From NCBI GenBank assembly GCA_016342755.1, contig JAEINS010000007.1, positions 1-64,000 on the forward strand: a stretch of 64,000 nucleotides of DNA. The letters are read 5' to 3'. This stretch comes from Melioribacteraceae bacterium. GTDB taxonomy: Bacteria; Bacteroidota; Ignavibacteria; Ignavibacteriales; Melioribacteraceae. Each line of letters begins with the position of its first letter. The stretch's first letter is position 1. The notes under the pieces were generated by a model that saw only the letters and a program-made list of their open reading frames with translations, made no database searches and was not told the origin of the DNA. Of the stretch, positions 1 through 64,000 are shown in pieces. A program made the translations under genes and the position numbers.

Positions 1-77
1 CTAAAGAAATGAAATCTAGATTTGAACTATTGGATACATATTAGTAATTTGGTGTCTAACTTTTTGGGGACAGATCA
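1..77. mobile_element. End of an IS3-like insertion sequence (terminal inverted repeat at 50-77)
   Basis: The minus-strand reading from 77 starts TGATCTGTCCCC and continues into AAAAAGTTAGACACC, which looks like the terminal inverted repeat of IS3-family elements (TG...CA ends, CCCCAA...GTTAGACA core). The repeat abuts hsdR coding sequence exactly, at 77/78. A short open frame at 3-44 ends in TAG just before the repeat, as the C-terminus of an IS3 transposase would, but 13 residues are too few to identify it. The rest of the element lies left of the window, so family and length are inferred from the end only. Confidence 0.65.
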
Positions 78-2105
78 GTTATGTCCACGCATTGGTTTGT
101 CTATGTACAATGTATTTAAGCAAGGAACATCAAATCCAGTCAACCACATATCACGAACAATTACAATTTTAAGTTCATCATCTGGATCACGCATCCTATC
201 TGCTAACGTTTTACGCTGATCTTTAGTAGTGTGATGTTTAGCCATTTCCGGTCCATCAGAAGAAACGGCAGTCATAACAACCTTTATTGCACCTTTAGAC
301 AAATCTGGATTGTGCCAGTCTGGTTTTAAGGTAACTATTTCCTTGTATAGATCGGCAGCAATTCTTCTTGACATAGAAACGATCATTGCCTTTCCACTAT
401 TGGCTATCTGACGGTTCTCGTAATGCTCAATCATATCTTTAGCGACTTGCTTAATACGATTCTCGCTACCGATTAGAGCTTCAAGCTGTGTCCATTTGGC
501 TTTAGCTTTCTGAGTTTCTGATAAGTCCTCACTAGCAAGATCATCATCTAATTCTTTAACGAGCTGCTTGCCTTCTTCACTAAGATTTATCTTAGCAAGT
601 CTACTTTCATAATATATTCTAACAGTAGCACCGTCATCAACGGCTTGAGCAATATCATATATATCAACATAATTACCGAAAACTGCCGGTGTATTAACAT
701 CTGAACTCTCAATAGGTGTTCCGGTAAACCCAAGATATGTAGCTTTAGGAAGTGCGTCTCTCATGTACTTTGCGAAACCATACACGATTTTCTTGCCAAC
801 CACATTACCGTTTTCGTCTTTATCATCTATAGTTTTTGCTTTGAATCCGTATTGTGTTCTATGAGCTTCATCAGCAATAACAACTATATTCTTTCTATCA
901 GACAATTCCTCATAAACATTACCGTCATCAGGCTGGAACTTTTGAATAGTTGTGAATACAACCCCACCGGATGCTACTTTTAATAGCTCTTTTAGATGCT
1001 GACGATCTTTGGCTTGTACTGGTTCTTGTCTAAGTAACTGTTTTGAATTACTGAATGTATCAAACAGTTGGTCATCAAGATCGTTTCTATCAGTTATTAC
1101 AAGAATTGTAGGATTATGTAAGGCGAGAACTGTTTTGCCGGTATAGAAGACCATAGACAGAGATTTGCCCGATCCTTGAGTATGCCAGACAACACCACCT
1201 TTTCTATCACCGTCAATAGAAGAAGCGCTGATAGTAGTTAATACTGCTTTATTTACAGCGTAGTACTGATGATAGGCAGCTAGTTTCTTAGTCTTTTCAA
1301 TGATGGTCATCTTTGTTTTAGAATCTTCTTTATTGCTTTCCTCAAATACTATGAAATGTCTTATCAGATCTAGAAGCGTTTTCTTATTTAGCATTCCATT
1401 AATTAGAGTTTCTAATTGTCCGATCAAATGAGGAGCTTCTGTTTTACCGTCTGATGTTTTCCAACTCATGAACCGTGTATAACCAGCAGAGAGTGAACCG
1501 GCTTTAGCTTCTAAGCCATCTGAGATTATAAGAAAACCGTTGTATGTGAAAAGTGTTGGTATTGCTTGTTTGTATGCATCTAGCTGCTTAAAAGCAGAAT
1601 GAATAGTTGCATTATCTACAGCAGGGTTTTTAAGCTCTATTACTATTAGAGGAATTCCATTAACAAATAGAATTACATCAGGTCGTTTATTTACATTGTT
1701 CTCAATAACCGTAAACTGATTAACTACAAGGAACTCGTTATTCTCTATATTATCAAAGTCAATCAACCAGACATAATCACCTCGATTATCACCATTGTTT
1801 TGGTAGGTAACTTTGATCCCTTCTGTAAGCATTCTATGGAACGTTTCATTATTTACGATTAGTTCAGGTGAGCTGAGACGCTGAATCTGTTTGAGTGCAT
1901 CATCTCTTGCATCTGTGGGTATTGTAGGGTTGATTCTATTGATGGCTGAACGTAATCTATCAATGAGTAGAACATCCTCAAATGAATCTCTTTCTGGATT
2001 CTCAGAATCTGGAGCAATGTCGTATCCACAAACGTAGTTGTAACCTTGCTTTTGCAGATACTCAATTGCTAGTAGTTCTATGTCGTTTTCGGTGATTTTA
2101 GTCAT
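75..2105 (-). pseudogene. hsdR: Type I restriction enzyme R subunit, interrupted by an IS
   Basis: HsdR is the ATP-dependent translocase and endonuclease of type I restriction enzymes. Visible in order: an N-terminal nuclease domain with PD...ELK (about residues 142-159), Walker A GSGKS (about 311-315), DEAH (about 412-415) and the FTGTP motif. The protein ends at residue 676, right after the DKPMRGHN stretch, where helicase motif VI and the C-terminal domain should follow; full HsdR is about 1000 residues. The stop TGA (75-77) is the first triplet of an IS end. I chose the ATG at 2103-2105, one base after the stop of the upstream NYN gene; a start at 2144 would overlap that gene. Restriction is probably lost unless an intact copy exists elsewhere. 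Confidence 0.9.
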
Positions 2106-2106
2106 A

Positions 2107-2754
2107 CTATAACCATTCTTCCGGTTTGGAGATTTTATAATCATTAGGTAAGGTTACAGTTACTGGGAATTGACTTTTTAATAAAGTTCCTCTTCCAATT
2201 ATTAAAGAGCCTTTAGCAGCGTTTTTAACACTATTGTTGTGTCTTGCAGGCGGAAAGACAACCATTACTCTTTTATCTGTAAAATTAGAATGTATGTTAT
2301 TTATAGGTGGAACAAGGTCACTATCACCAGAAATTAGCATTGCTGTATCGTAGGAATCTGACATAGCATCTGAGAGCATTTGAACGGCAATATTTACATC
2401 AGTCATTTTCTCTTCATTATTAGCCCATGAATGACCGCATCTTTTACATGTAATAGGTCTTGATTTATAGTGACCATAAATAATTTCTAAGGGTGTTGTT
2501 TCTAATACTGAGAGGTAATCTCTTTGTCTTTTTTCTTTTGGTGGATTATGAGCAACTCTGGATGTAAAGTATTTAACTGCTATAAGTTCTTGATGATCTT
2601 TTGTTAAATTGTCAACCAAGCTCCATATATTTAACCATTTAGCTTGTGGGAATTTATCTTTTATTCCAAAATAAAGATTGAAGCCATCTATATATGCAAT
2701 AACTCTTTCTTTTTTACCCAAAATTTTTCCTTGCGTTATATTTATAATTATCAT
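2107..2754 (-). CDS. NYN-domain (LabA/DUF88-like) putative RNase
   Basis: NYN domains are PIN-like metal-dependent nuclease folds, often acting on RNA. Visible acidic positions are YIDGFN near residue 22, TDVNIAVQML near 118 and the ISGDSDL motif near 140, the usual NYN set. A CKRC (about residue 103) may belong to a small zinc-binding insertion, though no second cysteine pair is seen. The stop lies one base before the hsdR start, so the two genes are probably co-transcribed and translationally coupled. No strong Shine-Dalgarno is seen. The role next to a restriction system is not known to me; defence or toxin-like RNA cleavage is an inference. Confidence 0.8.
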   Translation of the reverse strand: MIIINITQGKILGKKERVIAYIDGFNLYFGIKDKFPQAKWLNIWSLVDNLTKDHQELIAVKYFTSRVAHNPPKEKRQRDYLSVLETTPLEIIYGHYKSRPITCKRCGHSWANNEEKMTDVNIAVQMLSDAMSDSYDTAMLISGDSDLVPPINNIHSNFTDKRVMVVFPPARHNNSVKNAAKGSLIIGRGTLLKSQFPVTVTLPNDYKISKPEEWL

Positions 2755-2771
2755 TATATTTGCATTACAAG

Positions 2772-2823
2772 TACATCCCCAAGGGTAGCTCCCTTGGACT
2801 TATCCCGTTTCGGCGGGATTTCG
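2772..2823. terminator. Two tandem hairpins between the GHKL and NYN genes
   Basis: Two inverted repeats follow one another: CCAAGGG/CCCTTGG around a 5-nt centre, then ATCCCG/CGGGAT. The second is followed on the plus strand by TTTCGCTTTTT. They lie just downstream of the minus-strand gene ending at 2851 and upstream of the NYN gene, so they could end or attenuate transcription between the two. The T-run is on the plus-strand side, so efficiency on the minus strand is uncertain. Confidence 0.45.
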
Positions 2824-2850
2824 CTTTTTAAAACATTTCCCGAATTACTT

Positions 2851-4884
2851 TTATGTAGTTGGCAATCCTAATTTATCAAAAAATGCTTTGTTACGCTCTT
2901 TAGCCATATTTAATAATCTATCAAATGATATAACCTCAATATATGTTTTGTAAGGTAGGTTATACCCAAAATATCCCATTCCATCAGCTGTAACTTGGAG
3001 GCTTTTTGTTTCACATCTAGTTTTTAATGAGTCTGTTATGTCAGCTATCACATAACAAAATCCTGGTATAGTTTCAGAATTGGGAATCAGGCGACCAGAT
3101 GCAGTTGTAACTTTCCCATTTCTTACTCTTTTGAGGTAGCCTAATGCTTGTTCAATTGGGTCTTTTTCTTCCCCTTGTTTGGCGTCATTTCTCATTGGTC
3201 TTTTAATTTCTACTACTGTAATTGAAGCTAATGGAATTGAAGAGCTATCATTAACTAATAAAGGATTATCATAAATATTGAGAGACAATAAATCAGGTTC
3301 TTTTTTAGACTCAGAATCAGTAATCGGCATAGAATTAATTGTTTTATCGGAGGATAAAAAATTATGAAAAGCAAGTCTTTCATCAATTAACCATAAGTTT
3401 GAATCATCTGCAAATAATTCATTACTCGTTTTTTGCATCGGCATAATTAAATTATGAAGGACTTCTTCTTTGGAGTATTTGCCATCTTTTTTTATTTCAA
3501 TTGCCTTACCAAGTAGGTCCAAGATGACTTTTCTGTGAGTTACGTAGTTAGCTAGATCAGATCTCTTTTGATCGTTTACTTTTAATAAATAATCTTTTAT
3601 CCGCTCAGAATATTCCTCCTCATCTTCAGTTTCATTCGGCTTCATTAAATCATGTCCTTCAGAAAGAAGTTCAGTTTCAAATTCCATCAAATGTCTATGC
3701 AATTTAATATCTAAGTCTTTGTCACTAATATTAGGGTCAACGACTTTGTTATTCTCATCTATCCGGCCTAAAATTGGTCTATATCTAGGAGCTTTATTGT
3801 CAACAAAATCTGACATTCTCTGTAAGCCGATTTTTTTATTCTCTTCTAGATATTCATCTAAATATTCTGCTACATTTTCAATAATGCCTTTGCGTATATC
3901 ACAGAAAGTTATCTCTTGATCCTTAAAAAGTCCTTCCTCAGATTCTGATATATTAAAACCTATCCTTTCAGGATTAACTCGCTCTGTTAAAAAATCCGAT
4001 GTTACAAAACACATATAATTAAAACTATCATAGCCATTTTTCAATGAACCAAATAACCCGGGTATCTTCCCATTTAGAGATTCTTCTAGAACAACTCTAT
4101 TTGCAGCACTATAAATAATAGAATTTTTATTTCTAACCCTTGACTTGAGTTTAACATGAGTCAAATCAAATTTAACTGAATTTATTTCAAATGTTTTGCT
4201 GTCAGATGCATTTAACATAAAATCATCATAAAGATCGTTGAGTGTAAATGATTCGCCATCATCAAATATCGTTATATTTGGAGCACCTCCAATTCTTAAA
4301 AAATACCATAGACAGTGCTCCAAAAGCGACATAGCAATAGAATTTGATGTCTTCGGCATGTATTTATTATATTCTTTCTTTAAGTCTTGGAGTTCAACTA
4401 CCGTCTCTAATTTGTTGTTGTCGACATTGTTTTCTTTAAGCTTGTGTAGGTCATATTTGATGTTAAAATCAAAGCTTCTTTGCTGTGTTTCTGTTTTTAC
4501 TTTGTATGTACTGGAAACTGAAACTTTGTTGAATGACTTTAGCCATAGAAGTCTACCGACACCACGTCCTCCCAATACGATTTTATATTCTGAATCAAGT
4601 GTTTGAAAAGAGTTGAAGTTCTCATCGTTGAAACCAATTCCATTGTCAATTATTTCGAAGCCAATTATATCTGGATTAGAATTATCTTGAATGTCTAATT
4701 GATCTGATCTTAGGACTCTGACTCTGATGTAGCTTTTATCAATGTTGATATCTTTTTGTTTAATTATTCTTTCATCAATCGAATGAATTGAATTTACTAC
4801 TGCCTCGAACAGTGGAAATAACACATGTGTTTTAGGTAGGGTAGTGTTTCTCAAGCGTCCTTTCAGACTAGTATTCAAACTCAT
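2851..4884 (-). CDS. GHKL (Hsp90/MutL-type) ATPase with C-terminal PD-(D/E)XK-like domain
   Basis: The N-terminal GHKL ATP-binding fold shows the N motif EAVVNS (about residues 28-33), the G1 motif DNGIGF and the glycine loop GGRGVGR. The C-terminal third contains PDLLSLN, then VVEIKRP (about residues 557-563) and EQALGYLKR, which fits the D...ExK...Q pattern of PD-(D/E)XK nucleases. The middle is largely helical and unrecognised. The gene lies 12 bp downstream of hsdS on the same strand, inside a type I restriction locus. The architecture suggests an ATP-gated nuclease and thus a defence role; that is an inference, since neither activity nor partner is shown. I do not recognise it as a named defence family. 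Confidence 0.75.
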   Translation of the reverse strand: MSLNTSLKGRLRNTTLPKTHVLFPLFEAVVNSIHSIDERIIKQKDINIDKSYIRVRVLRSDQLDIQDNSNPDIIGFEIIDNGIGFNDENFNSFQTLDSEYKIVLGGRGVGRLLWLKSFNKVSVSSTYKVKTETQQRSFDFNIKYDLHKLKENNVDNNKLETVVELQDLKKEYNKYMPKTSNSIAMSLLEHCLWYFLRIGGAPNITIFDDGESFTLNDLYDDFMLNASDSKTFEINSVKFDLTHVKLKSRVRNKNSIIYSAANRVVLEESLNGKIPGLFGSLKNGYDSFNYMCFVTSDFLTERVNPERIGFNISESEEGLFKDQEITFCDIRKGIIENVAEYLDEYLEENKKIGLQRMSDFVDNKAPRYRPILGRIDENNKVVDPNISDKDLDIKLHRHLMEFETELLSEGHDLMKPNETEDEEEYSERIKDYLLKVNDQKRSDLANYVTHRKVILDLLGKAIEIKKDGKYSKEEVLHNLIMPMQKTSNELFADDSNLWLIDERLAFHNFLSSDKTINSMPITDSESKKEPDLLSLNIYDNPLLVNDSSSIPLASITVVEIKRPMRNDAKQGEEKDPIEQALGYLKRVRNGKVTTASGRLIPNSETIPGFCYVIADITDSLKTRCETKSLQVTADGMGYFGYNLPYKTYIEVISFDRLLNMAKERNKAFFDKLGLPTT

Positions 4885-4896
4885 AGCTTCCTCATT

Positions 4897-6096
4897 TTAT
4901 ATTTTAACCCTCACTTCACCGCTTATTAATTTAGGCAACAATGTATCTCGCAATTTTCCAAGGTTTATAATTTGCCGAAGATTAGTTGCTTTTTTTTCAT
5001 ATAAATGGTTAGCATTATTAGCAAACTCTATAATTTTATATTTAGGTGGAAGATAGAATTCAAATGATGGGACAGCGGTCTTGTTTAAATGTAATACAGT
5101 TGATCCATTACTCAATCCAAGACAATGGAACTTGAAATATCTAGTTTTCATTAAGTGATATAAAAACTGAGTATACAACCATTCATATTTGGGAACTACT
5201 TTTACTAAATCCATTGAAATCAATAATTGGTCATATTTAGATAATCCGAATACTATTTCAGGGTTTCCAATTATATCAGCATCTTGGGTGATATCAGTAT
5301 GAGCTACAATTAGACTGCCATTTTTTACAATATGTTGATCTTTATATTTTCCTGTATATTCTTTGAACCCATCAAGTCGGAAGCCTCCACCTCGGCTGAA
5401 ATTTTTAAGTGTTACCAGAGCCTGATTTGATTCATTCAAGTCATCGCTTTTGTAGGAAACTCCATTATAAATTTCTACAAAGTCACCAAGAGTAACATAC
5501 TCCCAACTATCATCCGCTTCCTCAATAAACCACTGCCTAAAGAGTGTTTCTGCCATTGATTCAAGTGTTTTGTTTTGGCGGTGGAGTAGGTCTATTTTGT
5601 CGTCTAAACTGCTTAGGACTGAGGCTATGGCTTTTTGTTCTGGGAGGGGAGGAAGATTTACAATCAATTGTTTTACGATAGATCCAGAAATTTCTTCAAA
5701 TGTAGTTCCAGTCCCACTGCTTTTCAAATAATCTATATTCTTTTTAATCCAATAAAGCATAAAAATATTACTAGCTTGAGTTTCATCTATTATTAAACTC
5801 TTGAAGCCTTGATTGGTTGTGATTGGATTAAGGGCGATTGCAGCATAGCCAATTGGAGCCCTAGAGCTAAGTAAAATTGAGCCCTTAGGCAGTAACTTAG
5901 CAGAAGAATTTTCTAAACCTTTCTGTGTTATAGACCTATCACCCTTTGAAATATAATTGCCTTTGAAATTTGTTAAATCACGAGGCGTCAACCAAGCAAT
6001 ATCTCCATTCCAGTAACTTGAGGTTTTAGTATTTGGAGTACCACCCCCAATTACATCAGCTATATCAGCAATTTGTATTTTACGCCACTCACTCAT
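4897..6096 (-). CDS. hsdS: Type I restriction-modification specificity subunit
   Basis: HsdS recognises the bipartite DNA target for both HsdM and HsdR. Two target-recognition domains are visible: the first begins WRKIQIADIADVIGGGTP and runs into WLTPRDL, the second begins near VTLGDFVEIYNGVSY. Each is followed by a conserved helical spacer; the first contains LPPLPEQKAIASVLSSLDDK and FRQWF. The length (399 residues) is normal. The ATG overlaps the end of the upstream nuclease-like gene by 4 bp (ATGA), so the two are translationally coupled. Specificity cannot be read from sequence. Confidence 0.95.
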   Translation of the reverse strand: MSEWRKIQIADIADVIGGGTPNTKTSSYWNGDIAWLTPRDLTNFKGNYISKGDRSITQKGLENSSAKLLPKGSILLSSRAPIGYAAIALNPITTNQGFKSLIIDETQASNIFMLYWIKKNIDYLKSSGTGTTFEEISGSIVKQLIVNLPPLPEQKAIASVLSSLDDKIDLLHRQNKTLESMAETLFRQWFIEEADDSWEYVTLGDFVEIYNGVSYKSDDLNESNQALVTLKNFSRGGGFRLDGFKEYTGKYKDQHIVKNGSLIVAHTDITQDADIIGNPEIVFGLSKYDQLLISMDLVKVVPKYEWLYTQFLYHLMKTRYFKFHCLGLSNGSTVLHLNKTAVPSFEFYLPPKYKIIEFANNANHLYEKKATNLRQIINLGKLRDTLLPKLISGEVRVKI

Positions 6097-6551
6097 TCAG
6101 AAATTTCTCCATTAGCAATCTTGGTGAAGCGCTCCTTGTCTTTACATAAAACAATAGAAAGTCCAAGTTCGTAATTATATTTTCCAGAATTATTTGTGAA
6201 ATCTTTAAGTTTACATAAATCCTTATCAGTATCATCTCCCCAATAGGTTTTGAATTCCATAATTAACAAGTTGTCTTTATTTGTTCCACGCTTATGCAAA
6301 ATGATATCTGGGTATGTTCCTTGAGGGAAATTATCTGTTCGTTTTGGGTCTGAATGATTTTTGTTGTATTCAAAATCTAAATTATACTCACTAAATTCTG
6401 ATTTCTTGATGATTTCATTAAAATAAATTCCAAACCAAAATACTATGCTTCGTTCGTGAACTTTGTTCTCAATAAGATAATACTGCCTTTCGTATACCAT
6501 CTGAATCGCTTGCTGGACGAGCTCAATCAGTAATTGTATTCTATAACTCAT
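6093..6551 (-). CDS. Small PD-(D/E)XK-type nuclease-like protein
   Basis: The central part reads GTYPDIILHKRG and then LLIMEFKTYWG, giving a PD...EFK pattern typical of the PD-(D/E)XK nuclease core; the N-terminus is helical. I chose the ATG at 6549-6551 rather than the TTG one codon upstream. It ends in a 4-bp overlap with hsdS. A 28-codon ORF overlaps its start. It may be an accessory nuclease or a regulator of the restriction system. No named family is recognised; function is inferred only from the motif and its place between fic and hsdS. Confidence 0.6.
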   Translation of the reverse strand: MSYRIQLLIELVQQAIQMVYERQYYLIENKVHERSIVFWFGIYFNEIIKKSEFSEYNLDFEYNKNHSDPKRTDNFPQGTYPDIILHKRGTNKDNLLIMEFKTYWGDDTDKDLCKLKDFTNNSGKYNYELGLSIVLCKDKERFTKIANGEISE

Positions 6552-6627
6552 CAATCATCACCTTATCAAGGTTTTCAAGAATCAAGGTGTTCAATCGTTG
6601 TCCCTTTATTATTTGTATTTTGCTCAT
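6541..6627 (-). CDS. 28-residue ORF upstream of and overlapping the small nuclease gene
   Basis: The ORF starts at the ATG at 6625-6627, encodes MSKIQIIKGQRLNTLILENL and 8 further residues, and stops with TAG at 6541-6543, overlapping the start of the next gene. It could be a leader peptide that couples translation or a remnant of a longer gene. No family is recognised, and a chance ORF is possible. Confidence 0.3.
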   Translation of the reverse strand: MSKIQIIKGQRLNTLILENLDKVMIDEL

Positions 6628-6639
6628 AGTATTTATTTT

Positions 6640-7773
6640 CTAGTTAAACATTCTTAGATATTTATTAAACGCAAAAACTCTATTTCTTTTATTGCCGGTT
6701 ATTTCCATTAGAATATTCTCTTTAACAAAAGCGTTAACAAGGTTAGTTGCCGCTCTTGGTGTAAGATTTGTGATTGTCTGGACATCTTTAATACTTACGA
6801 TGGGTTTTGTAAACAAGTGGTTAAGCAGATTAAAACCTTGCTTGCTTCTGTTGCCAAGTTTAACAATGTATTTGGTTTCAAGTTCTGCTTTTAATTCAAC
6901 AATTTCTTTTAAGCTGTTAACCGCTTTTTCAGATGTTGCAATAATTCCGGTAAGGAAGTATTTAATCCATTGCGCTAAATCGTTTCTGGTTCTCACAAAT
7001 GTGAGGTTATCGTAATACAAAGTTTTATTCTTTTCAAAAAAGTCAGAAAGATATAGCAGCGGTTTTTCCATAATGCCGTTTGCTACAAAATATAGCGTTA
7101 TTAAAAGCCTTCCTATTCTGCCATTGCCATCTAAAAATGGGTGTATGGTTTCAAACTGATAATGAGCAATCGCAATTTTAACAAGATGAGGTATGCTTAA
7201 TTCTTCATTGTTTATAAATCGTTCAAAATCAGAAAGGAGATCCGGTAATTCTTCGTGAGCTGGCGGTATAAAAACAGCATCTTTTAATGTAGTTCCACCA
7301 ATCCAGTTTTGAGACTTGCGAAATTCACCAGGTGTTTTGTTATCGCCTCTTCCTTCCGAAAGTAAAATTCTGTGAGTTTCTTTAATTAGTCTGTTTGAAA
7401 TAGGGAGTGTTTTGAGAGACTCGATAGCTGAGTTTATAGCATTAACGTAATTATTTACTTCTAACCAGTCGTTTCGTTTTTCGGGGATTACATCCTTTTC
7501 ATCAGCCAAAGCCTCTTCAATGTTGGTTTTGGTTCCCTCAATCTTGCTTGAAACAACGGCTTCTTTAATAACGTGCATACGAATGAACATATCGGTATCG
7601 GGAACAAACTTAGAAAATGAGTTTAATTCACCAAGTTTTAGCGAAGCTGTTTCAAGGAGTTCGTTAATAATTTTATCTTCCCAAACAAAAGAATGGTTTA
7701 TTTTTCCCGGCACAAAGTATTCGTATTGATACCCGCTTTTATACGAACCAGCTTTGAAGTCCTTAATATTCAT
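6640..7773 (-). CDS. Fic-family AMP-transferase with self-inhibitory motif (class II)
   Basis: Fic proteins usually transfer AMP from ATP to a hydroxyl of a target protein. The catalytic motif HPFLDGNGRIGR is intact at about residues 211-222. SSKIEG at 75-80 matches the inhibitory motif [S/T]xxxE[G/N] lying N-terminal to the Fic core, as in class II Fic proteins. A C-terminal winged-helix-like domain (about 310-377, with SIKDVQTITNLTPRAATNLV) may bind DNA. Length (377) is usual for this class. It is inserted between hsdM and hsdS on the same strand; stand-alone Fic genes are common passengers in such loci. The target is unknown. Confidence 0.9.
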   Translation of the reverse strand: MNIKDFKAGSYKSGYQYEYFVPGKINHSFVWEDKIINELLETASLKLGELNSFSKFVPDTDMFIRMHVIKEAVVSSKIEGTKTNIEEALADEKDVIPEKRNDWLEVNNYVNAINSAIESLKTLPISNRLIKETHRILLSEGRGDNKTPGEFRKSQNWIGGTTLKDAVFIPPAHEELPDLLSDFERFINNEELSIPHLVKIAIAHYQFETIHPFLDGNGRIGRLLITLYFVANGIMEKPLLYLSDFFEKNKTLYYDNLTFVRTRNDLAQWIKYFLTGIIATSEKAVNSLKEIVELKAELETKYIVKLGNRSKQGFNLLNHLFTKPIVSIKDVQTITNLTPRAATNLVNAFVKENILMEITGNKRNRVFAFNKYLRMFN

Positions 7774-7874
7774 AATTATTCCAAAGTATTATTGGCATAT
7801 TCTTATTTTACTTTTTACAAATATAGTATAATAAGAATTGTCATAATATACTTTTCTGCCTTTATATAAAATAA

Positions 7875-9410
7875 CTACAGCTTAATTTTACTTAAATTCA
7901 CTTTAATCAACTTATTTAGCCTACTTTCTTCCACTAATTGTTCTTCAAACTCAGCCTTAAGTTTTAAGAAACGTTCGCTAAAGTCAAAATCATCCTCTTC
8001 GTCTGGCAAACCAACATAACGTCCGGGAGTAAGAACATAATCAAGCTCTTTAACTCTTTCTAACGATGTTGAATTGCAAAATCCTTTGATGTCCTCATAC
8101 TTGTCTGCCGAGGCAGAATCTTTGTTAGCAGTCCAGTTATGGTAAGTTGATGCAATTTGCTCAATGTCTTCAGAGGTGAATTCTTTTGTCCGGCGATTTA
8201 TGAGATACCCCAAATTTCGGGCATCAATAAATAAGATTTCGTCTTTACGCTTGCGGTTCCTAGCAAGGAACCATAAACTAGCTGGTATTTGAGTGTTAAG
8301 AAATAATTTAGCCGGTAAGTTTACAATACAGTCAACTAGATTTGCTTCAATTAGAGCTTTGCGGATATCCCCCTCGCCGGATGTTTTGGAAGTTAGCGCA
8401 CCTTTTGAGAGCACAAATCCAGCTTTGCCATTAGGATTTAGATGGTAGAGGAAGTGTTGAATCCAAGCATAATTAGCGTTTCCGGTGGGCGGAACCCCTA
8501 ACGACCATCTTCCATCAGTTCTTAACTGATCACCACTCCAGTCACTGTCATTAAAAGGTGGATTGGCTATTACATAATCGGCTTTCAAATCCTTATGAGC
8601 ATTGTTTAAGAATGAGCCTTCGCTATTCCACTTAACTTGGGAGCTATCAATACCACGAATGGCAAGGTTCATTTTTGCAAGCCGCCAAGTAGTTTGGTTG
8701 CTCTCTTGTCCATAGATAGATATGTCGTTAATCTTACCTTGATGACCTTCGACAAACTTCTCAGACTGTACGAACATTCCGCCCGAACCACAGCAAGGAT
8801 CGAGTACACGTCCTTTATATGGCTGAAGCATCTCAACTAGTAATTCAACTACTGACCGTGGAGTGTAGAACTGACCGCCTTTTTTACCTTCAGCAAGTGC
8901 AAACTCACCAAGGAAATATTCAAATACATGACCGAGAATATCTGCGCTTCTTGCTTTAGCATCACCGAGAGCAATGTTTCCGATTAGATCAATGAGACCA
9001 CCCAAACTTGTAGGATCAAGATTAGCGCGAGCAAACACCTTTGGTAATACATCTTTTAGCGATGGGTTGTCCCTTTCAATAGCGTCCATAGCAGAATCTA
9101 CATCCTTGCCAATTTCTGGAAGCTTAGCTCTAGAAAGCAAGTAGCTCCACCTTGCAGATGGAGGTACAAAGAATACATTCTCGGCTTTGTACTCGTCTCT
9201 ATCTTCCGGATCAGCGCCAACATATTCGCCTTCACCAGCTATTAGTTTATCGTGTAGTTCTTCAAATGAATCGGAGATGTATTTAAGGAACATCAATCCC
9301 ATTACTATATGTTTATATTCGGCAGCGTCAATGTTCTTGCGCAGTTTATCGGCTGATTTCCATAATTGTTTTTCGATGGGTTCAGATTTAGAGTTGTTCT
9401 TCTTTGCCAT
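7875..9410 (-). CDS. hsdM: Type I restriction-modification DNA methyltransferase subunit
   Basis: HsdM is the N6-adenine methyltransferase subunit. The SAM-binding motif [10 protein letters not shown] (about 204-213) and the catalytic motif NPPF (283-286) are intact, and the N-terminal HsdM helical domain ([20 protein letters not shown]) is present. The length of 511 residues is normal, so methylation with HsdS should be possible even though hsdR is broken. It is the first gene of the restriction locus; about 1.1 kb without genes lies upstream. The 101-bp gap to fic suggests fic may also have its own promoter. Confidence 0.95.
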
Positions 9411-10523
9411 AAAGATTCCGTTGTTAAAAAGTTAAGGAGATCAGTAAATACCCATTATAAGTGGTGAGGGAATATTACAGTTGATAGATAAACGTTGAAC
9501 TACTAATAAATATTGACCACCACTAAATAAAGACCTCTGAGTATAAAAATAAGAAAGTCTTAGATGATTTACAATGTTGAGTTCTATTTATAACAGTCGG
9601 TTGGTATAATAGAAAATGACTGTGTGGTTTTCTGGTTTTGCTAATCCAAGGATCGAAACTGTGGCGAACAGCCCAGTGTAGTGACTGTAACGATCTTTTA
9701 CCAATGAAATGTGCCGAGTTTACATAATGCCACTTTATCACTGACGGAGATAATTCTTTTCAATCGAAGTCTGATAAAGTTCGTTATGTAATACTGGCTG
9801 ATAATGTTAGGTTCTGCTGAAAGACTCTTGCTGAACATGACGGTAGTATTTTCAGAGTAATGATCTGACCAAGTAGTAAAGCTTTAAGCACTGCCGAAGC
9901 TGCTTTGTGCTGAGGCGGTGCGGTGTAATATAAGTAGTTTAGTTTGAGCGCAGGTATAAGGTATATCGGCGGAGCAATTTAATACTCTACAACCAAAGTT
10001 CTTTTCTCAAGGAAAGTAATTGCTCTATAGGTTGCAACTTTGATTGCAAGTCAAACATGTCTAGTTGTTCTAAATACATGTATGTGACAATACCGTCAAC
10101 CTAAAATGACTGTCTCGATTATCCTCTCCACACCTAAAGGTGGAGAGGTGGTAAGGTGGAGCAATATCTATAGCTATTAGTTTTATATTCAGTTAATTAA
10201 ATGACTGTGGGTTTTGTTGATGGACTCCACTATTCCACCAACCCTAAGGTATTGCTATTCCTTGATTATAGACAGCCCATATTTAATAGTTTGCTAGTGG
10301 AATAGCTTATTAGTTCCAGCCTTCCACCAACAAGCAGATGTTTTTATAATAGGTGTTTATATCAAATACAATGCTATTGTCTATGGTATGTCTGAAAACG
10401 AAAACATGTTTACTTGTAAAATGTCGCTTAACCTAAAACTGAGTTCCAGATGATAGAACAAAATAAGGAGGATACTATCTTGCATATGCAAAATAGTATC
10501 CTCATTTGAAAAGAAACAACTAT
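9411..10523. other. 1.1-kb region without a convincing gene, with several inverted repeats
   Basis: No ORF here has recognisable family features; the longest (72 codons, minus, 9523-9741) is unconvincing. Visible structure: a GC-richer hairpin at 10123-10148 (arms CCTCTCCA/TGGAGAGG with extra pairing inside), a 9-bp inverted repeat CTATTCCAC (10230-10238) / GTGGAATAG (10297-10305), and repeated short words such as AATGACTGT (about 9615, 10104, 10200). It may hold the hsdM promoter, a non-coding RNA, a decayed gene or an origin for the neighbouring helicase. I cannot assign a function. Confidence 0.5.
10468..10503 (-). terminator. 36-nt near-perfect palindrome after the helicase gene
   Basis: The arms are GAGGATACTAT and ATAGTATCCTC around a TTGCATATGCAA core, with one mismatched pair. 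It lies 20 bp downstream of the minus-strand helicase stop, and on that strand it is followed by CTTATTTTGTTC. This suits a Rho-independent terminator. A perfect dyad of this length could also be a protein-binding site. Confidence 0.6.
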
Positions 10524-12314
10524 TTAAGCTGCTTCCTCGTTAATTATATGGCCGACTATAATATCATGTTTGTTCTGGTCAGTCTCAGATTCAACCTCAG
10601 GGCTTTTGATCCCAAGTAGTCGATGAACTTCTGATAATTTAGTTACATCAGAGTTACTGAAGGAATCTAATCTGATATCAGTAATCCAATTGACTTTTTT
10701 AACTGCGTTCTCCTCTAGGTTTTTAATACTCGGAATCTTATAATTGTTGCAATCATAAAGACTGTTCAATTCCTCAGTAAACACCGGTTTGGTTTTGGGT
10801 TGGTCACCATAGTTTTCTGTGCACCATGACTTATAAGCTAGATATAAAGAGCTAAGGGTTGAAGCGTATGAGGGCGTTTCATCATTGCCCAATACACACT
10901 TTTCTTTAACAAATACTGCAACAGAGTCAGATGCTTCTTTAAATTCTGTGATGTTTTTCAATACATCACCAGGCGATTCAAAATATATTCCACCATCATG
11001 TAAAACTATCTCTTTGTATTTGTTTAATACTAAATTTAGAATACCAGGTATCTCGGTAATTAATTTCCTCGATAATTGTGTATCTGGTCTTTTTATAAAT
11101 GATTTATTAAAAGATATAATATCGAGCCTTCTAATAATAGCATTGTCAACAACTTTGAACTTAGGATAACTGTTGGCAGATATTATTAGGCGAGCCATAT
11201 TCTTAAATTCAATAGGTTTTTCCTTAATTTGGCGACAAGAAATCTTATCATCACCAGTTAAAGCCTTGAACATATAGGCGTCTTTTTCTAAGCCAGAAAC
11301 TTCGTTTGAGAAGTTAGCATACTTATTGACCAGCTGAAAAGCAGAATAATGCTGTCCATCCGCAAGGTTGCTGAATTCTTGGTTTGAAATATTATCATCA
11401 CCAATCAATTCACGCCAGACATTCATAATTACTGATTTACCATTACCACCTTTGCCGACAAGTAAAAGTGCTTTTTGGAATTCATATGTTGGGATCATGG
11501 TGTACATCATCCATTTTAATAGATGATCAATAACTTCTTTATTTCCCTCCAGCATCTCATTTATTTTTTCGATAAATAGGGGGCATTCAGCCTCTGGGTC
11601 ATATTCTACCGGAAATTGTACAGTAGTTTTATAATTCGGCGTATGTGATTCTAAACTGTTTGTTTCTAAGTTATATAGTCCATTGGCAAAGTTTAGTATA
11701 GATTTATCTGGATTCATCTGTTCTTCAAAGAAGATATCAGATTGCTTCATTAACCTTTTTGTTAAGGTTTCTATTTTGTTATTGTTGATTTGATCTGATG
11801 GGAAGAAGTTGATTAGAAATTCTTCCATTAAAGCATGGATTTTTTTATCATTAACAATTTGCCATACGCCATTTATATACTCATAAAAATTCAATGTCGG
11901 ATTATGAAAAATAATTCTGTCCTTATAATACTGAGTAAATAAATCAATTGTGAAAGTCTCGTTGTATTTTGGGGGTATAAAGGTTGGGAAAAATAATGGT
12001 GATTCTGAGTTTATAGATTTAATCTTACCACAAAGATTCGCTCGTCCGCAAATTTCATGACAGAGTGTATTGCAATCGGCAGGACTTTCTTCCTCTACCT
12101 CCCAAATCTGATTGAATGATTTGAACATATCTTCTGAATTCAACACTTTGTTCATTAGTCCTATTTTTACATCTTGTTCAAAGTGAATAGCTATTTTTAT
12201 TAGTTTTTCTAGATCAACTTCATTTAGTTTAGTCAGGTGATCTTTGTTCATGATTTTTTCAATAAAATTACAGTGATTTTGGATATTGTTAAACTTGTCT
12301 AAATTATGCTGCAT
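10524..12314 (-). CDS. D5/P4-type SF3 helicase of a mobile element (phage/plasmid primase family)
   Basis: These proteins open replication origins of phages, plasmids and integrative elements. The D5_N-type region (about 130-270) leads into an SF3 helicase core with Walker A GKGGNGKS (287-294) and a LIISANSYPKF stretch ending in NAIIRRLDII. A recognisable primase catalytic domain is not seen in the N-terminal 110 residues. That region instead carries four closely spaced cysteines (81, 85, 89, 95), possibly metal-binding. The ATG overlaps the end of the upstream recombinase by 11 bp, so the two are coupled. A role in replicating the island after excision is inferred. Confidence 0.85.
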   Translation of the reverse strand: MQHNLDKFNNIQNHCNFIEKIMNKDHLTKLNEVDLEKLIKIAIHFEQDVKIGLMNKVLNSEDMFKSFNQIWEVEEESPADCNTLCHEICGRANLCGKIKSINSESPLFFPTFIPPKYNETFTIDLFTQYYKDRIIFHNPTLNFYEYINGVWQIVNDKKIHALMEEFLINFFPSDQINNNKIETLTKRLMKQSDIFFEEQMNPDKSILNFANGLYNLETNSLESHTPNYKTTVQFPVEYDPEAECPLFIEKINEMLEGNKEVIDHLLKWMMYTMIPTYEFQKALLLVGKGGNGKSVIMNVWRELIGDDNISNQEFSNLADGQHYSAFQLVNKYANFSNEVSGLEKDAYMFKALTGDDKISCRQIKEKPIEFKNMARLIISANSYPKFKVVDNAIIRRLDIISFNKSFIKRPDTQLSRKLITEIPGILNLVLNKYKEIVLHDGGIYFESPGDVLKNITEFKEASDSVAVFVKEKCVLGNDETPSYASTLSSLYLAYKSWCTENYGDQPKTKPVFTEELNSLYDCNNYKIPSIKNLEENAVKKVNWITDIRLDSFSNSDVTKLSEVHRLLGIKSPEVESETDQNKHDIIVGHIINEEAA

Positions 12315-13269
12315 TGTTTAATACCTCTATGTTTTTAATTAATGTTTCTATTTTTAAATGTGAATATCTTTCAGTTACTGTTATACTGCTATGTCCAAGC
12401 AGTTCTTTTACTATATATAAGTCCACACCAGCTTTTACTAGGTTACTTGCAAATGAATGTCTAAGACTGTGAAATTTCACCTTTTCCTCTAAGCCTACAG
12501 CTCTACTCGCTTTTTTAAATTGTCGGGATACGTAATCCGCATTAAATGCGATTGTTCTAGATTTCCCGAATACATAGCTATTTAGATTAACTATTTCTCC
12601 ATTTGAGGCTGGATCTATTCCTTGAAGTTTCTCTGATAGCTTTTCGCAAATTGGTATTTGACGCTGCTTTCTGCTCTTGGTAGAAAACATTTCATCGCCA
12701 ACAGTAATAATGTTATTTACTAAATCGATATTATTCCATCGTAAATTAATAATCTCACTTAGTCTGCAGCCAGTATAAAAACTAGTGAAAACTATATCTT
12801 TAATTTGCTGCTGCTTGATCGAATTCATAATTAAAGACAGTTCAGATGCATCAATTGTTTGTGGATGTTCTTCTTGTTGCTTTCTCAATTTTATTTTTAC
12901 AAATGGATTGCTTGAAATATAATCCCAATCTAAAGCCTTGTTAAAAGCTGCTTTTAGATTTCGATAATATACTCTGTATCCTTTAGGAGCATTGATTTTA
13001 AGATTAATTATGAAATCTTCAATCATCTTTACAGTCAGTTCATTGATGTCAATGTCATCACTGAAGTATTTTCTTAAAGCATTCATTGATAGTTTTACTG
13101 ACTTATAATATTTCTGTGAACATTCACCTTCGATATAGTTCTCGTATTCGGTACAAAACGATTCTAACGTTTTCTTGGTTCTTTCTTTTTCGACCTTTAC
13201 TGAATTAAGTAAATTCATCAGGCTATGGATTTGATCCATATTAAAATTATTAATATTAGAACTATCCAT
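12304..13269 (-). CDS. Tyrosine recombinase (phage-type integrase), copy A
   Basis: Catalytic residues of the tyrosine recombinase family are visible: R169 (TGCRLSE), H267 and R270 (HSLRHSF), H293 (LLGHSS) and the nucleophile Y302 (TERYSH), with a SAM-like N-terminal core-binding domain. It lacks the arm-binding domain of copy B but shares the LKAAFNKA.DW.YI..NPF stretch with it, so the two are paralogues. The start overlaps the upstream 96-codon ORF by 8 bp and its end overlaps the helicase, forming a tight operon. It may act with copy B in integration or excision, or handle a nested element. Confidence 0.9.
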   Translation of the reverse strand: MDSSNINNFNMDQIHSLMNLLNSVKVEKERTKKTLESFCTEYENYIEGECSQKYYKSVKLSMNALRKYFSDDIDINELTVKMIEDFIINLKINAPKGYRVYYRNLKAAFNKALDWDYISSNPFVKIKLRKQQEEHPQTIDASELSLIMNSIKQQQIKDIVFTSFYTGCRLSEIINLRWNNIDLVNNIITVGDEMFSTKSRKQRQIPICEKLSEKLQGIDPASNGEIVNLNSYVFGKSRTIAFNADYVSRQFKKASRAVGLEEKVKFHSLRHSFASNLVKAGVDLYIVKELLGHSSITVTERYSHLKIETLIKNIEVLNNAA

Positions 13270-13552
13270 TAGAAAGACTTAAGATTGATTTGTGATAAGT
13301 TTTGTTGCTTTCAGATCCTACATTGAGTAAGATCTGGTTGGTATTTTGGTAATTTGGTATTCTCTCAGCAGACGCAGTATTTTTTAAGTCTACTAGTTTT
13401 TTGTTTTTCAAAGGATTCCTTCCCTTTGATAGGTTTACAGGGCTTTTCAATTTGCCTCCATGTTTAGTTATTAAAATACATGCACAAAAAAACCTCGCAC
13501 TAGGTTTGAGGTTTTGAATTTCTTTGTGTATGTGGGTTATATTTTTTTTCAT
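13262..13552 (-). CDS. Small 96-residue ORF of unknown function upstream of integrase A
   Basis: No family is recognised. The protein is basic and low in complexity in its middle (GGKLKSPVNLSKGRNPLKNK). Its stop overlaps the ATG of integrase A by 8 bp, which supports real translation and coupling. A terminator-like hairpin with seven T's lies within its codons 14-23. It may be an excisionase-like or leader gene, but a non-coding leader region is equally possible. Confidence 0.4.
   Translation of the reverse strand: MKKNITHIHKEIQNLKPSARFFCACILITKHGGKLKSPVNLSKGRNPLKNKKLVDLKNTASAERIPNYQNTNQILLNVGSESNKTYHKSILSLSNG
13484..13514 (-). terminator. Terminator-like hairpin inside the leader ORF (possible attenuator)
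   Basis: On the minus strand AAACCTC pairs with GAGGTTT across an 11-nt loop, followed directly by a run of T's. It lies about 40 nt downstream of the start codon of the 96-codon ORF and upstream of integrase A. Its position inside a leader ORF suggests transcription attenuation of the integrase A-helicase operon, or termination of read-through from integrase B. Confidence 0.5.
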
Positions 13553-13728
13553 GCCCCTTTTCTTGCATGAAGCATGCCTTAGAGAAATAATATTCTAAAT
13601 ACATTAATTTTGGTTCTTTTTTAAGATATTTAGAAATTATCCAAATGAAATATTAGCATTTTAGGATATTAAACCCCCGCAACTTTAATTAGCGGAATTT
13701 TGTAAAGTAAAGATTTATTTCACCCATT

Positions 13729-14730
13729 CTATAATTTAAGTATTGCATCATGCAATGATTCGACATTGAGATGAGAATATATTTGAGTTGTCGAAATATC
13801 AGTGTGACCAAGAAGTTCTTTAACAACATATAGGCTGGTTCCGTTTCTTACCAGATTACTAGCGAAACTATGACGTAGGCTATGGAAATGGATATCTTCT
13901 GACATTCCAGCTGCTCTAACAGCATCTTTAAAACGATGACTAATTGTGTCTTGGTGGAACTTGTATCCTTGTTCATTAGGAAATACATAGTCAGATTTTT
14001 TTACTTTATGTAGAATGGCGAAAGTTTTAATTATTGTTTTACTAATAGGAATTTGGCGATCTTTCTTACTCTTAGTTTTAAATTCAGTAGAATTCTTTAC
14101 CGTCAATATATTATTCTTAAGATCAATGCTGTCCCATTTCAAATTTAATAGTTCACTCTGCCTCATACCAGTATAATAAGCTACATGATAAAGATTGCCT
14201 AGAACAGCATTCTCAACTTGTTCAAGGATTTTTTGTAGCTCACTATGATTAATTACACTCGGAAATTTCTTTATAAGTTTGGGAGGTTTGACTTTAGTAA
14301 ATGGATTAAACTCAATGTATTCCCAATCGACAGCTTTATTAAATGCTGCTTTTAATGTTCGGTGATAAAGGTGTGCTGCCGTTTCAGCTCTTCTATAAGA
14401 CATCGAAACAAAACCATCAACATCTCTAATAGTTATAAGATTGAGATTGGGATCACCAATAAACTCAGTGAACATCTTAAATGAAAGTTTGATACTCTTT
14501 ATATATTTTGCTGAGTAACTTATTTCAGCTCGTTCCTCATACTCAGCTCTAAACTGTGATAAGCTAATTCCTTGAGGTTTTAGCCGATCTTTAATTTGAT
14601 AACGCAATTCTGAAACAAACTTGGTTGCCTCAGCCTTAGTTTTCTTTTTTGTTGATACTCTTTTGGTCTTTTGTTGAACTTCATCAAAGTATTCAACATA
14701 GTAGATACCTTTTCTAATAAATATAAACAT
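13729..14730 (-). CDS. Tyrosine recombinase (island integrase), copy B
   Basis: This is the recombinase next to the tRNA-Thr att site and so the likely integrase of the island. Catalytic residues are R190 (TGMRQSE), H283 and R286 (HSLRHSF), H309 (LLGHTD) and Y318 (TQIYSH). The N-terminal 45 residues (FIFIRKGIYYVEYFDEVQQK) look like an arm-type DNA-binding domain, then the SAM-like core-binding domain follows. The ATG at 14728-14730 is about 110 bp from the att fragment. The segment between holds a 14-bp palindrome that may be an operator. Confidence 0.93.
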   Translation of the reverse strand: MFIFIRKGIYYVEYFDEVQQKTKRVSTKKKTKAEATKFVSELRYQIKDRLKPQGISLSQFRAEYEERAEISYSAKYIKSIKLSFKMFTEFIGDPNLNLITIRDVDGFVSMSYRRAETAAHLYHRTLKAAFNKAVDWEYIEFNPFTKVKPPKLIKKFPSVINHSELQKILEQVENAVLGNLYHVAYYTGMRQSELLNLKWDSIDLKNNILTVKNSTEFKTKSKKDRQIPISKTIIKTFAILHKVKKSDYVFPNEQGYKFHQDTISHRFKDAVRAAGMSEDIHFHSLRHSFASNLVRNGTSLYVVKELLGHTDISTTQIYSHLNVESLHDAILKL

Positions 14731-14781
14731 GATGCCTCCTGAAGCTATCAGGAAGCCTTGAAGCTGTATTTACTGATCACT

Positions 14782-14795
14782 TAACTGTACAGTTA
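14782..14795. promoter_or_regulatory. 14-bp perfect palindrome between integrase B and the att site
   Basis: TAACTGTACAGTTA is a perfect dyad 52 bp upstream of the integrase B start. A second small inverted repeat, CCTGA/TCAGG, lies nearer the gene (about 14738-14752). Their position suits an operator or recombination-directionality site, but no regulator is known here. Confidence 0.35.
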
Positions 14796-14840
14796 GCTGA
14801 AATGTTGTTTTATAGGTTAAAAATGTAGAAAGTCGGTTTA

Positions 14841-14884
14841 TTTGTAATCAGCCGGTCGGCGGTTCGAGTCCGTTCACCAGCTCA
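14841..14884 (+). other. Attachment site: 3' half of a tRNA-Thr(TGU) gene
   Basis: The 44 nt start with an anticodon loop TTTGTAA (anticodon TGT, threonine) and the 3' anticodon stem TCAG. They continue through a T-arm (GGCGG, TTCGAGT, CCGTT) to the acceptor strand CACCAGC, then TCA. The sequence upstream does not form the 5' half of a tRNA. This is what is left on one side when an integrase recombines within a tRNA gene; the intact gene should lie at the other island end. Confidence 0.85.
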
Positions 14885-14885
14885 A

Positions 14886-14921
14886 GAAACCTCGTTTTCA
14901 TTATGAAATCGGGGTTTCTTT
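14886..14921 (+). terminator. Terminator following the tRNA-Thr fragment
   Basis: GAAACCTCG pairs with CGGGGTTTC around an AT-rich loop and is followed by TTTG. It lies directly after the tRNA 3' end and was presumably the original tRNA terminator, marking the return to host chromosome. Confidence 0.7.
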
Positions 14922-15212
14922 GTATCCGTCCATTTCCGAACCACCTTACGAAAACACCCTAAAATTACATCCTATATATCAAATGACATATCATTTTTCG
15001 ATACGACGTCTGATTAAATTAATTAGTTTATGCGATAAAATAGGATAATTCCGCTCAGTGTCAATTCAACTTAAGTCATGAATGTAAATGCTTTGTGCGA
15101 ATGAGGAAATCAGCAGGTCACTTTGGGGCAGATTTTGACAACTGACCATAAGGCAAAATGGGTTCACGAGCACCTAAGAGATGATGACTACCATTGCTGC
15201 CCTAGTTTTTAT
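14922..15212. other. Intergenic stretch between the island edge and higA
   Basis: I see no ORF, RNA gene or strong repeat here. Together with the preceding terminator it makes about 330 bases without a gene. Confidence 0.6.
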
Positions 15213-15527
15213 TTAGATTACCTTTATCTTCTTTTTCTTTAACGGTTTTACTTTATCAATTGATGGTTTCCGTTTTTGATATATTTTATAGATATCATAC
15301 TGGTTTTGTAAATTAAGCCATAATTCTACACTTGTACCAAAGAATTTGGATAATTTCATGGCCATTTCGGGACTAATACTTCGCTTTTCATTTACAATCT
15401 CATTTATAGTACGAAAAGTAGTTCCCAATTGATTTGCTAATTCTGTCTGTGAAATTTCTAATTCTTCTAAAAACTCTTCTTTAAGTATATGTCCTGGGTG
15501 ATTTGGTTGTCTTTTAATAGTTAGCAC
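15213..15527 (-). CDS. higA: HigA-family antitoxin
   Basis: This helix-turn-helix antitoxin binds and neutralises HigB and represses the operon. The family hallmark HPGHILKEEFLEEL is at the N-terminus, followed by an XRE-type helix-turn-helix (QTELANQLGTTFRTINEIVN, about residues 29-48) and SVELWLNLQNQYD. The C-terminus is lysine-rich. The start is GTG (15525-15527) with AAGGAG a few bases upstream. It lies 11 bp downstream of higB, the toxin-first order typical of higBA. Confidence 0.9.
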   Translation of the reverse strand: MLTIKRQPNHPGHILKEEFLEELEISQTELANQLGTTFRTINEIVNEKRSISPEMAMKLSKFFGTSVELWLNLQNQYDIYKIYQKRKPSIDKVKPLKKKKIKVI

Positions 15528-15538
15528 TTTTTTTCTCC

Positions 15539-15820
15539 TTAATGATAATCAACTAATTCAACTTCATAAGCATTTGAATTCTCAAATTTAAAGACTATTC
15601 TATATTGATCATTTATTCTAATACTATATTTCCCATTATATGAACCTTTCATGGATTCAAGTCTGTTTCCTGGAGGGATTTTGAGATCATTTAAATCTTT
15701 GGCTGCATTCAAATAGTCAAGTTTCCTTAAAGCGACTTTAATAATTGCCTGTGGAAATTTTCTTTCTTTGCCAGTTATATATAATTTTTCTGTATTTTTA
15801 CTGTTAAAAATTACAATCAT
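15539..15820 (-). CDS. higB: HigB/RelE-family toxin (mRNA interferase)
   Basis: HigB toxins cleave mRNA on the ribosome. The protein has the family's small RelE-like fold features: KLDYLNAAKDLNDLKIPPGN, then RLESMKGSYNGKYSIRIND and QYRIVFKF, and it ends in VDYH. Length (93) is normal. It starts at ATG 15818-15820 and is followed by higA. The pair sits on the chromosomal side of the island edge. Confidence 0.9.
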   Translation of the reverse strand: MIVIFNSKNTEKLYITGKERKFPQAIIKVALRKLDYLNAAKDLNDLKIPPGNRLESMKGSYNGKYSIRINDQYRIVFKFENSNAYEVELVDYH

Positions 15821-16306
15821 GACCCATATAACGCATAGTGTAATACAAACATAAAGAATTGAAACTAATCAAGCAACAGATTAAATTCTATTTTGTTTCT
15901 ACCACGACCTTATATTTTTTTGAAGACATGTATTCTTTAATAATACATCAATGCAGATTAAGTGTTAAGTTGCTGATTGAAAAGGTATTCAATTTTAATA
16001 ATGATGTTGAGAGAATAAAATATTAAGTGATTTTTATAATAAACCAAAAGACAAGAATACCATGTTATCATAAACCGATATCCTTTATCCATATTTTTGA
16101 TTAACAACAATTAAAATTCATGGAAAAAGCTGATGGCTGGCTAACATTAAATCAGGAAGGGGAGTAATAAGTAAGTTTTTCACTATATAAAAGTAAAAGT
16201 TTTTTCTAAAAATGAGTTTATAAATAATTGCTTCTTATAAAGAATTACCCTAATTTCATTACACTAAAAACTAACTAAGCTTTCATAAAATTACGGAAAC
16301 GTTGAT
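15821..16306. other. 486-bp divergent intergenic region (higB / sucC)
   Basis: It separates the minus-strand higBA operon from plus-strand sucC and must carry both promoters. It is very AT-rich. I found no ORF, RNA gene or clear hairpin and cannot place the promoters reliably. Confidence 0.6.
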
Positions 16307-17473
16307 ATGAAAATTCATGAATATCAAGCCAAAGAAATTCTTAAGAAATTTAATGTTCCTGTCCCGGAAGGCAGAATGGCATTCACATACGATGAAGCTA
16401 TAACAGGGGCAAAAGAAATTAAAGGTAAAGTTAAAGTTGTAAAAGCCCAGATTCATGCTGGCGGAAGAGGATTAGGCGGCGGAGTAAAAGTAGCTAAGGA
16501 TTTGAAAGAAGTAAAAAAGTACACAAAACAAATTCTTGGAATGAACCTGGTTACGCATCAGACCGGGCCGGAAGGTAAAGTTGTTAAACGATTATTAATT
16601 GAGCAGGGAATTGATATTGATAAAGAACTTTATGTGGGTATTACTCTTGACCGTGCTCTGTCTAGAAATGTTGTGATGGTTTCTACAGAAGGCGGAATGG
16701 AGATAGAAAAAGTTGCGGCAGAATCTCCTGATAAAATATTGAAAGAAGTTATTGATCCTGGTGTAGGGATGCAGCAGTATCAGGCTAGAAATCTTGCCTT
16801 TGGTCTTGGACTTGAAGGAACCCAGCATAAAAATGCGGTTAAATTTTTATTAGCATTATACAAAGCATACATTGCAACAGATGCTTCTATTGCCGAAATA
16901 AATCCGCTTGTAGTTACAAAGCAAGGTGATGTAATGGCTTTAGACGCGAAGATGAATTTTGATGACAATGCTCTTTACAGGCATCCGGATATTCTGGAAT
17001 ACAGAGATTTAGATGAAGAAGACGCGTTAGAAATTGAAGCTGCTAAATATAGTCTAAATTATATTAAGCTTGATGGAAACGTTGGCTGTATGGTTAATGG
17101 TGCCGGACTTGCAATGGCTACTATGGATATTATAAAATTAGCCGGCGGTGAACCCGCAAACTTTTTAGATGTTGGCGGCGGTGCTAATAAAACTACTGTA
17201 GCAAACGGATTTAAAATTATTTTATCGGATAAAAATGTAAAAGCCCTTTTGATAAATATCTTTGGCGGCATTGTACGTTGCGATAGAGTTGCACAGGGTG
17301 TTATTGATGCGGTTAAAGAAATAAATGTTGAAGTACCTGTAGTAGTAAGACTTGATGGTACAAATGCTGTTGAAGCTAAGGAACTACTGATTAAATCGGG
17401 GCTTAACTTTGAAGTTGCATTAACACTTAAAGAAGCTGCTGAAAAAGTGACTAAGGTGTTGGAAGAAAAATAG
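16307..17473 (+). CDS. sucC: Succinyl-CoA ligase, beta subunit
   Basis: It forms succinyl-CoA ligase with SucD, interconverting succinyl-CoA and succinate with NTP formation in the TCA cycle. The start [15 protein letters not shown] and the ATP-grasp stretch [18 protein letters not shown] are typical; the CoA-ligase domain carries [15 protein letters not shown] and [10 protein letters not shown]. Length 388 is normal. sucD is not adjacent, so the gene stands alone. No clear Shine-Dalgarno precedes the ATG. The gene after it is convergent. Confidence 0.97.
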
Positions 17474-17522
17474 ATAAAAAAAAGATGTCATCTTTAAAAT
17501 TTTCATGTAATAATTTACAGTA

Positions 17523-18536
17523 TCAATTTATAGGTAATTCAAAAATAAAATTACTTCCTTTATTACGTTCAGTTTCAACCCAGACTTTTCCTTTATGCTC
17601 ATCTATAATTTTTTTCACAATCCATAATCCCAGACCAGTACTGTGTTCTCCGGCAGTTGGTTTATTACTTGCCTTTGCTCCTTTTTCAAAAATAAACTCT
17701 ATGTCCTCATCTGCAATGCCAAGTCCGGTGTCTTTAACTTCTACCCGTACATTATCTTTATTAACCGAGGTTTCAATATTAATATTTATTTTCTGCATAG
17801 TGGGTGCAAATTTAATCGCGTTTCCTATTAAGTTATCCAGAACTTCTTCAATTCTTTCAATATCACAATTTACATCAGGTATATCTTCACTTAAAGTTGT
17901 AGTTAAAAGTACATCCTTCCGTTTAGCACTGTCATCATGAGTTCTTTTTATAAAATTAACAACATCATTAATCTTGTGTTTTTCAAGATTAAGTTTTAAA
18001 AAATCCTCATTTAGTACTAATACTTTAGATATATCTTCGGCTAAACGTACTAATCTGCCGGAAGTATTAACCAGACTGACCATTATCTCGTTATAATCCT
18101 GAGCATTAAGATCATACGAATCTAATAGTTTTACAAAGTTTTGTATTGCTGCTGCCGGGTTTTTTATGTCGTGAACTACCATTGCAAATAGTTCGTCTTT
18201 TTCGCTTTGAAGTTTTTCTAATCGTTCTTTCGCTTCAGAAATAACCTTTTTCTGCTTTTTTATTTCTTCATTAATATCTTTTAAAAGATCATTCTTTTTA
18301 CTTAACTCAACTCCGCGTTCTTCATAAAAAGCAACTTTAATCTCTAATTTTCTAACTTCCTTTTCCATATCCAGAACACGCGCTTCAGCTTCAACAAGTT
18401 GTACCGAATTTGTTTTTACTTGTTCAGATATAAGATCATCATCCTCTTCAGGGTCTCTTTTTCTCATTATTTTAATAGACAATAAGAATAATCCAAATGC
18501 AACAGATGTTGCTATAGCTACTATAAGTAGATCCAA
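17523..18536 (-). CDS. Sensor histidine kinase with single membrane segment and coiled coil
   Basis: One N-terminal membrane helix (about residues 3-24) is followed by a long coiled coil (about 40-115), then a HisKA domain with phospho-acceptor H122 in HDIKNP. An intact HATPase domain shows LIGNAIKFAP, DTGLGI and GLGLWIVKKII. No periplasmic sensor domain is present, so the input may be cytoplasmic or come from a partner. The start is TTG with GAGG upstream. It lies 23 bp downstream of a related gene that lacks the catalytic motifs. No response regulator is nearby. Confidence 0.9.
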   Translation of the reverse strand: MDLLIVAIATSVAFGLFLLSIKIMRKRDPEEDDDLISEQVKTNSVQLVEAEARVLDMEKEVRKLEIKVAFYEERGVELSKKNDLLKDINEEIKKQKKVISEAKERLEKLQSEKDELFAMVVHDIKNPAAAIQNFVKLLDSYDLNAQDYNEIMVSLVNTSGRLVRLAEDISKVLVLNEDFLKLNLEKHKINDVVNFIKRTHDDSAKRKDVLLTTTLSEDIPDVNCDIERIEEVLDNLIGNAIKFAPTMQKININIETSVNKDNVRVEVKDTGLGIADEDIEFIFEKGAKASNKPTAGEHSTGLGLWIVKKIIDEHKGKVWVETERNKGSNFIFELPIN

Positions 18537-18559
18537 TTTTTCCTCAGATTTAAAAGTTG

Positions 18560-19558
18560 TTATATTATCGGCAATTGTATGTTAAAAGTTGAGCCGGATT
18601 TTAGATCATTTGTTAAAGTAATTCTTCCGTGATGTTCTTCAACTATTTTTTTTACCAAGTATAGATTGAAACCCTTTATTCCATCGGAAAAAATATCATT
18701 CTGTTCAAATTTATTAAACGCTCTTTTTATATCCTGTTCAGAGAAGACGTTTGATTTATCGGATACTTCTAAGTATATGTGCCCTTCTTTTATCCCGGTC
18801 GATATTTTTATAGTTGTTCCAATTTCCGCAAATTTAATTATGTTGTTAAGAATAATATCAAATGCTTCGCCCATTTTATGCGGATCTATTTTTGTTTCAG
18901 GCAATAGATCGAAAAGGTTTTTATTAAACTTAATATTCTTTAATTCTACAAAAACATTATACTTATTTAATAAAGTATCTATAAGTGAATTGATTGAATA
19001 TTTTTTAAGGTTCAATTCTAAAGTAAATTCATCATCAATTATTAAGCTTGTTGCAGTCTGAGTCTGCTTTACAATAGTACCTATATAATCAATAATCTCA
19101 GTCAGTATTTTACTATTCTCTTGCGAGTTTCTATCAAATTCATCTACAAGACGTTTATAACTTCCAAGTTCAGATTCAATTTCCTGCCTTGTTTCACCCA
19201 GCAGCGAACTTAAATCCCTTTTTTGAATATGGAGGTCATTGAATTTGTTTTTTATGTATTTTAAATTTTTATTCAATAAAAAAATATGTTCAGCCGAAAC
19301 ATCAACAGTTCTTAATTCTGAATAAATAGATTCTTTTTTTCTTTCAACTTCTCCAATTCTTTCAGCCAACTCCCTATATTTTTTTTCGAGATCCGAATAA
19401 TTATGCTCTTCCTGCGTTAAGTGTTCTAACCTTTCTTTTTTGTAGCTTACTTCAATTTCATTTTTTTGCTTAAGAAGAATTATTAAAGCCAAAAACAGAA
19501 AAAGAGAAATTATTAAAATTAAAATTTCAAAAAATGAAATATCCAAGCTCTGCTCCAT
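18560..19558 (-). CDS. Degenerate histidine kinase (pseudokinase-like) membrane protein
   Basis: The layout copies the downstream kinase: a membrane helix (about 9-29), a coiled coil and a C-terminal HATPase-like domain ending in SGSTFNIQLP. The H-box is absent: no HDxxxP is found where H122 sits in the neighbour. The ATP-lid motifs are altered: the DxGxG motif reads DKSNVF, and the second glycine box reads GIKGFNLYLVKK. The N motif (ILNNIIKFAE) is kept. It therefore probably cannot phosphorylate and may regulate the neighbour by heterodimerisation; this is an inference. The frame is intact, so it is not a decayed gene. Confidence 0.75.
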   Translation of the reverse strand: MEQSLDISFFEILILIISLFLFLALIILLKQKNEIEVSYKKERLEHLTQEEHNYSDLEKKYRELAERIGEVERKKESIYSELRTVDVSAEHIFLLNKNLKYIKNKFNDLHIQKRDLSSLLGETRQEIESELGSYKRLVDEFDRNSQENSKILTEIIDYIGTIVKQTQTATSLIIDDEFTLELNLKKYSINSLIDTLLNKYNVFVELKNIKFNKNLFDLLPETKIDPHKMGEAFDIILNNIIKFAEIGTTIKISTGIKEGHIYLEVSDKSNVFSEQDIKRAFNKFEQNDIFSDGIKGFNLYLVKKIVEEHHGRITLTNDLKSGSTFNIQLPII

Positions 19559-19787
19559 TAAAAATATTTAACAAAAGAATATATTAAAAAACATTTCAAT
19601 TTGAACGAAATTTAAAAGAATTCAATTAAGATAAAACAATTAATTACTCTTATTTTATTAAAAAACAGAATAAATAGAAATAATTATGAATTTTTAAAAC
19701 TAATGAAATAATTGAGTTGCTTTTATATTTTTGTTCCCTTATATTTTGAGTCATAATTTTATATATACCTTAAAAATTGAGGCAAGT

Positions 19788-20234
19788 ATGCTAGATGATT
19801 TAGACATCAAACTATTAAACATTCTTCAGGTAGATGGAAGAACAAAGCGCAGTAGTTTGGCAGAAGCAATAGGTTTATCACTTCCTTCTTTAAGCGAACG
19901 ACTAAGAAAACTTGAGAATAAAGGAGTGATTGAAGGATATTTTACAAAACTCAATAAAAAGATTTTTGGTTACGATGCTTTAGCTTTTATTACTGTTGTT
20001 ATGGATTCTTCTGAAGAATCAGGTTCCATTAGAGGATTAGTAGACACGACCCCGCAAATAATTGAATGTCATTCTATTTTAGGTAAAGGTTCCTTTATCC
20101 TAAAAGTTGTTGTTAAAGATACTGCTGCATTGGAAGAACTTTTAGGTCAAATTCAAGCTTGGCCTGGTGTTGTAAGAACTAATACAAGTTTTGTTCTTTC
20201 CACCCTTAAAGAAACAACAAAAATTGAGATTTAA
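19788..20234 (+). CDS. Lrp/AsnC-family transcriptional regulator
   Basis: The N-terminal helix-turn-helix (LDDLDIKLLNILQVDGRTKR, then LAEAIGLSLPSLSERLRKLE) and the C-terminal RAM ligand domain (TPQIIECHSILGKGSFILKV) are typical. Length 148 is usual. I chose the ATG at 19788, preceded by GAGG, over an upstream TTG that would add 19 unusual residues. It sits 34 bp upstream of glnA on the same strand, so it probably controls or is co-expressed with nitrogen assimilation. Confidence 0.93.
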   Translation: MLDDLDIKLLNILQVDGRTKRSSLAEAIGLSLPSLSERLRKLENKGVIEGYFTKLNKKIFGYDALAFITVVMDSSEESGSIRGLVDTTPQIIECHSILGKGSFILKVVVKDTAALEELLGQIQAWPGVVRTNTSFVLSTLKETTKIEI

Positions 20235-20267
20235 TTTTATCATAACATTTCAGTAAAGGAGCAGTTT

Positions 20268-21692
20268 ATGGCAAAAGCAGTGTCGAGCGTGCAAAAAGTA
20301 TTAGACTTTGTAAAGAAGAACAACATTAAATTTGTTGATTTTAAGTTTATGGATTTCCCAGGGCAATGGCAGCATTGCGCTTACCCGGCATCTATTTTAA
20401 GTGCTGATTCTTTTAAAGACGGGTTCGGATTTGATGGTTCTTCATTAAGAGGATGGAAGGCAATTCACGAAAGTGATATGTTAATTATTCCAGATCCGGA
20501 AACAATGTTTGTAGATCCGTTTGTTAAAGCACCAACTATAAGTTTAATATGTGACGTTTATGAACCAGTAACAAAAGAGAAGTATGCTCGTTGTCCTAGA
20601 AATATTGCTCAAAAAGCTGTTGCCTATTTGCAGTCTACAGGTATAGCTGATTCATGTTATTATGGTCCTGAAGCAGAATTTTTTGTGTTTGATGATGTTC
20701 GTTATGATTCTGGTCCTAACGGAACTTTTTACAAAGTTGATTCTGTAGAAGGCCATTGGAATACAGGAAGAGACGAAGGTCCAAACTTAGGTTACAAACC
20801 TCGTCCAAAAGAAGGCTATTTCCCTGTAGCACCAAACGATTCATTAGTCGATTTTAGAAATGATGTTACCTTAAAACTAATGGATGCCGGTATTGAAGTA
20901 GAAGCTCTTCATCACGAAGTTGCAAGTGGCGGTCAGTGCGAAATAGATCTTAAATACGATAAGTTAGTTGAAATGGCTGACAAATTACTAATGTTCAAAT
21001 ACTATGTAAAAAATACTGCTAAAGAACATGGTAAAACTGCTACATACATGCCAAAGCCATTATTTGGTGATAACGGAAGCGGTATGCACATGAACGTAAG
21101 TTTATGGAAAAAGAACAAACCGTTATTTGCCGGTAAAGGTTATGCAGGTTTAAGTGAAGAAGCTTTATATTTTATTGGCGGTATATTAAAACATGCGCCA
21201 TCATTATTAGCTATTACTAATCCGACAACTAACTCTTACAAACGTTTAGTTCCGGGATTTGAAGCTCCGGTTAACTTAGCTTATTCAGCAAGTAACAGAT
21301 CAGCATCTATAAGAATTCCTTTTGCAAATAATCCAAAAGCAAAACGTGTTGAATTCCGTTGCCCAGATCCATCGAGTAATCCTTACTTAGCAAGTGCTGC
21401 TATTTTAATGGCTGGTCTTGATGGTATTATGAACAGAATTGATCCGGGTGATCCGTTAGATAAAGATATTTATGATTTACCACCGGAAGAATTAGCAAAC
21501 GTTCCTTCAACTCCCGGTACTTTAGAAGAGGCATTAAAAGCTCTTCAGGATGATCATGAATACTTAACTAAAGGTGATGTTTTTACCGAAGACGTAATTA
21601 ACGCATGGATAAATTACAAAATGGAACATGAAGTTAAAGCTATGGCTTTACGTCCGCATCCATACGAATTTGCTTTATACTATAACGTATAA
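20268..21692 (+). CDS. glnA: Glutamine synthetase, type I
   Basis: It makes glutamine from glutamate, ammonia and ATP. Landmarks are [11 protein letters not shown] at the N-terminus, the catalytic core ([30 protein letters not shown]), the glutamate-binding stretch (RSASIRIPF) and the putative adenylylation loop [11 protein letters not shown], whose tyrosine is the modified residue in enteric GSI. Length 474 is normal. AAGGAG precedes the ATG. Whether it is adenylylated here is unknown. Two hairpins follow the stop. Confidence 0.98.
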
Positions 21693-21706
21693 TCTACATA
21701 AAAATT

Positions 21707-21802
21707 GGGACTACCTGGTCAGTAGTCTCCAATGCACATTATCTCATTTGCGGGGATAATAGTCATAAATCACCTATGTTCAAGCCCGGTTGGTCGCCGG
21801 GT
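21707..21802 (+). terminator. Two hairpins downstream of glnA
   Basis: The first is GGGACTAC/GTAGTCTCC at 21707-21730. The second, AGCCCGG/CCGGGTT at about 21783-21802, is followed by TGATCTTTT. The second is the better terminator candidate; the first may stabilise the 3' end. Confidence 0.6.
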
Positions 21803-21876
21803 TTGATCTTTTAAAGCTAAGTTTTATATGAAATATTGTCACTGGGAGGTGAAAATATATTGTTTATGAGATGTGT

Positions 21877-22434
21877 TTAATAATAGAAACCAACTTCTTT
21901 TGTTACACAATTAATCCCAAGATGAAGTATTCTTTGATCTCCAGTTTCAGAAGTATATCTGATAAACCACATTGGCTGTGAATTTGGTACAAGAGGTTCA
22001 GTTAGTGTCGCTTCAATTACAAAGTCTTTATGTGTTTTTCTAAAGTCACTTCCGCCATTTGCCTCAGCTAATTTTAACGCTTTATTGCTGTCGAAATATA
22101 TATTTGCAATAACTTTATTCCCGAGTAAAACCAATGTTGAAGTGCTGTCAAAAGATGCCCCATTTATATCAGTATGAAATCGATAGTCAACTCCGGGATC
22201 TCCTGCTGAATATTTATAATTCCAGTTCAACGATTCGCCATCGTCATTTACATTACTACTATTTATTGAAAGTAATTCTAATTTGTTAGGAAATGATTCA
22301 ACCAGGCTGGTTACTTCGTTTAGCTTTTCCAGAGCGGTGATAGTCTCTTTTTTATCTTCAGGGTTTGTACTGTGGTTACATCCGTTAAAACAAATAGCAG
22401 TTATTATAAGAATTATTAAAAAGTCATTCTTCAT
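21877..22434 (-). CDS. Lipoprotein of unknown function
   Basis: A hydrophobic signal (about residues 4-16) leads to the lipobox-like AICFNGC, with the acylated cysteine at about 19, then a short linker (NHSTNPEDKK). The mature part of about 165 residues is predicted beta-rich and contains WFIRYTSETGDQRIL. I do not recognise a family; a PepSY-like fold is a guess. The gene is monocistronic, convergent with glnA. Confidence 0.7.
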   Translation of the reverse strand: MKNDFLIILIITAICFNGCNHSTNPEDKKETITALEKLNEVTSLVESFPNKLELLSINSSNVNDDGESLNWNYKYSAGDPGVDYRFHTDINGASFDSTSTLVLLGNKVIANIYFDSNKALKLAEANGGSDFRKTHKDFVIEATLTEPLVPNSQPMWFIRYTSETGDQRILHLGINCVTKEVGFYY

Positions 22435-22516
22435 CTTATTTACCCCTTATTCTTTAATAGAATAAAAAATAATATGCTAAATAATAATTTTTCAATCAAG
22501 TTTAATAAAGGCAACT

Positions 22517-23948
22517 TTACTTCGGTATAATAATCTCATGACTTCTTAAAGTCTTTGGATATTGACTTTTAAGACCATCTTTGTGGGAAACAGCAGTTCC
22601 AATTATTTTACCGTTTATTCTAATTACTTTTTGCCCAAAGGAATCGTATTTCTTTTTAATAGTTCCGCCGATAAAATATTTTTTAATATCATCTTGCTCA
22701 GATAACTCAATAATATTTTTTGTGAAATGATTTTGAATAATTGGCACCGCAAAAGATTGCAGTTGAGCCCGATCGTTTCTATCTACAATGCAAAACTTTC
22801 TTCCAATTTTCATAAACAGACCCGGGTTATTTGTTTCCCAGTTTTTATGAACAAAAAGAATATCTGTTTTTTTTACCAGATATTTATACTCATAAAGTAC
22901 TTCTACAGGAAATCCATAATAATCAGCAAACTGATGAAGGTACTTGTTTATCGATTTATCTTTAGCCGAAATAAAATTATTCCCTTTATCAGTAACCGGA
23001 ACCATTTTAGCCGGTGAAGTTTCACCAACTTTTTTCAGCTTGGCAACAAAAAATCCTTCAGAGTTAATTTCCCATGGAATAATCCGATGTGCTTTTTGTT
23101 AGCGGTTCCGATTTATTTTGAGTTAGAGCACTATTAGATTTAACAGGAAGCTCAATAGGAATTATCTCTACCGGATATTTTTTTAAAAATTTATTCAGTA
23201 CTAATTCGTTTTCTTCAATAGTAAGTGTACAAGTTGAATAAACCAGTTCGCCGCCTGCTTTAAGCATTTTAACTGCGCTAACAAGTAGCCGGAACTGAAG
23301 TTCGGCAATTCTTTCGGCAGTGCTCAGATTCCACCAGTTGCTTACTTCACCTTTTTTCTGTAGAATTCCTAATCCGCTGCAGGGAACATCAGCTAAAATT
23401 TTATCGAAATAATTTTCGAATAATTTGCTTAATAATTCTCCCTTATGTTTTATTGCCCCCACATTTACTAGGTTCAATTTATCAAGATTAAAAATAAGCC
23501 CTTTAATTCTATCCAAATTCGATTCATTAACGTAGAGAGTTCCCTTGTTGTTCATTAGTTCAGCTATTTGCGAAGACTTTGAACCAGGAGCGGCGCAAAG
23601 ATCCAATACCTTGTCGTTGCACGATGGATTAAGTATTAAGGGAGGAACCATTGATGAAAGGCTTTGTATATAATATCTTCCGGTTGTATACTCAATTGTT
23701 TTACTTATAAACTCGCCGCCCGAAAGAACTCTGTAAGCATTAGGAAAATTTGGAACCTCCTCAATTTCAATTCCATATCTTTTTAATTGAGTTGCTAATT
23801 CGCCCGGTTCATTAAATATTGGTGAAACTCTTATATAAATATTTGGTTCGCTGTGGATGTATTCCAGATACTTTGTGTAATATTCAGACCCAAAATTTTC
23901 TACTAGATATTCTGAAATCTCATTGCTTATGGGAATATTTTGCGCCAT
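22517..23948 (-). pseudogene. rsmF: NOL1/NOP2/Sun-family rRNA (cytosine-C5) methyltransferase, frameshifted
   Basis: The 5' part (23948 down to about 23070) carries the SAM-binding stretch VLDLCAAPGSKSSQIAELM and both catalytic cysteines, in DVPCSG and YSTCTL. After ELPVKSNSALTQNKSEPLT the frame runs out at 23064. In the next frame the protein continues HRIIPWEINSEGFFVAKLKK and then the C-terminal RNA-binding-type domain to 22517. Removing one A from the A5 run at 23093-23097 joins the halves into about 470 residues, the normal RsmF-like length. Either the gene is mutated, the base call is wrong, or a +1 frameshift is used. RsmF is the closest name; the methylated position is not certain. Confidence 0.85.
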
Positions 23949-23950
23949 TC

Positions 23951-24379
23951 TTAATACCGTTGTAAATTAAGCATGTTGAATATCTGATTTGAAGCTTCGA
24001 AGAATTTTTTTGAATTTGGAATTTGTAAACGAAAATCTTTAACAATTTCCATTACAATTTCATCTAGATGTTTTTCATAATTTTTAATTGCCGCTTCACG
24101 CAAAACTAAATCGGTGATAAAATTAATTTCGGCAGGTTTATTTCTGTTTGCATAAAGCAAATATTTGGCAACCATTAAATCCTGTGCCTGATAAAACAAA
24201 TGTTTATCAGAATCTAATACTTCAAAAGTCCCAAAAAGTTCGGGTCCTAACACCAAAGCTTTACCAGGTAAAGCCATCAGCTCAGTTTCTGCATCGCCAA
24301 TAAAATCATTAGGAAATGATTTAACCATTCCGTTTTTTAACTTCTCTATCCAGATTTTTATAAATTTTTTTTCGTCCAT
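23951..24379 (-). CDS. Conserved hypothetical protein, 142 residues
   Basis: The protein is soluble and mostly helical (WIEKLKNGMVKSFP near the start, AQDLMVAKYLLYANRN in the middle). I do not recognise a family. The ATG at 24377-24379 was preferred to a TTG two codons upstream. It sits between lgt and the rRNA methyltransferase with gaps of 17 and 2 bp, so it is probably in one operon with both. Confidence 0.65.
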   Translation of the reverse strand: MDEKKFIKIWIEKLKNGMVKSFPNDFIGDAETELMALPGKALVLGPELFGTFEVLDSDKHLFYQAQDLMVAKYLLYANRNKPAEINFITDLVLREAAIKNYEKHLDEIVMEIVKDFRLQIPNSKKFFEASNQIFNMLNLQRY

Positions 24380-24396
24380 TACCAATTCTTTTTAGT

Positions 24397-25179
24397 TTAA
24401 CTTAAACTTTTTTCTTTAATTACTTTTTGATAAAAGAGAATAATTCCATAAATAATTAAAGGAATACTCAGCATTTGTCCCATATTCAGAGCTAATCCGT
24501 CTTCAAAATAAGTTTGTTTCTCTTTAATAAATTCAACAAAAAATCTAAATCCGAAAACAAGAATTAGGAAAATACTAAACAGAGTTCCGTTTTTTATAGT
24601 TTTGAATTTATTTTTATCAATATAGAACAGTAAAAAGAAAACTAATAAATATGCAATTGATTCGTATAATTGTGCCGGATGCCGGGGAATATTATCAACA
24701 GAAGTAAAAGTAAAACTCCAGGGTAATTCAGTCGGAATTCCAATAATTTCGGAATTAAAAAGATTGCCTAATCTGATGAAAAAACCGGCCAGGGCAACTG
24801 TGATAACAACTTTATCTATTATCCAGAAATACGATTCCTTTTTCTTTTTTGAATAAAAATATAGGGCGGAAAGAATTCCGATTGCCGCTCCGTGGCTCGC
24901 AAGTCCGCCATGCCAGATGGCAAGTAATTCCAGCGGATTGGAAAGATAATAAACCGGATTGTAGAAAAGACAGTGTCCAAGTCTGGCTCCGACAATGGTT
25001 CCTACAATCATATACCAGACAAGATCGTTTAAGTCATCTTCAGTTCGTTTATCGCGTTTAAAAATTTTATCCATAATCTGGAAACCGGCAACAAACGACA
25101 GTGCAAAAAGAAGTCCGTACCATCTTACTGTTATGGGTCCAAGAGAAAATATTTCGGGATCTATGCTCCAAGTAATCAT
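24397..25179 (-). CDS. lgt: Prolipoprotein diacylglyceryl transferase
   Basis: Lgt attaches diacylglycerol to the lipobox cysteine of prolipoproteins in the inner membrane. Seven or so membrane helices are visible. Family stretches are VRWYGLLFALSF, VGARLGHCLFYNP, HGGLASHGA and the Lgt signature-like RLGNLFNSEIIG. The ATG at 25177-25179 was chosen over an in-frame TTG four codons upstream. Its substrates include the lipoproteins seen elsewhere in this window. Confidence 0.96.
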   Translation of the reverse strand: MITWSIDPEIFSLGPITVRWYGLLFALSFVAGFQIMDKIFKRDKRTEDDLNDLVWYMIVGTIVGARLGHCLFYNPVYYLSNPLELLAIWHGGLASHGAAIGILSALYFYSKKKKESYFWIIDKVVITVALAGFFIRLGNLFNSEIIGIPTELPWSFTFTSVDNIPRHPAQLYESIAYLLVFFLLFYIDKNKFKTIKNGTLFSIFLILVFGFRFFVEFIKEKQTYFEDGLALNMGQMLSIPLIIYGIILFYQKVIKEKSLS

Positions 25180-25413
25180 TAAATAAACCAATAAAATAAA
25201 TAGATAGTTTTGTTGTTGTCATTAAAAATGAGTTTAATTCGCAGAGTGAAGTAAACAACTAAGAAATCTTAAAAATAATTAAAGATTTTTTACCTCAATA
25301 AATTGAGAATTCGCAATGACAAATAATTGCTTAATTTTAAAAAATGTTAGGCAAATTTACATAATTAAGCTTAGAAAAACTAAAATGAAAAGCAGTAAAG
25401 AATTGAATCGTTT

Positions 25414-25845
25414 TTAAATAAAGGCGTAAGAAATTATTAAATATCTTAAAAATTTCCCCAATGTAACTAATAGGAAAAACGCAGGCAGATTGATTTTTAA
25501 AATACCGGCAACAACAGTTAATGGATCTCCAATAATGGGAACCCAGGCAAAAAATAAACTGAATACTCCATATTTGTTAAAACGGTGTTTTGCGTTTTCA
25601 AATTCCTTTTCAGAAACTCTTAAGATTTTTTTTACTAAATAAATTCCTCCCCAAAATCCTATTAAATAGTTTATAAATGAACCTATTACATTTCCTGCGG
25701 TTGCTACAAATACCAGCGTAACCGGATCGAAATTATTTAGCAGTAAAACGCCGAGTACAACTTCCGAGCTTAAAGGTAAAATTGTTGCCGCTAAGAAAGA
25801 GGCAAAAAATAATCCTATGTATCCAAGTTCCGTAAAATATTCCAT
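25414..25845 (-). CDS. YqaA-family (DedA/SNARE-associated) membrane protein
   Basis: The small integral membrane protein has about four hydrophobic segments and the family features FFASFLAATILPLSSEVVLG, ATAGNVIGSFINYLIG and VPIIGDPLTVVAGILK. DedA relatives are thought to act in lipid transport or envelope homeostasis. The start is the ATG at 25843-25845. It stands alone. Confidence 0.85.
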   Translation of the reverse strand: MEYFTELGYIGLFFASFLAATILPLSSEVVLGVLLLNNFDPVTLVFVATAGNVIGSFINYLIGFWGGIYLVKKILRVSEKEFENAKHRFNKYGVFSLFFAWVPIIGDPLTVVAGILKINLPAFFLLVTLGKFLRYLIISYAFI

Positions 25846-25910
25846 TTTCAAAGATAAGTAATTCTTTCCGAATAGATAGTTTGCCTCTTTTTATATATGC
25901 GCAATGAGTT

Positions 25911-26264
25911 TTATAATGATTCTAAAAGCTGCTTATTTTTTTTTGGCATTCCTTTTACAACCAAAGTGTAAGAATCATCAATCCATTTTAAGATTTCAGA
26001 ATCTTTAGCATTTCCCTCAAGTTCAACAGTATTCCAATGTTTTTTATTCATATGGTAGCCAGGTTTAACCTGCTCATATTCTTCCCGCAATTTTACAGCT
26101 TTTCCCGGATCGCATTTTAAGTTGATACTGTATGGCGGAGTTAAATTCATAAGACAAAACATTTTATCCAATACTTTATAAACAGGTGTTATCTCATCAA
26201 ACGGAAGCGTTTCTTCTACACCTTTTTTCTTTAAACAATAATCGCGAATTTGTTCTAAATCCAT
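25911..26264 (-). CDS. MmcQ/YjbR-family protein (DUF419)
   Basis: The 117-residue protein fits the MmcQ/YjbR family: LEQIRDYCLKKKGVEETLPF at the start, then KMFCLMNL, INLKCDP, PGYHMNKKHWNTVEL and a DDSYTLV end. The fold resembles a DNA-binding CyaY-like domain, but the role is unknown. Confidence 0.9.
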   Translation of the reverse strand: MDLEQIRDYCLKKKGVEETLPFDEITPVYKVLDKMFCLMNLTPPYSINLKCDPGKAVKLREEYEQVKPGYHMNKKHWNTVELEGNAKDSEILKWIDDSYTLVVKGMPKKNKQLLESL

Positions 26265-26593
26265 AATTTCTCCATCTGTCCTAAAATTTTACCACTCAAC
26301 TATTTCTAAAAAGAAACGAATTAATATATAGTGAAAACTGATATTTTATCAAATTAAATATTAACTTTAGAGGTTAAAAAGTAAGTTCCGGTTTGCCGGA
26401 TTTTTCAAAAAAAGCTGTTCATCCTGATTAGGCTGTTGTTGTTTAAATGGAATTTTTAGCCTTACTGATTTTTTGAAATAAAGCATTTGAAGGAAGTTTA
26501 GAAGAGTCTTACCAACTCAAAATTTTTAATATATTGAAACCAAATTAAGTTTTTATTGTATCAGTTAAAATTTTTAAATAATCGGATCTATTT
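26265..26593. other. 329-bp intergenic region upstream of prc
   Basis: It must hold the divergent promoters of the mmcQ-like gene and prc. A small hairpin TCCGG-TTTG-CCGGA followed by TTTTTC lies at about 26391-26410 on the plus strand; it could be a terminator or attenuator ahead of prc. Nothing else is visible. Confidence 0.5.
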
Positions 26594-28657
26594 ATGAAGA
26601 AGTTATTAGTCCTTTTCCTTTTTACCCTGTTTAGTTTAACATCAGCTCAAAGTTTTAATATTGAGCATAATGAAATAATTGATTCCAATATTGTTCTTAA
26701 ACCGGAATTTCAGCATAAAGCTATAAATCAGGTAGTTACTCAAATTCTTTCCAGATATCATTATAAGAAGATTGCAATTAATGATTCACTCTCATCTATA
26801 ATTTTTGATAATTATATAAAATCGTATGATAACGGCCGGTATTATTTTTTAAAAGCTGATATAGATGAATTTGAAAAATATAGATTTGAAATTGATAATA
26901 ATCTTTATTCCGGAAAACTTGATCCTGCATTTGATATTTATAACAGATACAAAAAGCGCCTTGATGAACGAATGGATTATGTTCAGAAAGCTTTAGAAAA
27001 CGAGTTCGATTATTCAAAAGATGAATATTATGTTCCCGACCGAAAGCAAATGGAATGGGCTTTATCATCAGCGGAACTGGATGATATTTGGAGAAAACGT
27101 TTAAAAAGTGATGCTCTGAATAAAAAATTAAGTAAAGATGATTGGGAAACAATACAGAAAGCATTAAAAAGACGATACCAAAATTATCATAAACTAATTC
27201 TTCAATATCAGCCGGAAGATGTTTTTCAATTATATCTGAACGCATTTGCCGAAGCCGTTGATCCGCATACAAATTATCTTTCTCCAAAAAACTCGGAACA
27301 GTTTGATATAAGTATGAATCTTTCACTTGAAGGTATTGGCGCTTCTTTAAGACTGATTGATGACTACACAACTATAGCCGAAATTATTCCGGGCGGACCG
27401 GCTTTTAAAAGTAAAGATCTTCATCCGGATGATAGAATTGTTGCTGTTTCGCAAGGTGATACAACTGAATTTGTAGACGTAATTGGCTGGAGAATTGATG
27501 ATACAGTACAGCAAATACGCGGTAAAAAAGGAACAGTAGTTAGATTAAGAGTTTTACGGGCTGATAAAAGTATAAGCGAAGCAACTGATATAGTGCGTTT
27601 AGTTCGTGATAAAGTTAAACTTGAAGAACGAGCCGCAAGTAAAGAAGTAATTCAGATTGACGAAGACGGTGTAAATTTTAAATTGGGGATTATAAAAATC
27701 CCGACATTTTATTTGGATTTTGCCGCAAAGTCTAAAGGTGATATAGATTATAGAAGTACAACACGCGATATTAAAAAATTATTAACTGAACTTAAAGAAG
27801 AAAAAGTTGATGGAGTTATTATAGATTTAAGAAACAATGGCGGCGGATCACTTGACGAAGCAATTCAGATGACCGGATTGTTTGTTGATGAAGGACCAAT
27901 TGTTCAGATAAAAAGCTCTGATAGTAAAATAGAAGTTGGTGAAGATCCGGATGCCGGAATTTTTTATGATGGTCCTTTAGCTGTAATGGTTAATAAATAT
28001 TCTGCTTCAGCCTCTGAAATTTTTTCTGCCGCAATTCAGGATTACGGACGCGGAATTATAATTGGCGAACAAACTTTTGGAAAAGGGACTGTACAGAATT
28101 TAGTAGATCTTAAGAAATTTGTGCCGATAACCGATAAAGAAAAAATTGGCAAACTTAAATTAACTATAGCTAAATTTTATAGAGTAAATGGAAATTCAAC
28201 ACAGCATCGCGGAGTAATTCCTGATATAAAATTCCCTAGTGCTTTAGATCCTTCGGAATATGGCGAAAGTTCGCAGCCAAGCGCATTGCCTTATGATAAC
28301 ATAAAATCTTCAAATTTTCAGAAATATGGAAATCTGTCTGAAATAATTAAAATGCTAATGGCAAAACATTCAGATCGGATTAAGAATAATCAGGAATTCA
28401 AATATTTAGCTGAGGATATTTCACTTTATAAGGAAAATATAAAGAAAAAGGAATTTTCTTTAAATGAAGATATACGTAAGCAGGAAAGAGAAAAAAACGA
28501 AGATCGTAAAAAAGAAAGAGAAAATGCTAGAAATATAACTGTTAAGGATAAAGAAGAAGTTCCCATAAAAGATATGAAGATTGATGATCCATTATTAGAA
28601 GAAAGCGGACATATTTTAGCGGATATGATTTTTGAGATAAATTCGAAAGTTAAATGA
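26594..28657 (+). CDS. prc: Tail-specific (C-terminal processing) protease, S41 family
   Basis: This periplasmic serine protease degrades or trims proteins at their C-termini. It has a signal peptide (MKKLLVLFLFTLFSLTSAQS), an N-terminal helical domain, a PDZ domain (about 240-340, with GIGASLRLID and IIPGGPAFKSKDL) and the S41 domain. Catalytic S472 (YSASASE) and K497 (TFGKG) keep the usual 25-residue spacing. A charged lysine/glutamate-rich region (about 620-660) precedes the C-terminus. Length 687 suits the Prc type rather than the shorter CtpA. Its stop overlaps a possible start of the next gene. Confidence 0.95.
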   Translation: MKKLLVLFLFTLFSLTSAQSFNIEHNEIIDSNIVLKPEFQHKAINQVVTQILSRYHYKKIAINDSLSSIIFDNYIKSYDNGRYYFLKADIDEFEKYRFEIDNNLYSGKLDPAFDIYNRYKKRLDERMDYVQKALENEFDYSKDEYYVPDRKQMEWALSSAELDDIWRKRLKSDALNKKLSKDDWETIQKALKRRYQNYHKLILQYQPEDVFQLYLNAFAEAVDPHTNYLSPKNSEQFDISMNLSLEGIGASLRLIDDYTTIAEIIPGGPAFKSKDLHPDDRIVAVSQGDTTEFVDVIGWRIDDTVQQIRGKKGTVVRLRVLRADKSISEATDIVRLVRDKVKLEERAASKEVIQIDEDGVNFKLGIIKIPTFYLDFAAKSKGDIDYRSTTRDIKKLLTELKEEKVDGVIIDLRNNGGGSLDEAIQMTGLFVDEGPIVQIKSSDSKIEVGEDPDAGIFYDGPLAVMVNKYSASASEIFSAAIQDYGRGIIIGEQTFGKGTVQNLVDLKKFVPITDKEKIGKLKLTIAKFYRVNGNSTQHRGVIPDIKFPSALDPSEYGESSQPSALPYDNIKSSNFQKYGNLSEIIKMLMAKHSDRIKNNQEFKYLAEDISLYKENIKKKEFSLNEDIRKQEREKNEDRKKERENARNITVKDKEEVPIKDMKIDDPLLEESGHILADMIFEINSKVK

Positions 28658-28701
28658 TTTTTAGTGCCGGCACTGCCGGAACAATTTTGGAGAACCATTT
28701 A

Positions 28702-29169
28702 TTGTCAAAAACAAACGCTGTTAGAATTTTAGAAAAAAGTAAAATAGATTTTACAATTGCGGAATATGAAGTTGATGAAGAAGCTTTAGACGCCGTTTCA
28801 GTGGCAAATAAAATTAAGGCTGAAATAGAAACCGTATTTAAAACTTTAATTGCGCAAGGCGATAAAAACGGAATTAATGTATTTGTTATTCCCGGTAATT
28901 ATGAACTTGATCTTAAAAAAGCTGCAAAAATAAGCGGAAACAAGAAAATTGAAATGATAAAGATGAAAGAACTTCTTCCGCTTACAGGATATATTAGAGG
29001 CGGATGTTCTCCAATAGGAATGAAAAAAACATACCCGACTTACATTGATGAAACTTCGCAGTTATTTAATAAGATTTATGTGAGTGGCGGAATTAGAGGA
29101 ATGCAGATCTGTTTAAAAAGTGATGATCTATTAAATGTAGTTTCGGCAGAGTATTCAGATTTAGTTTAA
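28702..29169 (+). CDS. ybaK: YbaK/EbsC-type aminoacyl-tRNA deacylase
   Basis: YbaK hydrolyses Cys-tRNA(Pro) mischarged by prolyl-tRNA synthetase. Family stretches are KTNAVRILEKSKIDF, AEIETVFKTLIAQGD, VFVIPGNYELDLKKAAK and GYIRGGCSPIGMKK, which holds the G(x)GGCSP loop. I chose TTG at 28702, which has GGAG upstream and gives the usual N-terminus. An ATG at 28654 overlapping the prc stop would add 16 atypical residues but cannot be excluded. A second YbaK-fold gene lies at 54586-55059. Confidence 0.9.
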   Translation: MSKTNAVRILEKSKIDFTIAEYEVDEEALDAVSVANKIKAEIETVFKTLIAQGDKNGINVFVIPGNYELDLKKAAKISGNKKIEMIKMKELLPLTGYIRGGCSPIGMKKTYPTYIDETSQLFNKIYVSGGIRGMQICLKSDDLLNVVSAEYSDLV

Positions 29170-29318
29170 ATCATTAGCTCAATAAAACTAATAGTTGATT
29201 AAACAATTAGTTAATCGGATAAAATTTTTGTTATTACTATAACAATTTATTAACCCGAAACATTTTATTTTAAAGAATTATTTATTAAATTTGGAAGCTA
29301 AACAATAAGGAGTTAATA

Positions 29319-29480
29319 ATGGCTAAAACCCAAACATTTGCAGATAAATCAAAAAGTAAAAAAACTGCAGGTTTAAACGTAAAAGTTATAAAAACAGTTA
29401 AAAGCGAAAAAGGTTCTTATAAGTTTCAAGAAACTTACGTAAAAATCGACGATATTGGTCAGGTTACAGATATTAAATAA
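29319..29480 (+). CDS. 53-residue DUF4295-like protein, possible ribosomal protein
   Basis: The ORF begins MAKTQTFADKSKSK, continues KVIKTVKSEKGSYKFQETYV and ends QVTDIK. It has AAGGAG five to ten bases upstream and a terminator directly after the stop, so it is a genuine monocistronic small gene. The MAK start, KVIK.VKS..G.Y.F.E core and size resemble DUF4295 of Bacteroidota, which usually sits beside the rpmB-rpmG ribosomal genes. From memory, that family has been seen in a Flavobacterium ribosome structure as an extra large-subunit protein. Homology here is judged by eye only. Confidence 0.7.
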   Translation: MAKTQTFADKSKSKKTAGLNVKVIKTVKSEKGSYKFQETYVKIDDIGQVTDIK

Positions 29481-29505
29481 AAGGCGGTTTTTGCCGCTTT
29501 TTCAT
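29481..29505 (+). terminator. Terminator after the DUF4295-like gene
   Basis: GGCGG pairs with CCGCT across a T-rich loop and is followed by TTTTTC, directly after the TAA stop. Confidence 0.8.
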
Positions 29506-29667
29506 TTCTAAAAGTACTTCTAATTAACTTGTAAAAGTTAAAAATAATTTTATTTTATTCTACAGCAGGTATTTCAGGGAGTTTTCCCTTTATATAAATT
29601 TTATGACTAGTAATTATTATTTCTGTGGGAATCTGATTTAATATGGATTACTTTGAAAGGCAGGTTT

Positions 29668-31029
29668 ATGATGATTTTGGAAAAAAAATTAAAATTTTAT
29701 GGTTTAAAAGATCTCGAAAAGATTCCGCAATTTAACCAATTGCCGGAAGAACAAAAATTTGAAACTAAAGTTGTTTCTCACGTTTTACCTTTCCGTACAA
29801 ATAATTATATAGTTGAAGAACTCATAGATTGGAACAACATTCCAGCTGATCCGATGTTTCAGCTTACTTTTATGCAGAAGGGAATGTTAGCGAATGATCA
29901 TTTTAACAGAATGGCCGATGCTTTAAGAAGGGATCTCTCAAAAGAAGAACTAAAAGAAATTGCTGATGATATTCGCAGAGAGATGAATCCCCATCCTGCC
30001 GGACAAGCAGTAGCAAATGTTCCTGTTTTAGATGACGAACCGGTTGCGGGTGTTCAGCATAAATATAGAGAAACATGTTTAGTCTTCCCAACTGGCGGGC
30101 AAACTTGCCACGCATACTGTACATTCTGTTTTAGATGGGCGCAGTTTGTAAATATGGATGATCTTCAGTTTGCAACTGATGAATCGAAAAGATTTCAGCA
30201 GTACCTTAAAGAACATAAAGAAATATCAGATGTTCTTTTTACCGGCGGCGATCCAATGGTAATGTCTTATCAGAAATTGAATGCTTACATTGAACCTTTG
30301 TTAGGTCCGGAATTTGACCATATTAAGAACATTAGAATTGGCACAAAATCACTTACTTACTGGCCTTACAAATATGTAACTGATAAAGATGCTGATAAAA
30401 TTATTGATCTGTTTGATAGAGTAGTTGATTCAGGTAAACATTTAGCAATCATGGCACATGTAAATCATCACGTTGAGCTTTCAACAGATGTTGTAAACGA
30501 AGCTATTAGAAGAATTAAAAAGACCGGTGCTCAGATTAGAACACAGTCTCCATTAATTCAGCATATAAATGATGACAGTAAAGTTTGGTCAACAATGTGG
30601 AAAAAACAGGTAAATCTTGGTTTAATTCCTTATTATTTCTTTGTAGAAAGAGATACCGGACCTAAAAATTATTTTGCGGTTCCGTTACATAGAGCCGTAG
30701 ATATTTTCCGCGATGCTTATTCAGAAGTTTCAGGGTTATGCAGAACTGTTAGAGGACCTTCAATGTCAGCAACTCCCGGTAAAATTCAGGTTGAAGGTAT
30801 TACAGAAATAAATGGTGAAAAAGCTTTTGTATTAAATTTTCTTCAAGGAAGAAATGCAAAATGGGTGAAAAATCCTTTCTTTGCTAAATATGATGAAGAT
30901 GCAATTTGGCTTGATGATCTAAAACCATTTTTTGGTGATAAATTTTTCTTTGAAAAAGAATTAGACGAATTTATTCAGAAGAAAACAGATCAATTAGGTA
31001 AGAATGATATACATGTAGTAAACTTTTAG
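29668..31029 (+). CDS. KamA-family radical SAM protein (lysine 2,3-aminomutase-like)
   Basis: The radical-SAM cluster motif CHAYCTFC (cysteines 147, 151, 154) and the GGDP loop are intact, and LRTVRGPSMSATPGK-like sequence near the C-terminus lies where the family binds PLP. Lysine 2,3-aminomutase converts L-lysine to beta-lysine, but KamA relatives have varied substrates and this member is longer (453 residues). The ATG at 29668 with AAAGG upstream was chosen over an earlier TTG. It stands alone; no lysine-fermentation or EF-P modification gene is adjacent, so the substrate is open. Confidence 0.85.
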   Translation: MMILEKKLKFYGLKDLEKIPQFNQLPEEQKFETKVVSHVLPFRTNNYIVEELIDWNNIPADPMFQLTFMQKGMLANDHFNRMADALRRDLSKEELKEIADDIRREMNPHPAGQAVANVPVLDDEPVAGVQHKYRETCLVFPTGGQTCHAYCTFCFRWAQFVNMDDLQFATDESKRFQQYLKEHKEISDVLFTGGDPMVMSYQKLNAYIEPLLGPEFDHIKNIRIGTKSLTYWPYKYVTDKDADKIIDLFDRVVDSGKHLAIMAHVNHHVELSTDVVNEAIRRIKKTGAQIRTQSPLIQHINDDSKVWSTMWKKQVNLGLIPYYFFVERDTGPKNYFAVPLHRAVDIFRDAYSEVSGLCRTVRGPSMSATPGKIQVEGITEINGEKAFVLNFLQGRNAKWVKNPFFAKYDEDAIWLDDLKPFFGDKFFFEKELDEFIQKKTDQLGKNDIHVVNF

Positions 31030-31035
31030 ATAAAG

Positions 31036-31068
31036 AAAAGGCTGTCGAAAACGACAGCCTTTTTTATT
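31036..31068. terminator. Bidirectional terminator between kamA-like and nfu genes
   Basis: AAAGGCTGTCG pairs perfectly with CGACAGCCTTT across an AAAA loop, with T-runs on both strands. The flanking genes converge on it. Confidence 0.9.
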
Positions 31069-31609
31069 AACCCGGAATAACTTCTATTCCCGGATGAATT
31101 TCATGCTGTAATAAATTTTGAATTGCTACTAAAGTACCTCTTATTGCGCTTGGACAGCTTCCACAGGCACCCTGATAACGAATTGAAAGTGTTAATCCAT
31201 CTAATCCTAAAACTTCCATTCCGCCGCCGTCATTTGCTAATGCGGGCCTTACTCTTTGATCAAGCACAGTGTTTATCTTCTTTAATAGTTCAGTCTCTTC
31301 TTCAGAACCGGCTTCAACTTCTTCTTCAGCCGGAATCGATGTTTTCTCAAATCCGCTTATAAGTTTCGCAAATTCTTTTTGAATTGCGGACCAGTTTACT
31401 TCGGGTGTTTTTTCGATAGTTACAAATTTATCCATGTAAAAAACTGAAACAACTCCTTCTATTTCAAAAACTTCTTTTGCTAACGGATCGGCCTGAGCAT
31501 CTTCTTTACTTTTAAATGATCTTGTCTCTCTTTCCAGCAGTTTTTCGTTAAGTATAAATTTTAATGCCTGTGGATTTGGAGTTAGATCAACATCTTGTAC
31601 TATTAACAT
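31067..31609 (-). CDS. NfuA-like Fe-S cluster carrier (Nfu_N + NifU C-terminal domain)
   Basis: It is likely to carry and deliver Fe-S clusters. The N-terminal Nfu_N domain (VDLTPNPQALKFILNEKLL to IEGVVSVFYMDKFVTI) is followed by an acidic linker (about 95-110) and the NifU C-terminal domain with the cluster-binding CGSC motif (GACGSCPSA). Length 180 is normal. It could serve the radical SAM protein encoded just beyond the shared terminator, but the genes are convergent, so this is only a suggestion. Confidence 0.93.
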   Translation of the reverse strand: MLIVQDVDLTPNPQALKFILNEKLLERETRSFKSKEDAQADPLAKEVFEIEGVVSVFYMDKFVTIEKTPEVNWSAIQKEFAKLISGFEKTSIPAEEEVEAGSEEETELLKKINTVLDQRVRPALANDGGGMEVLGLDGLTLSIRYQGACGSCPSAIRGTLVAIQNLLQHEIHPGIEVIPG

Positions 31610-31801
31610 GTTCTCTCCATTTATAAATAATTATTTTTTCAAATTTGACTCTAATTATAAAGAATATTGATCTGAGTAACAAATAAGGGGGAATTTTGAC
31701 TCTTGATTTAGAATAATTTGTGAGGCAGATCAAGTTTTAAAATATAGCTTCCGGTTCCGATAAATTCTGCTTGGCAGAATAACTCAGCCTGACATAAAAA
31801 A

Positions 31802-32476
31802 CTATCTATTATCAACCAGCAAAACAAACTCGCCTTTAAGAGATTTATCTTCTGCAATTTTAAGAATATCGGAAACAGTTCCGCGGTAAAATTTTTCTTC
31901 AGGCATTGTAAGTTTATAGGCAAGAACAATTTTTTGATGTTGTCCAAACAACTTTTTTATATCAGCCAAAATAGCTTTAAGTCTGTAAGGAGTTTCCATC
32001 AAAACAATAAGTTCGCACTTTTTTTTAAGATCTAGCAGTTCTTTTCTTCTTAAATCTTTTTTAGGAGAAAGCCATCCATAATGATAGAATTTTTCGAAAT
32101 CGAGATTTGAACCCATTAAAGCCGGAATTAATGAATTTGCTCCGGGAACAGGAATAACTTCAATTCCGGCAGCCAGACACTGATCTACTAAAATATGTCC
32201 CGGATCAGAAAAGAGGGGTGCGCCGCAATCCGAAATTTGAGCAACTTTTTTCCCTTCATTTATAAGTGAAATAATTTCTCTTGCGGATTCTTCTTCATTA
32301 TGTTCATTTAAAGAAATTAATTCTTTCTTAATTTCGTAGTGTGATAGAATGCGTCTGGCCTGTTTGTATTCTTCACAGGCAACTATATCAGCTTCTTTAA
32401 GAATTTTTAATGCTCTTAAAGTTATATCATCGTAATTACCAATTGGTGTTGAGACTATGTGGATTTGTTTTTTCAT
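31802..32476 (-). CDS. rsmI: RsmI-like SAM-dependent methyltransferase (short form)
   Basis: RsmI 2'-O-methylates C1402 of 16S rRNA. The tetrapyrrole-methylase fold is clear: HIVSTPIGNYDDITLRALKI, CEEYKQARRIL, ISDCGAPLFSDPGHILV and VPVPGANSLIPAL. At 224 residues it is shorter than E. coli RsmI (about 286) and lacks its C-terminal domain, and several family residues differ (STPIGNYDD for TPIGNLGD). It may be a divergent paralogue with another target. Confidence 0.8.
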   Translation of the reverse strand: MKKQIHIVSTPIGNYDDITLRALKILKEADIVACEEYKQARRILSHYEIKKELISLNEHNEEESAREIISLINEGKKVAQISDCGAPLFSDPGHILVDQCLAAGIEVIPVPGANSLIPALMGSNLDFEKFYHYGWLSPKKDLRRKELLDLKKKCELIVLMETPYRLKAILADIKKLFGQHQKIVLAYKLTMPEEKFYRGTVSDILKIAEDKSLKGEFVLLVDNR

Positions 32477-32490
32477 TTAGATAAAAAGAC

Positions 32491-32511
32491 GACATCTTTT
32501 TTTAAGATGTC
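32491..32511 (-). terminator. Hairpin between proS and rsmI-like genes
   Basis: GACATCTT pairs with AAGATGTC across a 5-nt T loop in a 46-bp gap. It can form on either strand. It has no long T-run on the minus side, so partial termination or processing is as likely as full termination. Confidence 0.5.
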
Positions 32512-32522
32512 ATCTTTAAAAA

Positions 32523-34211
32523 TCATCCTAATATTTCTTTTAATTTATCTGAAAGTTCATTTAGTTTAACACTAAAACGCTCACCAGTTTTTCTAACTTT
32601 TATTTCAACTGAATCTTCTTTCAGACCCTTTTCTCCCACTACTACTTGAACCGGCATTCCCATTAAATCAGCATCATTAAATTTGAATCCGGCAGAAGCA
32701 TCTAAACGGTCATCAAAAAGTACTTCATAACCAGTCTGTTTTAATTCATTATAAAGTTTTTCGCTAGTTTCTTTCACATTCTCTTTTTTCATATTAAGAC
32801 CTAAAAGATGAATATGAAACGGAGCTAATTCTTTATTCCATTGAATACCTCTTTCATCGTGGTTCTGCTCAAGATAACAAGCCATAACACGTTCAACACC
32901 AATTCCGTAACTTCCCATTATAATTGGTTTTTCTTTCCCGTCCTCATCAATAAAAGTTGCTCCAAGTGCCTCCGAGTATTTTGTACCAAGTTTGAAAATG
33001 TGTCCAAGTTCAATTGCTTTGAATACTTCTAAAGTTCCATCATCGTTTATTGTTCTTTCACCAGTCTGTACAGTACGAAGATCAAAATATTCAACTTTTT
33101 CAACATCACGCTGGAAATCAATTCCGCCAATGTGGTAACTGTTTTTATTAGCACCGCTGAACATATTGTTAGCATCTTTAAGACGCAAGTCAGCTATAAT
33201 TCTATGTTTGAAACCTATTGGTCCAATTGAACCGGCATCAGCACCGGTTATTTCCTTTAGTTCTTCTGCATGTCCCGGACGAACTTGTCCGCCAAGAACT
33301 GAATCCAATTTCATTTCATTTACTTCATCATTGCCAAGCATCAATACTAATACCGGGTTTTCGTCATGTATATAAACTCTTGACTTTGCACACTGAGTTT
33401 CATCAATCTTTAAAAATTCACAAAGTTCATCAATTGATTTTACATCAGGTGTATGAATTTCTTCAAGCTCTTTACTTTCATCACAACGTTTTGCCCCTTC
33501 TACAATTGACTGTGCAACCTCAACGTTTGCGGCGTAGCCGGTTTCTTCGCAGTATGCAACTGTATCTTCACCAGCATCAGACTGAACCATAAATTCTTCA
33601 GATTTGCTTCCGCCCATTGCACCGCTTGCAGCTCCAACAACAAAATATTTTATTCCGCATTTATCGAATATATTTCTATAAGCTTTTTCAAGACCTGCAT
33701 AAGCAACATCTAAATCTTCCCAGCTTTTATCAAATGTATACGCATCCTTCATTAAAAATTGTCTGCCGCGAATAACACCGCTTCTTGGGCGGGCTTCGTT
33801 CCTAAATTTAGTTTGTATCTGATACCACATTTGCGGCATATCTTTATACGATTTTAATTCACCTTTTGCATGATAGGCCATAATTTCTTCATGAGTCGGA
33901 GCTAAGACATAATCACGGTTTTGAATGTGAAATAATGTATCGCCAAAAGCTTCAACACGATTTGTCTGTTCCCATATCTCTTTAGGATTAAGTGCGGGTA
34001 AATGAAATTCCTGTCCTCCAACTGCATCCATTTCTTTTCTAATTATATCAGAGATTTTTTTTACAACTTTATAACCGGCGGGTAAAAAGCTATATATACC
34101 GGCTGATAACATTCTAACTAATCCTGCTCTAATCATTAAAACGTGACTTGGAATAACCGCATCTGCAGGAACTTCTTTAAGAGTTGGAACAAAAGACTTG
34201 CTTAATTTCAT
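32523..34211 (-). CDS. proS: Prolyl-tRNA synthetase (bacterial type with insertion domain)
   Basis: It charges tRNA-Pro. Class II motifs are visible: motif 2 with RNEARPRSGVIRGRQFLMKD and motif 3 with GSYGIGVERVMAC, plus the anticodon-binding domain (HLLGLNMKKENVKE). An editing-type INS domain lies between (about 225-380, including GGQVRPGHAEEL). I chose the ATG at 34209-34211, giving MKLSKSFVPTLKE and 562 residues. The open frame extends 43 codons further upstream but that part is not family-like. Confidence 0.97.
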   Translation of the reverse strand: MKLSKSFVPTLKEVPADAVIPSHVLMIRAGLVRMLSAGIYSFLPAGYKVVKKISDIIRKEMDAVGGQEFHLPALNPKEIWEQTNRVEAFGDTLFHIQNRDYVLAPTHEEIMAYHAKGELKSYKDMPQMWYQIQTKFRNEARPRSGVIRGRQFLMKDAYTFDKSWEDLDVAYAGLEKAYRNIFDKCGIKYFVVGAASGAMGGSKSEEFMVQSDAGEDTVAYCEETGYAANVEVAQSIVEGAKRCDESKELEEIHTPDVKSIDELCEFLKIDETQCAKSRVYIHDENPVLVLMLGNDEVNEMKLDSVLGGQVRPGHAEELKEITGADAGSIGPIGFKHRIIADLRLKDANNMFSGANKNSYHIGGIDFQRDVEKVEYFDLRTVQTGERTINDDGTLEVFKAIELGHIFKLGTKYSEALGATFIDEDGKEKPIIMGSYGIGVERVMACYLEQNHDERGIQWNKELAPFHIHLLGLNMKKENVKETSEKLYNELKQTGYEVLFDDRLDASAGFKFNDADLMGMPVQVVVGEKGLKEDSVEIKVRKTGERFSVKLNELSDKLKEILG

Positions 34212-34395
34212 TATAATATCATAATTTGTGAATAAATAAGTTACAAAAATAATGAAATGAAGATGCTTTTCAAAGGGGAATAATAAAAGAGATACTTTGA
34301 TTTGATGTGAAAACCGCTCTTCTGATTTTTGTTCTTTCATTTGTGATTAAGGAACAAAAATAAATACTGTCTGGAAAGTTGGTTACAGAATTATA

Positions 34396-35322
34396 CTAAA
34401 TTTCAAATCCCTGGTTGTTTCGTCGTTCCTGAATAAAATCAACCAGTTTTTTAAAAGATGCAATTTTCTGTTTCTCCATTCTTTTAGGCCGGGAATCAAA
34501 AGCTATATTAAGCCAGCGCAAGTTTAAATCAGTTCCAGATAGTTCAACAAGGTAAAAATACTTATCAGCATCAGAAAAAATAATCTCGGAAAGTTTTACA
34601 ACAGCTTCAATTGTACTAAAGGAATGTATGTTTCTATTATTGCAAATTGTAATTAAATGTTTAAACGAATCTTCTGAGAGCGTAGCCAGCTCAATAGCTT
34701 TTGTACACGCAGCTTTCATAAGATCTTCTTCATGGATCAATTTTAAGCTTTGATCTCCGCCAATTTTAAGAAGAGTTTCTATTTGCTCTAGAGGTTCAGT
34801 TGAGAGAGAACCATTTCTAAATACTCTTGCAATTAGAATATTCAAAGCAGCTCCGACTCCGTTTACTGCTTCTTTTCTAAATTTATTATTAATTCTAAAA
34901 TCCCGGGCAATCTTCAAAATCTCCGAATAATTACCCTCATTTATTAAACTATTAATTGGTGTATGCGGTTTATCAGAAACTGCTTTTACTAAATCGCCCC
35001 AGCCCTTATTAACAACTTCGCTTTCCTGATCGGCATTTTCAGCTTCCGGTTTTTTTTCTTCCTTTATCTGTTTTAATATTTCGTTCCTATCTTTTAAGGA
35101 AAGGATTGTAAGACTATTTTCAGTTAAGGTTTTAACAATTTTTGTCTGAAACAAATTATTTATTTTAAAGCTAATTAAAAGATCTTTCCCAATCTTACCC
35201 ATCTTGGGCGATGAAACAACGAGATCCTTATTCTCATTTCTTAAATTCCGTAATACTATTTTTAATTTATTTAGATCATCCGGCTTAATAATAACTGATA
35301 TTAACTTGAATTTATTTTCCAT
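34396..35322 (-). CDS. Hypothetical protein, 308 residues
   Basis: The N-terminal 90 residues look like an alpha/beta domain (KLISVIIKPDDLNKLKIVLR), followed by an acidic linker (EEKKPEAENADQESE) and a mostly helical C-terminal part with HEAT-like character. No signal peptide is seen and no family is recognised. It lies 6 bp downstream of the TPR/barrel gene and is probably co-transcribed with it. Confidence 0.65.
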   Translation of the reverse strand: MENKFKLISVIIKPDDLNKLKIVLRNLRNENKDLVVSSPKMGKIGKDLLISFKINNLFQTKIVKTLTENSLTILSLKDRNEILKQIKEEKKPEAENADQESEVVNKGWGDLVKAVSDKPHTPINSLINEGNYSEILKIARDFRINNKFRKEAVNGVGAALNILIARVFRNGSLSTEPLEQIETLLKIGGDQSLKLIHEEDLMKAACTKAIELATLSEDSFKHLITICNNRNIHSFSTIEAVVKLSEIIFSDADKYFYLVELSGTDLNLRWLNIAFDSRPKRMEKQKIASFKKLVDFIQERRNNQGFEI

Positions 35323-35328
35323 AAGAAT

Positions 35329-38202
35329 TTAGAAACTCCAATAAGCTGAGATTGAGCCGGACACATAGTTATAACTTGTATCAAATCGATAAGTACTGCC
35401 TAAAGTCATTCTCGCCACTAAACTTAATTTATTAATTAAATAATATTTTCCTTCGCCGTAAATTTCACGGATAATAGAATCTTCATCTGCCGAAGGAATG
35501 TAACCTAATCTGCCGCCGATAAAAATTTTGTAGTCATCTTCTTTTTCAACTTCCCAATCAGCCCATGCAGAATGAGATTCAAATCCTCCGGTCGGAGTAT
35601 AATAAAACTCTGAATTATATTTCCAGTTAGCGTAGTTATATTCGTATCCGGCAACAAGATCATAGAGGAAACGCTTTCCTACACGCAGTTTTAAGTCTTC
35701 ACCTTTATTTTTATCTGATACCGATAAATATTGATATTGACCCGAAAATTTTATTCCGCCTTTAGTTTCATAAAAACTTTCGAACTTATAAATATCCGCG
35801 TCCAGTCGGGTTGTTATAAGGTATGGTGAATACAAAAGTATGGCTGCATCACTGCTGGAATATGAAAATCCGGCATTAAATTTTTTCGACAGATCGTAAT
35901 TAACAAAAAGATCCAGCTCGTTTTTATACTCCAAACCTCTTGGCGTTATTTGTCCGAAACTTGTTCCGGCAGTTAATTTGTCCGAGAACCTGAGGAAAAT
36001 ACTTCCTTTAAATGATGTAAACTCCGTATTAACATCTTTTTGTATAGTGCTCAGTTTAGAACTTCCTTTCACATAGTATTTAAGGAATGAAACACCAAAC
36101 GTTAGAAGTTTTGAAAATCCTAATTCTAATCTCGATCCGGCATAAATAAATTTGAAGTTTAGATTATCACTGTAGAATCCTACTGTCGGCTGAAGTCCGG
36201 CATAATAGGGGAAACTTTCAAATATCCCGGAAAGACCGGAAGCCGGAATCCATTTTTTTCTCTGTTCAATTAATGAGATTTCAGTAGAATCGAGCTCCCA
36301 TGTTAACAGAGAATCGTAAACAGCAGTTGCAGAATCTGTTTTCCCTAATTTTATAAGGGCATCACCCAAGTATAGATTTGCCTGGAAATCCTCCGGATTT
36401 TCTTTTACAATTTCCGAAAAAGCTTGAACAGCTCTAACCGAATCACCCATTGTGTAAAGGACTTTAGCACGCTGAGTTGCTATTTCGGGATTATAATTGC
36501 TCGTAAGTATATCATCATAAATAAGTAATGCTTCGTCATATTTTTTTGCGCAGAAATGTGCGTCGGCAAATTCTTTCTGAACTATTTCGTTAGGTTCAGA
36601 ATTTTCAATGTAACCCCGGTAAACTTCAATTGCTTCTTCACAGTTACCATCCAGAAAAAGAATTCTTGCCCGTTCAAGTTCAGCATATATCTTACGCTCT
36701 TTTAATACTTCATAATAAAAATCTATGTTTGAATATAACTGCGTAACACTTGTATTTTCCGGATCAATAGCTTTAGCCTTATCAGCATATCCTTTAGCCA
36801 TCGTTATATCATCATTTGCAAGAGAAAGAGAAGACATTGCAATTATAGCTTCTAAATTATGCGGCTGGTTTTCTAAAACCTGCTGCAAGTACTTTTCAGC
36901 CGTTTCCAAATTTTCTTTATTCCAGGTTAATAGCTGGGCTTTAAATAATTTATATTTTAGGTTATCCGGATTCTCTTCCAAGAGTAGATCAATACTTTCA
37001 TTTGCGGAATCATAATCCTTGTTCCAGGCAGAGAGTCGGGCATATTGATATAAAATTTCGTTATCTCTCTTATCGGGATATTTTTCTATAAAATTCTGCA
37101 GAAGATCTAACGCGTCGTTATAGTTTTCCATAAGTTCATAAAAATGTGCTATCTCTTTTACCGCATTAGCATTAGAAGAATCTTTTTCTAATTCCGATAA
37201 AGCTCTGTCCAAGTTTTTTTGATTTGATCCTCCACGAAGAGAAACTATTTGCTCATACTTTTTTTCAAACCGTTCTTCACCTTCTTCGGTTTTTCGAAGA
37301 ACTAAAATTTGCTGATAAGCTTCAGTTAAACGATTCGCTTTCATTAGTTCATCAATAAGTTTATATCTATAATCGTTACGCGCCGGATTTCTTTTTACTA
37401 ATCTATAATATCTGTCAATAGGATATTCTTTATCAACATCATCATTGTCTAGTTGAGTTACATATGGTTTTCTTTGTGCAAGTTCTAAACCGTCCATAGC
37501 TTCTTTGAAAAACGGTTTTATTTCCAGCGCACGGTTAAACGCGGTTTCCGCATTTCTTCTTTTCCCCATCCACATTGTAAAGTAGCCATATTTACTTAAC
37601 AATCTCCAGTCGTCCGGATATTTATCAGACCATTCCTTAAGTATTGTCTCACCCTTTTTTATGTGTTTGTTTTTGGCTAATATTTCTGAATAGCGGATTA
37701 TCTCATCCGGCGAAGCATTTTCATCACGTTCTAAATATTTATCATACCATATTTCTGCTAAATCCCATTCCTCCAAATAGCGGTGCGATTTTCCAATTTC
37801 CAGATAGTTTACCGGAACAGCCGGATCAATAGCTATTTCTCTTTGATGACCCTTTATCTTTCTTCTAAGCTGAGCGAACCAGGTTTCTGTAACTCTGGCT
37901 AAATCTTTTTTTATCGTATTATTTTCAGGGTTTAATTTGTTTGCTCTTCTTAGATCAATTACCGAAGAAAAATATTGCGATCTGTTTTCAAAACAGATTC
38001 CTCTTAAATGATAACCTTCCGCTTCTCTTGGTTCAGCAGAAATAACTTTATTAAGCAGATCAATAGCTTCTCCAAACCTTCCGGCGTTAATGTGAATATT
38101 TGCCTGACTTTTTAATCCTTTTGTATCCTGAGCATACAATTGATTGGTAAAAGAAATAAATGTTATACAGATAAATAAAAAAAATGTGGATCTTACGGGC
38201 AT
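35329..38202 (-). CDS. TPR protein with C-terminal outer-membrane beta-barrel (YaiO-like)
   Basis: The 957-residue protein begins with a signal peptide (MPVRSTFFLFICITFISFTN..YAQD). About 600 residues of tetratricopeptide repeats follow, for example HINAGRFGEAIDLLNKVIS and EPREAEGYHLRGICFENR. The last 300 residues have alternating aromatic beta-strands ending in YVSGSISAYWSF, as outer-membrane barrels do. YaiO-type barrels behind periplasmic TPRs are often linked to polysaccharide export or surface assembly; that role is an inference. No polysaccharide genes are adjacent. Confidence 0.8.
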   Translation of the reverse strand: MPVRSTFFLFICITFISFTNQLYAQDTKGLKSQANIHINAGRFGEAIDLLNKVISAEPREAEGYHLRGICFENRSQYFSSVIDLRRANKLNPENNTIKKDLARVTETWFAQLRRKIKGHQREIAIDPAVPVNYLEIGKSHRYLEEWDLAEIWYDKYLERDENASPDEIIRYSEILAKNKHIKKGETILKEWSDKYPDDWRLLSKYGYFTMWMGKRRNAETAFNRALEIKPFFKEAMDGLELAQRKPYVTQLDNDDVDKEYPIDRYYRLVKRNPARNDYRYKLIDELMKANRLTEAYQQILVLRKTEEGEERFEKKYEQIVSLRGGSNQKNLDRALSELEKDSSNANAVKEIAHFYELMENYNDALDLLQNFIEKYPDKRDNEILYQYARLSAWNKDYDSANESIDLLLEENPDNLKYKLFKAQLLTWNKENLETAEKYLQQVLENQPHNLEAIIAMSSLSLANDDITMAKGYADKAKAIDPENTSVTQLYSNIDFYYEVLKERKIYAELERARILFLDGNCEEAIEVYRGYIENSEPNEIVQKEFADAHFCAKKYDEALLIYDDILTSNYNPEIATQRAKVLYTMGDSVRAVQAFSEIVKENPEDFQANLYLGDALIKLGKTDSATAVYDSLLTWELDSTEISLIEQRKKWIPASGLSGIFESFPYYAGLQPTVGFYSDNLNFKFIYAGSRLELGFSKLLTFGVSFLKYYVKGSSKLSTIQKDVNTEFTSFKGSIFLRFSDKLTAGTSFGQITPRGLEYKNELDLFVNYDLSKKFNAGFSYSSSDAAILLYSPYLITTRLDADIYKFESFYETKGGIKFSGQYQYLSVSDKNKGEDLKLRVGKRFLYDLVAGYEYNYANWKYNSEFYYTPTGGFESHSAWADWEVEKEDDYKIFIGGRLGYIPSADEDSIIREIYGEGKYYLINKLSLVARMTLGSTYRFDTSYNYVSGSISAYWSF

Positions 38203-38378
38203 TATAATTCCAATTAGTTTATTTCTAATTTTAAATATAGCAATATTATCGAAATTTTAAGTCTAAGATTATAGTCCGGTCTAATTAAACTTTGAGGAAT
38301 ATGAAGATATTTTATTTTGAGCTAGAACTTTTTTCATAGTAAAATTTTATATTACTGACTTAGAAATTGGAGAATATT

Positions 38379-39572
38379 ATGATTATGTCAGATAGAATTG
38401 AAAAAGTTGAAATGTCGAAAACTATGATTGTAGCTACACGTGCAATGGATTTAATTAAACAGGGAGTTGAATTAATTGATCTTACAGTTGGTGAACCGGA
38501 CTTTCCGACTCCCGATAATGTAAAAGCCGCAGCTATTAAAGCCATAAATAATAATAAAACAAAATATACCTTTAATGAAGGTTATTATGAACTTCGCGAA
38601 GCTATAATAGCAAAGTTAAAAAGAGATAATAATCTTGAGTATACTGTAAAAGAGATTCTTGTTTCGGGCGGAGCAAAAAACAGTATACATAATGCGCTTC
38701 AGGCATTAGTTTCTGTTGGCGACGAAGTTATAATTCCTTCTCCATATTGGGTATCTTATCCGCAGATGGTAAAACTTGCAGACGGAATACCCGTAATTGT
38801 TGAAACAAAACAAGAAGACAATTTTAAAATAACTCCGGAGATTTTGCGTAATTCCATTACCGGTAAAACTAAAGTTTTAATAATTTGCAATCCTTCAAAT
38901 CCAACCGGATCAGCTTATACAAAAGAAGAATTGGAAGCTTTATCAAAAGTAATTATTGAAAAAGATATTTATGTGATCTCTGATGAGATTTATGAAAAAC
39001 TTATTTATGATAATTTTGATTTTGTAAGTCTTGCTTCACTTAACAATGAAATTAAAAAACGTACAGTTACTATTAATGGAGTTTCAAAGGCTTTTGCTAT
39101 GACAGGCTGGCGAATTGGTTATGCCGTTGGTGAAGAAAGTATAATCCAGAATATGAAAAAAGTCCAGAGTCATGGAACTTCCTGTGCCTGTACAATTTCG
39201 CAGATGGCTTCTGTAGAAGCGTTAAACGGTCCGCAAGATACGGTTGAAAAAATGAAAGTTGAATATGAGAGACGAAGAAATTATTTGCAGAAAGAAATAG
39301 ATGCAATTGAAGGAATAAATTGCAACAAACCGGAAGGAGCATTTTACCTTTTGCCAAATATTTCAAGTTATTTTGGGAAATCTTTTAATGGGAAAACTGT
39401 CAATAATTCGGATGACTTTGCACTTTATCTGCTTGAAGAAGCCAGGGTTTCTACCGTTCCCGGAACTGCTTTTGGAGCGGAAGGGTTTATAAGATTGTCT
39501 TATTCTAATTCTATGGAGAATCTAGAAAAAGCTGTAGCTGCAATAAAAGAAGCTTTAAGTAAGTTAAAGTAG
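38379..39572 (+). CDS. Class I aminotransferase (aspartate aminotransferase type)
   Basis: This PLP enzyme transfers amino groups between amino and 2-oxo acids. Features are LTVGEPDFPTPDNVKAAAI, the NPSNPTG loop and the PLP lysine in SKAFAMTGWRIGY. Length 397 is normal. The ATG at 38379 with GGAG upstream was chosen over a TTG at 38367. It resembles the enzyme at 53086-54315, and the two may differ in substrate. Confidence 0.92.
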   Translation: MIMSDRIEKVEMSKTMIVATRAMDLIKQGVELIDLTVGEPDFPTPDNVKAAAIKAINNNKTKYTFNEGYYELREAIIAKLKRDNNLEYTVKEILVSGGAKNSIHNALQALVSVGDEVIIPSPYWVSYPQMVKLADGIPVIVETKQEDNFKITPEILRNSITGKTKVLIICNPSNPTGSAYTKEELEALSKVIIEKDIYVISDEIYEKLIYDNFDFVSLASLNNEIKKRTVTINGVSKAFAMTGWRIGYAVGEESIIQNMKKVQSHGTSCACTISQMASVEALNGPQDTVEKMKVEYERRRNYLQKEIDAIEGINCNKPEGAFYLLPNISSYFGKSFNGKTVNNSDDFALYLLEEARVSTVPGTAFGAEGFIRLSYSNSMENLEKAVAAIKEALSKLK

Positions 39573-39583
39573 AATGGATATAA

Positions 39584-39616
39584 AAAAACCTCGAGAGAAA
39601 AAATCTTTCGAGGTTC
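39584..39616. terminator. Bidirectional terminator between the aminotransferase and aroE
   Basis: AACCTCGAGAGA pairs with TCTTTCGAGGTT with one mismatch across an A-rich loop, between two converging genes. Confidence 0.8.
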
Positions 39617-39638
39617 ATTAAAACTTATAAAATTTAAT

Positions 39639-40526
39639 CTATTCTACTTTACCTAATTCTGTTTCCAACATTTCATAAATTTCATCAATAGGCATATCTT
39701 CACCTGTCCATAATTCGTAAGATCTTGCACCCTGAACAACAAACATTTTTAATCCGTTTACAATTGTAGCACCTTGCGATTCAGCTAGTTCTAAGAATTT
39801 AGTTTTTAGCGGAGTGTAAATAACATCAAAAACAATCTGGTCCTTATTAAACGATTTTTCAATAGTAGTAGGAGAATCATCTACTTCCGGATTCATACCA
39901 ATTGAGGTTGTGTTTACAATTAGCTTTGATTTACCAAAGACTTCCACTAAATCGGGCGGAACAAGAGCATAAGTTTTTATATCCGGGAAGACCATTTTTG
40001 CACCAAAATACTCTTTCATAGATTCGGCAGTCTGTTCAGTCCTATTTATAATATTAATTCTTTTCACTTTAAAGTGTCTTATTAATGCATAAATAACACT
40101 TCGTGCGGCACCCCCGGAACCAATTACCGAAACAACCTGATCGTTTATATCATCTTTAAATGGAGCAAGCGTTTCTATAATACCGTTTACATCGGTATTA
40201 TAACCGTGTAAAATACCGTTTTCATTTACAATAGTATTAACAGCACCAATTACACTTGCTTCTTCCGAGACATCATTTAAGAATTGTGTTATATATTCTT
40301 TATGAGGAATTGTTATGTTAAAGCCTTTTATGCCAAGTGCAATCATACCTTTTAATGCGTCTTTTAAATTTGTCTGGGGTACATCAAACGGCAAGTATAT
40401 AAAGTTCTGATCTCCAAGAGAAAATGCTTTATTCTGCATTGCAGGTGAAAGTGAGTGTTTTATGGGATGACCAATAACACCAATAATCCCGGTTTCTTTA
40501 TTAAATTTTTTTTCGAATTCTAGCAT
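39639..40526 (-). CDS. aroE: Shikimate dehydrogenase
   Basis: AroE reduces 3-dehydroshikimate with NADPH in aromatic amino-acid synthesis. The substrate-binding domain shows IGHPIKHSLSPAMQNKAF and the catalytic lysine in NITIPHK. The nucleotide-binding loop is GSGGAARSVIYAL, and NTTSIGMNP is intact. Length 295 is slightly above usual. It lies 15 bp downstream of a TPR gene on the same strand. Confidence 0.96.
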   Translation of the reverse strand: MLEFEKKFNKETGIIGVIGHPIKHSLSPAMQNKAFSLGDQNFIYLPFDVPQTNLKDALKGMIALGIKGFNITIPHKEYITQFLNDVSEEASVIGAVNTIVNENGILHGYNTDVNGIIETLAPFKDDINDQVVSVIGSGGAARSVIYALIRHFKVKRINIINRTEQTAESMKEYFGAKMVFPDIKTYALVPPDLVEVFGKSKLIVNTTSIGMNPEVDDSPTTIEKSFNKDQIVFDVIYTPLKTKFLELAESQGATIVNGLKMFVVQGARSYELWTGEDMPIDEIYEMLETELGKVE

Positions 40527-40541
40527 AACCTAATCAAATTG

Positions 40542-41963
40542 TTACTTATTCTTGCCAACTAAACGTTCAAATAATTTTGATGAATTTATTTCGGGATATT
40601 CCTTTGCAAATTCATTCTTGATGTTTGGATCAATTGTAAAAGCATATTTTAATAAATCTAAAGCTTCCTGGGTTTTACCCTGTATAAAATAAATTTTTGC
40701 TTTACCGTAATATGCATCGGCAAATTTATTATTCAATTTAATACATTTATTAAAGGTTATTTCACTAGCTTCAAATTGTTTATCTATAATGTAATACTCA
40801 GCTAAATTGAACCACAATTTATAATCTTCGGCGGCTTCTTTTAACTCTAATTTTGTATCAATAATTTTTTGTTCAATATCAAAATTTAATAACTCATCCA
40901 GATCACCAGTATCCTGTTGAAAATCGGAAGAGAAAGTTAAACGTACTGCTTCATTAAAATCAGATTTAGATAATTCTTCATTTCCTAATGTAAGGTAACA
41001 ATAACCCCGGGCTAAAAATGCTTCACTATATTCTTCATCAATTTCTATGGCATTATTGTAACAGGCTAAAGCTTTATCCATATTATCTAATGCTTCGTGA
41101 GACTGACCTAAATAAAACCAAACAGTTTCATCTGATTTATCTATTTTTGCGGCTTTGTTAAAACACTCAATAGCTTTATTATGATTATCAATACTGCTGT
41201 GCGCAACTCCGCAGTTAAACCATGAGCTGGCAAAATTATCTTTGATTCTCGTTGCAAAGTCAAAACTTTCCGCAGATTCTTCAAATTTTGCCATTCTTAT
41301 CAGAACAATTCCCCGATTATACCATCCATAGGGACTTATAGGTTCTAAAGCTAAAAATTCATCATAAGCGTTTAACGCCAGATCAAGTTCATCTATACTT
41401 TCATAGCAGAAACCTATCTCGTACCAGGCTTCCGCGTATTCATTATCAATTTCTACAGCTTTTAAGAAATATTGAACAGCATCAGCAAAATTATCAGTAC
41501 GCTCGTAGAGTACACCAAGATTAAAGAGTCCTTCCTCGTTATTCGGATCAATTGATAATGCACGTTCTAATGATTCAATAGCATCGTGTGTAATTCCTAA
41601 ATTATCTTCGGCAATTGATTTGTTAATCAGTGCTTCAGAATCATTAGGATTTAATGCTAAAGATTTTTCGAAACAAAAATATGCATCTTCAAAATTGAAT
41701 TGACCATTTAAACAAGCTCCTTTAAATTGCCAGAGCTCGGAATTATAAGGCGCAATCTCTAAAAGAGAATCAATAAGAATAAGTCCTTCCGCAAAATATT
41801 CGTTTTCTAAACAGATATAAATTGTTTCTTCAATTGATTCTTGATAAATAAATTGCTGCCCGGATTCGATGTAATCAATACAATTTTTGATCTTCTCGAT
41901 CAATTCGTCTTCATTCATGAAAGAGTCTTGACTACCGTCAAAATGTTCTCCATGAAAGCTCAT
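40542..41963 (-). CDS. Tetratricopeptide repeat protein, 473 residues
   Basis: After a 60-residue N-terminal helical part, about ten TPR units follow, with repeated patterns such as NPNDSEALINKSIAEDNLG, EEGLFNLGVLYERTDNFADA and ETVWFYLGQSHEALDNMDKA. There is no signal peptide, so it is probably a cytoplasmic scaffold. Partners cannot be read from the sequence. It is likely in one operon with aroE. Confidence 0.85.
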   Translation of the reverse strand: MSFHGEHFDGSQDSFMNEDELIEKIKNCIDYIESGQQFIYQESIEETIYICLENEYFAEGLILIDSLLEIAPYNSELWQFKGACLNGQFNFEDAYFCFEKSLALNPNDSEALINKSIAEDNLGITHDAIESLERALSIDPNNEEGLFNLGVLYERTDNFADAVQYFLKAVEIDNEYAEAWYEIGFCYESIDELDLALNAYDEFLALEPISPYGWYNRGIVLIRMAKFEESAESFDFATRIKDNFASSWFNCGVAHSSIDNHNKAIECFNKAAKIDKSDETVWFYLGQSHEALDNMDKALACYNNAIEIDEEYSEAFLARGYCYLTLGNEELSKSDFNEAVRLTFSSDFQQDTGDLDELLNFDIEQKIIDTKLELKEAAEDYKLWFNLAEYYIIDKQFEASEITFNKCIKLNNKFADAYYGKAKIYFIQGKTQEALDLLKYAFTIDPNIKNEFAKEYPEINSSKLFERLVGKNK

Positions 41964-42171
41964 TCATACTCCATAATAATTTGGTTGAAAATCTATTACT
42001 AATGATGTATAAAATCAAGTTGATTTTAATGGGAGAAATGTTATTAAAATGATGGTAAAATTTAACCCCTATTTAATCGGTGTATTTCCACAATTTGGTA
42101 AAATGTTTTTGATTAGCATATTAATATGAAGTACCTTAACTTTAAAGGTTTAATTTTTAGGAAATTTGGAA

Positions 42172-43512
42172 ATGAAAATAATAATATCAGGCGCTGGTGA
42201 AGTAGGATTCCATTTAGCAAAACAGCTCTCTAACGAAGAACATGATATTACACTTATAGATATTAATAGCAACCAGCTTGAACGGGTAAACGAATCAACA
42301 GATTTATTAACTATAACTGGCTCATCAACATCTATCCGGACTTTAAGAAATGCCCATGTTGAAAATACGGATTTGGTAGTTGCTGTTACTTCTTCTGAAG
42401 CGGTTAATGTAAACACTTCAATTTTGGCAAAAAAACTTGGTGCTAAAAAAACTGTTGCCAGGGTTTCCAGCGCAGAATATGTTTCATCCGATTATCAGGA
42501 TATGTTTAAATCCTTAGGCATTGATCACATGATATATCCCGAAGAATTAGTTGCTAATGAAATTGTAAAACTTATTGAAAGATCCGCGGCAACTGATATA
42601 CTTGAGTTTGAAAATGGTAAACTTTCCTTGTTGGGATTAAAGCTCGATCAAAAAGCTCCGGTTATTCATAAAACAATGAGAGAAGCAGCGGAAGAATATG
42701 CGTCGGCAAGTTTCAGAATTGTTGCTATTCAAAGAGGTGTTAGAACAATTATTCCTTCGGGCGAAGATATTTTTCTCCCGAATGATCAGATATTTGTATT
42801 AACTACTCACGACAGTATTGAAGAAATTATTTATATATCTGGTAAGGATAATACTAAGATTGAAAATATTATGATATTAGGCGGCGGTAAGATTGGCAGA
42901 AAAACCGCAAAGCTTCTGGAAAAATCAATATCTGTAAAACTGATTGAGTCTGACAGAGATAAGTCAATTGAACTAGCTGATTATCTTCAGAACACTTTGG
43001 TAATTCAGGGTGACGGCAGGGATATCGATTTATTAGCACAGGAAAGCATAATTGATATGGATGCTTTTATTGCTGTAACTGATGATGCTGAAACTAATAT
43101 TATCACTTGTCTTATGGCTAAACATCTTCAGGTTAATAAAACAATTGCACAGGTTGATAAAGCTGATTATGTTCCGTTAACACAGACCATTGGTCTTGAT
43201 ACATTAATAAATAAAAAGCTTATAGCGGCAAATAATATATCAAGATTTATAAGAAGAAGTAATGTTATTTCGATGGCAACGCTTCAGGGTGCTGATGCTG
43301 AAGTTTTTGAATACGTTGCAAAAACAAATTCATCTATAACAAAACATGCAATAAAGGATATGAAATTTCCTAAAAATGCTATAATAGGCGGAATTATTAG
43401 AGACGGCGAGGGAATTATTACAGTTGGCGATACACAAATTCGTGAAAATGATAAAGTTGTTGTTTTTGCATTACCCGGAGCCATTAATAAAGTTGAGAAA
43501 TTTTTTCAATAA
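42172..43512 (+). CDS. trkA: Trk potassium uptake regulator TrkA
   Basis: TrkA forms the cytoplasmic NAD(H)-binding ring that gates TrkH. Two RCK units are visible, each starting with a nucleotide-binding loop: IISGAGEVGFHLAK near residue 4 and MILGGGKIGRKTAK near the middle. Each is followed by a TrkA-C domain. Length 446 is normal. The ATG at 42172 was chosen over a TTG two codons upstream. Its stop overlaps the trkH start (TAATG). Confidence 0.96.
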   Translation: MKIIISGAGEVGFHLAKQLSNEEHDITLIDINSNQLERVNESTDLLTITGSSTSIRTLRNAHVENTDLVVAVTSSEAVNVNTSILAKKLGAKKTVARVSSAEYVSSDYQDMFKSLGIDHMIYPEELVANEIVKLIERSAATDILEFENGKLSLLGLKLDQKAPVIHKTMREAAEEYASASFRIVAIQRGVRTIIPSGEDIFLPNDQIFVLTTHDSIEEIIYISGKDNTKIENIMILGGGKIGRKTAKLLEKSISVKLIESDRDKSIELADYLQNTLVIQGDGRDIDLLAQESIIDMDAFIAVTDDAETNIITCLMAKHLQVNKTIAQVDKADYVPLTQTIGLDTLINKKLIAANNISRFIRRSNVISMATLQGADAEVFEYVAKTNSSITKHAIKDMKFPKNAIIGGIIRDGEGIITVGDTQIRENDKVVVFALPGAINKVEKFFQ

Positions 43513-44960
43513 TGGTTAACTATAAAATAATATTACGCCTTATAGGGGTTTTGTTAATCCTCGATGGAATATTCATGTTATCGAGTATTTCATTTTCTCT
43601 TTACTATGGTGAAAATGATTTATTCCCTTTGCTTATTTCGGGAATTGGAATCTCTTTAATCGGAGCAGTCTTATATCTGTTTACAAGAAAATGTAATCAG
43701 GATATTAAAAAACGGGAAGGATATATTGTTGTTTCACTTGGGTGGCTGTCAATGTCGCTTTTTGGTGCGCTTCCGTTTGTTATTCACGGAGCAATACCCA
43801 GTTATACAGATGCTTTTTTCGAAACTATATCGGGATTTACAACAACCGGTGCTTCAATTTTAAACAATATTGAAGAACTGCCTCATGGTTTATTATTCTG
43901 GCGCAGTTTAACACAATGGCTTGGCGGTATGGGTATGATTGTTTTATCACTTGCAATACTTCCCATTTTAGGAATTGGCGGCATGCAGCTTTTTGTTGCC
44001 GAAGTACCCGGTCCCACAAAAGATAAAATTCATCCGCGTGTTAGAGAAACCGCAAAACGTCTTTGGGGCATTTACGTTCTTCTTACAGCAACAGAAACTT
44101 TGCTTTTAATTATTGGCGGAATGTCCTTTTTTGATGCAATAAATCACGCATTTACAACTATGGCTACCGGCGGATTTTCAACAAAACAAGCTAGTGTTGC
44201 CTATTGGCAGTCTCCGTTTATTCATTATGTAATTACAATGTTTATGTTTTTTGCCGGTATAAATTTTTCTATTCACTATTATGTAATGCATAAAAACTTT
44301 AAAGTGATAAGGAAAAATGATGAACTTAAATTTTATTCATATCTAATAGGCTTTTTAACAATAGTTGTTTCTGTTGCTTTAATACTGCAAAATTATGCCG
44401 GAATTGAAAAATCATTTCGCGATAGTTTATTTCAGATAGTTTCTATAATTACCACAACTGGTTTTGTTACTGCCGATTACGAAATTTGGGGACCATTCTT
44501 TAAAGTCCTTTTCTTTTTGTTGTTGTTTATTGGCGGCTGTGCAGGTTCAACAGGCGGCGGTGTTAAGATTGTTAGACATTTGCTGCTCCTAAAAAATTCA
44601 CTTTTAGAATTAAGAAGATTGGTTCATCCGCGTGCAATTATTCCTGTCCGATTAAATAATTCATCTGTTCCGCAAGATATTATGTCCAATATTCTGGCGT
44701 TTTTCCTTTTTTATGTATTAGTTTTTGTTGCCGGTACAATTATTATGTCTATTATTGGTGTCGATATTATTACAGCAATGGGATCGGTTGCTACTTCACT
44801 TGGAAATGTTGGTCCCGCAATTGGATCAGTCGGGCCGAGTTCCAATTTTGCGCATATCCCGGACGCGGGGAAATGGGTACTTTCAATTTTAATGCTGATG
44901 GGGCGTTTAGAATTGTTCACAATTTTAATAATTTTTTCACCAGCTTTCTGGAAAAAATAA
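43512..44960 (+). CDS. trkH: Trk potassium transporter membrane subunit
   Basis: TrkH is the K+ channel-like pore. Hydrophobic segments cover the full 482 residues, and the four selectivity-filter-like stretches are recognisable (SGFTTTGAS, MATGGFST, ITTTGFVTAD, SLGNVGPA). The TGGG pattern in GSTGGGVKIVRH matches the family. Translation is coupled to trkA by a one-base overlap. Together the two form a complete Trk uptake system. Confidence 0.96.
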   Translation: MVNYKIILRLIGVLLILDGIFMLSSISFSLYYGENDLFPLLISGIGISLIGAVLYLFTRKCNQDIKKREGYIVVSLGWLSMSLFGALPFVIHGAIPSYTDAFFETISGFTTTGASILNNIEELPHGLLFWRSLTQWLGGMGMIVLSLAILPILGIGGMQLFVAEVPGPTKDKIHPRVRETAKRLWGIYVLLTATETLLLIIGGMSFFDAINHAFTTMATGGFSTKQASVAYWQSPFIHYVITMFMFFAGINFSIHYYVMHKNFKVIRKNDELKFYSYLIGFLTIVVSVALILQNYAGIEKSFRDSLFQIVSIITTTGFVTADYEIWGPFFKVLFFLLLFIGGCAGSTGGGVKIVRHLLLLKNSLLELRRLVHPRAIIPVRLNNSSVPQDIMSNILAFFLFYVLVFVAGTIIMSIIGVDIITAMGSVATSLGNVGPAIGSVGPSSNFAHIPDAGKWVLSILMLMGRLELFTILIIFSPAFWKK

Positions 44961-44979
44961 TTTTCACTTTGGATTAACT

Positions 44980-45747
44980 ATGTATAGAAAAATATTTATT
45001 GTATTGTTTTTATTTTTATCAGTTACACTGCATGCCCAGGAGGTATATTTTTGCCAGAGCCATACCGAACAGGGTAATCCTATCGGAGCCGCTAATACAT
45101 GGAGTATTAATGCCAATGGCGGATATATCTTCATTTTATTGAAAGATAAAAAAGTTCTTACTGATCAGATGTATTATTTATTTATAGATAAAAAAGTTGG
45201 CAGCGAAACCGAACCATTCGATAGTAAAGTAATTAGGCATAATGGTGAAGACAATTTTATTGTTTACAATTATGTGTTTAAAGAAGCCGGAATATTTGAA
45301 GTCTATTTTATGGATTCTGAACAAAAAGTAATTGCTAAAGGAAAAGTTACAATTCAAATAAATGAACAGGAGAAAATTAACAAGCGGGATTTTAGCGGAC
45401 TTTATTATGATAACTCCCGTATAGTTGCGTGCGAAAGAGTAATTGGTGAAAAACCATTAAACATAAAGTATAAAACATCGTTAAAAGTTAATAGAGGTTT
45501 GATGTACATATACGTTGAAAATGACAGACCTCTTGATACAAAAAAAGTTTTAGTTGATATATGGAAAAAGAAAAATAGTTTGTATGAATATGACGAATGG
45601 GTAGCTTCAAAAAAATTTAAGACAGAGCCAACCTGGAAATATACATTTTTCAAATACCAGTTCTTAGAAGTTGGTGAATATAAAATTTCAATCTATAACG
45701 ATAAACAGGTTCTTATTGGTTCAACCTACATAAAAGTTGGAGGATAA
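44980..45747 (+). CDS. Secreted protein of unknown function, 255 residues
   Basis: A signal peptide (MYRKIFIVLFLFLSVTLHAQ) leads to two similar halves with beta-sandwich character: YNYVFKEAGIFEVYFMDSEQ in the first matches FKYQFLEVGEYKISIYNDKQ in the second, so the protein is an internal duplication. No family is recognised. It lies between trkH and rfbA with short gaps (19 bp and 1 bp) and may be co-transcribed with them. Confidence 0.75.
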   Translation: MYRKIFIVLFLFLSVTLHAQEVYFCQSHTEQGNPIGAANTWSINANGGYIFILLKDKKVLTDQMYYLFIDKKVGSETEPFDSKVIRHNGEDNFIVYNYVFKEAGIFEVYFMDSEQKVIAKGKVTIQINEQEKINKRDFSGLYYDNSRIVACERVIGEKPLNIKYKTSLKVNRGLMYIYVENDRPLDTKKVLVDIWKKKNSLYEYDEWVASKKFKTEPTWKYTFFKYQFLEVGEYKISIYNDKQVLIGSTYIKVGG

Positions 45748-45748
45748 T

Positions 45749-46612
45749 GTGAAAGGAATTATTTTAGCAGGCGGTTCAGGAACAAGATTATATCCAATTA
45801 CACAAGTTTATAGTAAACAACTTACCGTAATTTATGACAAACCTTTAATTTATTATCCACTTTCTCTTTTAATGTTAGGATCAATAAAAGATATTTTAAT
45901 AATCTCTAACGAAGAAACAATTCCCTGGTATAAAAAACTGTTTAATGATGGTTCGCAATTGGGATTAAATATTGAATATGCTGTTCAGGAAGCACCAAAC
46001 GGAATTGCCCAGTCTTTTATTATTGGTGAAGATTTTATTGGTGATGATGATGTTACATTAGTTTTAGGCGATAATATTTTTTATGGCAAATTGGATTTCC
46101 TTTATAATGCTTTAAAAAACAACGAAGACGGAGCAACAATATTTGCCTATAGAGTAACTGATCCGGAACGTTACGGAATTGTTGAATTTGATAAAAACAA
46201 CAAAGCATTATCAATTGAAGAAAAACCTGAACATCCAAAATCGAGTTTTGCGGTTCCCGGACTTTATGTCTTTGATAATACAGTTGTAGAAATTTCGAAG
46301 AATCTTAAACCTTCTTCGCGCGGCGAACTGGAAATTACAGATGTAAACAAAAAATATCTTGAATCCGGGAAGCTTAAAGTAGAAAAAATTGGGCGCGGAG
46401 TTGCCTGGCTTGATACAGGAACACCGGAAGCACTTCTGCAGGCATCTAACTTTTTTGGTACAATTGAAGAACGGCAAGGCTTAAAAGTAGCCTGTCTCGA
46501 AGAGATTGCATATTTAAAAGGCTTTATTAATCGTGATGAGTTAGAAAACCTTCTCGGGAAAATGCCGAATTCTCGTTATAAAGAGTATATTTTAAGAATT
46601 CTTCAAGAATAA
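45749..46612 (+). CDS. rfbA: Glucose-1-phosphate thymidylyltransferase
   Basis: RfbA makes dTDP-glucose from dTTP and glucose-1-phosphate for deoxysugar synthesis. The start GIILAGGSGTRLYPIT and YYPLSLLMLGSIKDILII are diagnostic; VLGDNIFYG and GRGVAWLDTGTPEALLQA are also present. Length 287 is normal. I chose GTG at 45749, with GGAGG just upstream and one base after the previous stop. rfbB, rfbC and rfbD are not in the window. Confidence 0.96.
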   Translation: MKGIILAGGSGTRLYPITQVYSKQLTVIYDKPLIYYPLSLLMLGSIKDILIISNEETIPWYKKLFNDGSQLGLNIEYAVQEAPNGIAQSFIIGEDFIGDDDVTLVLGDNIFYGKLDFLYNALKNNEDGATIFAYRVTDPERYGIVEFDKNNKALSIEEKPEHPKSSFAVPGLYVFDNTVVEISKNLKPSSRGELEITDVNKKYLESGKLKVEKIGRGVAWLDTGTPEALLQASNFFGTIEERQGLKVACLEEIAYLKGFINRDELENLLGKMPNSRYKEYILRILQE

Positions 46613-46699
46613 TATTTTGATTTTAAATAAAATATAGGTAAAATAAGGTTTACAAAAGTAAAATTGGTATAATCCATCTTATTTTATGGAGAAAAGTTG

Positions 46700-49162
46700 A
46701 TGGGCTTCTTAAATAAATCGAAGAAAGAAACTGAAAAACTTGTTAATGAAAATGAAGAATTAAAAAACAGAATACGAGTTTTATTAGGTAAAAATAAAGA
46801 TTTAAACACGCTCGATAAAAAGATGAGTGATGCCCGGACTGAACTTTCCCAACTTTCTCTTCAAAATGAGGAAATTAGGCAAAATATTGCTGAATTAGAA
46901 TCTGAAAGAGATAATTTAATTGAGCAGACTAATCATCTTAGAGAAAATCCAGAAAACTTTAAACCAGATACCTCTCATTTAGAAAATAATAATGTTGAAT
47001 ATGAACAAAAGGTAAATGAGCTTGCTCTGCAGATTGAAGCAAAGGAAAATGCTTTTGAGCAATTAAATATTGAATTTGAATCGAAACAATCCGATATAAT
47101 TCGTCTGGATGAAAAAATTACAGAACTTGAAGAAAGACAAAATAATTTACTTAATGATGCAAAAGATCAGGAAATAATTTTAGAAGAATCTGATAGTGAT
47201 GAGATTGAAATAAGCAAACAGATTCTGGAAAGTGAATCGAGTCTGGCTGATATTTCCCGGAAAATTAATGATGCCAATGACGAGCTTAATCAAAAGAAAA
47301 ATGAAATTGAAGATTGTAAGAGGGAATTAGATTCTTTAAAAAGTAAAATAGAAGAAAAGAAAAGCGAGTCCGATTCTACTATTGATGAACTTGAAAGAAG
47401 CAGACAAGAGCTTGAAGACAGCAGACGTGATTTAGAAAAATACCAAAGTGAACTTTCTGAAAAACAGGGCGAAATTGAAAATTTAGCTAATCAGCTTACA
47501 GAAAGACAGAAAAAAATAGAAGATTCAAATCAGGTTGAACTTAAACACGGCGATTTAACCGGGCTTGAACAGAAACTTTTAGAAGCTAAAAATGAGCTGG
47601 AAAAAACAGCAATTGAACTTGAAGAGACAAAAAAAGAATTAGATCAGAAAAGAGAAGAAGTTGATCAGAATAACAGTTATCTGGAAGTTAGTAAAAACGA
47701 AGTTGATAGCAGCAGAACCGAGCTCGAAAATTTGAAAGTTCAATTAGAAGAAAAGCAAAAAGAGTTTGAAGAAGCAAATCGTAATTTTGAAAATGAAAAA
47801 GAAAACAGGCATTCTGAATTAAATAGCAAAGTTGATGAATTAGACACGGCTATTGAAACCAAGGAAAATGAAGTTGCGGATCTTGATAAAAATCTTGATG
47901 AGCTTAAGATTAAAAAAGAGGAAATAGAATCAGAGATTGAAATATTTGAAGAGAATCTTTATTCGGTAAGAGGAAAAGATCTGGAAATAAAGGAAATTAT
48001 TAACAGACTTAAAGCCGAGGAATTAGAGAAGACTGAAATTGTTAAGAAGCTTGAAGAAAAAATTGCCTTTAGTGAAGAAGTTAAAACAAATCTTGAATCG
48101 AATATCTCGATGTTAATTGGCGAATTAAATGAGCAGGACAGAAGTTTTAACGAGATGAATGAAAAGCGTGATGGAATTCTTCTTGAAATAAATGACAAAA
48201 GAAAAGAACTTGGCGAAATAAATAATTCGCTGGCTCTTTACAGTGAAAGGATAAATGATTTTAATAATCAGATTTTAGAAAAAGACACTGATATTAGAGA
48301 TTTGAAGGATGAAATTGCTTCTCTGGAAAATGTTGTTGCTGATGTAAATAATGAAATTCTTAAGCAAAAAAGTGAATCGGAAAATTATTCGGTGAAACTT
48401 GAAGAACTGGAAAGACAAATACGCGATACATCTGATAGAAAATTTGCAATAGAAGAAAGCAGCTTAAATATTGAGAATAAAATAGCCGATACATTAAAAA
48501 GATTTAATGATGAGTTGAGCGGGTCTAAATCGAGACTGAATGAAGTAAGATTGGAAATTGTTGGAGCTGAGAAAAAACTAAGAGAGTTTGATCAGAAGAT
48601 TGGTATTAAACGGGACGAAAGTGATAAACTTAATGCAGAGTTAATTCTTAAAAAAGAAGAAAAAAATACCTTAGAGCAGACAATTGGAAATCTGATTAAC
48701 CAGAAAAATTTCTTTAATGATGAAATATTAAATCTGAAGGATATTGAAAACAGACGCAGAATGCATTTGGAAGAGATTAAAAATGAATATGATCTTTTAA
48801 GAAATCAGAAAAATGATCTTGAAAATGAAGTAAAAATGCTGCTTACTCATTTAAACGATAGTTACAACGAATCGGACACAAGAAAACAAGAAATTATAAA
48901 TGAGATTAATTCTCTTGAAGAACAAATAGATATTTTAGCAAATGAAAGATCGGTTGCCAATAAGGATCTTCAAGAAATAAAGGAACAAATTTCTGATCAT
49001 AAATTAGAAAAAGAAAAATATGCGGCTAAGATTTCTCAGATGGTTGCATTAGAAAAGAAAATTCAATCTAAAATAGATTATATGCAAATTGAATCTGGTG
49101 AGATTGAAACCGTACCCGCCGAAGAATCCGAAGAAATACCGGGGGAAGAAATTCCAGAATAG
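46700..49162 (+). CDS. Long coiled-coil protein, 820 residues
   Basis: Almost the entire protein is charged heptad sequence rich in E, K, L, N and D, from about residue 10 to 800, with an acidic tail (EEIPGEEIPE). No enzymatic domain, signal peptide or membrane segment is seen. Parts resemble SMC or filament-type coiled coils only in composition. It has a GGAG before the ATG at 46700. A cytoskeletal or scaffolding role is plausible but unproved. Confidence 0.8.
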   Translation: MGFLNKSKKETEKLVNENEELKNRIRVLLGKNKDLNTLDKKMSDARTELSQLSLQNEEIRQNIAELESERDNLIEQTNHLRENPENFKPDTSHLENNNVEYEQKVNELALQIEAKENAFEQLNIEFESKQSDIIRLDEKITELEERQNNLLNDAKDQEIILEESDSDEIEISKQILESESSLADISRKINDANDELNQKKNEIEDCKRELDSLKSKIEEKKSESDSTIDELERSRQELEDSRRDLEKYQSELSEKQGEIENLANQLTERQKKIEDSNQVELKHGDLTGLEQKLLEAKNELEKTAIELEETKKELDQKREEVDQNNSYLEVSKNEVDSSRTELENLKVQLEEKQKEFEEANRNFENEKENRHSELNSKVDELDTAIETKENEVADLDKNLDELKIKKEEIESEIEIFEENLYSVRGKDLEIKEIINRLKAEELEKTEIVKKLEEKIAFSEEVKTNLESNISMLIGELNEQDRSFNEMNEKRDGILLEINDKRKELGEINNSLALYSERINDFNNQILEKDTDIRDLKDEIASLENVVADVNNEILKQKSESENYSVKLEELERQIRDTSDRKFAIEESSLNIENKIADTLKRFNDELSGSKSRLNEVRLEIVGAEKKLREFDQKIGIKRDESDKLNAELILKKEEKNTLEQTIGNLINQKNFFNDEILNLKDIENRRRMHLEEIKNEYDLLRNQKNDLENEVKMLLTHLNDSYNESDTRKQEIINEINSLEEQIDILANERSVANKDLQEIKEQISDHKLEKEKYAAKISQMVALEKKIQSKIDYMQIESGEIETVPAEESEEIPGEEIPE

Positions 49163-49506
49163 TTAAGATAAATTATCGTCGTATAGAATTTTCCTGTTGA
49201 TTCGGTGATTATCTAGATGTAAAGTCCCGGACAAATTTTCCAATTAAAACACTAATCTTATAAATAAGACATGAGTTTGTTGATAAACATATACAATATA
49301 AAATTGAGCATTATGTCAGTTCCAGTGAAGTGGAGAACTAGCTATTTTTAGGGTGTTTTCACTCTTCGACAGGCTCAGAGTGACATATTAATTTATCTGT
49401 ACATTTGTCAACAGTCTGACATTTATATAATTTTTAATTTATTTTTGTATTCAGATACTGATAATGTATTTTAAAAGTTGTTAAATTTAAATTAATGGAA
49501 ATTTGA
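49163..49506. other. 344-bp intergenic region with a small palindromic repeat
   Basis: No gene is seen. A hairpin TCACTCT/AGAGTGA (49360-49384) encloses CGACAGGCTC; the word CTTCGACAGGCTCAGAGTGA resembles a dispersed intergenic repeat I recall from many bacterial genomes. It may be a small repeat element. The promoter of the downstream SGNH cassette should lie between it and 49506. Confidence 0.4.
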
Positions 49507-50106
49507 TTGAACTTAATTCTTATTCTTTTGATGAATCTCTTATTTCAGAATTCTGATTATTCTGAAACTGCCGTACAAAAAATTGATGTTGTAATGCTTG
49601 GAAATTCTTTAACACACGGCGGTAATTGGAATATGTTGTTGAAAAGAAATAACATAGCTGAGCAGGGAATTGAAAGTGACAGTTTAAAAGGATTTATAAA
49701 CAGAGTTAATGAAGTAATAAAATTACGACCCAGACTTTGTTTTGTAATGGGTGGAATAAATGATATTTATAAATGGAGAAATACAAGAGAAATATTTTCC
49801 GATTATAAAATACTGCTTAATAAATTGAAAAAAGCCGGCATAGAGCCTGTAATTCAGTCAACATTATTAACCGGTAAAAAATATCCCCATTCAGGTGATA
49901 GAAATAAAGAAGTAGTTAACCTTAACGAATTGTTAAAAAAATATGCTCTAATAAGAAAAGTGAAATTTATTGATCTGAATAAAAAAATGTCTGAAGATGG
50001 ATTTTTAAAAGAAGATTTAACCTGGGACGGAGTTCATCTAAATAAAAATGGTTATAAGATCTGGAGCAAAGAAATAGATGCAGTTTTGCTTGAAAAAAAA
50101 ATATAA
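49507..50106 (+). CDS. SGNH/GDSL hydrolase, likely exported
   Basis: Blocks of the SGNH family are clear: GNSLTHGGNW with the nucleophile near residue 34, GGINDIYKW, and WDGVHLNKNGY carrying the catalytic Asp and His. A short hydrophobic N-terminus (LILILLMNLLF) suggests export. The start is probably TTG at 49507; an internal ATG would remove most of the signal. The gene begins a three-gene cassette with a second SGNH protein and an MBOAT acyltransferase. Confidence 0.85.
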   Translation: MNLILILLMNLLFQNSDYSETAVQKIDVVMLGNSLTHGGNWNMLLKRNNIAEQGIESDSLKGFINRVNEVIKLRPRLCFVMGGINDIYKWRNTREIFSDYKILLNKLKKAGIEPVIQSTLLTGKKYPHSGDRNKEVVNLNELLKKYALIRKVKFIDLNKKMSEDGFLKEDLTWDGVHLNKNGYKIWSKEIDAVLLEKKI

Positions 50107-50123
50107 AAGTTACAGGAAACTAA

Positions 50124-51557
50124 ATGAATAAAAATTATAGAAAACAGCCAATACTAATTTTAACATTCACTATGTTAATACTTTTTTCGCTCTCGTTTTT
50201 ACCCGATGAGCTGGAAGTATTTGGAGTTTCAATAAAACATGTTGATATAATATCAGACTTAAAATCAGATCCGGAAGAAGAATATTATGAGGATGATAAT
50301 AGCGGTGAAGATACTTTAGATATTGATGAAGATGATTCTGAAGAACCTATTGAAGCAGGTATAACTATTCTTAATGATGCTCTGGAATTATCCTCCGATT
50401 TTGTAAAACATGAATCGGATAAAATAGAAAATTACCTTAGCAGCAATTTGCAATTTAAAACTTTACCTCTAAAAGGGAATACAGCGCAGATGAAATATTT
50501 TTACGATGCGCTGAAAAAATCAAAATCAGAGAAAATAAGAATTGCGCATTATGGCGATTCCGCAATTGAAGGTGATAACATTACGTCTGAAATCCGTAAA
50601 AATATGCAGAAGAAATTTGGCGGAAAGGGAGTTGGTTTTTTGGCAATTACTTCACAGGATATCCGTTTCAGACCAACAACAGAACACACTTTTTCTAATG
50701 ACTGGGAAAGCGCGTCTATATTTACACGTAATTCTAAAAAATTGCCGGTCGGTATTAATGGGGAAGTATTTATACCTAAAGTTAAAAGCTGGGTTGAGTA
50801 TTATGCAACGGGAACATATTCATCGATCAGAAATTTTAAAGAAGCCAGATTATTTTATAGCGATGGAGCGGGATCTGAACTTACTTATACATTTGATGAG
50901 AAAAGTAGTAATTCTGAAAAATTAACAGGCAGAAATAAAATTACTGAGTTAACACTCGACTCGAAACGAAGCTCTAGGAGAGTAAAAATTGAGTTTAATA
51001 AGGTTAAAGATGTAAAGCTCTATGGAATGAGTCTGGAAGGCGGTAATGGCGTTTATGTGGATAATTTCCCGCTAAGAGGGAATTCCGGTGTGTCGATGCA
51101 AAATATACCGGTCGGGAATCTTAAAGAGTTTTCAAAAATGCTTAATTACAAATTGATAATTCTTTATTTTGGATTAAATGTTGTATCGGACAAAAAAATG
51201 AAACTTGGCTGGTATGAAAAAGAAATGATAAAAGTTATTCAACAACTGAAAGAAGCATTCCCGAAAACAAGTATTTTAGTAGTTAGTGTAAGCGATAAAA
51301 GTGTTAAGAAGGGTTCAAGGTTTGTTACAAATGCAATGGTTCCTAAACTGGTTAAAACCCAGGAGAAAATTGCTGAAGAAACAAATGTTGCTTTCTGGAA
51401 TTTATACGAAGCAATGGGCGGCAAAAACGCAATGCATAATTGGGTTAAAAGCACACCGCCGCTGGCAACAAAAGATTATACGCACTTTACGCTTAAAGGT
51501 TCAATTAAAGTTGGCGAAATGCTGAGCGAAGTTTTATTAAACGGTGCCGGGAAATAA
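50124..51557 (+). CDS. Large SGNH-fold protein of an O-acylation system
   Basis: An N-terminal membrane anchor (about 10-27) and a strongly acidic linker (about 48-76) precede an SGNH domain with AHYGDSAIEGD (nucleophile near residue 146), LYFGLNVVSD and a DYTHFTLKG block. An insertion of roughly 130 residues with beta-strands separates the first and later blocks. This suits the AlgJ/AlgX/PatB-type partners of MBOAT proteins, which complete O-acetylation in the periplasm. The 17-bp gap upstream and 8-bp gap to the MBOAT gene indicate one operon. Confidence 0.8.
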   Translation: MNKNYRKQPILILTFTMLILFSLSFLPDELEVFGVSIKHVDIISDLKSDPEEEYYEDDNSGEDTLDIDEDDSEEPIEAGITILNDALELSSDFVKHESDKIENYLSSNLQFKTLPLKGNTAQMKYFYDALKKSKSEKIRIAHYGDSAIEGDNITSEIRKNMQKKFGGKGVGFLAITSQDIRFRPTTEHTFSNDWESASIFTRNSKKLPVGINGEVFIPKVKSWVEYYATGTYSSIRNFKEARLFYSDGAGSELTYTFDEKSSNSEKLTGRNKITELTLDSKRSSRRVKIEFNKVKDVKLYGMSLEGGNGVYVDNFPLRGNSGVSMQNIPVGNLKEFSKMLNYKLIILYFGLNVVSDKKMKLGWYEKEMIKVIQQLKEAFPKTSILVVSVSDKSVKKGSRFVTNAMVPKLVKTQEKIAEETNVAFWNLYEAMGGKNAMHNWVKSTPPLATKDYTHFTLKGSIKVGEMLSEVLLNGAGK

Positions 51558-51565
51558 TAATACAC

Positions 51566-53032
51566 ATGGCAGATTTTTTAGATAGACTTTTCCTGCTGAT
51601 TCAGTATGATCCTTTTGAGCCGATGATATTTAACAGCGGCTTTTTCATGTTTTTGTTTTTAGGATGTATTGTTTTTTATCAGGTAGTTGTTAATAATAAA
51701 AGAGCGCGGATTTTATATCTCCTAATATTTTCTCTCTACTTTTATTATAAGTCCAGCGGAATTTATTTCCTTCTGCTAATTATTAGTTCCATAATAGATT
51801 ATAGTGCCGGTAAATGGATTGCTGAGACTAGTAGCCAGGCTAAAAAGAGATTATTACTGATCTTAAGCATTGTTACAAATTTTGGCCTACTGGGTTATTT
51901 TAAGTACACAAACTTTTTTATAAATACTTTTAACGATCTTAATTTAGGAACATTTGAAACATCAGATATTTTTCTTCCTGTTGGAATATCATTTTTTACC
52001 TTTCAATCGTTAAGTTATACAATTGATGTTTACAGGGGTAAGCTTGACTGGGAAAAGAATTTTACTGACTTTTTGTTTTTCGTTTCATTTTTCCCGCAGC
52101 TTGTTGCCGGACCTATTGTAAGAGCAAAAGATTTTCTTCCGCAAATTCATAAAGAAATATTTGTAAGTAAAGACGATATTGCACGTGCTACATTTTTAAT
52201 TATTGCCGGGCTCTTTAAAAAAGCTATTATAGCTGATTATATCTCTATTAACTTTGTAGACAGAGTTTTTGAAATGCCTCTTCGATACACCGGTGTTGAA
52301 AATCTTTTAGCTCTTTATGGATACGCTTTGCAGATATATTGCGATTTCTCAGGTTATTCTGATATGGCGATTGGTATTGCTTTGCTGCTTGGATTCAAAC
52401 TGCCAATAAATTTTGATTCACCTTATAAAGCTGCTACTATAACTGAGTTTTGGAGACGCTGGCATATTTCGCTTTCTTCATGGCTTAAAGACTATCTTTA
52501 TATTTCATTAGGCGGAAATAAAAAAGGTAAACTTAAACAGTATAGAAATTTAATGTTAACAATGCTTCTTGGAGGCTTGTGGCACGGAGCTGCGTGGAAG
52601 TTTGTTGTATGGGGCGGAGTTCATGGTCTTGCGCTGGCTGTAGAAAAAATTCTGAACATACCGGAATTAGTTAAGAAAAATAGGATGTTGAGAGTAGTTG
52701 GAATGTTAATCACTTTTCATATTGTTTGTTTATGCTGGGTATTTTTCAGAGCGGGTACATTCCAGCTCGGTCTGGATATGATCAATCAGATACTCTTCTT
52801 TTTCCATGCTAATGTTTTTATCCAGTTTATAGATGGTTATCCAAGTGTTTTATTCTTAATGATAGTAGGATTACTTGTTCACTTCACACCAAAATCATTA
52901 GAAATTAAAACCGAATTACTGATTGGAAAACTCCCGGTACTTGGAAAAGCATTTCTTGTTGCGGCAGTAATTTGGCTAGTTATACAAGTACAATCATCGG
53001 AGATGCAGCCCTTTATATATTTCCAGTTTTAA
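51566..53032 (+). CDS. MBOAT-family O-acyltransferase (AlgI/DltB/PatA-like)
   Basis: It moves acyl groups, usually acetyl, across the inner membrane onto extracytoplasmic polymers. About ten membrane helices are visible. The family stretches FLPVGISFFTFQSLSYTID, FWRRWHISLSSW (histidine 300) and LLGGLWHGAAW with the conserved histidine 340 are intact. Length 488 is typical of AlgI. The acceptor polymer is unknown, as no biosynthesis genes flank the cassette. Confidence 0.95.
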   Translation: MADFLDRLFLLIQYDPFEPMIFNSGFFMFLFLGCIVFYQVVVNNKRARILYLLIFSLYFYYKSSGIYFLLLIISSIIDYSAGKWIAETSSQAKKRLLLILSIVTNFGLLGYFKYTNFFINTFNDLNLGTFETSDIFLPVGISFFTFQSLSYTIDVYRGKLDWEKNFTDFLFFVSFFPQLVAGPIVRAKDFLPQIHKEIFVSKDDIARATFLIIAGLFKKAIIADYISINFVDRVFEMPLRYTGVENLLALYGYALQIYCDFSGYSDMAIGIALLLGFKLPINFDSPYKAATITEFWRRWHISLSSWLKDYLYISLGGNKKGKLKQYRNLMLTMLLGGLWHGAAWKFVVWGGVHGLALAVEKILNIPELVKKNRMLRVVGMLITFHIVCLCWVFFRAGTFQLGLDMINQILFFFHANVFIQFIDGYPSVLFLMIVGLLVHFTPKSLEIKTELLIGKLPVLGKAFLVAAVIWLVIQVQSSEMQPFIYFQF

Positions 53033-53085
53033 TAAAATAATATTGAATTTTGCTAATACTATAAATCTCTATTCAATATATATTC

Positions 53086-54315
53086 TTAAATCCCAATCAA
53101 CTGATTATCCTTAACCAAAACTCTGTCTTGTAAGTAATATTCGTTTGGAGAGTTCGGATCTAAAAGCCATTTAATTCTATTAATTCCTTCTGTAATTTCT
53201 TCAATAGAACCGCAATAACTAATTCTTAAATAACCTTCCGATCCAAAATCAATTCCGGGAACTGTTAAAACAAAAGTTTTATCCATAATAAGTTTTGCAA
53301 GTTTTACGGAGTCATTTTCAATTTTGCTGAAATTAACAAAACTGTAGAAAGTACCTTCTGGTCTAATTATTTCAATATTAGGAATTGATTTCAGCAAGTC
53401 TAAAAGTATGTTTCGGTTATGCTGTAAGTTCAATCTTAAATCTTCAATTTCTCTTTGCTCACCTTCTAAGGCTGCGAGAGCTCCAACTTGTCCAAGTATA
53501 GAAGGACCAGAAGTCTGATGAGCCTGAATGTTGGTCATGGCAGTGATTAAAACCGGATTAGCAATTGCCCAGCCTATTCTAAAACCAGTCATGGCAAAAG
53601 CCTTAGAGACTCCGTTTGTAATTATTAATTTAGAGTCAGCCGAAAGGTCAGAAACAAATTCCAGCGGATTTACTTTTTTCTTTTCATCAAAAATAAGTTC
53701 GTTGTAAATATCATCCATTATTAAATAGATGTTTTTCTGCTCGCAAAATTCAATTATTTGTCTTATAAATTCTTTTGGATAAACTTTACCGGAAGGGTTA
53801 TTCGGACTGTTGATAATTACAGCTTTTGTATTTGCATTAAACGACTTTTCAAAATCTTCAATTTTAGGAATAAAACCATTTTGTTCAGTGTTAATCGGAA
53901 TTCCTTTTGCGCCGCATATTATAGCCATTTCAGGATAACTTACCCAATAAGGCGAAGGATATAAAATTTCATCACCGGGATTTAAAATAGCCTGAAGAGC
54001 AACCATTATAGCTTGTTTTGCTCCGCTTGATATGATAATATTTTCAGAAGAAAATTTGTGAAAATAATTTTTTTCGGTGTATTTAATAACTGCTTTTTTT
54101 AGATCTGGAATTCCGCTTGCCGGGCTATATCTTACTTCACCCGAGTTCAGTAAATTTTTTGTGGCTATAATTGCCGATTCCGGAGCTTTGCTTTTAGGTT
54201 CGCCACCGCCCAAATGAATAATAGGTTTGCCAAGTCTTTTAAATTCTGCTGCTTTTTGATTTAAGCATAAAGTCGGAGATTCTTTAAGAAATTCAGCCAT
54301 TCTGCTAATAGTCAT
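53086..54315 (-). CDS. Class I aminotransferase (aspartate aminotransferase type), second copy
   Basis: PLP enzyme with GGGEPKSKAPESAI near the N-terminus, SPNNPSGKVYP and the PLP lysine in NGVSKAFAMTGFRIGW. Length 409. It shares the fold and many stretches (PGDEILYPSPYWVSYPEM) with the copy at 38379-39572 but is clearly divergent, so a different amino-acid preference is likely. It is convergent with the MBOAT gene. Confidence 0.9.
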   Translation of the reverse strand: MTISRMAEFLKESPTLCLNQKAAEFKRLGKPIIHLGGGEPKSKAPESAIIATKNLLNSGEVRYSPASGIPDLKKAVIKYTEKNYFHKFSSENIIISSGAKQAIMVALQAILNPGDEILYPSPYWVSYPEMAIICGAKGIPINTEQNGFIPKIEDFEKSFNANTKAVIINSPNNPSGKVYPKEFIRQIIEFCEQKNIYLIMDDIYNELIFDEKKKVNPLEFVSDLSADSKLIITNGVSKAFAMTGFRIGWAIANPVLITAMTNIQAHQTSGPSILGQVGALAALEGEQREIEDLRLNLQHNRNILLDLLKSIPNIEIIRPEGTFYSFVNFSKIENDSVKLAKLIMDKTFVLTVPGIDFGSEGYLRISYCGSIEEITEGINRIKWLLDPNSPNEYYLQDRVLVKDNQLIGI

Positions 54316-54507
54316 AATTCACCTGAAAAATTAGTCAAACAGTAAAAAAACAGATCAAAAAAAATGATAATTCACACAAAATTCAGTTTGGTCAGAACTA
54401 AATCTACTCAATTATAATCGAGTATAACGGATAACCTAGTAAAAAAATGAGGTTATTGCAATAGGGTTTATTTAATAAGGGAATGAATAAATTTGAACTT
54501 ATATAAT

Positions 54508-54578
54508 GAGCTGTTTTAAATAATAATTTTAAAGAATTGAATAAAAACTCAAGTTTTGATTAACATTTAAAACAGCTC
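54508..54578. repeat. Perfect 14-bp inverted repeat around 43 bp
   Basis: GAGCTGTTTTAAAT (54508-54521) is the exact reverse complement of ATTTAAAACAGCTC (54565-54578). The interior is AT-rich and holds a second small dyad, AAAACTCAAGTTTT. It lies 8 bp beyond the stop of the next minus-strand gene, so it could be a terminator stem or a tiny MITE-like insertion. Confidence 0.6.
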
Positions 54579-54585
54579 TAAATCA

Positions 54586-55059
54586 TTAAATTCTATTCTT
54601 AGAACTAAACCTTCCTAATTTTGGGTGAACAAGATTTTCGAAATCGTTAAAACGCATTTTCATAAGTTCTGTATGAGAACCTGCGTTAAAGAGAATATCT
54701 TCATCCTCAACTAAACTATCAGCAACAACTACATCCATTCCATAAAGATTTCCAAATGGGGGCATTGCACCAACTTCACAATCAGGAAATTTATCCTTGA
54801 ATTCCTGTTCGTTAGCAAGCCTTATATTCTGGCAGCCAATTTCTGTTCTAAGTTTATCTAAATTAAGATGATAAGAAGCAGGCAGAACAGCCATTTGTAA
54901 TTTCCCGTCAACTTTTACTAAAACAGTTTTAGCAAGTTTTTTTCCGGGAATATGCGCGGCGGCGGCAATTTCCTGAGCTGTAAAGGCTTGTGGGTGCTTT
55001 GATATAGAATAGTTAATATGATTAGTATCAAGAAAGTTTTGAATTTGTTTAACTGGCAT
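54586..55059 (-). CDS. YbaK/ProX-type aminoacyl-tRNA deacylase, second copy
   Basis: The YbaK/prolyl-tRNA synthetase-associated fold is seen in YSISKHPQAFTAQEIAAAAH, KKLAKTVLVKVDGKLQMAVLP and GAMPPFGNLYGMDV. It belongs to a branch different from the ybaK gene at 28702 and lacks its GGCSP loop. Family members remove wrongly attached amino acids such as alanine or cysteine from tRNA. A strong AAGGAGG precedes the ATG. Specificity is not readable. Confidence 0.85.
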   Translation of the reverse strand: MPVKQIQNFLDTNHINYSISKHPQAFTAQEIAAAAHIPGKKLAKTVLVKVDGKLQMAVLPASYHLNLDKLRTEIGCQNIRLANEQEFKDKFPDCEVGAMPPFGNLYGMDVVVADSLVEDEDILFNAGSHTELMKMRFNDFENLVHPKLGRFSSKNRI

Positions 55060-55141
55060 AGCAACCTCCTTATTTGTTTGGCTGTCTACGCGAACCGGAA
55101 TACATTATATAGAAAACAATTTTGAAAATGCAGCCAATAAT

Positions 55142-55984
55142 TTATTGTTTTGTAGCTCTAATTATCAATCCGTTTCCTTCTTTGTTTCGAACGGCTAAAT
55201 CCAGACTCATTAAAATAAGGAACAAGGGAAATAATAGAATAATAAATAGCGCAACAACAGGTGTATAAAATATATTCTTTTTAAAAAGATGCAAGAGAAA
55301 TGAGTATAGCTCGTAATAAATTTTGCCAAAGTTTCCATAAGTTAACTCAGACCGGATAATAACAAATCCTGCCTGGTTTAATTTTTCCGCAATATTTAAT
55401 GGAGTGTAAATGTTTTTCGTATCATGAACATTTTCATATTTCTGGTCTTTTAACCAGTTATTAAAGACTTTATTGTACCATCTAAAAAACCGTTTTTCCT
55501 TTAACGGTATATAAATAAGAAACTGTCCTTTAGCTTTTAACATTTTATAACATCTTTGTATAACCGATGTGTCATCATCTATAAGCTGTAATACAGTAAT
55601 AATCGTTATTATATCAACATTCCCAGTTAACTCAGTTTTTAGAATATCTTCAGTAAACAGCTTAATGTTCTTTAATTTATACTTTTCTCTAAATGAATTA
55701 AGGACTTCAATGTTGCCATTTGTTTTATCAATTCCTACAAAAGATGCTTCTTTATATTTGAGAGCATTAGGAACAATAATATTTCCGCTTCCACAACCAA
55801 TATCTATTAACGTAAAATTTTTTCCGGTTTCAGCTACTATTTTTTTTAGATATTTATTTACATACCAATTTCTTAATGTAATAAAATCAGTTAATTTATG
55901 TAGTATTCTAAGGAAGAACGGATTTGTATGAAATATCCACGGATACTCATGATTATTAACTTTATCGCCTATCTTATTCTTCAT
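55142..55984 (-). CDS. Class I SAM methyltransferase with C-terminal membrane segment
   Basis: The SAM-binding motif LIDIGCGSGNIIVPNA near residue 60 and a following acidic strand end (FVGIDKT) mark a class I methyltransferase. The C-terminal region has a long hydrophobic helix (about 240-265, FYTPVVALFIILLFPLFLIL), so the protein is probably membrane-attached. Lipid or membrane-bound substrates are therefore plausible, but the target is unknown. Confidence 0.8.
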   Translation of the reverse strand: MKNKIGDKVNNHEYPWIFHTNPFFLRILHKLTDFITLRNWYVNKYLKKIVAETGKNFTLIDIGCGSGNIIVPNALKYKEASFVGIDKTNGNIEVLNSFREKYKLKNIKLFTEDILKTELTGNVDIITIITVLQLIDDDTSVIQRCYKMLKAKGQFLIYIPLKEKRFFRWYNKVFNNWLKDQKYENVHDTKNIYTPLNIAEKLNQAGFVIIRSELTYGNFGKIYYELYSFLLHLFKKNIFYTPVVALFIILLFPLFLILMSLDLAVRNKEGNGLIIRATKQ

Positions 55985-56105
55985 TAAATAATAATTTTAA
56001 TTAGTCTAAAATATTTTTATCTTAAATGATCATTTAACACAATAGATAATTTAATTAAAATAAACTATTTATTTATAAGTCTTTCTTAATAATTGGGAGT
56101 TATAA

Positions 56106-56792
56106 ATGGCTCAGGCATCAAAGCTTTGGTACCTTGAAAATTTTAATCTTTTCGAAAATCTCGAAATGAATAAAATGGAAGAGTTGGGTTCAATGACTAC
56201 TATGAAAGACATTCCAAAGAATCAGCCTATCTACTTCGCGCATGAACCATCAACATCAATTTTCTTTTTAAAAGAAGGCAGAGTTAAGTTAACAAGAACA
56301 GATGCATCTGGCAAAGAAATGATATTAACACTTGTTAAACCCGGTGAAGTTTTTGGTGAACTCTCAATTTTGGATGAAAACGAAAGAAATGATTATGCTA
56401 TAGCAATTGATAAATGCCTTATTTGCGCAATAAGTAAAAATGATTTCAAAAATTTTATTGAGAAAAACCCCGGATTAAATTTAAAAATCACAAGATTAAT
56501 TGGACTTCGGTTAAAAAAATATAGCGAAAGAATTGAAGAGCTTGTATTTAAGGATGCTCCGCAAAGGATAATTTCATTTTTATTAAGCTTGTGTGAAGAA
56601 AGCGGTAAAAAAATTGGTGACGAATATTTTGTAAAACCATTTTTAAAACATCAGGATATTGCTGAATTAACAGCCTGTTCGAGACAAACGGTTAACGCTA
56701 TTTTAACTGATCTGCGGGAACAAAATTTAATTGATTTTGATAGAAGAAATCTTATTATTAGGAAGAAGTTTGAACTGGAAAAGATGCTTTAA
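56106..56792 (+). CDS. Crp/Fnr-family transcriptional regulator
   Basis: The cyclic-nucleotide-type sensor domain (about 14-130, with SIFFLKEGRVKLTRTDASGK and LVKPGEVFGELSILD) is followed by a winged helix with the recognition helix in ELTACSRQTVNAILTDLRE (about 190-210). The N-terminal Fe-S cysteines of FNR are absent, so it is not an FNR-type oxygen sensor. The ligand is unknown. The next two small genes follow at 31 and 9 bp and are probably co-transcribed. Confidence 0.92.
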   Translation: MAQASKLWYLENFNLFENLEMNKMEELGSMTTMKDIPKNQPIYFAHEPSTSIFFLKEGRVKLTRTDASGKEMILTLVKPGEVFGELSILDENERNDYAIAIDKCLICAISKNDFKNFIEKNPGLNLKITRLIGLRLKKYSERIEELVFKDAPQRIISFLLSLCEESGKKIGDEYFVKPFLKHQDIAELTACSRQTVNAILTDLREQNLIDFDRRNLIIRKKFELEKML

Positions 56793-56823
56793 TCTGTAAT
56801 TTGTCGTTACGCTGACAAATCTT

Positions 56824-57090
56824 ATGTTCAATAATTTCTATTTTAAAGGCATGGTAGAAATTATATTATTCATCTCCAACAATTGCTCAGCCTGCAGAAA
56901 GGCTGAAGAACAAATTACTTATTATTCTCGAAAAAAAGATTTTGTGTCGTTAAAGATTCATGATATTAATGATTGTGATCCAGATCACGCAATTATTGTT
57001 CCTGCTTTATATATTAATGGAACTTTATATGCTTATGGAGAGTTTGATATCTCTAAACTAAATAGATTTATTAACAACAACTTAAACTAG
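56824..57090 (+). CDS. Small thioredoxin/glutaredoxin-fold protein with CxxC
   Basis: The redox motif CSAC follows a first strand (VEIILFISNNCSACRKAEEQ), and PALYINGTLYAYGEF holds the cis-proline-type position with conserved glycine. Length 88; an ATG at 56851 would give a shorter form that fits the fold more closely. Its place between a Crp-type regulator and a small helical gene suggests a redox role, but a partner is not seen. Confidence 0.8.
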   Translation: MFNNFYFKGMVEIILFISNNCSACRKAEEQITYYSRKKDFVSLKIHDINDCDPDHAIIVPALYINGTLYAYGEFDISKLNRFINNNLN

Positions 57091-57099
57091 GGGGAAGTT

Positions 57100-57357
57100 A
57101 TGAAAGACAGAATAATAGACCTAAATGTAAACAACCCACTGGCAGATTTAATAGCTGATGAAACCTACGAGTTGCTTAGATCGAAAGGTCTAATAAATGA
57201 AAAGAATGTAAGAGACAGAATCATTAAAAACAAATTTCAGCATCTGCGTGACAATAAATTTTCCGCGGGTGATGCTATTGAAAAAATTAGAGAAGATTAT
57301 CCTTATCTGCAATATGATTCTATTAGGAAAATTGTTTATCAAAAATTTGTAAATTAA
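57100..57357 (+). CDS. Hypothetical protein, 85 residues
   Basis: It begins MKDRIIDLNVNNPLADLIAD and is mostly helical, with a basic middle (RDRIIKNKFQHLRDNK) and SAGDAIEKIREDYPYLQYDS near the end. No family is recognised; a DNA-binding or adaptor role is only a guess. GGGGGAAG precedes the ATG and a strong terminator follows, which supports a real gene. Confidence 0.7.
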   Translation: MKDRIIDLNVNNPLADLIADETYELLRSKGLINEKNVRDRIIKNKFQHLRDNKFSAGDAIEKIREDYPYLQYDSIRKIVYQKFVN

Positions 57358-57375
57358 AATTTATCTCTTACCCTT

Positions 57376-57406
57376 AAGCCGTGATTAAAATCACGGCTTT
57401 TTTATT
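57376..57406 (+). terminator. Strong terminator after the Crp-thioredoxin-85aa operon
   Basis: AAGCCGTGAT pairs with ATCACGGCTT across a short A-rich loop, followed by TTTTATTTT. Confidence 0.9.
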
Positions 57407-57473
57407 TTCCCAAAAAACTGAATTGCATATTTATTTTAATCTAATATTTTGTATCTTAATTCAATAATATTAA

Positions 57474-58019
57474 ATGCTTGAGGGAAATCTGGATAGGATA
57501 TTGATAATATTATTAGTAGTGCTTTGTTATTCATGCGAGCGCTCATTACTTCCCCCAATCGAAGAAAATTCAAAAATCATTTATAAAAACTCTTTTGAAA
57601 ATATCAGTGATATTAATAACTGGGCAGGTATTACTGAGTTTGATATTTTTAATTCAACTTGTAAAAATTGTGGAAGCCATTCTATAAGAATTGGCGGCGG
57701 TTGTGTGCTTCCACATGCATTATACGCAATTAAAGAAACTTGTAGTGCCGGATATTATTACGTTGACTGCTGGAATAAGTTAATATTAAATGGCGGTGAA
57801 GTCCGAATTTATTTAAAGGATAAAAATAATTACTATCCAGGTGAAGTTTCAATTCCAATTACTGATACAACATGGAATTATAAAAAATCGGATCTCTTAT
57901 ATATGCCTGAAAACAGCACATTGTACATAGAAATGAATTCAGGCGGAATTATTGCGGGCGGAATGTTGATAGATGAATTACGTGTTGTAAAGGTTAAATC
58001 TGAATCTCTGTATGATTAA
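57474..58019 (+). CDS. Lipoprotein of unknown function, 181 residues
   Basis: A hydrophobic signal (about 8-18) ends in the lipobox LCYSC, with the acylated cysteine at about 21. The mature part has four further conserved-looking cysteines (STCKNCGSHS, GGGCVLP, KETCSAG) and a beta-rich carbohydrate-binding-like character (NSFENISDINNWAG). No family is recognised. Confidence 0.7.
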   Translation: MLEGNLDRILIILLVVLCYSCERSLLPPIEENSKIIYKNSFENISDINNWAGITEFDIFNSTCKNCGSHSIRIGGGCVLPHALYAIKETCSAGYYYVDCWNKLILNGGEVRIYLKDKNNYYPGEVSIPITDTTWNYKKSDLLYMPENSTLYIEMNSGGIIAGGMLIDELRVVKVKSESLYD

Positions 58020-58082
58020 CGCAGAAATGTTTCCCTTTTTGGTCTTGATATACTCATTATTAAATAAGGTTAAATTTTTATA

Positions 58083-59441
58083 ATGAATAGATTTACAAAA
58101 ATTATAATAAACTATGCCCGTCCAAATAACTTAACCAAGCTCGATGGATTAGAATACTGGCGTGAGAGAATTTCCCTAATAATAGTTTTTGCTTTAACTT
58201 TTTTAGGAATTGTTGCACTTATTCCCGGGGTTTTATTGGCAATTAACGAGGGACTATTGTCAGTTGCTATAATTGATACGTTTGTTTATCTAATTGTTGT
58301 TCTTCTATTTTTTAAAAAGAAATGGAGTTATAAACCTAAGGCTGTCTTGCTAATAATACTATGTTATTTGCTTGGCGTGTTTTTAATATTAAAAATTGGT
58401 CCTACCAGTGCCGGTTATTTATGGATGTTTATGGCACCGGTTTTTGCATCAGTCTTTTTAAGTAAAAAAATTGCAAATGCTGTGGTTCTTATAAACCTTT
58501 TTACCATGGTAGTGATAGGGTATTTAATACATTTACAAATATTGCCTGCATGGAAAAATTCCGGGCTTCCTAATGGAGCATGGATAGTTATTACAACTAG
58601 TTTTTTACTTCTAAGTTATGGGTTTGTATTTCCAATTCTCCAAATTATTAATGGTCTCGAAAGTACATTAAAGAAGGAAAAATCGGTTAACAAAGTTTTG
58701 CTTCACCAAAAGGAAATGCTTCTTAAATCGAAGGAAGATGCTGTAAGGGCAAACGAAATTAAATCAGAATTTCTTGCGCAAATGTCGCATGAAATTAGAA
58801 CTCCGGTAAATACAATTTTAAGTTTTATCTCTCTTTTGAAAGACAATCCTGATACGAAAGAAATAGATTTTCAGGAAAGTATTAAAATGATTGAAAATGG
58901 AAGCAGCCGTCTTATAAGAACCATTGATATGATTTTGAATATGTCGGAATTTCAAACTGGCAGTTACAAAGCTAACTTTAAAAAAGTTGATTTGGTTAAG
59001 GACGTATTGGTTCCGCTTCAAAAAGAGTTTCAACTGGTTGCGGCCAAAAAGTCGTTGAAATTCCAAGCGGTAAATGATCTTTTGTTAAATACAGAAGTTT
59101 TAGCTGATCATTATTCAATAACACAACTTTTTGCAAACTTAATTGATAATGCCATTAAGTATACAGATGCCGGTACAATAAGTTTAATCAGTTTTAAAGA
59201 TAACAATCATATTACAGTTCAGATTAAAGATACAGGAATTGGAATAACAGATGAATTTCAGCAAAAATTATTTGAGCCGTTTGCTCAGGAAGAAAGCGGT
59301 TATACCAGAGCATTCGAAGGAAACGGACTAGGTTTAGCTCTTGTAAAACAATATTGTGATATTAACAACGCTGAAATTTCATTAGAAAGTAAAAAGGGAG
59401 CCGGATCAACTTTTACAGTTAAATTGCCTTTCGAAAATTAA
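58083..59441 (+). CDS. Sensor histidine kinase with multi-spanning N-terminal domain
   Basis: Five or six membrane helices (about residues 30-190) precede a linker and a HisKA domain with H236 in SHEIRTP. The HATPase domain is intact: LIDNAIKYTD, DTGIGI and GNGLGLALVKQY. Length 452. No response regulator or receiver domain is present or adjacent, so it is an orphan kinase; the stimulus is unknown. Confidence 0.92.
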   Translation: MNRFTKIIINYARPNNLTKLDGLEYWRERISLIIVFALTFLGIVALIPGVLLAINEGLLSVAIIDTFVYLIVVLLFFKKKWSYKPKAVLLIILCYLLGVFLILKIGPTSAGYLWMFMAPVFASVFLSKKIANAVVLINLFTMVVIGYLIHLQILPAWKNSGLPNGAWIVITTSFLLLSYGFVFPILQIINGLESTLKKEKSVNKVLLHQKEMLLKSKEDAVRANEIKSEFLAQMSHEIRTPVNTILSFISLLKDNPDTKEIDFQESIKMIENGSSRLIRTIDMILNMSEFQTGSYKANFKKVDLVKDVLVPLQKEFQLVAAKKSLKFQAVNDLLLNTEVLADHYSITQLFANLIDNAIKYTDAGTISLISFKDNNHITVQIKDTGIGITDEFQQKLFEPFAQEESGYTRAFEGNGLGLALVKQYCDINNAEISLESKKGAGSTFTVKLPFEN

Positions 59442-59564
59442 TAGTTTTATTTGATTAGCAAATATGCCAGTTATAGTTTATGAAGAATATTTCAAATTTA
59501 TTATAAATCTTACTAGTAACTCCGTATATTTGCACATAATAAATAAAAGAAGACATGTTGCTAA

Positions 59565-60446
59565 ATGAAAAAAATTGTATTATCAATATTTATAGTAATC
59601 GGATTATTTTCCTGTACACAAAATAATACTAGTTCAAATAAAATTTATGTAAGTGTACAGCCTCAGAAGTTTTTTCTGGAAAAAATTGTTGGCAATGAAT
59701 TTGAAATAGATGTAATGGTAAAACCGGGAATGAGTCCGGCAACTTATGAACCACTGCCAACTCAGATGCTTGAGTTATCAAAATCCAAAATATTTTTTAG
59801 TATCGGTGTTCCGTTCGAAAAAAACTGGCTTCCCGTAATTAAAGAAAATAATAAAAGTTTAATAGTCTGTAAAACCGATGAAGGTATTAGTAAACGCAAA
59901 ATGGATTCTGTAGTTGAACTTTTTGATGAAGATGAGCATGAAATCCATAATCACAAACACAGTCACGGTGAACCGGATCCGCATATTTGGCTGAACCCAG
60001 TTTTAGTAAAGCAGCAAGCCGAAAATATGTTTCAGTCGCTAATTAAAATCTATCCTGCAAAAGAAAGTCTGTTTCGTGCAAATCTTACAAATTTCCAAAA
60101 TGAGCTTGATTCTCTTGATCAGGATTTAAGTAATATTTTAGCCGGAGTTGAGAATAAATCATTTTTAGTTTTTCATCCTTCATGGGGATATTTTGCCGAC
60201 AGGTACAAATTAAAGCAGATTGCAATTGAGGTTGAAGGAAAAGAACCGAGTCCTAAAGAACTTTCAAACATAATTGATAAAGTTAAAGAACTGGGTATAA
60301 AAAAAATATTTGTACAGAAACAGTTTAGTGCAAAAGCTGCCGAAGCTGTTGCAAAAGAACTTAATTCTGATGTTGTTCAGATTGATCCGCTTTCGTACGA
60401 GTATATAAATACTCTAAAAAAAATTGCGCAGGCTATTGCAAAATAA
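59565..60446 (+). CDS. znuA: Zn/Mn-type ABC transporter substrate-binding lipoprotein
   Basis: It belongs to the cluster A-I metal-binding proteins (ZnuA/TroA). A lipobox LFSC (cysteine 17) anchors it to the membrane. A histidine-rich loop (DEDEHEIHNHKHSHGEPDPH, about 123-143) and the DPHIWLNP, LVFHPSWGYF and VQIDPLSYEY stretches hold metal-ligand positions. The His loop favours zinc. It heads a znuA-znuC-znuB operon. Confidence 0.9.
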   Translation: MKKIVLSIFIVIGLFSCTQNNTSSNKIYVSVQPQKFFLEKIVGNEFEIDVMVKPGMSPATYEPLPTQMLELSKSKIFFSIGVPFEKNWLPVIKENNKSLIVCKTDEGISKRKMDSVVELFDEDEHEIHNHKHSHGEPDPHIWLNPVLVKQQAENMFQSLIKIYPAKESLFRANLTNFQNELDSLDQDLSNILAGVENKSFLVFHPSWGYFADRYKLKQIAIEVEGKEPSPKELSNIIDKVKELGIKKIFVQKQFSAKAAEAVAKELNSDVVQIDPLSYEYINTLKKIAQAIAK

Positions 60447-60447
60447 A

Positions 60448-61182
60448 TTGAAAAAAGTAATAAAAATAGAAAACCTAAATTTTGGGTACGATAAAAATCT
60501 GGTTCTGGAAAACATAGATCTTGATGTTTTTGAAAGTGATTTTTTAGGAATTATTGGACCAAACGGAAGCGGTAAAACAACTCTTATTAAACTGATGCTT
60601 GGAATACTTTCGCCTACTTCAGGCAAGATTTCAATTCTTGATGAAAATCCGAAAAAAGCCCAGGAAAAAATTAGTTACGTTCCTCAATTTGGACAGATGG
60701 AAAAGTCGTTCCCGATAAAAGCAAAAAGTGTAGTAGAAATGGGACTTTGCGGCAAAAAAAGCTTTTTACCCTGGACAAAAAAAGAAGATATCGTAAAAAT
60801 AGAAAAAGCAATGAAGCATGTGGATATTCTCGATTTAGCTGAAAAACCTTTTGGTGAACTTTCCGGCGGTCAGCAGCAAAGATGTTTAATTGCCCGTGCA
60901 ATTGTTTCGGAACCTAAAATTTTATTGCTCGATGAACCCACAGCAAGTGTTGATAGTTCGGTTGAAGAAGACATTTTTAAACTACTAAAAAAATTAAATA
61001 ATGAAATCACGATTATTTTGATTTCGCATGACATTGGTTTTATTTCATCTTATGTAAATAGAATTGCATGTGTAAATAAAAATCTTGTCTGCCATAATGT
61101 TGATGATATGAAGATTGATAACATAATGAAAGATTCCTATAGCAACGAAGTGAGTATTATTCATCATAAGTGCGGATTGTAG
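60448..61182 (+). CDS. znuC: Zn/Mn-type ABC transporter ATP-binding protein
   Basis: Walker A GPNGSGKT, the signature LSGGQQQR and Walker B ILLLDEP are intact, followed by the H-loop ISHD. Length 244. I chose TTG at 60448, one base after the znuA stop; a longer frame beginning at 60424 would overlap znuA. It ends directly at the permease start. Confidence 0.94.
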   Translation: MKKVIKIENLNFGYDKNLVLENIDLDVFESDFLGIIGPNGSGKTTLIKLMLGILSPTSGKISILDENPKKAQEKISYVPQFGQMEKSFPIKAKSVVEMGLCGKKSFLPWTKKEDIVKIEKAMKHVDILDLAEKPFGELSGGQQQRCLIARAIVSEPKILLLDEPTASVDSSVEEDIFKLLKKLNNEITIILISHDIGFISSYVNRIACVNKNLVCHNVDDMKIDNIMKDSYSNEVSIIHHKCGL

Positions 61183-62001
61183 ATGGAATGGTTTTTAGAA
61201 ATTATATCTGATTATACATTCGTGCAAAATGCTATTATTGCCGGAATCCTTTCCAGCATTGCCTGCGGAGTAACCGGAACCTTTGTTGTTGTAAAGAAAA
61301 TTTCGTACATCGGCGGAGGAATTGCACATGCAGTAATGGGCGGTTTGGGAATTGCATATTTCCTTGGAATTAATCCTTTGCTCGGTGCTTTAGTCTTTGC
61401 GGTCTTTGCCGCTTTTGTAATCGGACTTGTAAAATTAAAATTAAAAGAAAGCGAAGATACAATTATAAGTGCTCTTTGGGCAATTGGAATGGCAACCGGT
61501 GTTATATTTGCTTATCTAACACCTGGTTACAATGTTGATCTTTTATCATTTTTATTTGGAAACATATTAATGGTTTCGAGTGAAAGCCTATGGATTCTGC
61601 TTATTCTTGATGTTGTAATTCTGCTGGTAGTATTTATTTTTTACAGACAGCTTGTTTATGTATGCTTTGATGAAGAGTATGCGGCTCTTAGAGGAATAAA
61701 AGTAGACTATGTGTACATAATGTTATTAGTTATGGTTGCTTTAACAATAGTAATTCTGGTTCAGACGGTAGGACTTATTTTAGTGATAGCACTTTTAACA
61801 CTTCCTTCTGCAATTGCAAAACTATTCTCAAAAAATATTGCTAAGATGATGTTAATCTCGGTTTTACTGATTACATCATTTTTCTTAATAGGATTTTATT
61901 TCTCGCTTCAGGCAAATTTACCTTCGGGAGCTTCAATAATATTAATAGCCGGAGCTGGTTATCTGGTTGCATTTGCCATTAACCGGATTAAATATTCATA
62001 A
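61183..62001 (+). CDS. znuB: Zn/Mn-type ABC transporter permease
   Basis: About eight membrane helices with the family stretches SIACGVTGTFVVVKKISYIG, GGGIAHAVMGGLG and VQTVGLILVIALLTLPSAIA are seen. Length 272 is normal. The ATG follows the znuC stop with no gap, so the three genes form one translationally tight operon. Confidence 0.94.
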   Translation: MEWFLEIISDYTFVQNAIIAGILSSIACGVTGTFVVVKKISYIGGGIAHAVMGGLGIAYFLGINPLLGALVFAVFAAFVIGLVKLKLKESEDTIISALWAIGMATGVIFAYLTPGYNVDLLSFLFGNILMVSSESLWILLILDVVILLVVFIFYRQLVYVCFDEEYAALRGIKVDYVYIMLLVMVALTIVILVQTVGLILVIALLTLPSAIAKLFSKNIAKMMLISVLLITSFFLIGFYFSLQANLPSGASIILIAGAGYLVAFAINRIKYS

Positions 62002-62083
62002 AAACTTATTTTTATGTTTCCCAAATAATTCATAGAATTTTACTATGTTTACCAACTGTAAATAAAAATTTTCATAAGATTAT

Positions 62084-62884
62084 ATGTTTCCTGATATTTT
62101 AAATATACTTGTAGCCGGTTTATTAGCCGGATTTATTTTTTCTATGCCTGTTGCCGGACCTATAAGCATAACAATAACTTCCAATGCTTTAAAAGGTAAG
62201 TTAAGATTTTGTCAGAGAGCGGCAATTGGTGCTTCTGTTGTTGAGTTTATATATGTCTTTATTGTTATAGTCGGTATAAAAACTCTTTACACTTATTATC
62301 AGCCAATTATTCCATACTTAATTCTTGGCGGAGCAGTCTTCCTGTTTTTTGTAGGTCTAAAAATTATTAAGACCAAAATTGATTTAGGAAAAATACCGGA
62401 AGAAGATTTAATGAGTGATAAAGAAATTAATAAAGGCGGAATGAGAGCCGGATTAATTTTGAATTTCACTAATCCGTCATTATTTATCGGCTGGCTGGTT
62501 TCATCGTTTTTAGTCTTCTCTTTAATGTCGCAGTTTAATTTAGGAACTGGTGGTTTAGATATGATTATAAATGATAATGTAAACTCAGTATCCGAAATTG
62601 CAGGTGATAGTTTTGAAAAGCTGCAGGAAATTCAGGGCGACACATTAAAAACAGCCGTACCCGTAAAGGATGAATCTTCAATGTCTACTCTAATAATGGC
62701 TTCAGTTTATGCTGCGGCAGTAGCTTTTGGCGGATTTTTATGGCTTTATTATTTTTCCAAAATTATTGTTAATTACAGAATGAAACTGAATCTTGGTTTA
62801 ATTAATAATACAATTAAAGTTTTAGGTTTTGTTCTAATCGGAATATCATTATTCCTAACCTATAAGTCAGTCTTCATGTTTTAA
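62084..62884 (+). CDS. LysE-family transporter
   Basis: The N-terminal half shows the LysE fold: FIFSMPVAGPISITITSNAL, AAIGASVVEFIYVFIVI and AGLILNFTNPSLFIGWLVS. LysE relatives export amino acids or other small molecules. A hydrophilic insertion of about 55 residues (about 155-205) lies between the later helices and is larger than usual. The substrate is unknown. Confidence 0.85.
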   Translation: MFPDILNILVAGLLAGFIFSMPVAGPISITITSNALKGKLRFCQRAAIGASVVEFIYVFIVIVGIKTLYTYYQPIIPYLILGGAVFLFFVGLKIIKTKIDLGKIPEEDLMSDKEINKGGMRAGLILNFTNPSLFIGWLVSSFLVFSLMSQFNLGTGGLDMIINDNVNSVSEIAGDSFEKLQEIQGDTLKTAVPVKDESSMSTLIMASVYAAAVAFGGFLWLYYFSKIIVNYRMKLNLGLINNTIKVLGFVLIGISLFLTYKSVFMF

Positions 62885-63062
62885 TGTGGTTTAAATCACA
62901 TCTTTCCATGATACTTGTTAAACAATAAAATTCGAATAAACTTAATTTGTAGTTATTAGCGGAACTTCGTATTTTTTGCCTATTGTTAATGATTTATTAA
63001 TACAAATTTATTCTTTTGTTAATAATAAAATTTAATATAAAATAAATATTGAGATAGTTTTT

Positions 63063-64000
63063 ATGAGTGAGAAAATGATTTATTTAGACAGAAATGAAAG
63101 TAATTATGGACCGGCTCCGGCATGTTTTGAAGTTCTTAAAAATGCGGGTTTAACAAAATTAAGCTGGTACACAAAAGCTTATTCACATGGTGTAAAAAGT
63201 ATTTTATCTGAAAGAATTGCAAACGATTTTGGAATTGAGGAAAAACAAGTAGTTTTAGGTTATGGTGCCGAAGATATTTTAAAACAAGCAGTTCAATGTT
63301 ATTTAACTAAAGGCAGTAAACTGTTAATCCCTACATATTCCTGGTGGTATTATAAAAAAATTGCTGATGAAGTTGAAGGTGTCGGAATAGAATATCCAAT
63401 GGTTCAGGGCGAAGAAACATTTTATTATGATAACGAGAAAATGTTAAAAATTTACAAAGAAGAAAAACCTGAAATGGTATTTATAGCTTCACCAAATAAC
63501 CCGACCGGAAACAAACTAACTCTTAACGAGATTAAGATTGTTCTAAAAGAATTACAGGATACTATTGTTGTCCTCGATGAAGCTTATGCTTACATGGGCG
63601 GCGATGATTATATAAAAGAGTTAATGGTTGAAAATCCAAATCTTATTGTTGTTAGAACATTCTCTAAATATTATGCTTTAGCCGGTGTTAGAATAGGTTA
63701 TGGAATTATAGGTGCTAACCTGGCAGCAATGTCTAAGTTTACAAACAGATATTTAGGATACAATAGAATTTCTGAAGAAATAGCAATTGCTGCCTTAGAT
63801 TCGCCAGATTACTACAGAGAAATTGCTTCTAAAATGGAAGAAGATAGAAATATGTTCTTTGATGAACTAAATAAAATTGAAGGATTTAAGGCATTCAGAT
63901 CTTTTGCAAACTTTGTATTAGTTGAAATACCAAGAGAAATTTATGGAACTCTTAAAGAATTTTTACTTGAAAAAGGTCTTGCAATTAAATTTATGAATGA
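63063..64000 (+). CDS. HisC-type aminotransferase, cut by the window end
   Basis: The ATG at 63063 opens a frame with LDRNESNYGPAPACF, the NNPTGN loop (ASPNNPTG) and the PLP lysine in RTFSKYYALAGVRIGYG. This pattern is that of histidinol-phosphate aminotransferase relatives. The frame is still open at position 64000 after 312 codons; about 40 more residues are expected. It may act in histidine synthesis or on another phosphorylated or aromatic substrate. Confidence 0.85.
   Translation, partial: MSEKMIYLDRNESNYGPAPACFEVLKNAGLTKLSWYTKAYSHGVKSILSERIANDFGIEEKQVVLGYGAEDILKQAVQCYLTKGSKLLIPTYSWWYYKKIADEVEGVGIEYPMVQGEETFYYDNEKMLKIYKEEKPEMVFIASPNNPTGNKLTLNEIKIVLKELQDTIVVLDEAYAYMGGDDYIKELMVENPNLIVVRTFSKYYALAGVRIGYGIIGANLAAMSKFTNRYLGYNRISEEIAIAALDSPDYYREIASKMEEDRNMFFDELNKIEGFKAFRSFANFVLVEIPREIYGTLKEFLLEKGLAIKFMN

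What the first reader, a model, noticed from the sequence alone, without database searches (positions are those of the whole stretch)
2851..4884. GHKL ATPase joined to a PD-(D/E)XK-like domain
The N-terminal GHKL motifs (EAVVNS, DNGIGF, GGRGVGR) and a C-terminal VVEIKRP/EQALGY pattern in one 677-residue chain suggest an ATP-dependent nuclease switch. I know of Hsp90-like ATPases in defence islands but do not recognise this exact arrangement as a named system.
Basis: partly seen in the sequence, partly recalled or inferred. Interest (0 to 1): 0.65.

Follow-up and report, generated by a model that had tools for sequence, protein, structure and literature searches.

The report
ATPase-gated Shedu nuclease inside restriction operon
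This is a bacterial anti-virus protein of a known kind, an ATP-powered clamp fused to a DNA-cutting enzyme, and here and in several other bacteria its gene sits inside the gene cluster of another DNA-cutting defence system.

Summary
Confirmed: window 2851-4884 (minus strand) encodes one intact 677-residue protein with GHKL ATPase motifs and a C-terminal D-ExK site. The N-half models as an Hsp90/MORC-like GHKL-S5 module (Z up to 18.6). The C-half models as a PD-(D/E)XK nuclease whose four top-ranked solved structures are Shedu (Z 8.7-9.7; the next is 8.6). The design is not new: it was described in 2008 as paraMORC3 (PMC2292703), and VcSduA, with the same layout, was shown in 2025 to restrict phages through both active sites, E27 and K557 (PMC12137116). 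Here they are E27 and K561. What I did not find in print is the setting: the gene lies inside a type I restriction-modification operon (hsdM-fic-x-hsdS-GHKL-NYN-hsdR). I scored 12 of 94 loci as embedded in type I operons, in several phyla and beside divergent HsdR proteins; six share a 4-base overlap with hsdS. Here hsdR is cut by an IS-like repeat. Verdict: new member of a known kind in a modestly new setting; no activity was tested.

The parts
2851..4884 (-). GHKL-Shedu (paraMORC3-type) protein, 677 aa
   Evidence: Single open reading frame; relatives over nearly the full length
4285..4884 (-). GHKL (Bergerat-fold) ATPase domain, about residues 1-200
   Evidence: AlphaFold2 model; Hsp90 and MORC matches, Z 16.6-18.6 over model residues 1-346 as a whole; boundary set by eye
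3910..4284 (-). S5-like transducer domain, about residues 201-325, with invariant R263 and R307
   Evidence: boundary set by eye from the model
3505..3909 (-). Long helical linker or clamp region, about residues 326-460
   Evidence: Secondary structure of the models; the clamp role is inferred from the published VcSduA model
2854..3504 (-). C-terminal PD-(D/E)XK nuclease, best matched by Shedu, about residues 461-677
   Evidence: Model of residues 380-677, pLDDT 89; four top-ranked entries are Shedu; profile match to SduA C-termini 92.4%
4804..4806 (-). E27, predicted ATPase catalytic glutamate (same number as the essential E27 of VcSduA)
   Evidence: Invariant; checked; VcSduA E27A from PMC12137116
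4552..4572 (-). GGRGVGR, GHKL glycine-rich lid, residues 105-111
3466..3468 (-). E473, proposed first acidic residue of the E-D-ExK set
   Evidence: Invariant in 65 sequences
3292..3294 (-). D531 of the nuclease active site
   Evidence: Invariant; at least 90%
3202..3210 (-). E559-x-K561 of the nuclease active site
   Evidence: Invariant
4897..6096 (-). hsdS, ending 12 bases before the GHKL-Shedu gene
   Evidence: Methylase_S E 3.2e-41; spacing
7875..9410 (-). hsdM
   Evidence: N6_Mtase E 3.8e-110
75..2144 (-). hsdR, cut just before helicase motif VI by a repeated IS-like end at the contig edge
   Evidence: TIGR00348 hsdR E 4.4e-167; alignment; repeat
2107..2754 (-). NYN-domain gene between the GHKL-Shedu gene and hsdR
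   Evidence: NYN E 2e-14; PADLOC HEC-09 E 1.7e-84
6093..6554 (-). Small ORF resembling PD-Lambda-3_A, overlapping the start of hsdS
   Evidence: PADLOC E 6.2e-15
6640..7773 (-). Fic-domain protein (SoFic-like) downstream of hsdM
   Evidence: PADLOC SoFic E 3.6e-118; Fic E 2.3e-19

Best explanation
The gene encodes a single-protein anti-phage nuclease of the GHKL-Shedu design (paraMORC3 of Iyer 2008; like VcSduA, Shedu type I-D). It is carried as a guest between hsdS and hsdR of a type I restriction-modification operon, probably on an integrated mobile element. Proposed mechanism: ATP binding closes the N-terminal GHKL domains into a dimer (E27 as catalytic glutamate; N31, D80 and the glycine-rich lid holding the nucleotide). 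The S5 and helical middle parts then clamp phage DNA or a phage-altered DNA structure. This positions or releases the C-terminal PD-(D/E)XK nuclease (E473, D531, E559, K561), which cuts that DNA while the host survives. Shown here: the domains, the intact catalytic residues, the fold matches, the operon setting and its recurrence. Shown by others for VcSduA: anti-phage activity needing both active sites, with growth curves that fit direct restriction. Inferred: that this protein is active, that it dimerises as a clamp, that ATP gates cutting, and that it works independently of HsdMSR. The trigger that tells phage from host DNA is unknown.
For: GHKL and E-D-ExK residues conserved in members down to 26% identity. 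N-half fold Hsp90/MORC, Z up to 18.6. C-half fold: E. coli SduA 8ps5 and 8ps4 Z 9.7, B. cereus Shedu 8ti9 Z 9.2 and 8ti8 Z 8.7 lead the list. Profile-profile: 92.4%, P 5e-7 to SduA C-termini; controls HsdM, HsdS, Fic, NYN, the small ORF and reversed Shedu at 0.4% or less. A weak direct BLASTP match (24% over 155 columns, E 0.003) links the C-half to L138, a protein with Pfam SduA_C. VcSduA E27A and K557A lose protection (PMC12137116); the two residues are 534 apart here and 530 there. Patchy, mobile spread: 58 of 72,556 plasmid records, 1 of 50,697 phage records with the gene beside the integrase, 46 viral-contig loci, full-length copies in 6 of 296 phylum genomes. Scored as embedded in type I operons in 12 of 94 loci.
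Against: No assay was possible. The VcSduA sequence itself was not obtainable, so kinship with it rests on architecture, residue numbering and fold. Pfam SduA_C does not match this protein, matches 1 of 21 members at E 0.15, and is not among the 25 of 36 families shown for the 65 C-termini. Foldseek alone gave no hit under E 0.001 for the C-half (best 0.16). The C-half profile also resembles the HsdR N-terminal nuclease (87.9%), so sequence does not single out Shedu. In one search only the two E. coli SduA entries lead the next enzyme by over one Z unit (9.7 against 8.6); 8ti9 and 8ti8 are tied with it. The dimer was not modelled.
Confidence: 0.74

Rival explanations
1. It is a functional subunit of the type I system: the GHKL-Shedu protein works with HsdM/HsdS, borrowing their site recognition or remodelling the stalled HsdR complex, and adds a second nuclease.
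For: 4-base overlaps with hsdS in 6 loci and with hsdR in 3 loci; divergent HsdR proteins (21-68% identical to the window's) sit beside it, while the GHKL-Shedu proteins of the same loci are 52-70% identical.
Against: 82 of 94 loci were not scored as embedded (some contigs are too short to show it), including phage and plasmid copies away from hsd genes. VcSduA works alone in E. coli (PMC12137116). HsdR keeps its own D-ExK site in all 10 embedded loci where an HsdR is in view, so no replacement is needed. Other guests sit in type I operons: TgvAB, DarTG2, and here GmrSD, Schlafen-type and FRG genes.
Confidence: 0.12
2. It is a guardian of the RM system (PrrC-like): silent while the type I enzyme is intact, firing, possibly killing the cell, when a phage anti-restriction protein blocks it.
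For: PrrC is embedded in a type IC locus and works this way (review passage); the operon also carries Fic and NYN genes, domains that I recall from toxins and effectors.
Against: VcSduA protects at all tested multiplicities, which its authors read as direct restriction; 82 of 94 relatives were not scored as embedded.
Confidence: 0.08
3. It is a DNA-repair or chromosome-structure enzyme with no defence role.
For: The N-half fold is shared with gyrase and topoisomerase IV ATPase domains, Hsp90 and MORC.
Against: Patchy distribution: no full-length copy in the 15 other genomes of its family that were searched. Plasmid and phage carriage, RM operon setting, Shedu-like nuclease.
Confidence: 0.03

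Closest known systems
VcSduA (Vibrio cholerae GHKL-Shedu, Shedu type I-D; Adams et al. 2025, PMC12137116)
   Same: N-terminal GHKL ATPase plus C-terminal PD-(D/E)XK nuclease of Shedu kind in one chain of similar layout: ATPase glutamate at 27 in both, nuclease lysine at 561 here and 557 there.
   Different: VcSduA stands next to GrwAB on a genomic island; this gene is inside a type I RM operon. Direct sequence identity could not be measured.
paraMORC3 (Iyer, Abhiman and Aravind 2008, PMC2292703)
   Same: GHKL + S5 + C-terminal restriction-endonuclease-fold domain with E-D-ExK; lateral spread; prevalent in proteobacteria and Bacteroidetes.
   Different: That paper describes SF2-helicase RM partners or standalone genes; in the two parts of four that I read I saw no type I hsdMSR embedding.
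Classical Shedu (SduA, Pfam PF14082; PDB 8ps5, 8ps4, 8ti8, 8ti9)
   Same: C-terminal nuclease fold, D-ExK-Q pattern and the closing strand-helix are in register.
   Different: The N-terminal part is a GHKL-S5 ATPase; Pfam SduA_C does not reach this sequence.
TgvAB and DarTG2, embedded in type I RM operons (PMC11411939, PMC12255303)
   Same: Second defence modules lodged in a type I operon, DarTG2 between hsdS and hsdR (passages).
   Different: Different guests: a GmrSD-like pair and a toxin-antitoxin pair, not a GHKL nuclease.
MORC ATPases
   Same: GHKL-S5 module; MORC3 5ix2 Z 17.5, MORC2 9cdj Z 17.1.
   Different: The MORC S5 motif GhXhhpXXRhl, as written in PMC2292703, is found in 0 of 88 members of at least 600 residues; no true MORC was run as a positive control.

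Membership tests
paraMORC3 (Iyer 2008) | N-terminal GHKL domain with the ATP-binding motifs plus an S5 domain | tested here: met
   Motif residues invariant; Hsp90/MORC fold over residues 1-346
paraMORC3 (Iyer 2008) | C-terminal RE-fold domain with E-D-ExK | tested here: met
   E473, D531, E559, K561; PD-(D/E)XK neighbours
paraMORC3 (Iyer 2008) | Lacks the MORC-specific S5 motif | tested here: met
   0 of 88 members of at least 600 residues carry it, the window protein included; pattern search without a positive control
paraMORC3 (Iyer 2008) | Sequence clustering with the published paraMORC3 members | not tested
   The published member sequences were not compared
Shedu type I-D / VcSduA | C-terminal nuclease of the Shedu (DUF4263, SduA_C) family | tested here: inconclusive
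   For: Shedu entries rank 1-4 in the structural alignment, SduA profile match 92.4%, weak BLASTP to L138. Against: no Pfam SduA_C match for this protein, 1 of 21 members at E 0.15; HsdR_N profile nearly as close (87.9%)
Shedu type I-D / VcSduA | GHKL ATPase as the N-terminal domain, with motif I glutamate | tested here: met
   E27 in FEAVVNS
Shedu type I-D / VcSduA | Anti-phage activity needing ATPase and nuclease | not testable with these tools
   Needs plaque assays
Shedu type I-D / VcSduA | Direct homology to VcSduA | not tested
MORC ATPases | S5 motif GhXhhpXXRhl | tested here: not met
Guest of type I RM operons | Lies between hsd genes on the same strand with operon-like spacing | tested here: met
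   hsdS ends 12 bases upstream; NYN gene then hsdR downstream; all on the minus strand

The most novel reading that the evidence does not exclude
GHKL-Shedu is not just a passenger. In part of its close clade it has become a conserved fourth component of type I systems (hsdM-hsdS-GHKL-hsdR), translationally coupled to hsdS and hsdR. It would use the type I complex either for target choice or as its trigger, for example cutting DNA when the HsdR motor stalls or is inhibited, and would have been recruited more than once by divergent type I lineages.
Probability: 0.18. Interest if true: 0.62.

Novelty: new member of a known kind. Interest (0 to 1): 0.36.

Why it matters
It adds members from several phyla, plasmids and viral contigs to the GHKL-Shedu design that has been tested as VcSduA, and shows a recurring home for it in type I restriction-modification operons. 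That makes a simple question testable: does an embedded ATP-gated nuclease act alone, or does it read the state of the host restriction enzyme? It also adds one more guest to the published proposal that the hsdS-hsdR junction is a site for defence genes (PMC12255303).

Tried and rejected
Wholly new system: rejected, because paraMORC3 and VcSduA describe the architecture.

MORC membership: rejected on the S5 motif (no positive control run).

Replacement of a dead HsdR nuclease: rejected. HsdR keeps D-ExK in the 10 of 12 embedded loci where an HsdR is in view: window, L002, L005, L008, L009, L010, L012, L024, L028, L029 (read by pattern and by eye; L006 and L013 show no HsdR).

Pfam, PADLOC and NCBIfam on the single protein: weak HATPase hits, PADLOC PDC-M28C E 0.0035, and no NCBIfam hit at E 0.1. 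Member scans: SduA_C in 1 of 21 (E 0.15), HSDR_N in 6 of 65 (best 6.6e-4) and PDDEXK_9 in 2 of 65; NCBIfam gave scattered weak ATPase and chance hits; PADLOC TmtA (Tiamat) in 1 of 21 (E 0.0026), not followed up.

Sequence searches of solved structures found nothing useful. Foldseek on the C-half found nothing better than E 0.16. L138, which begins with a GHKL-like sequence (by eye) and ends in SduA_C, in a genome of the window's family, is a shorter design (587 aa; ExK lysine 507, motif glutamate 29) with only a weak match to the window protein. No E. coli DNA match for the L032 copy in 20,395 records.

The rest of hsdR was sought in the own genome with a related HsdR and with PF11867; only the known piece on C40 and a separate HsdR-like gene on C25 were found.

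In-print check of a GHKL nuclease embedded in a type I operon: searches over open-licence PubMed Central papers; I saw none in the listings and in the passages I read. The main Shedu survey (Gu et al. 2025) is not held, supplements could not be read, and I read passages, named sections or parts only, so absence from print is not established.

Full report
What is there. The 2,034-base frame at 2851-4884 is on the minus strand and encodes 677 residues without interruption. The protein has GHKL motif residues E27 and N31, D80-x-G82-x-G84, G105/G108/G110-R111 and T161, and nuclease residues E473, P530-D531, E559-x-K561 and Q579 (positions checked; the roles follow from recalled knowledge of these families and from the two papers below). 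In alignment A2 (the window protein, 5 of 25 genome loci, 14 of 58 plasmid records and 1 phage record; 26-66% identity to the window) E27, N31, D80, D531, E559 and K561 are invariant. In alignment A3 (the window and 64 of 69 mappable loci of 71 tried; four near-copies and one shortened copy left out) E473, E559 and K561 are invariant and D531 and Q579 at least 90% conserved.

Fold. A full-length AlphaFold2 model from alignment A1 (25 sequences; L021 and L026 left out as broken or partial) has mean pLDDT 76 and is poor in the nuclease part. Its first 346 residues align with closed Hsp90 (8eob, Z 18.6, rmsd 4.2, 281 residues), MORC3 (Z 17.5) and MORC2 (Z 17.1), so the N-half is a GHKL-S5 ATPase module. 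Residues 380-677 modelled alone from A3 reach pLDDT 89. Foldseek found no PDB match better than E 0.16. The realignment of Foldseek's top 1000 candidates puts four Shedu entries first: 8ps5 and 8ps4 (E. coli SduA, Z 9.7, 175-176 residues), 8ti9 (B. cereus Shedu nuclease domain, Z 9.2, 155 residues) and 8ti8 (Z 8.7, rmsd 7.8). R.BspD6I (8.6), EndoMS (7.8), FokI (7.2) and McrBC (6.7) follow, all enzymes with PD-(D/E)XK domains as I recall them. Only the two E. coli SduA rows stand over one Z unit above the first non-Shedu row. A profile comparison of the 65 C-termini with 17 SduA C-termini (L029 and 16 of the 17 PF14082 loci) gives 92.4% probability, P 5e-7, with D531, ExK, Q579 and the closing strand-helix in register. 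The HsdR N-terminal nuclease (12 sequences) gives 87.9%. Reversed Shedu, HsdM (11 sequences), HsdS (8), and single-sequence Fic, NYN and small-ORF controls give 0.4% or less. So PD-(D/E)XK is secure, and Shedu is the best but not the only match.

Family and spread. Relatives were found in 25 genome-contig loci, 58 of 72,556 plasmid records (51 covering at least 80% of the query), 1 of 50,697 phage records, where the gene neighbours the integrase, and 46 viral-contig loci. Of 296 genomes of the window's phylum, 59 have some match at E 0.001, but only 6 have a full-length copy; the others match in the ATPase region alone, and none of the 15 other genomes of the window's family has a full-length copy. 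This is the patchy pattern of a mobile defence gene. Sampling is uneven: several viral contigs are near-copies, viral contigs may hold host flanks, and short contigs hide neighbours.

Known name. Iyer et al. 2008 (PMC2292703; I read the first two of four parts) described paraMORC3: GHKL, S5 and a C-terminal restriction-endonuclease-fold domain with E-D-ExK, laterally mobile, RM-linked or standalone. Adams et al. 2025 (PMC12137116; section 12 and passages) showed that VcSduA, with the same layout, protects against Drexlerviridae in E. coli and against phage X29 in V. cholerae. E27A and K557A each abolish activity, protection is robust at all tested multiplicities (read by the authors as direct restriction), and the authors call it Shedu type I-D and say that proteins of this organisation were earlier annotated as paraMORC3. 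The window protein has its motif glutamate at 27 and its nuclease lysine at 561; one viral-contig copy (L032) has 27 and 557. I could not obtain VcSduA itself for a direct alignment.

Setting in the window. All on the minus strand, in transcription order: hsdM 7875-9410, Fic 6640-7773, a small PD-Lambda-3_A-like ORF 6093-6554, hsdS 4897-6096, GHKL-Shedu 2851-4884, NYN (HEC-09) 2107-2754, hsdR 75-2144. Upstream lie two tyrosine-recombinase-like ORFs (12304-13269 and 13729-14730, named by me from sequence, not scanned) and a D5-type primase (10524-12314), suggesting an integrated element. The hsdR frame ends just before helicase motif VI, compared with homologues. The stop lies in an IS-like end (so called from recall; no transposase was sought) that occurs four times exactly and once with three mismatches in the genome, at or near contig edges. 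The rest of hsdR was not found. Restriction by this type I enzyme is therefore probably lost here, while hsdM and hsdS look intact; this is inference.

Recurrence of the embedding. I examined the hsd neighbourhood of 95 loci, of which 94 held a detectable GHKL-Shedu gene (L123 did not). By reading I scored 12 of 94 as lying in a same-strand run with hsd genes: window, L002, L005, L006, L008, L009, L010, L012, L013, L024, L028, L029. In six of these (window, L005, L008, L009, L010, L012) hsdS is seen upstream and hsdR downstream. In L006 and L013 only hsdS is in view, and in L002 and L024 only hsdR, the contigs being short. In L028 and L029 the gene comes last, after hsdR-AAA-hsdM-hsdS. In L005 and L029 one gene separates it from hsdS. 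Six overlap hsdS by four bases (L006, L008, L009, L010, L012, L013) and three overlap hsdR by four bases (L009, L012, L024). Because contiguity was part of my scoring, tight spacing is description, not an independent test; 13 of the 82 other loci also have a same-strand neighbour within 30 bases. Hsd genes lie nearby but are not in such a run in L016, L019, L023, L026, L033, L079 and L098, and weaker HsdM matches occur in L035, L089, L096, L102 and L103. Extra guests differ: GmrSD in L010, a Schlafen-type gene in L008 and L005, an FRG gene in L005, an annotated Shedu nuclease and an AAA gene in L029.

On a quick-method tree of 93 sequences (rows under 320 residues dropped) the embedded state needs 6 changes (shuffled mean 11.5; 0 of 500 shuffles as low), and starred branches force at least 3; these may be gains or losses, and some rows scored 'not' have no visible neighbours. 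HsdR identity to the window's is 68% (L002), 36-37% (L008, L009, L010, L012), 31% (L024) and 21% (L028, L029), while GHKL-Shedu identity in the same loci is 52-70%. The two proteins may evolve at different rates, but the simplest reading is that the gene has entered divergent type I systems more than once. HsdR keeps its own D-ExK site in the 10 embedded loci where it is in view.

Interpretation. Published type I operons carry other embedded defence modules: TgvAB (PMC11411939, passages), DarTG2 between hsdS and hsdR, a place that paper calls a potential recombination hotspot (PMC12255303, passages), and PrrC (review PMC12707154, passages). The simplest reading is that GHKL-Shedu is one more independent guest, acting as an ATP-gated clamp nuclease. 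The coupling to hsdS and hsdR leaves room for a functional link, which I put at about one in five. I did not find the GHKL-Shedu embedding in print in the searches listed under Tried and rejected, but the main Shedu survey (Gu et al. 2025) was not readable.

Verdict. Observation confirmed; interpretation supported; architecture already named and tested in a protein of the same design; the setting is a modest addition.

Noticed in passing
window 1-77: hsdR is cut by an IS-like end sequence at the contig edge; four exact copies and one with three mismatches are in the genome.
   Followed up: partly
window 6640-7773: SoFic-like Fic protein sits between hsdM and the small ORF before hsdS.
   Followed up: no
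window 6093-6554: 153-residue ORF resembling PADLOC PD-Lambda-3_A (E 6.2e-15), overlapping the start of hsdS.
   Followed up: no
window 2107-2754: NYN-domain gene matching PADLOC HEC-09 strongly (E 1.7e-84), overlapping the start of hsdR.
   Followed up: no
L010:9995-17444: A type I operon with both a GHKL-Shedu and a GmrSD type IV enzyme gene between hsdS and hsdR.
   Followed up: partly
L029:8625-12019: Annotated Shedu nuclease gene directly followed by and overlapping a GHKL-Shedu gene, after hsdS on a Vibrio fluvialis plasmid.
   Followed up: no
L138: A 587-residue protein in a genome of the window's family begins with a GHKL-like sequence (by eye) and matches Pfam SduA_C over profile positions 3-65; apparently a second, different GHKL-Shedu design.
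   Followed up: partly
L031 (phage vB_RanS_PJN03), 2485-4509: A family member (28% identity) is annotated as N-acetylmuramoyl-L-alanine amidase, apparently a wrong name.
   Followed up: no
G270 (L077, L078, L080): One genome carries three family loci, one of them in two pieces.
   Followed up: no
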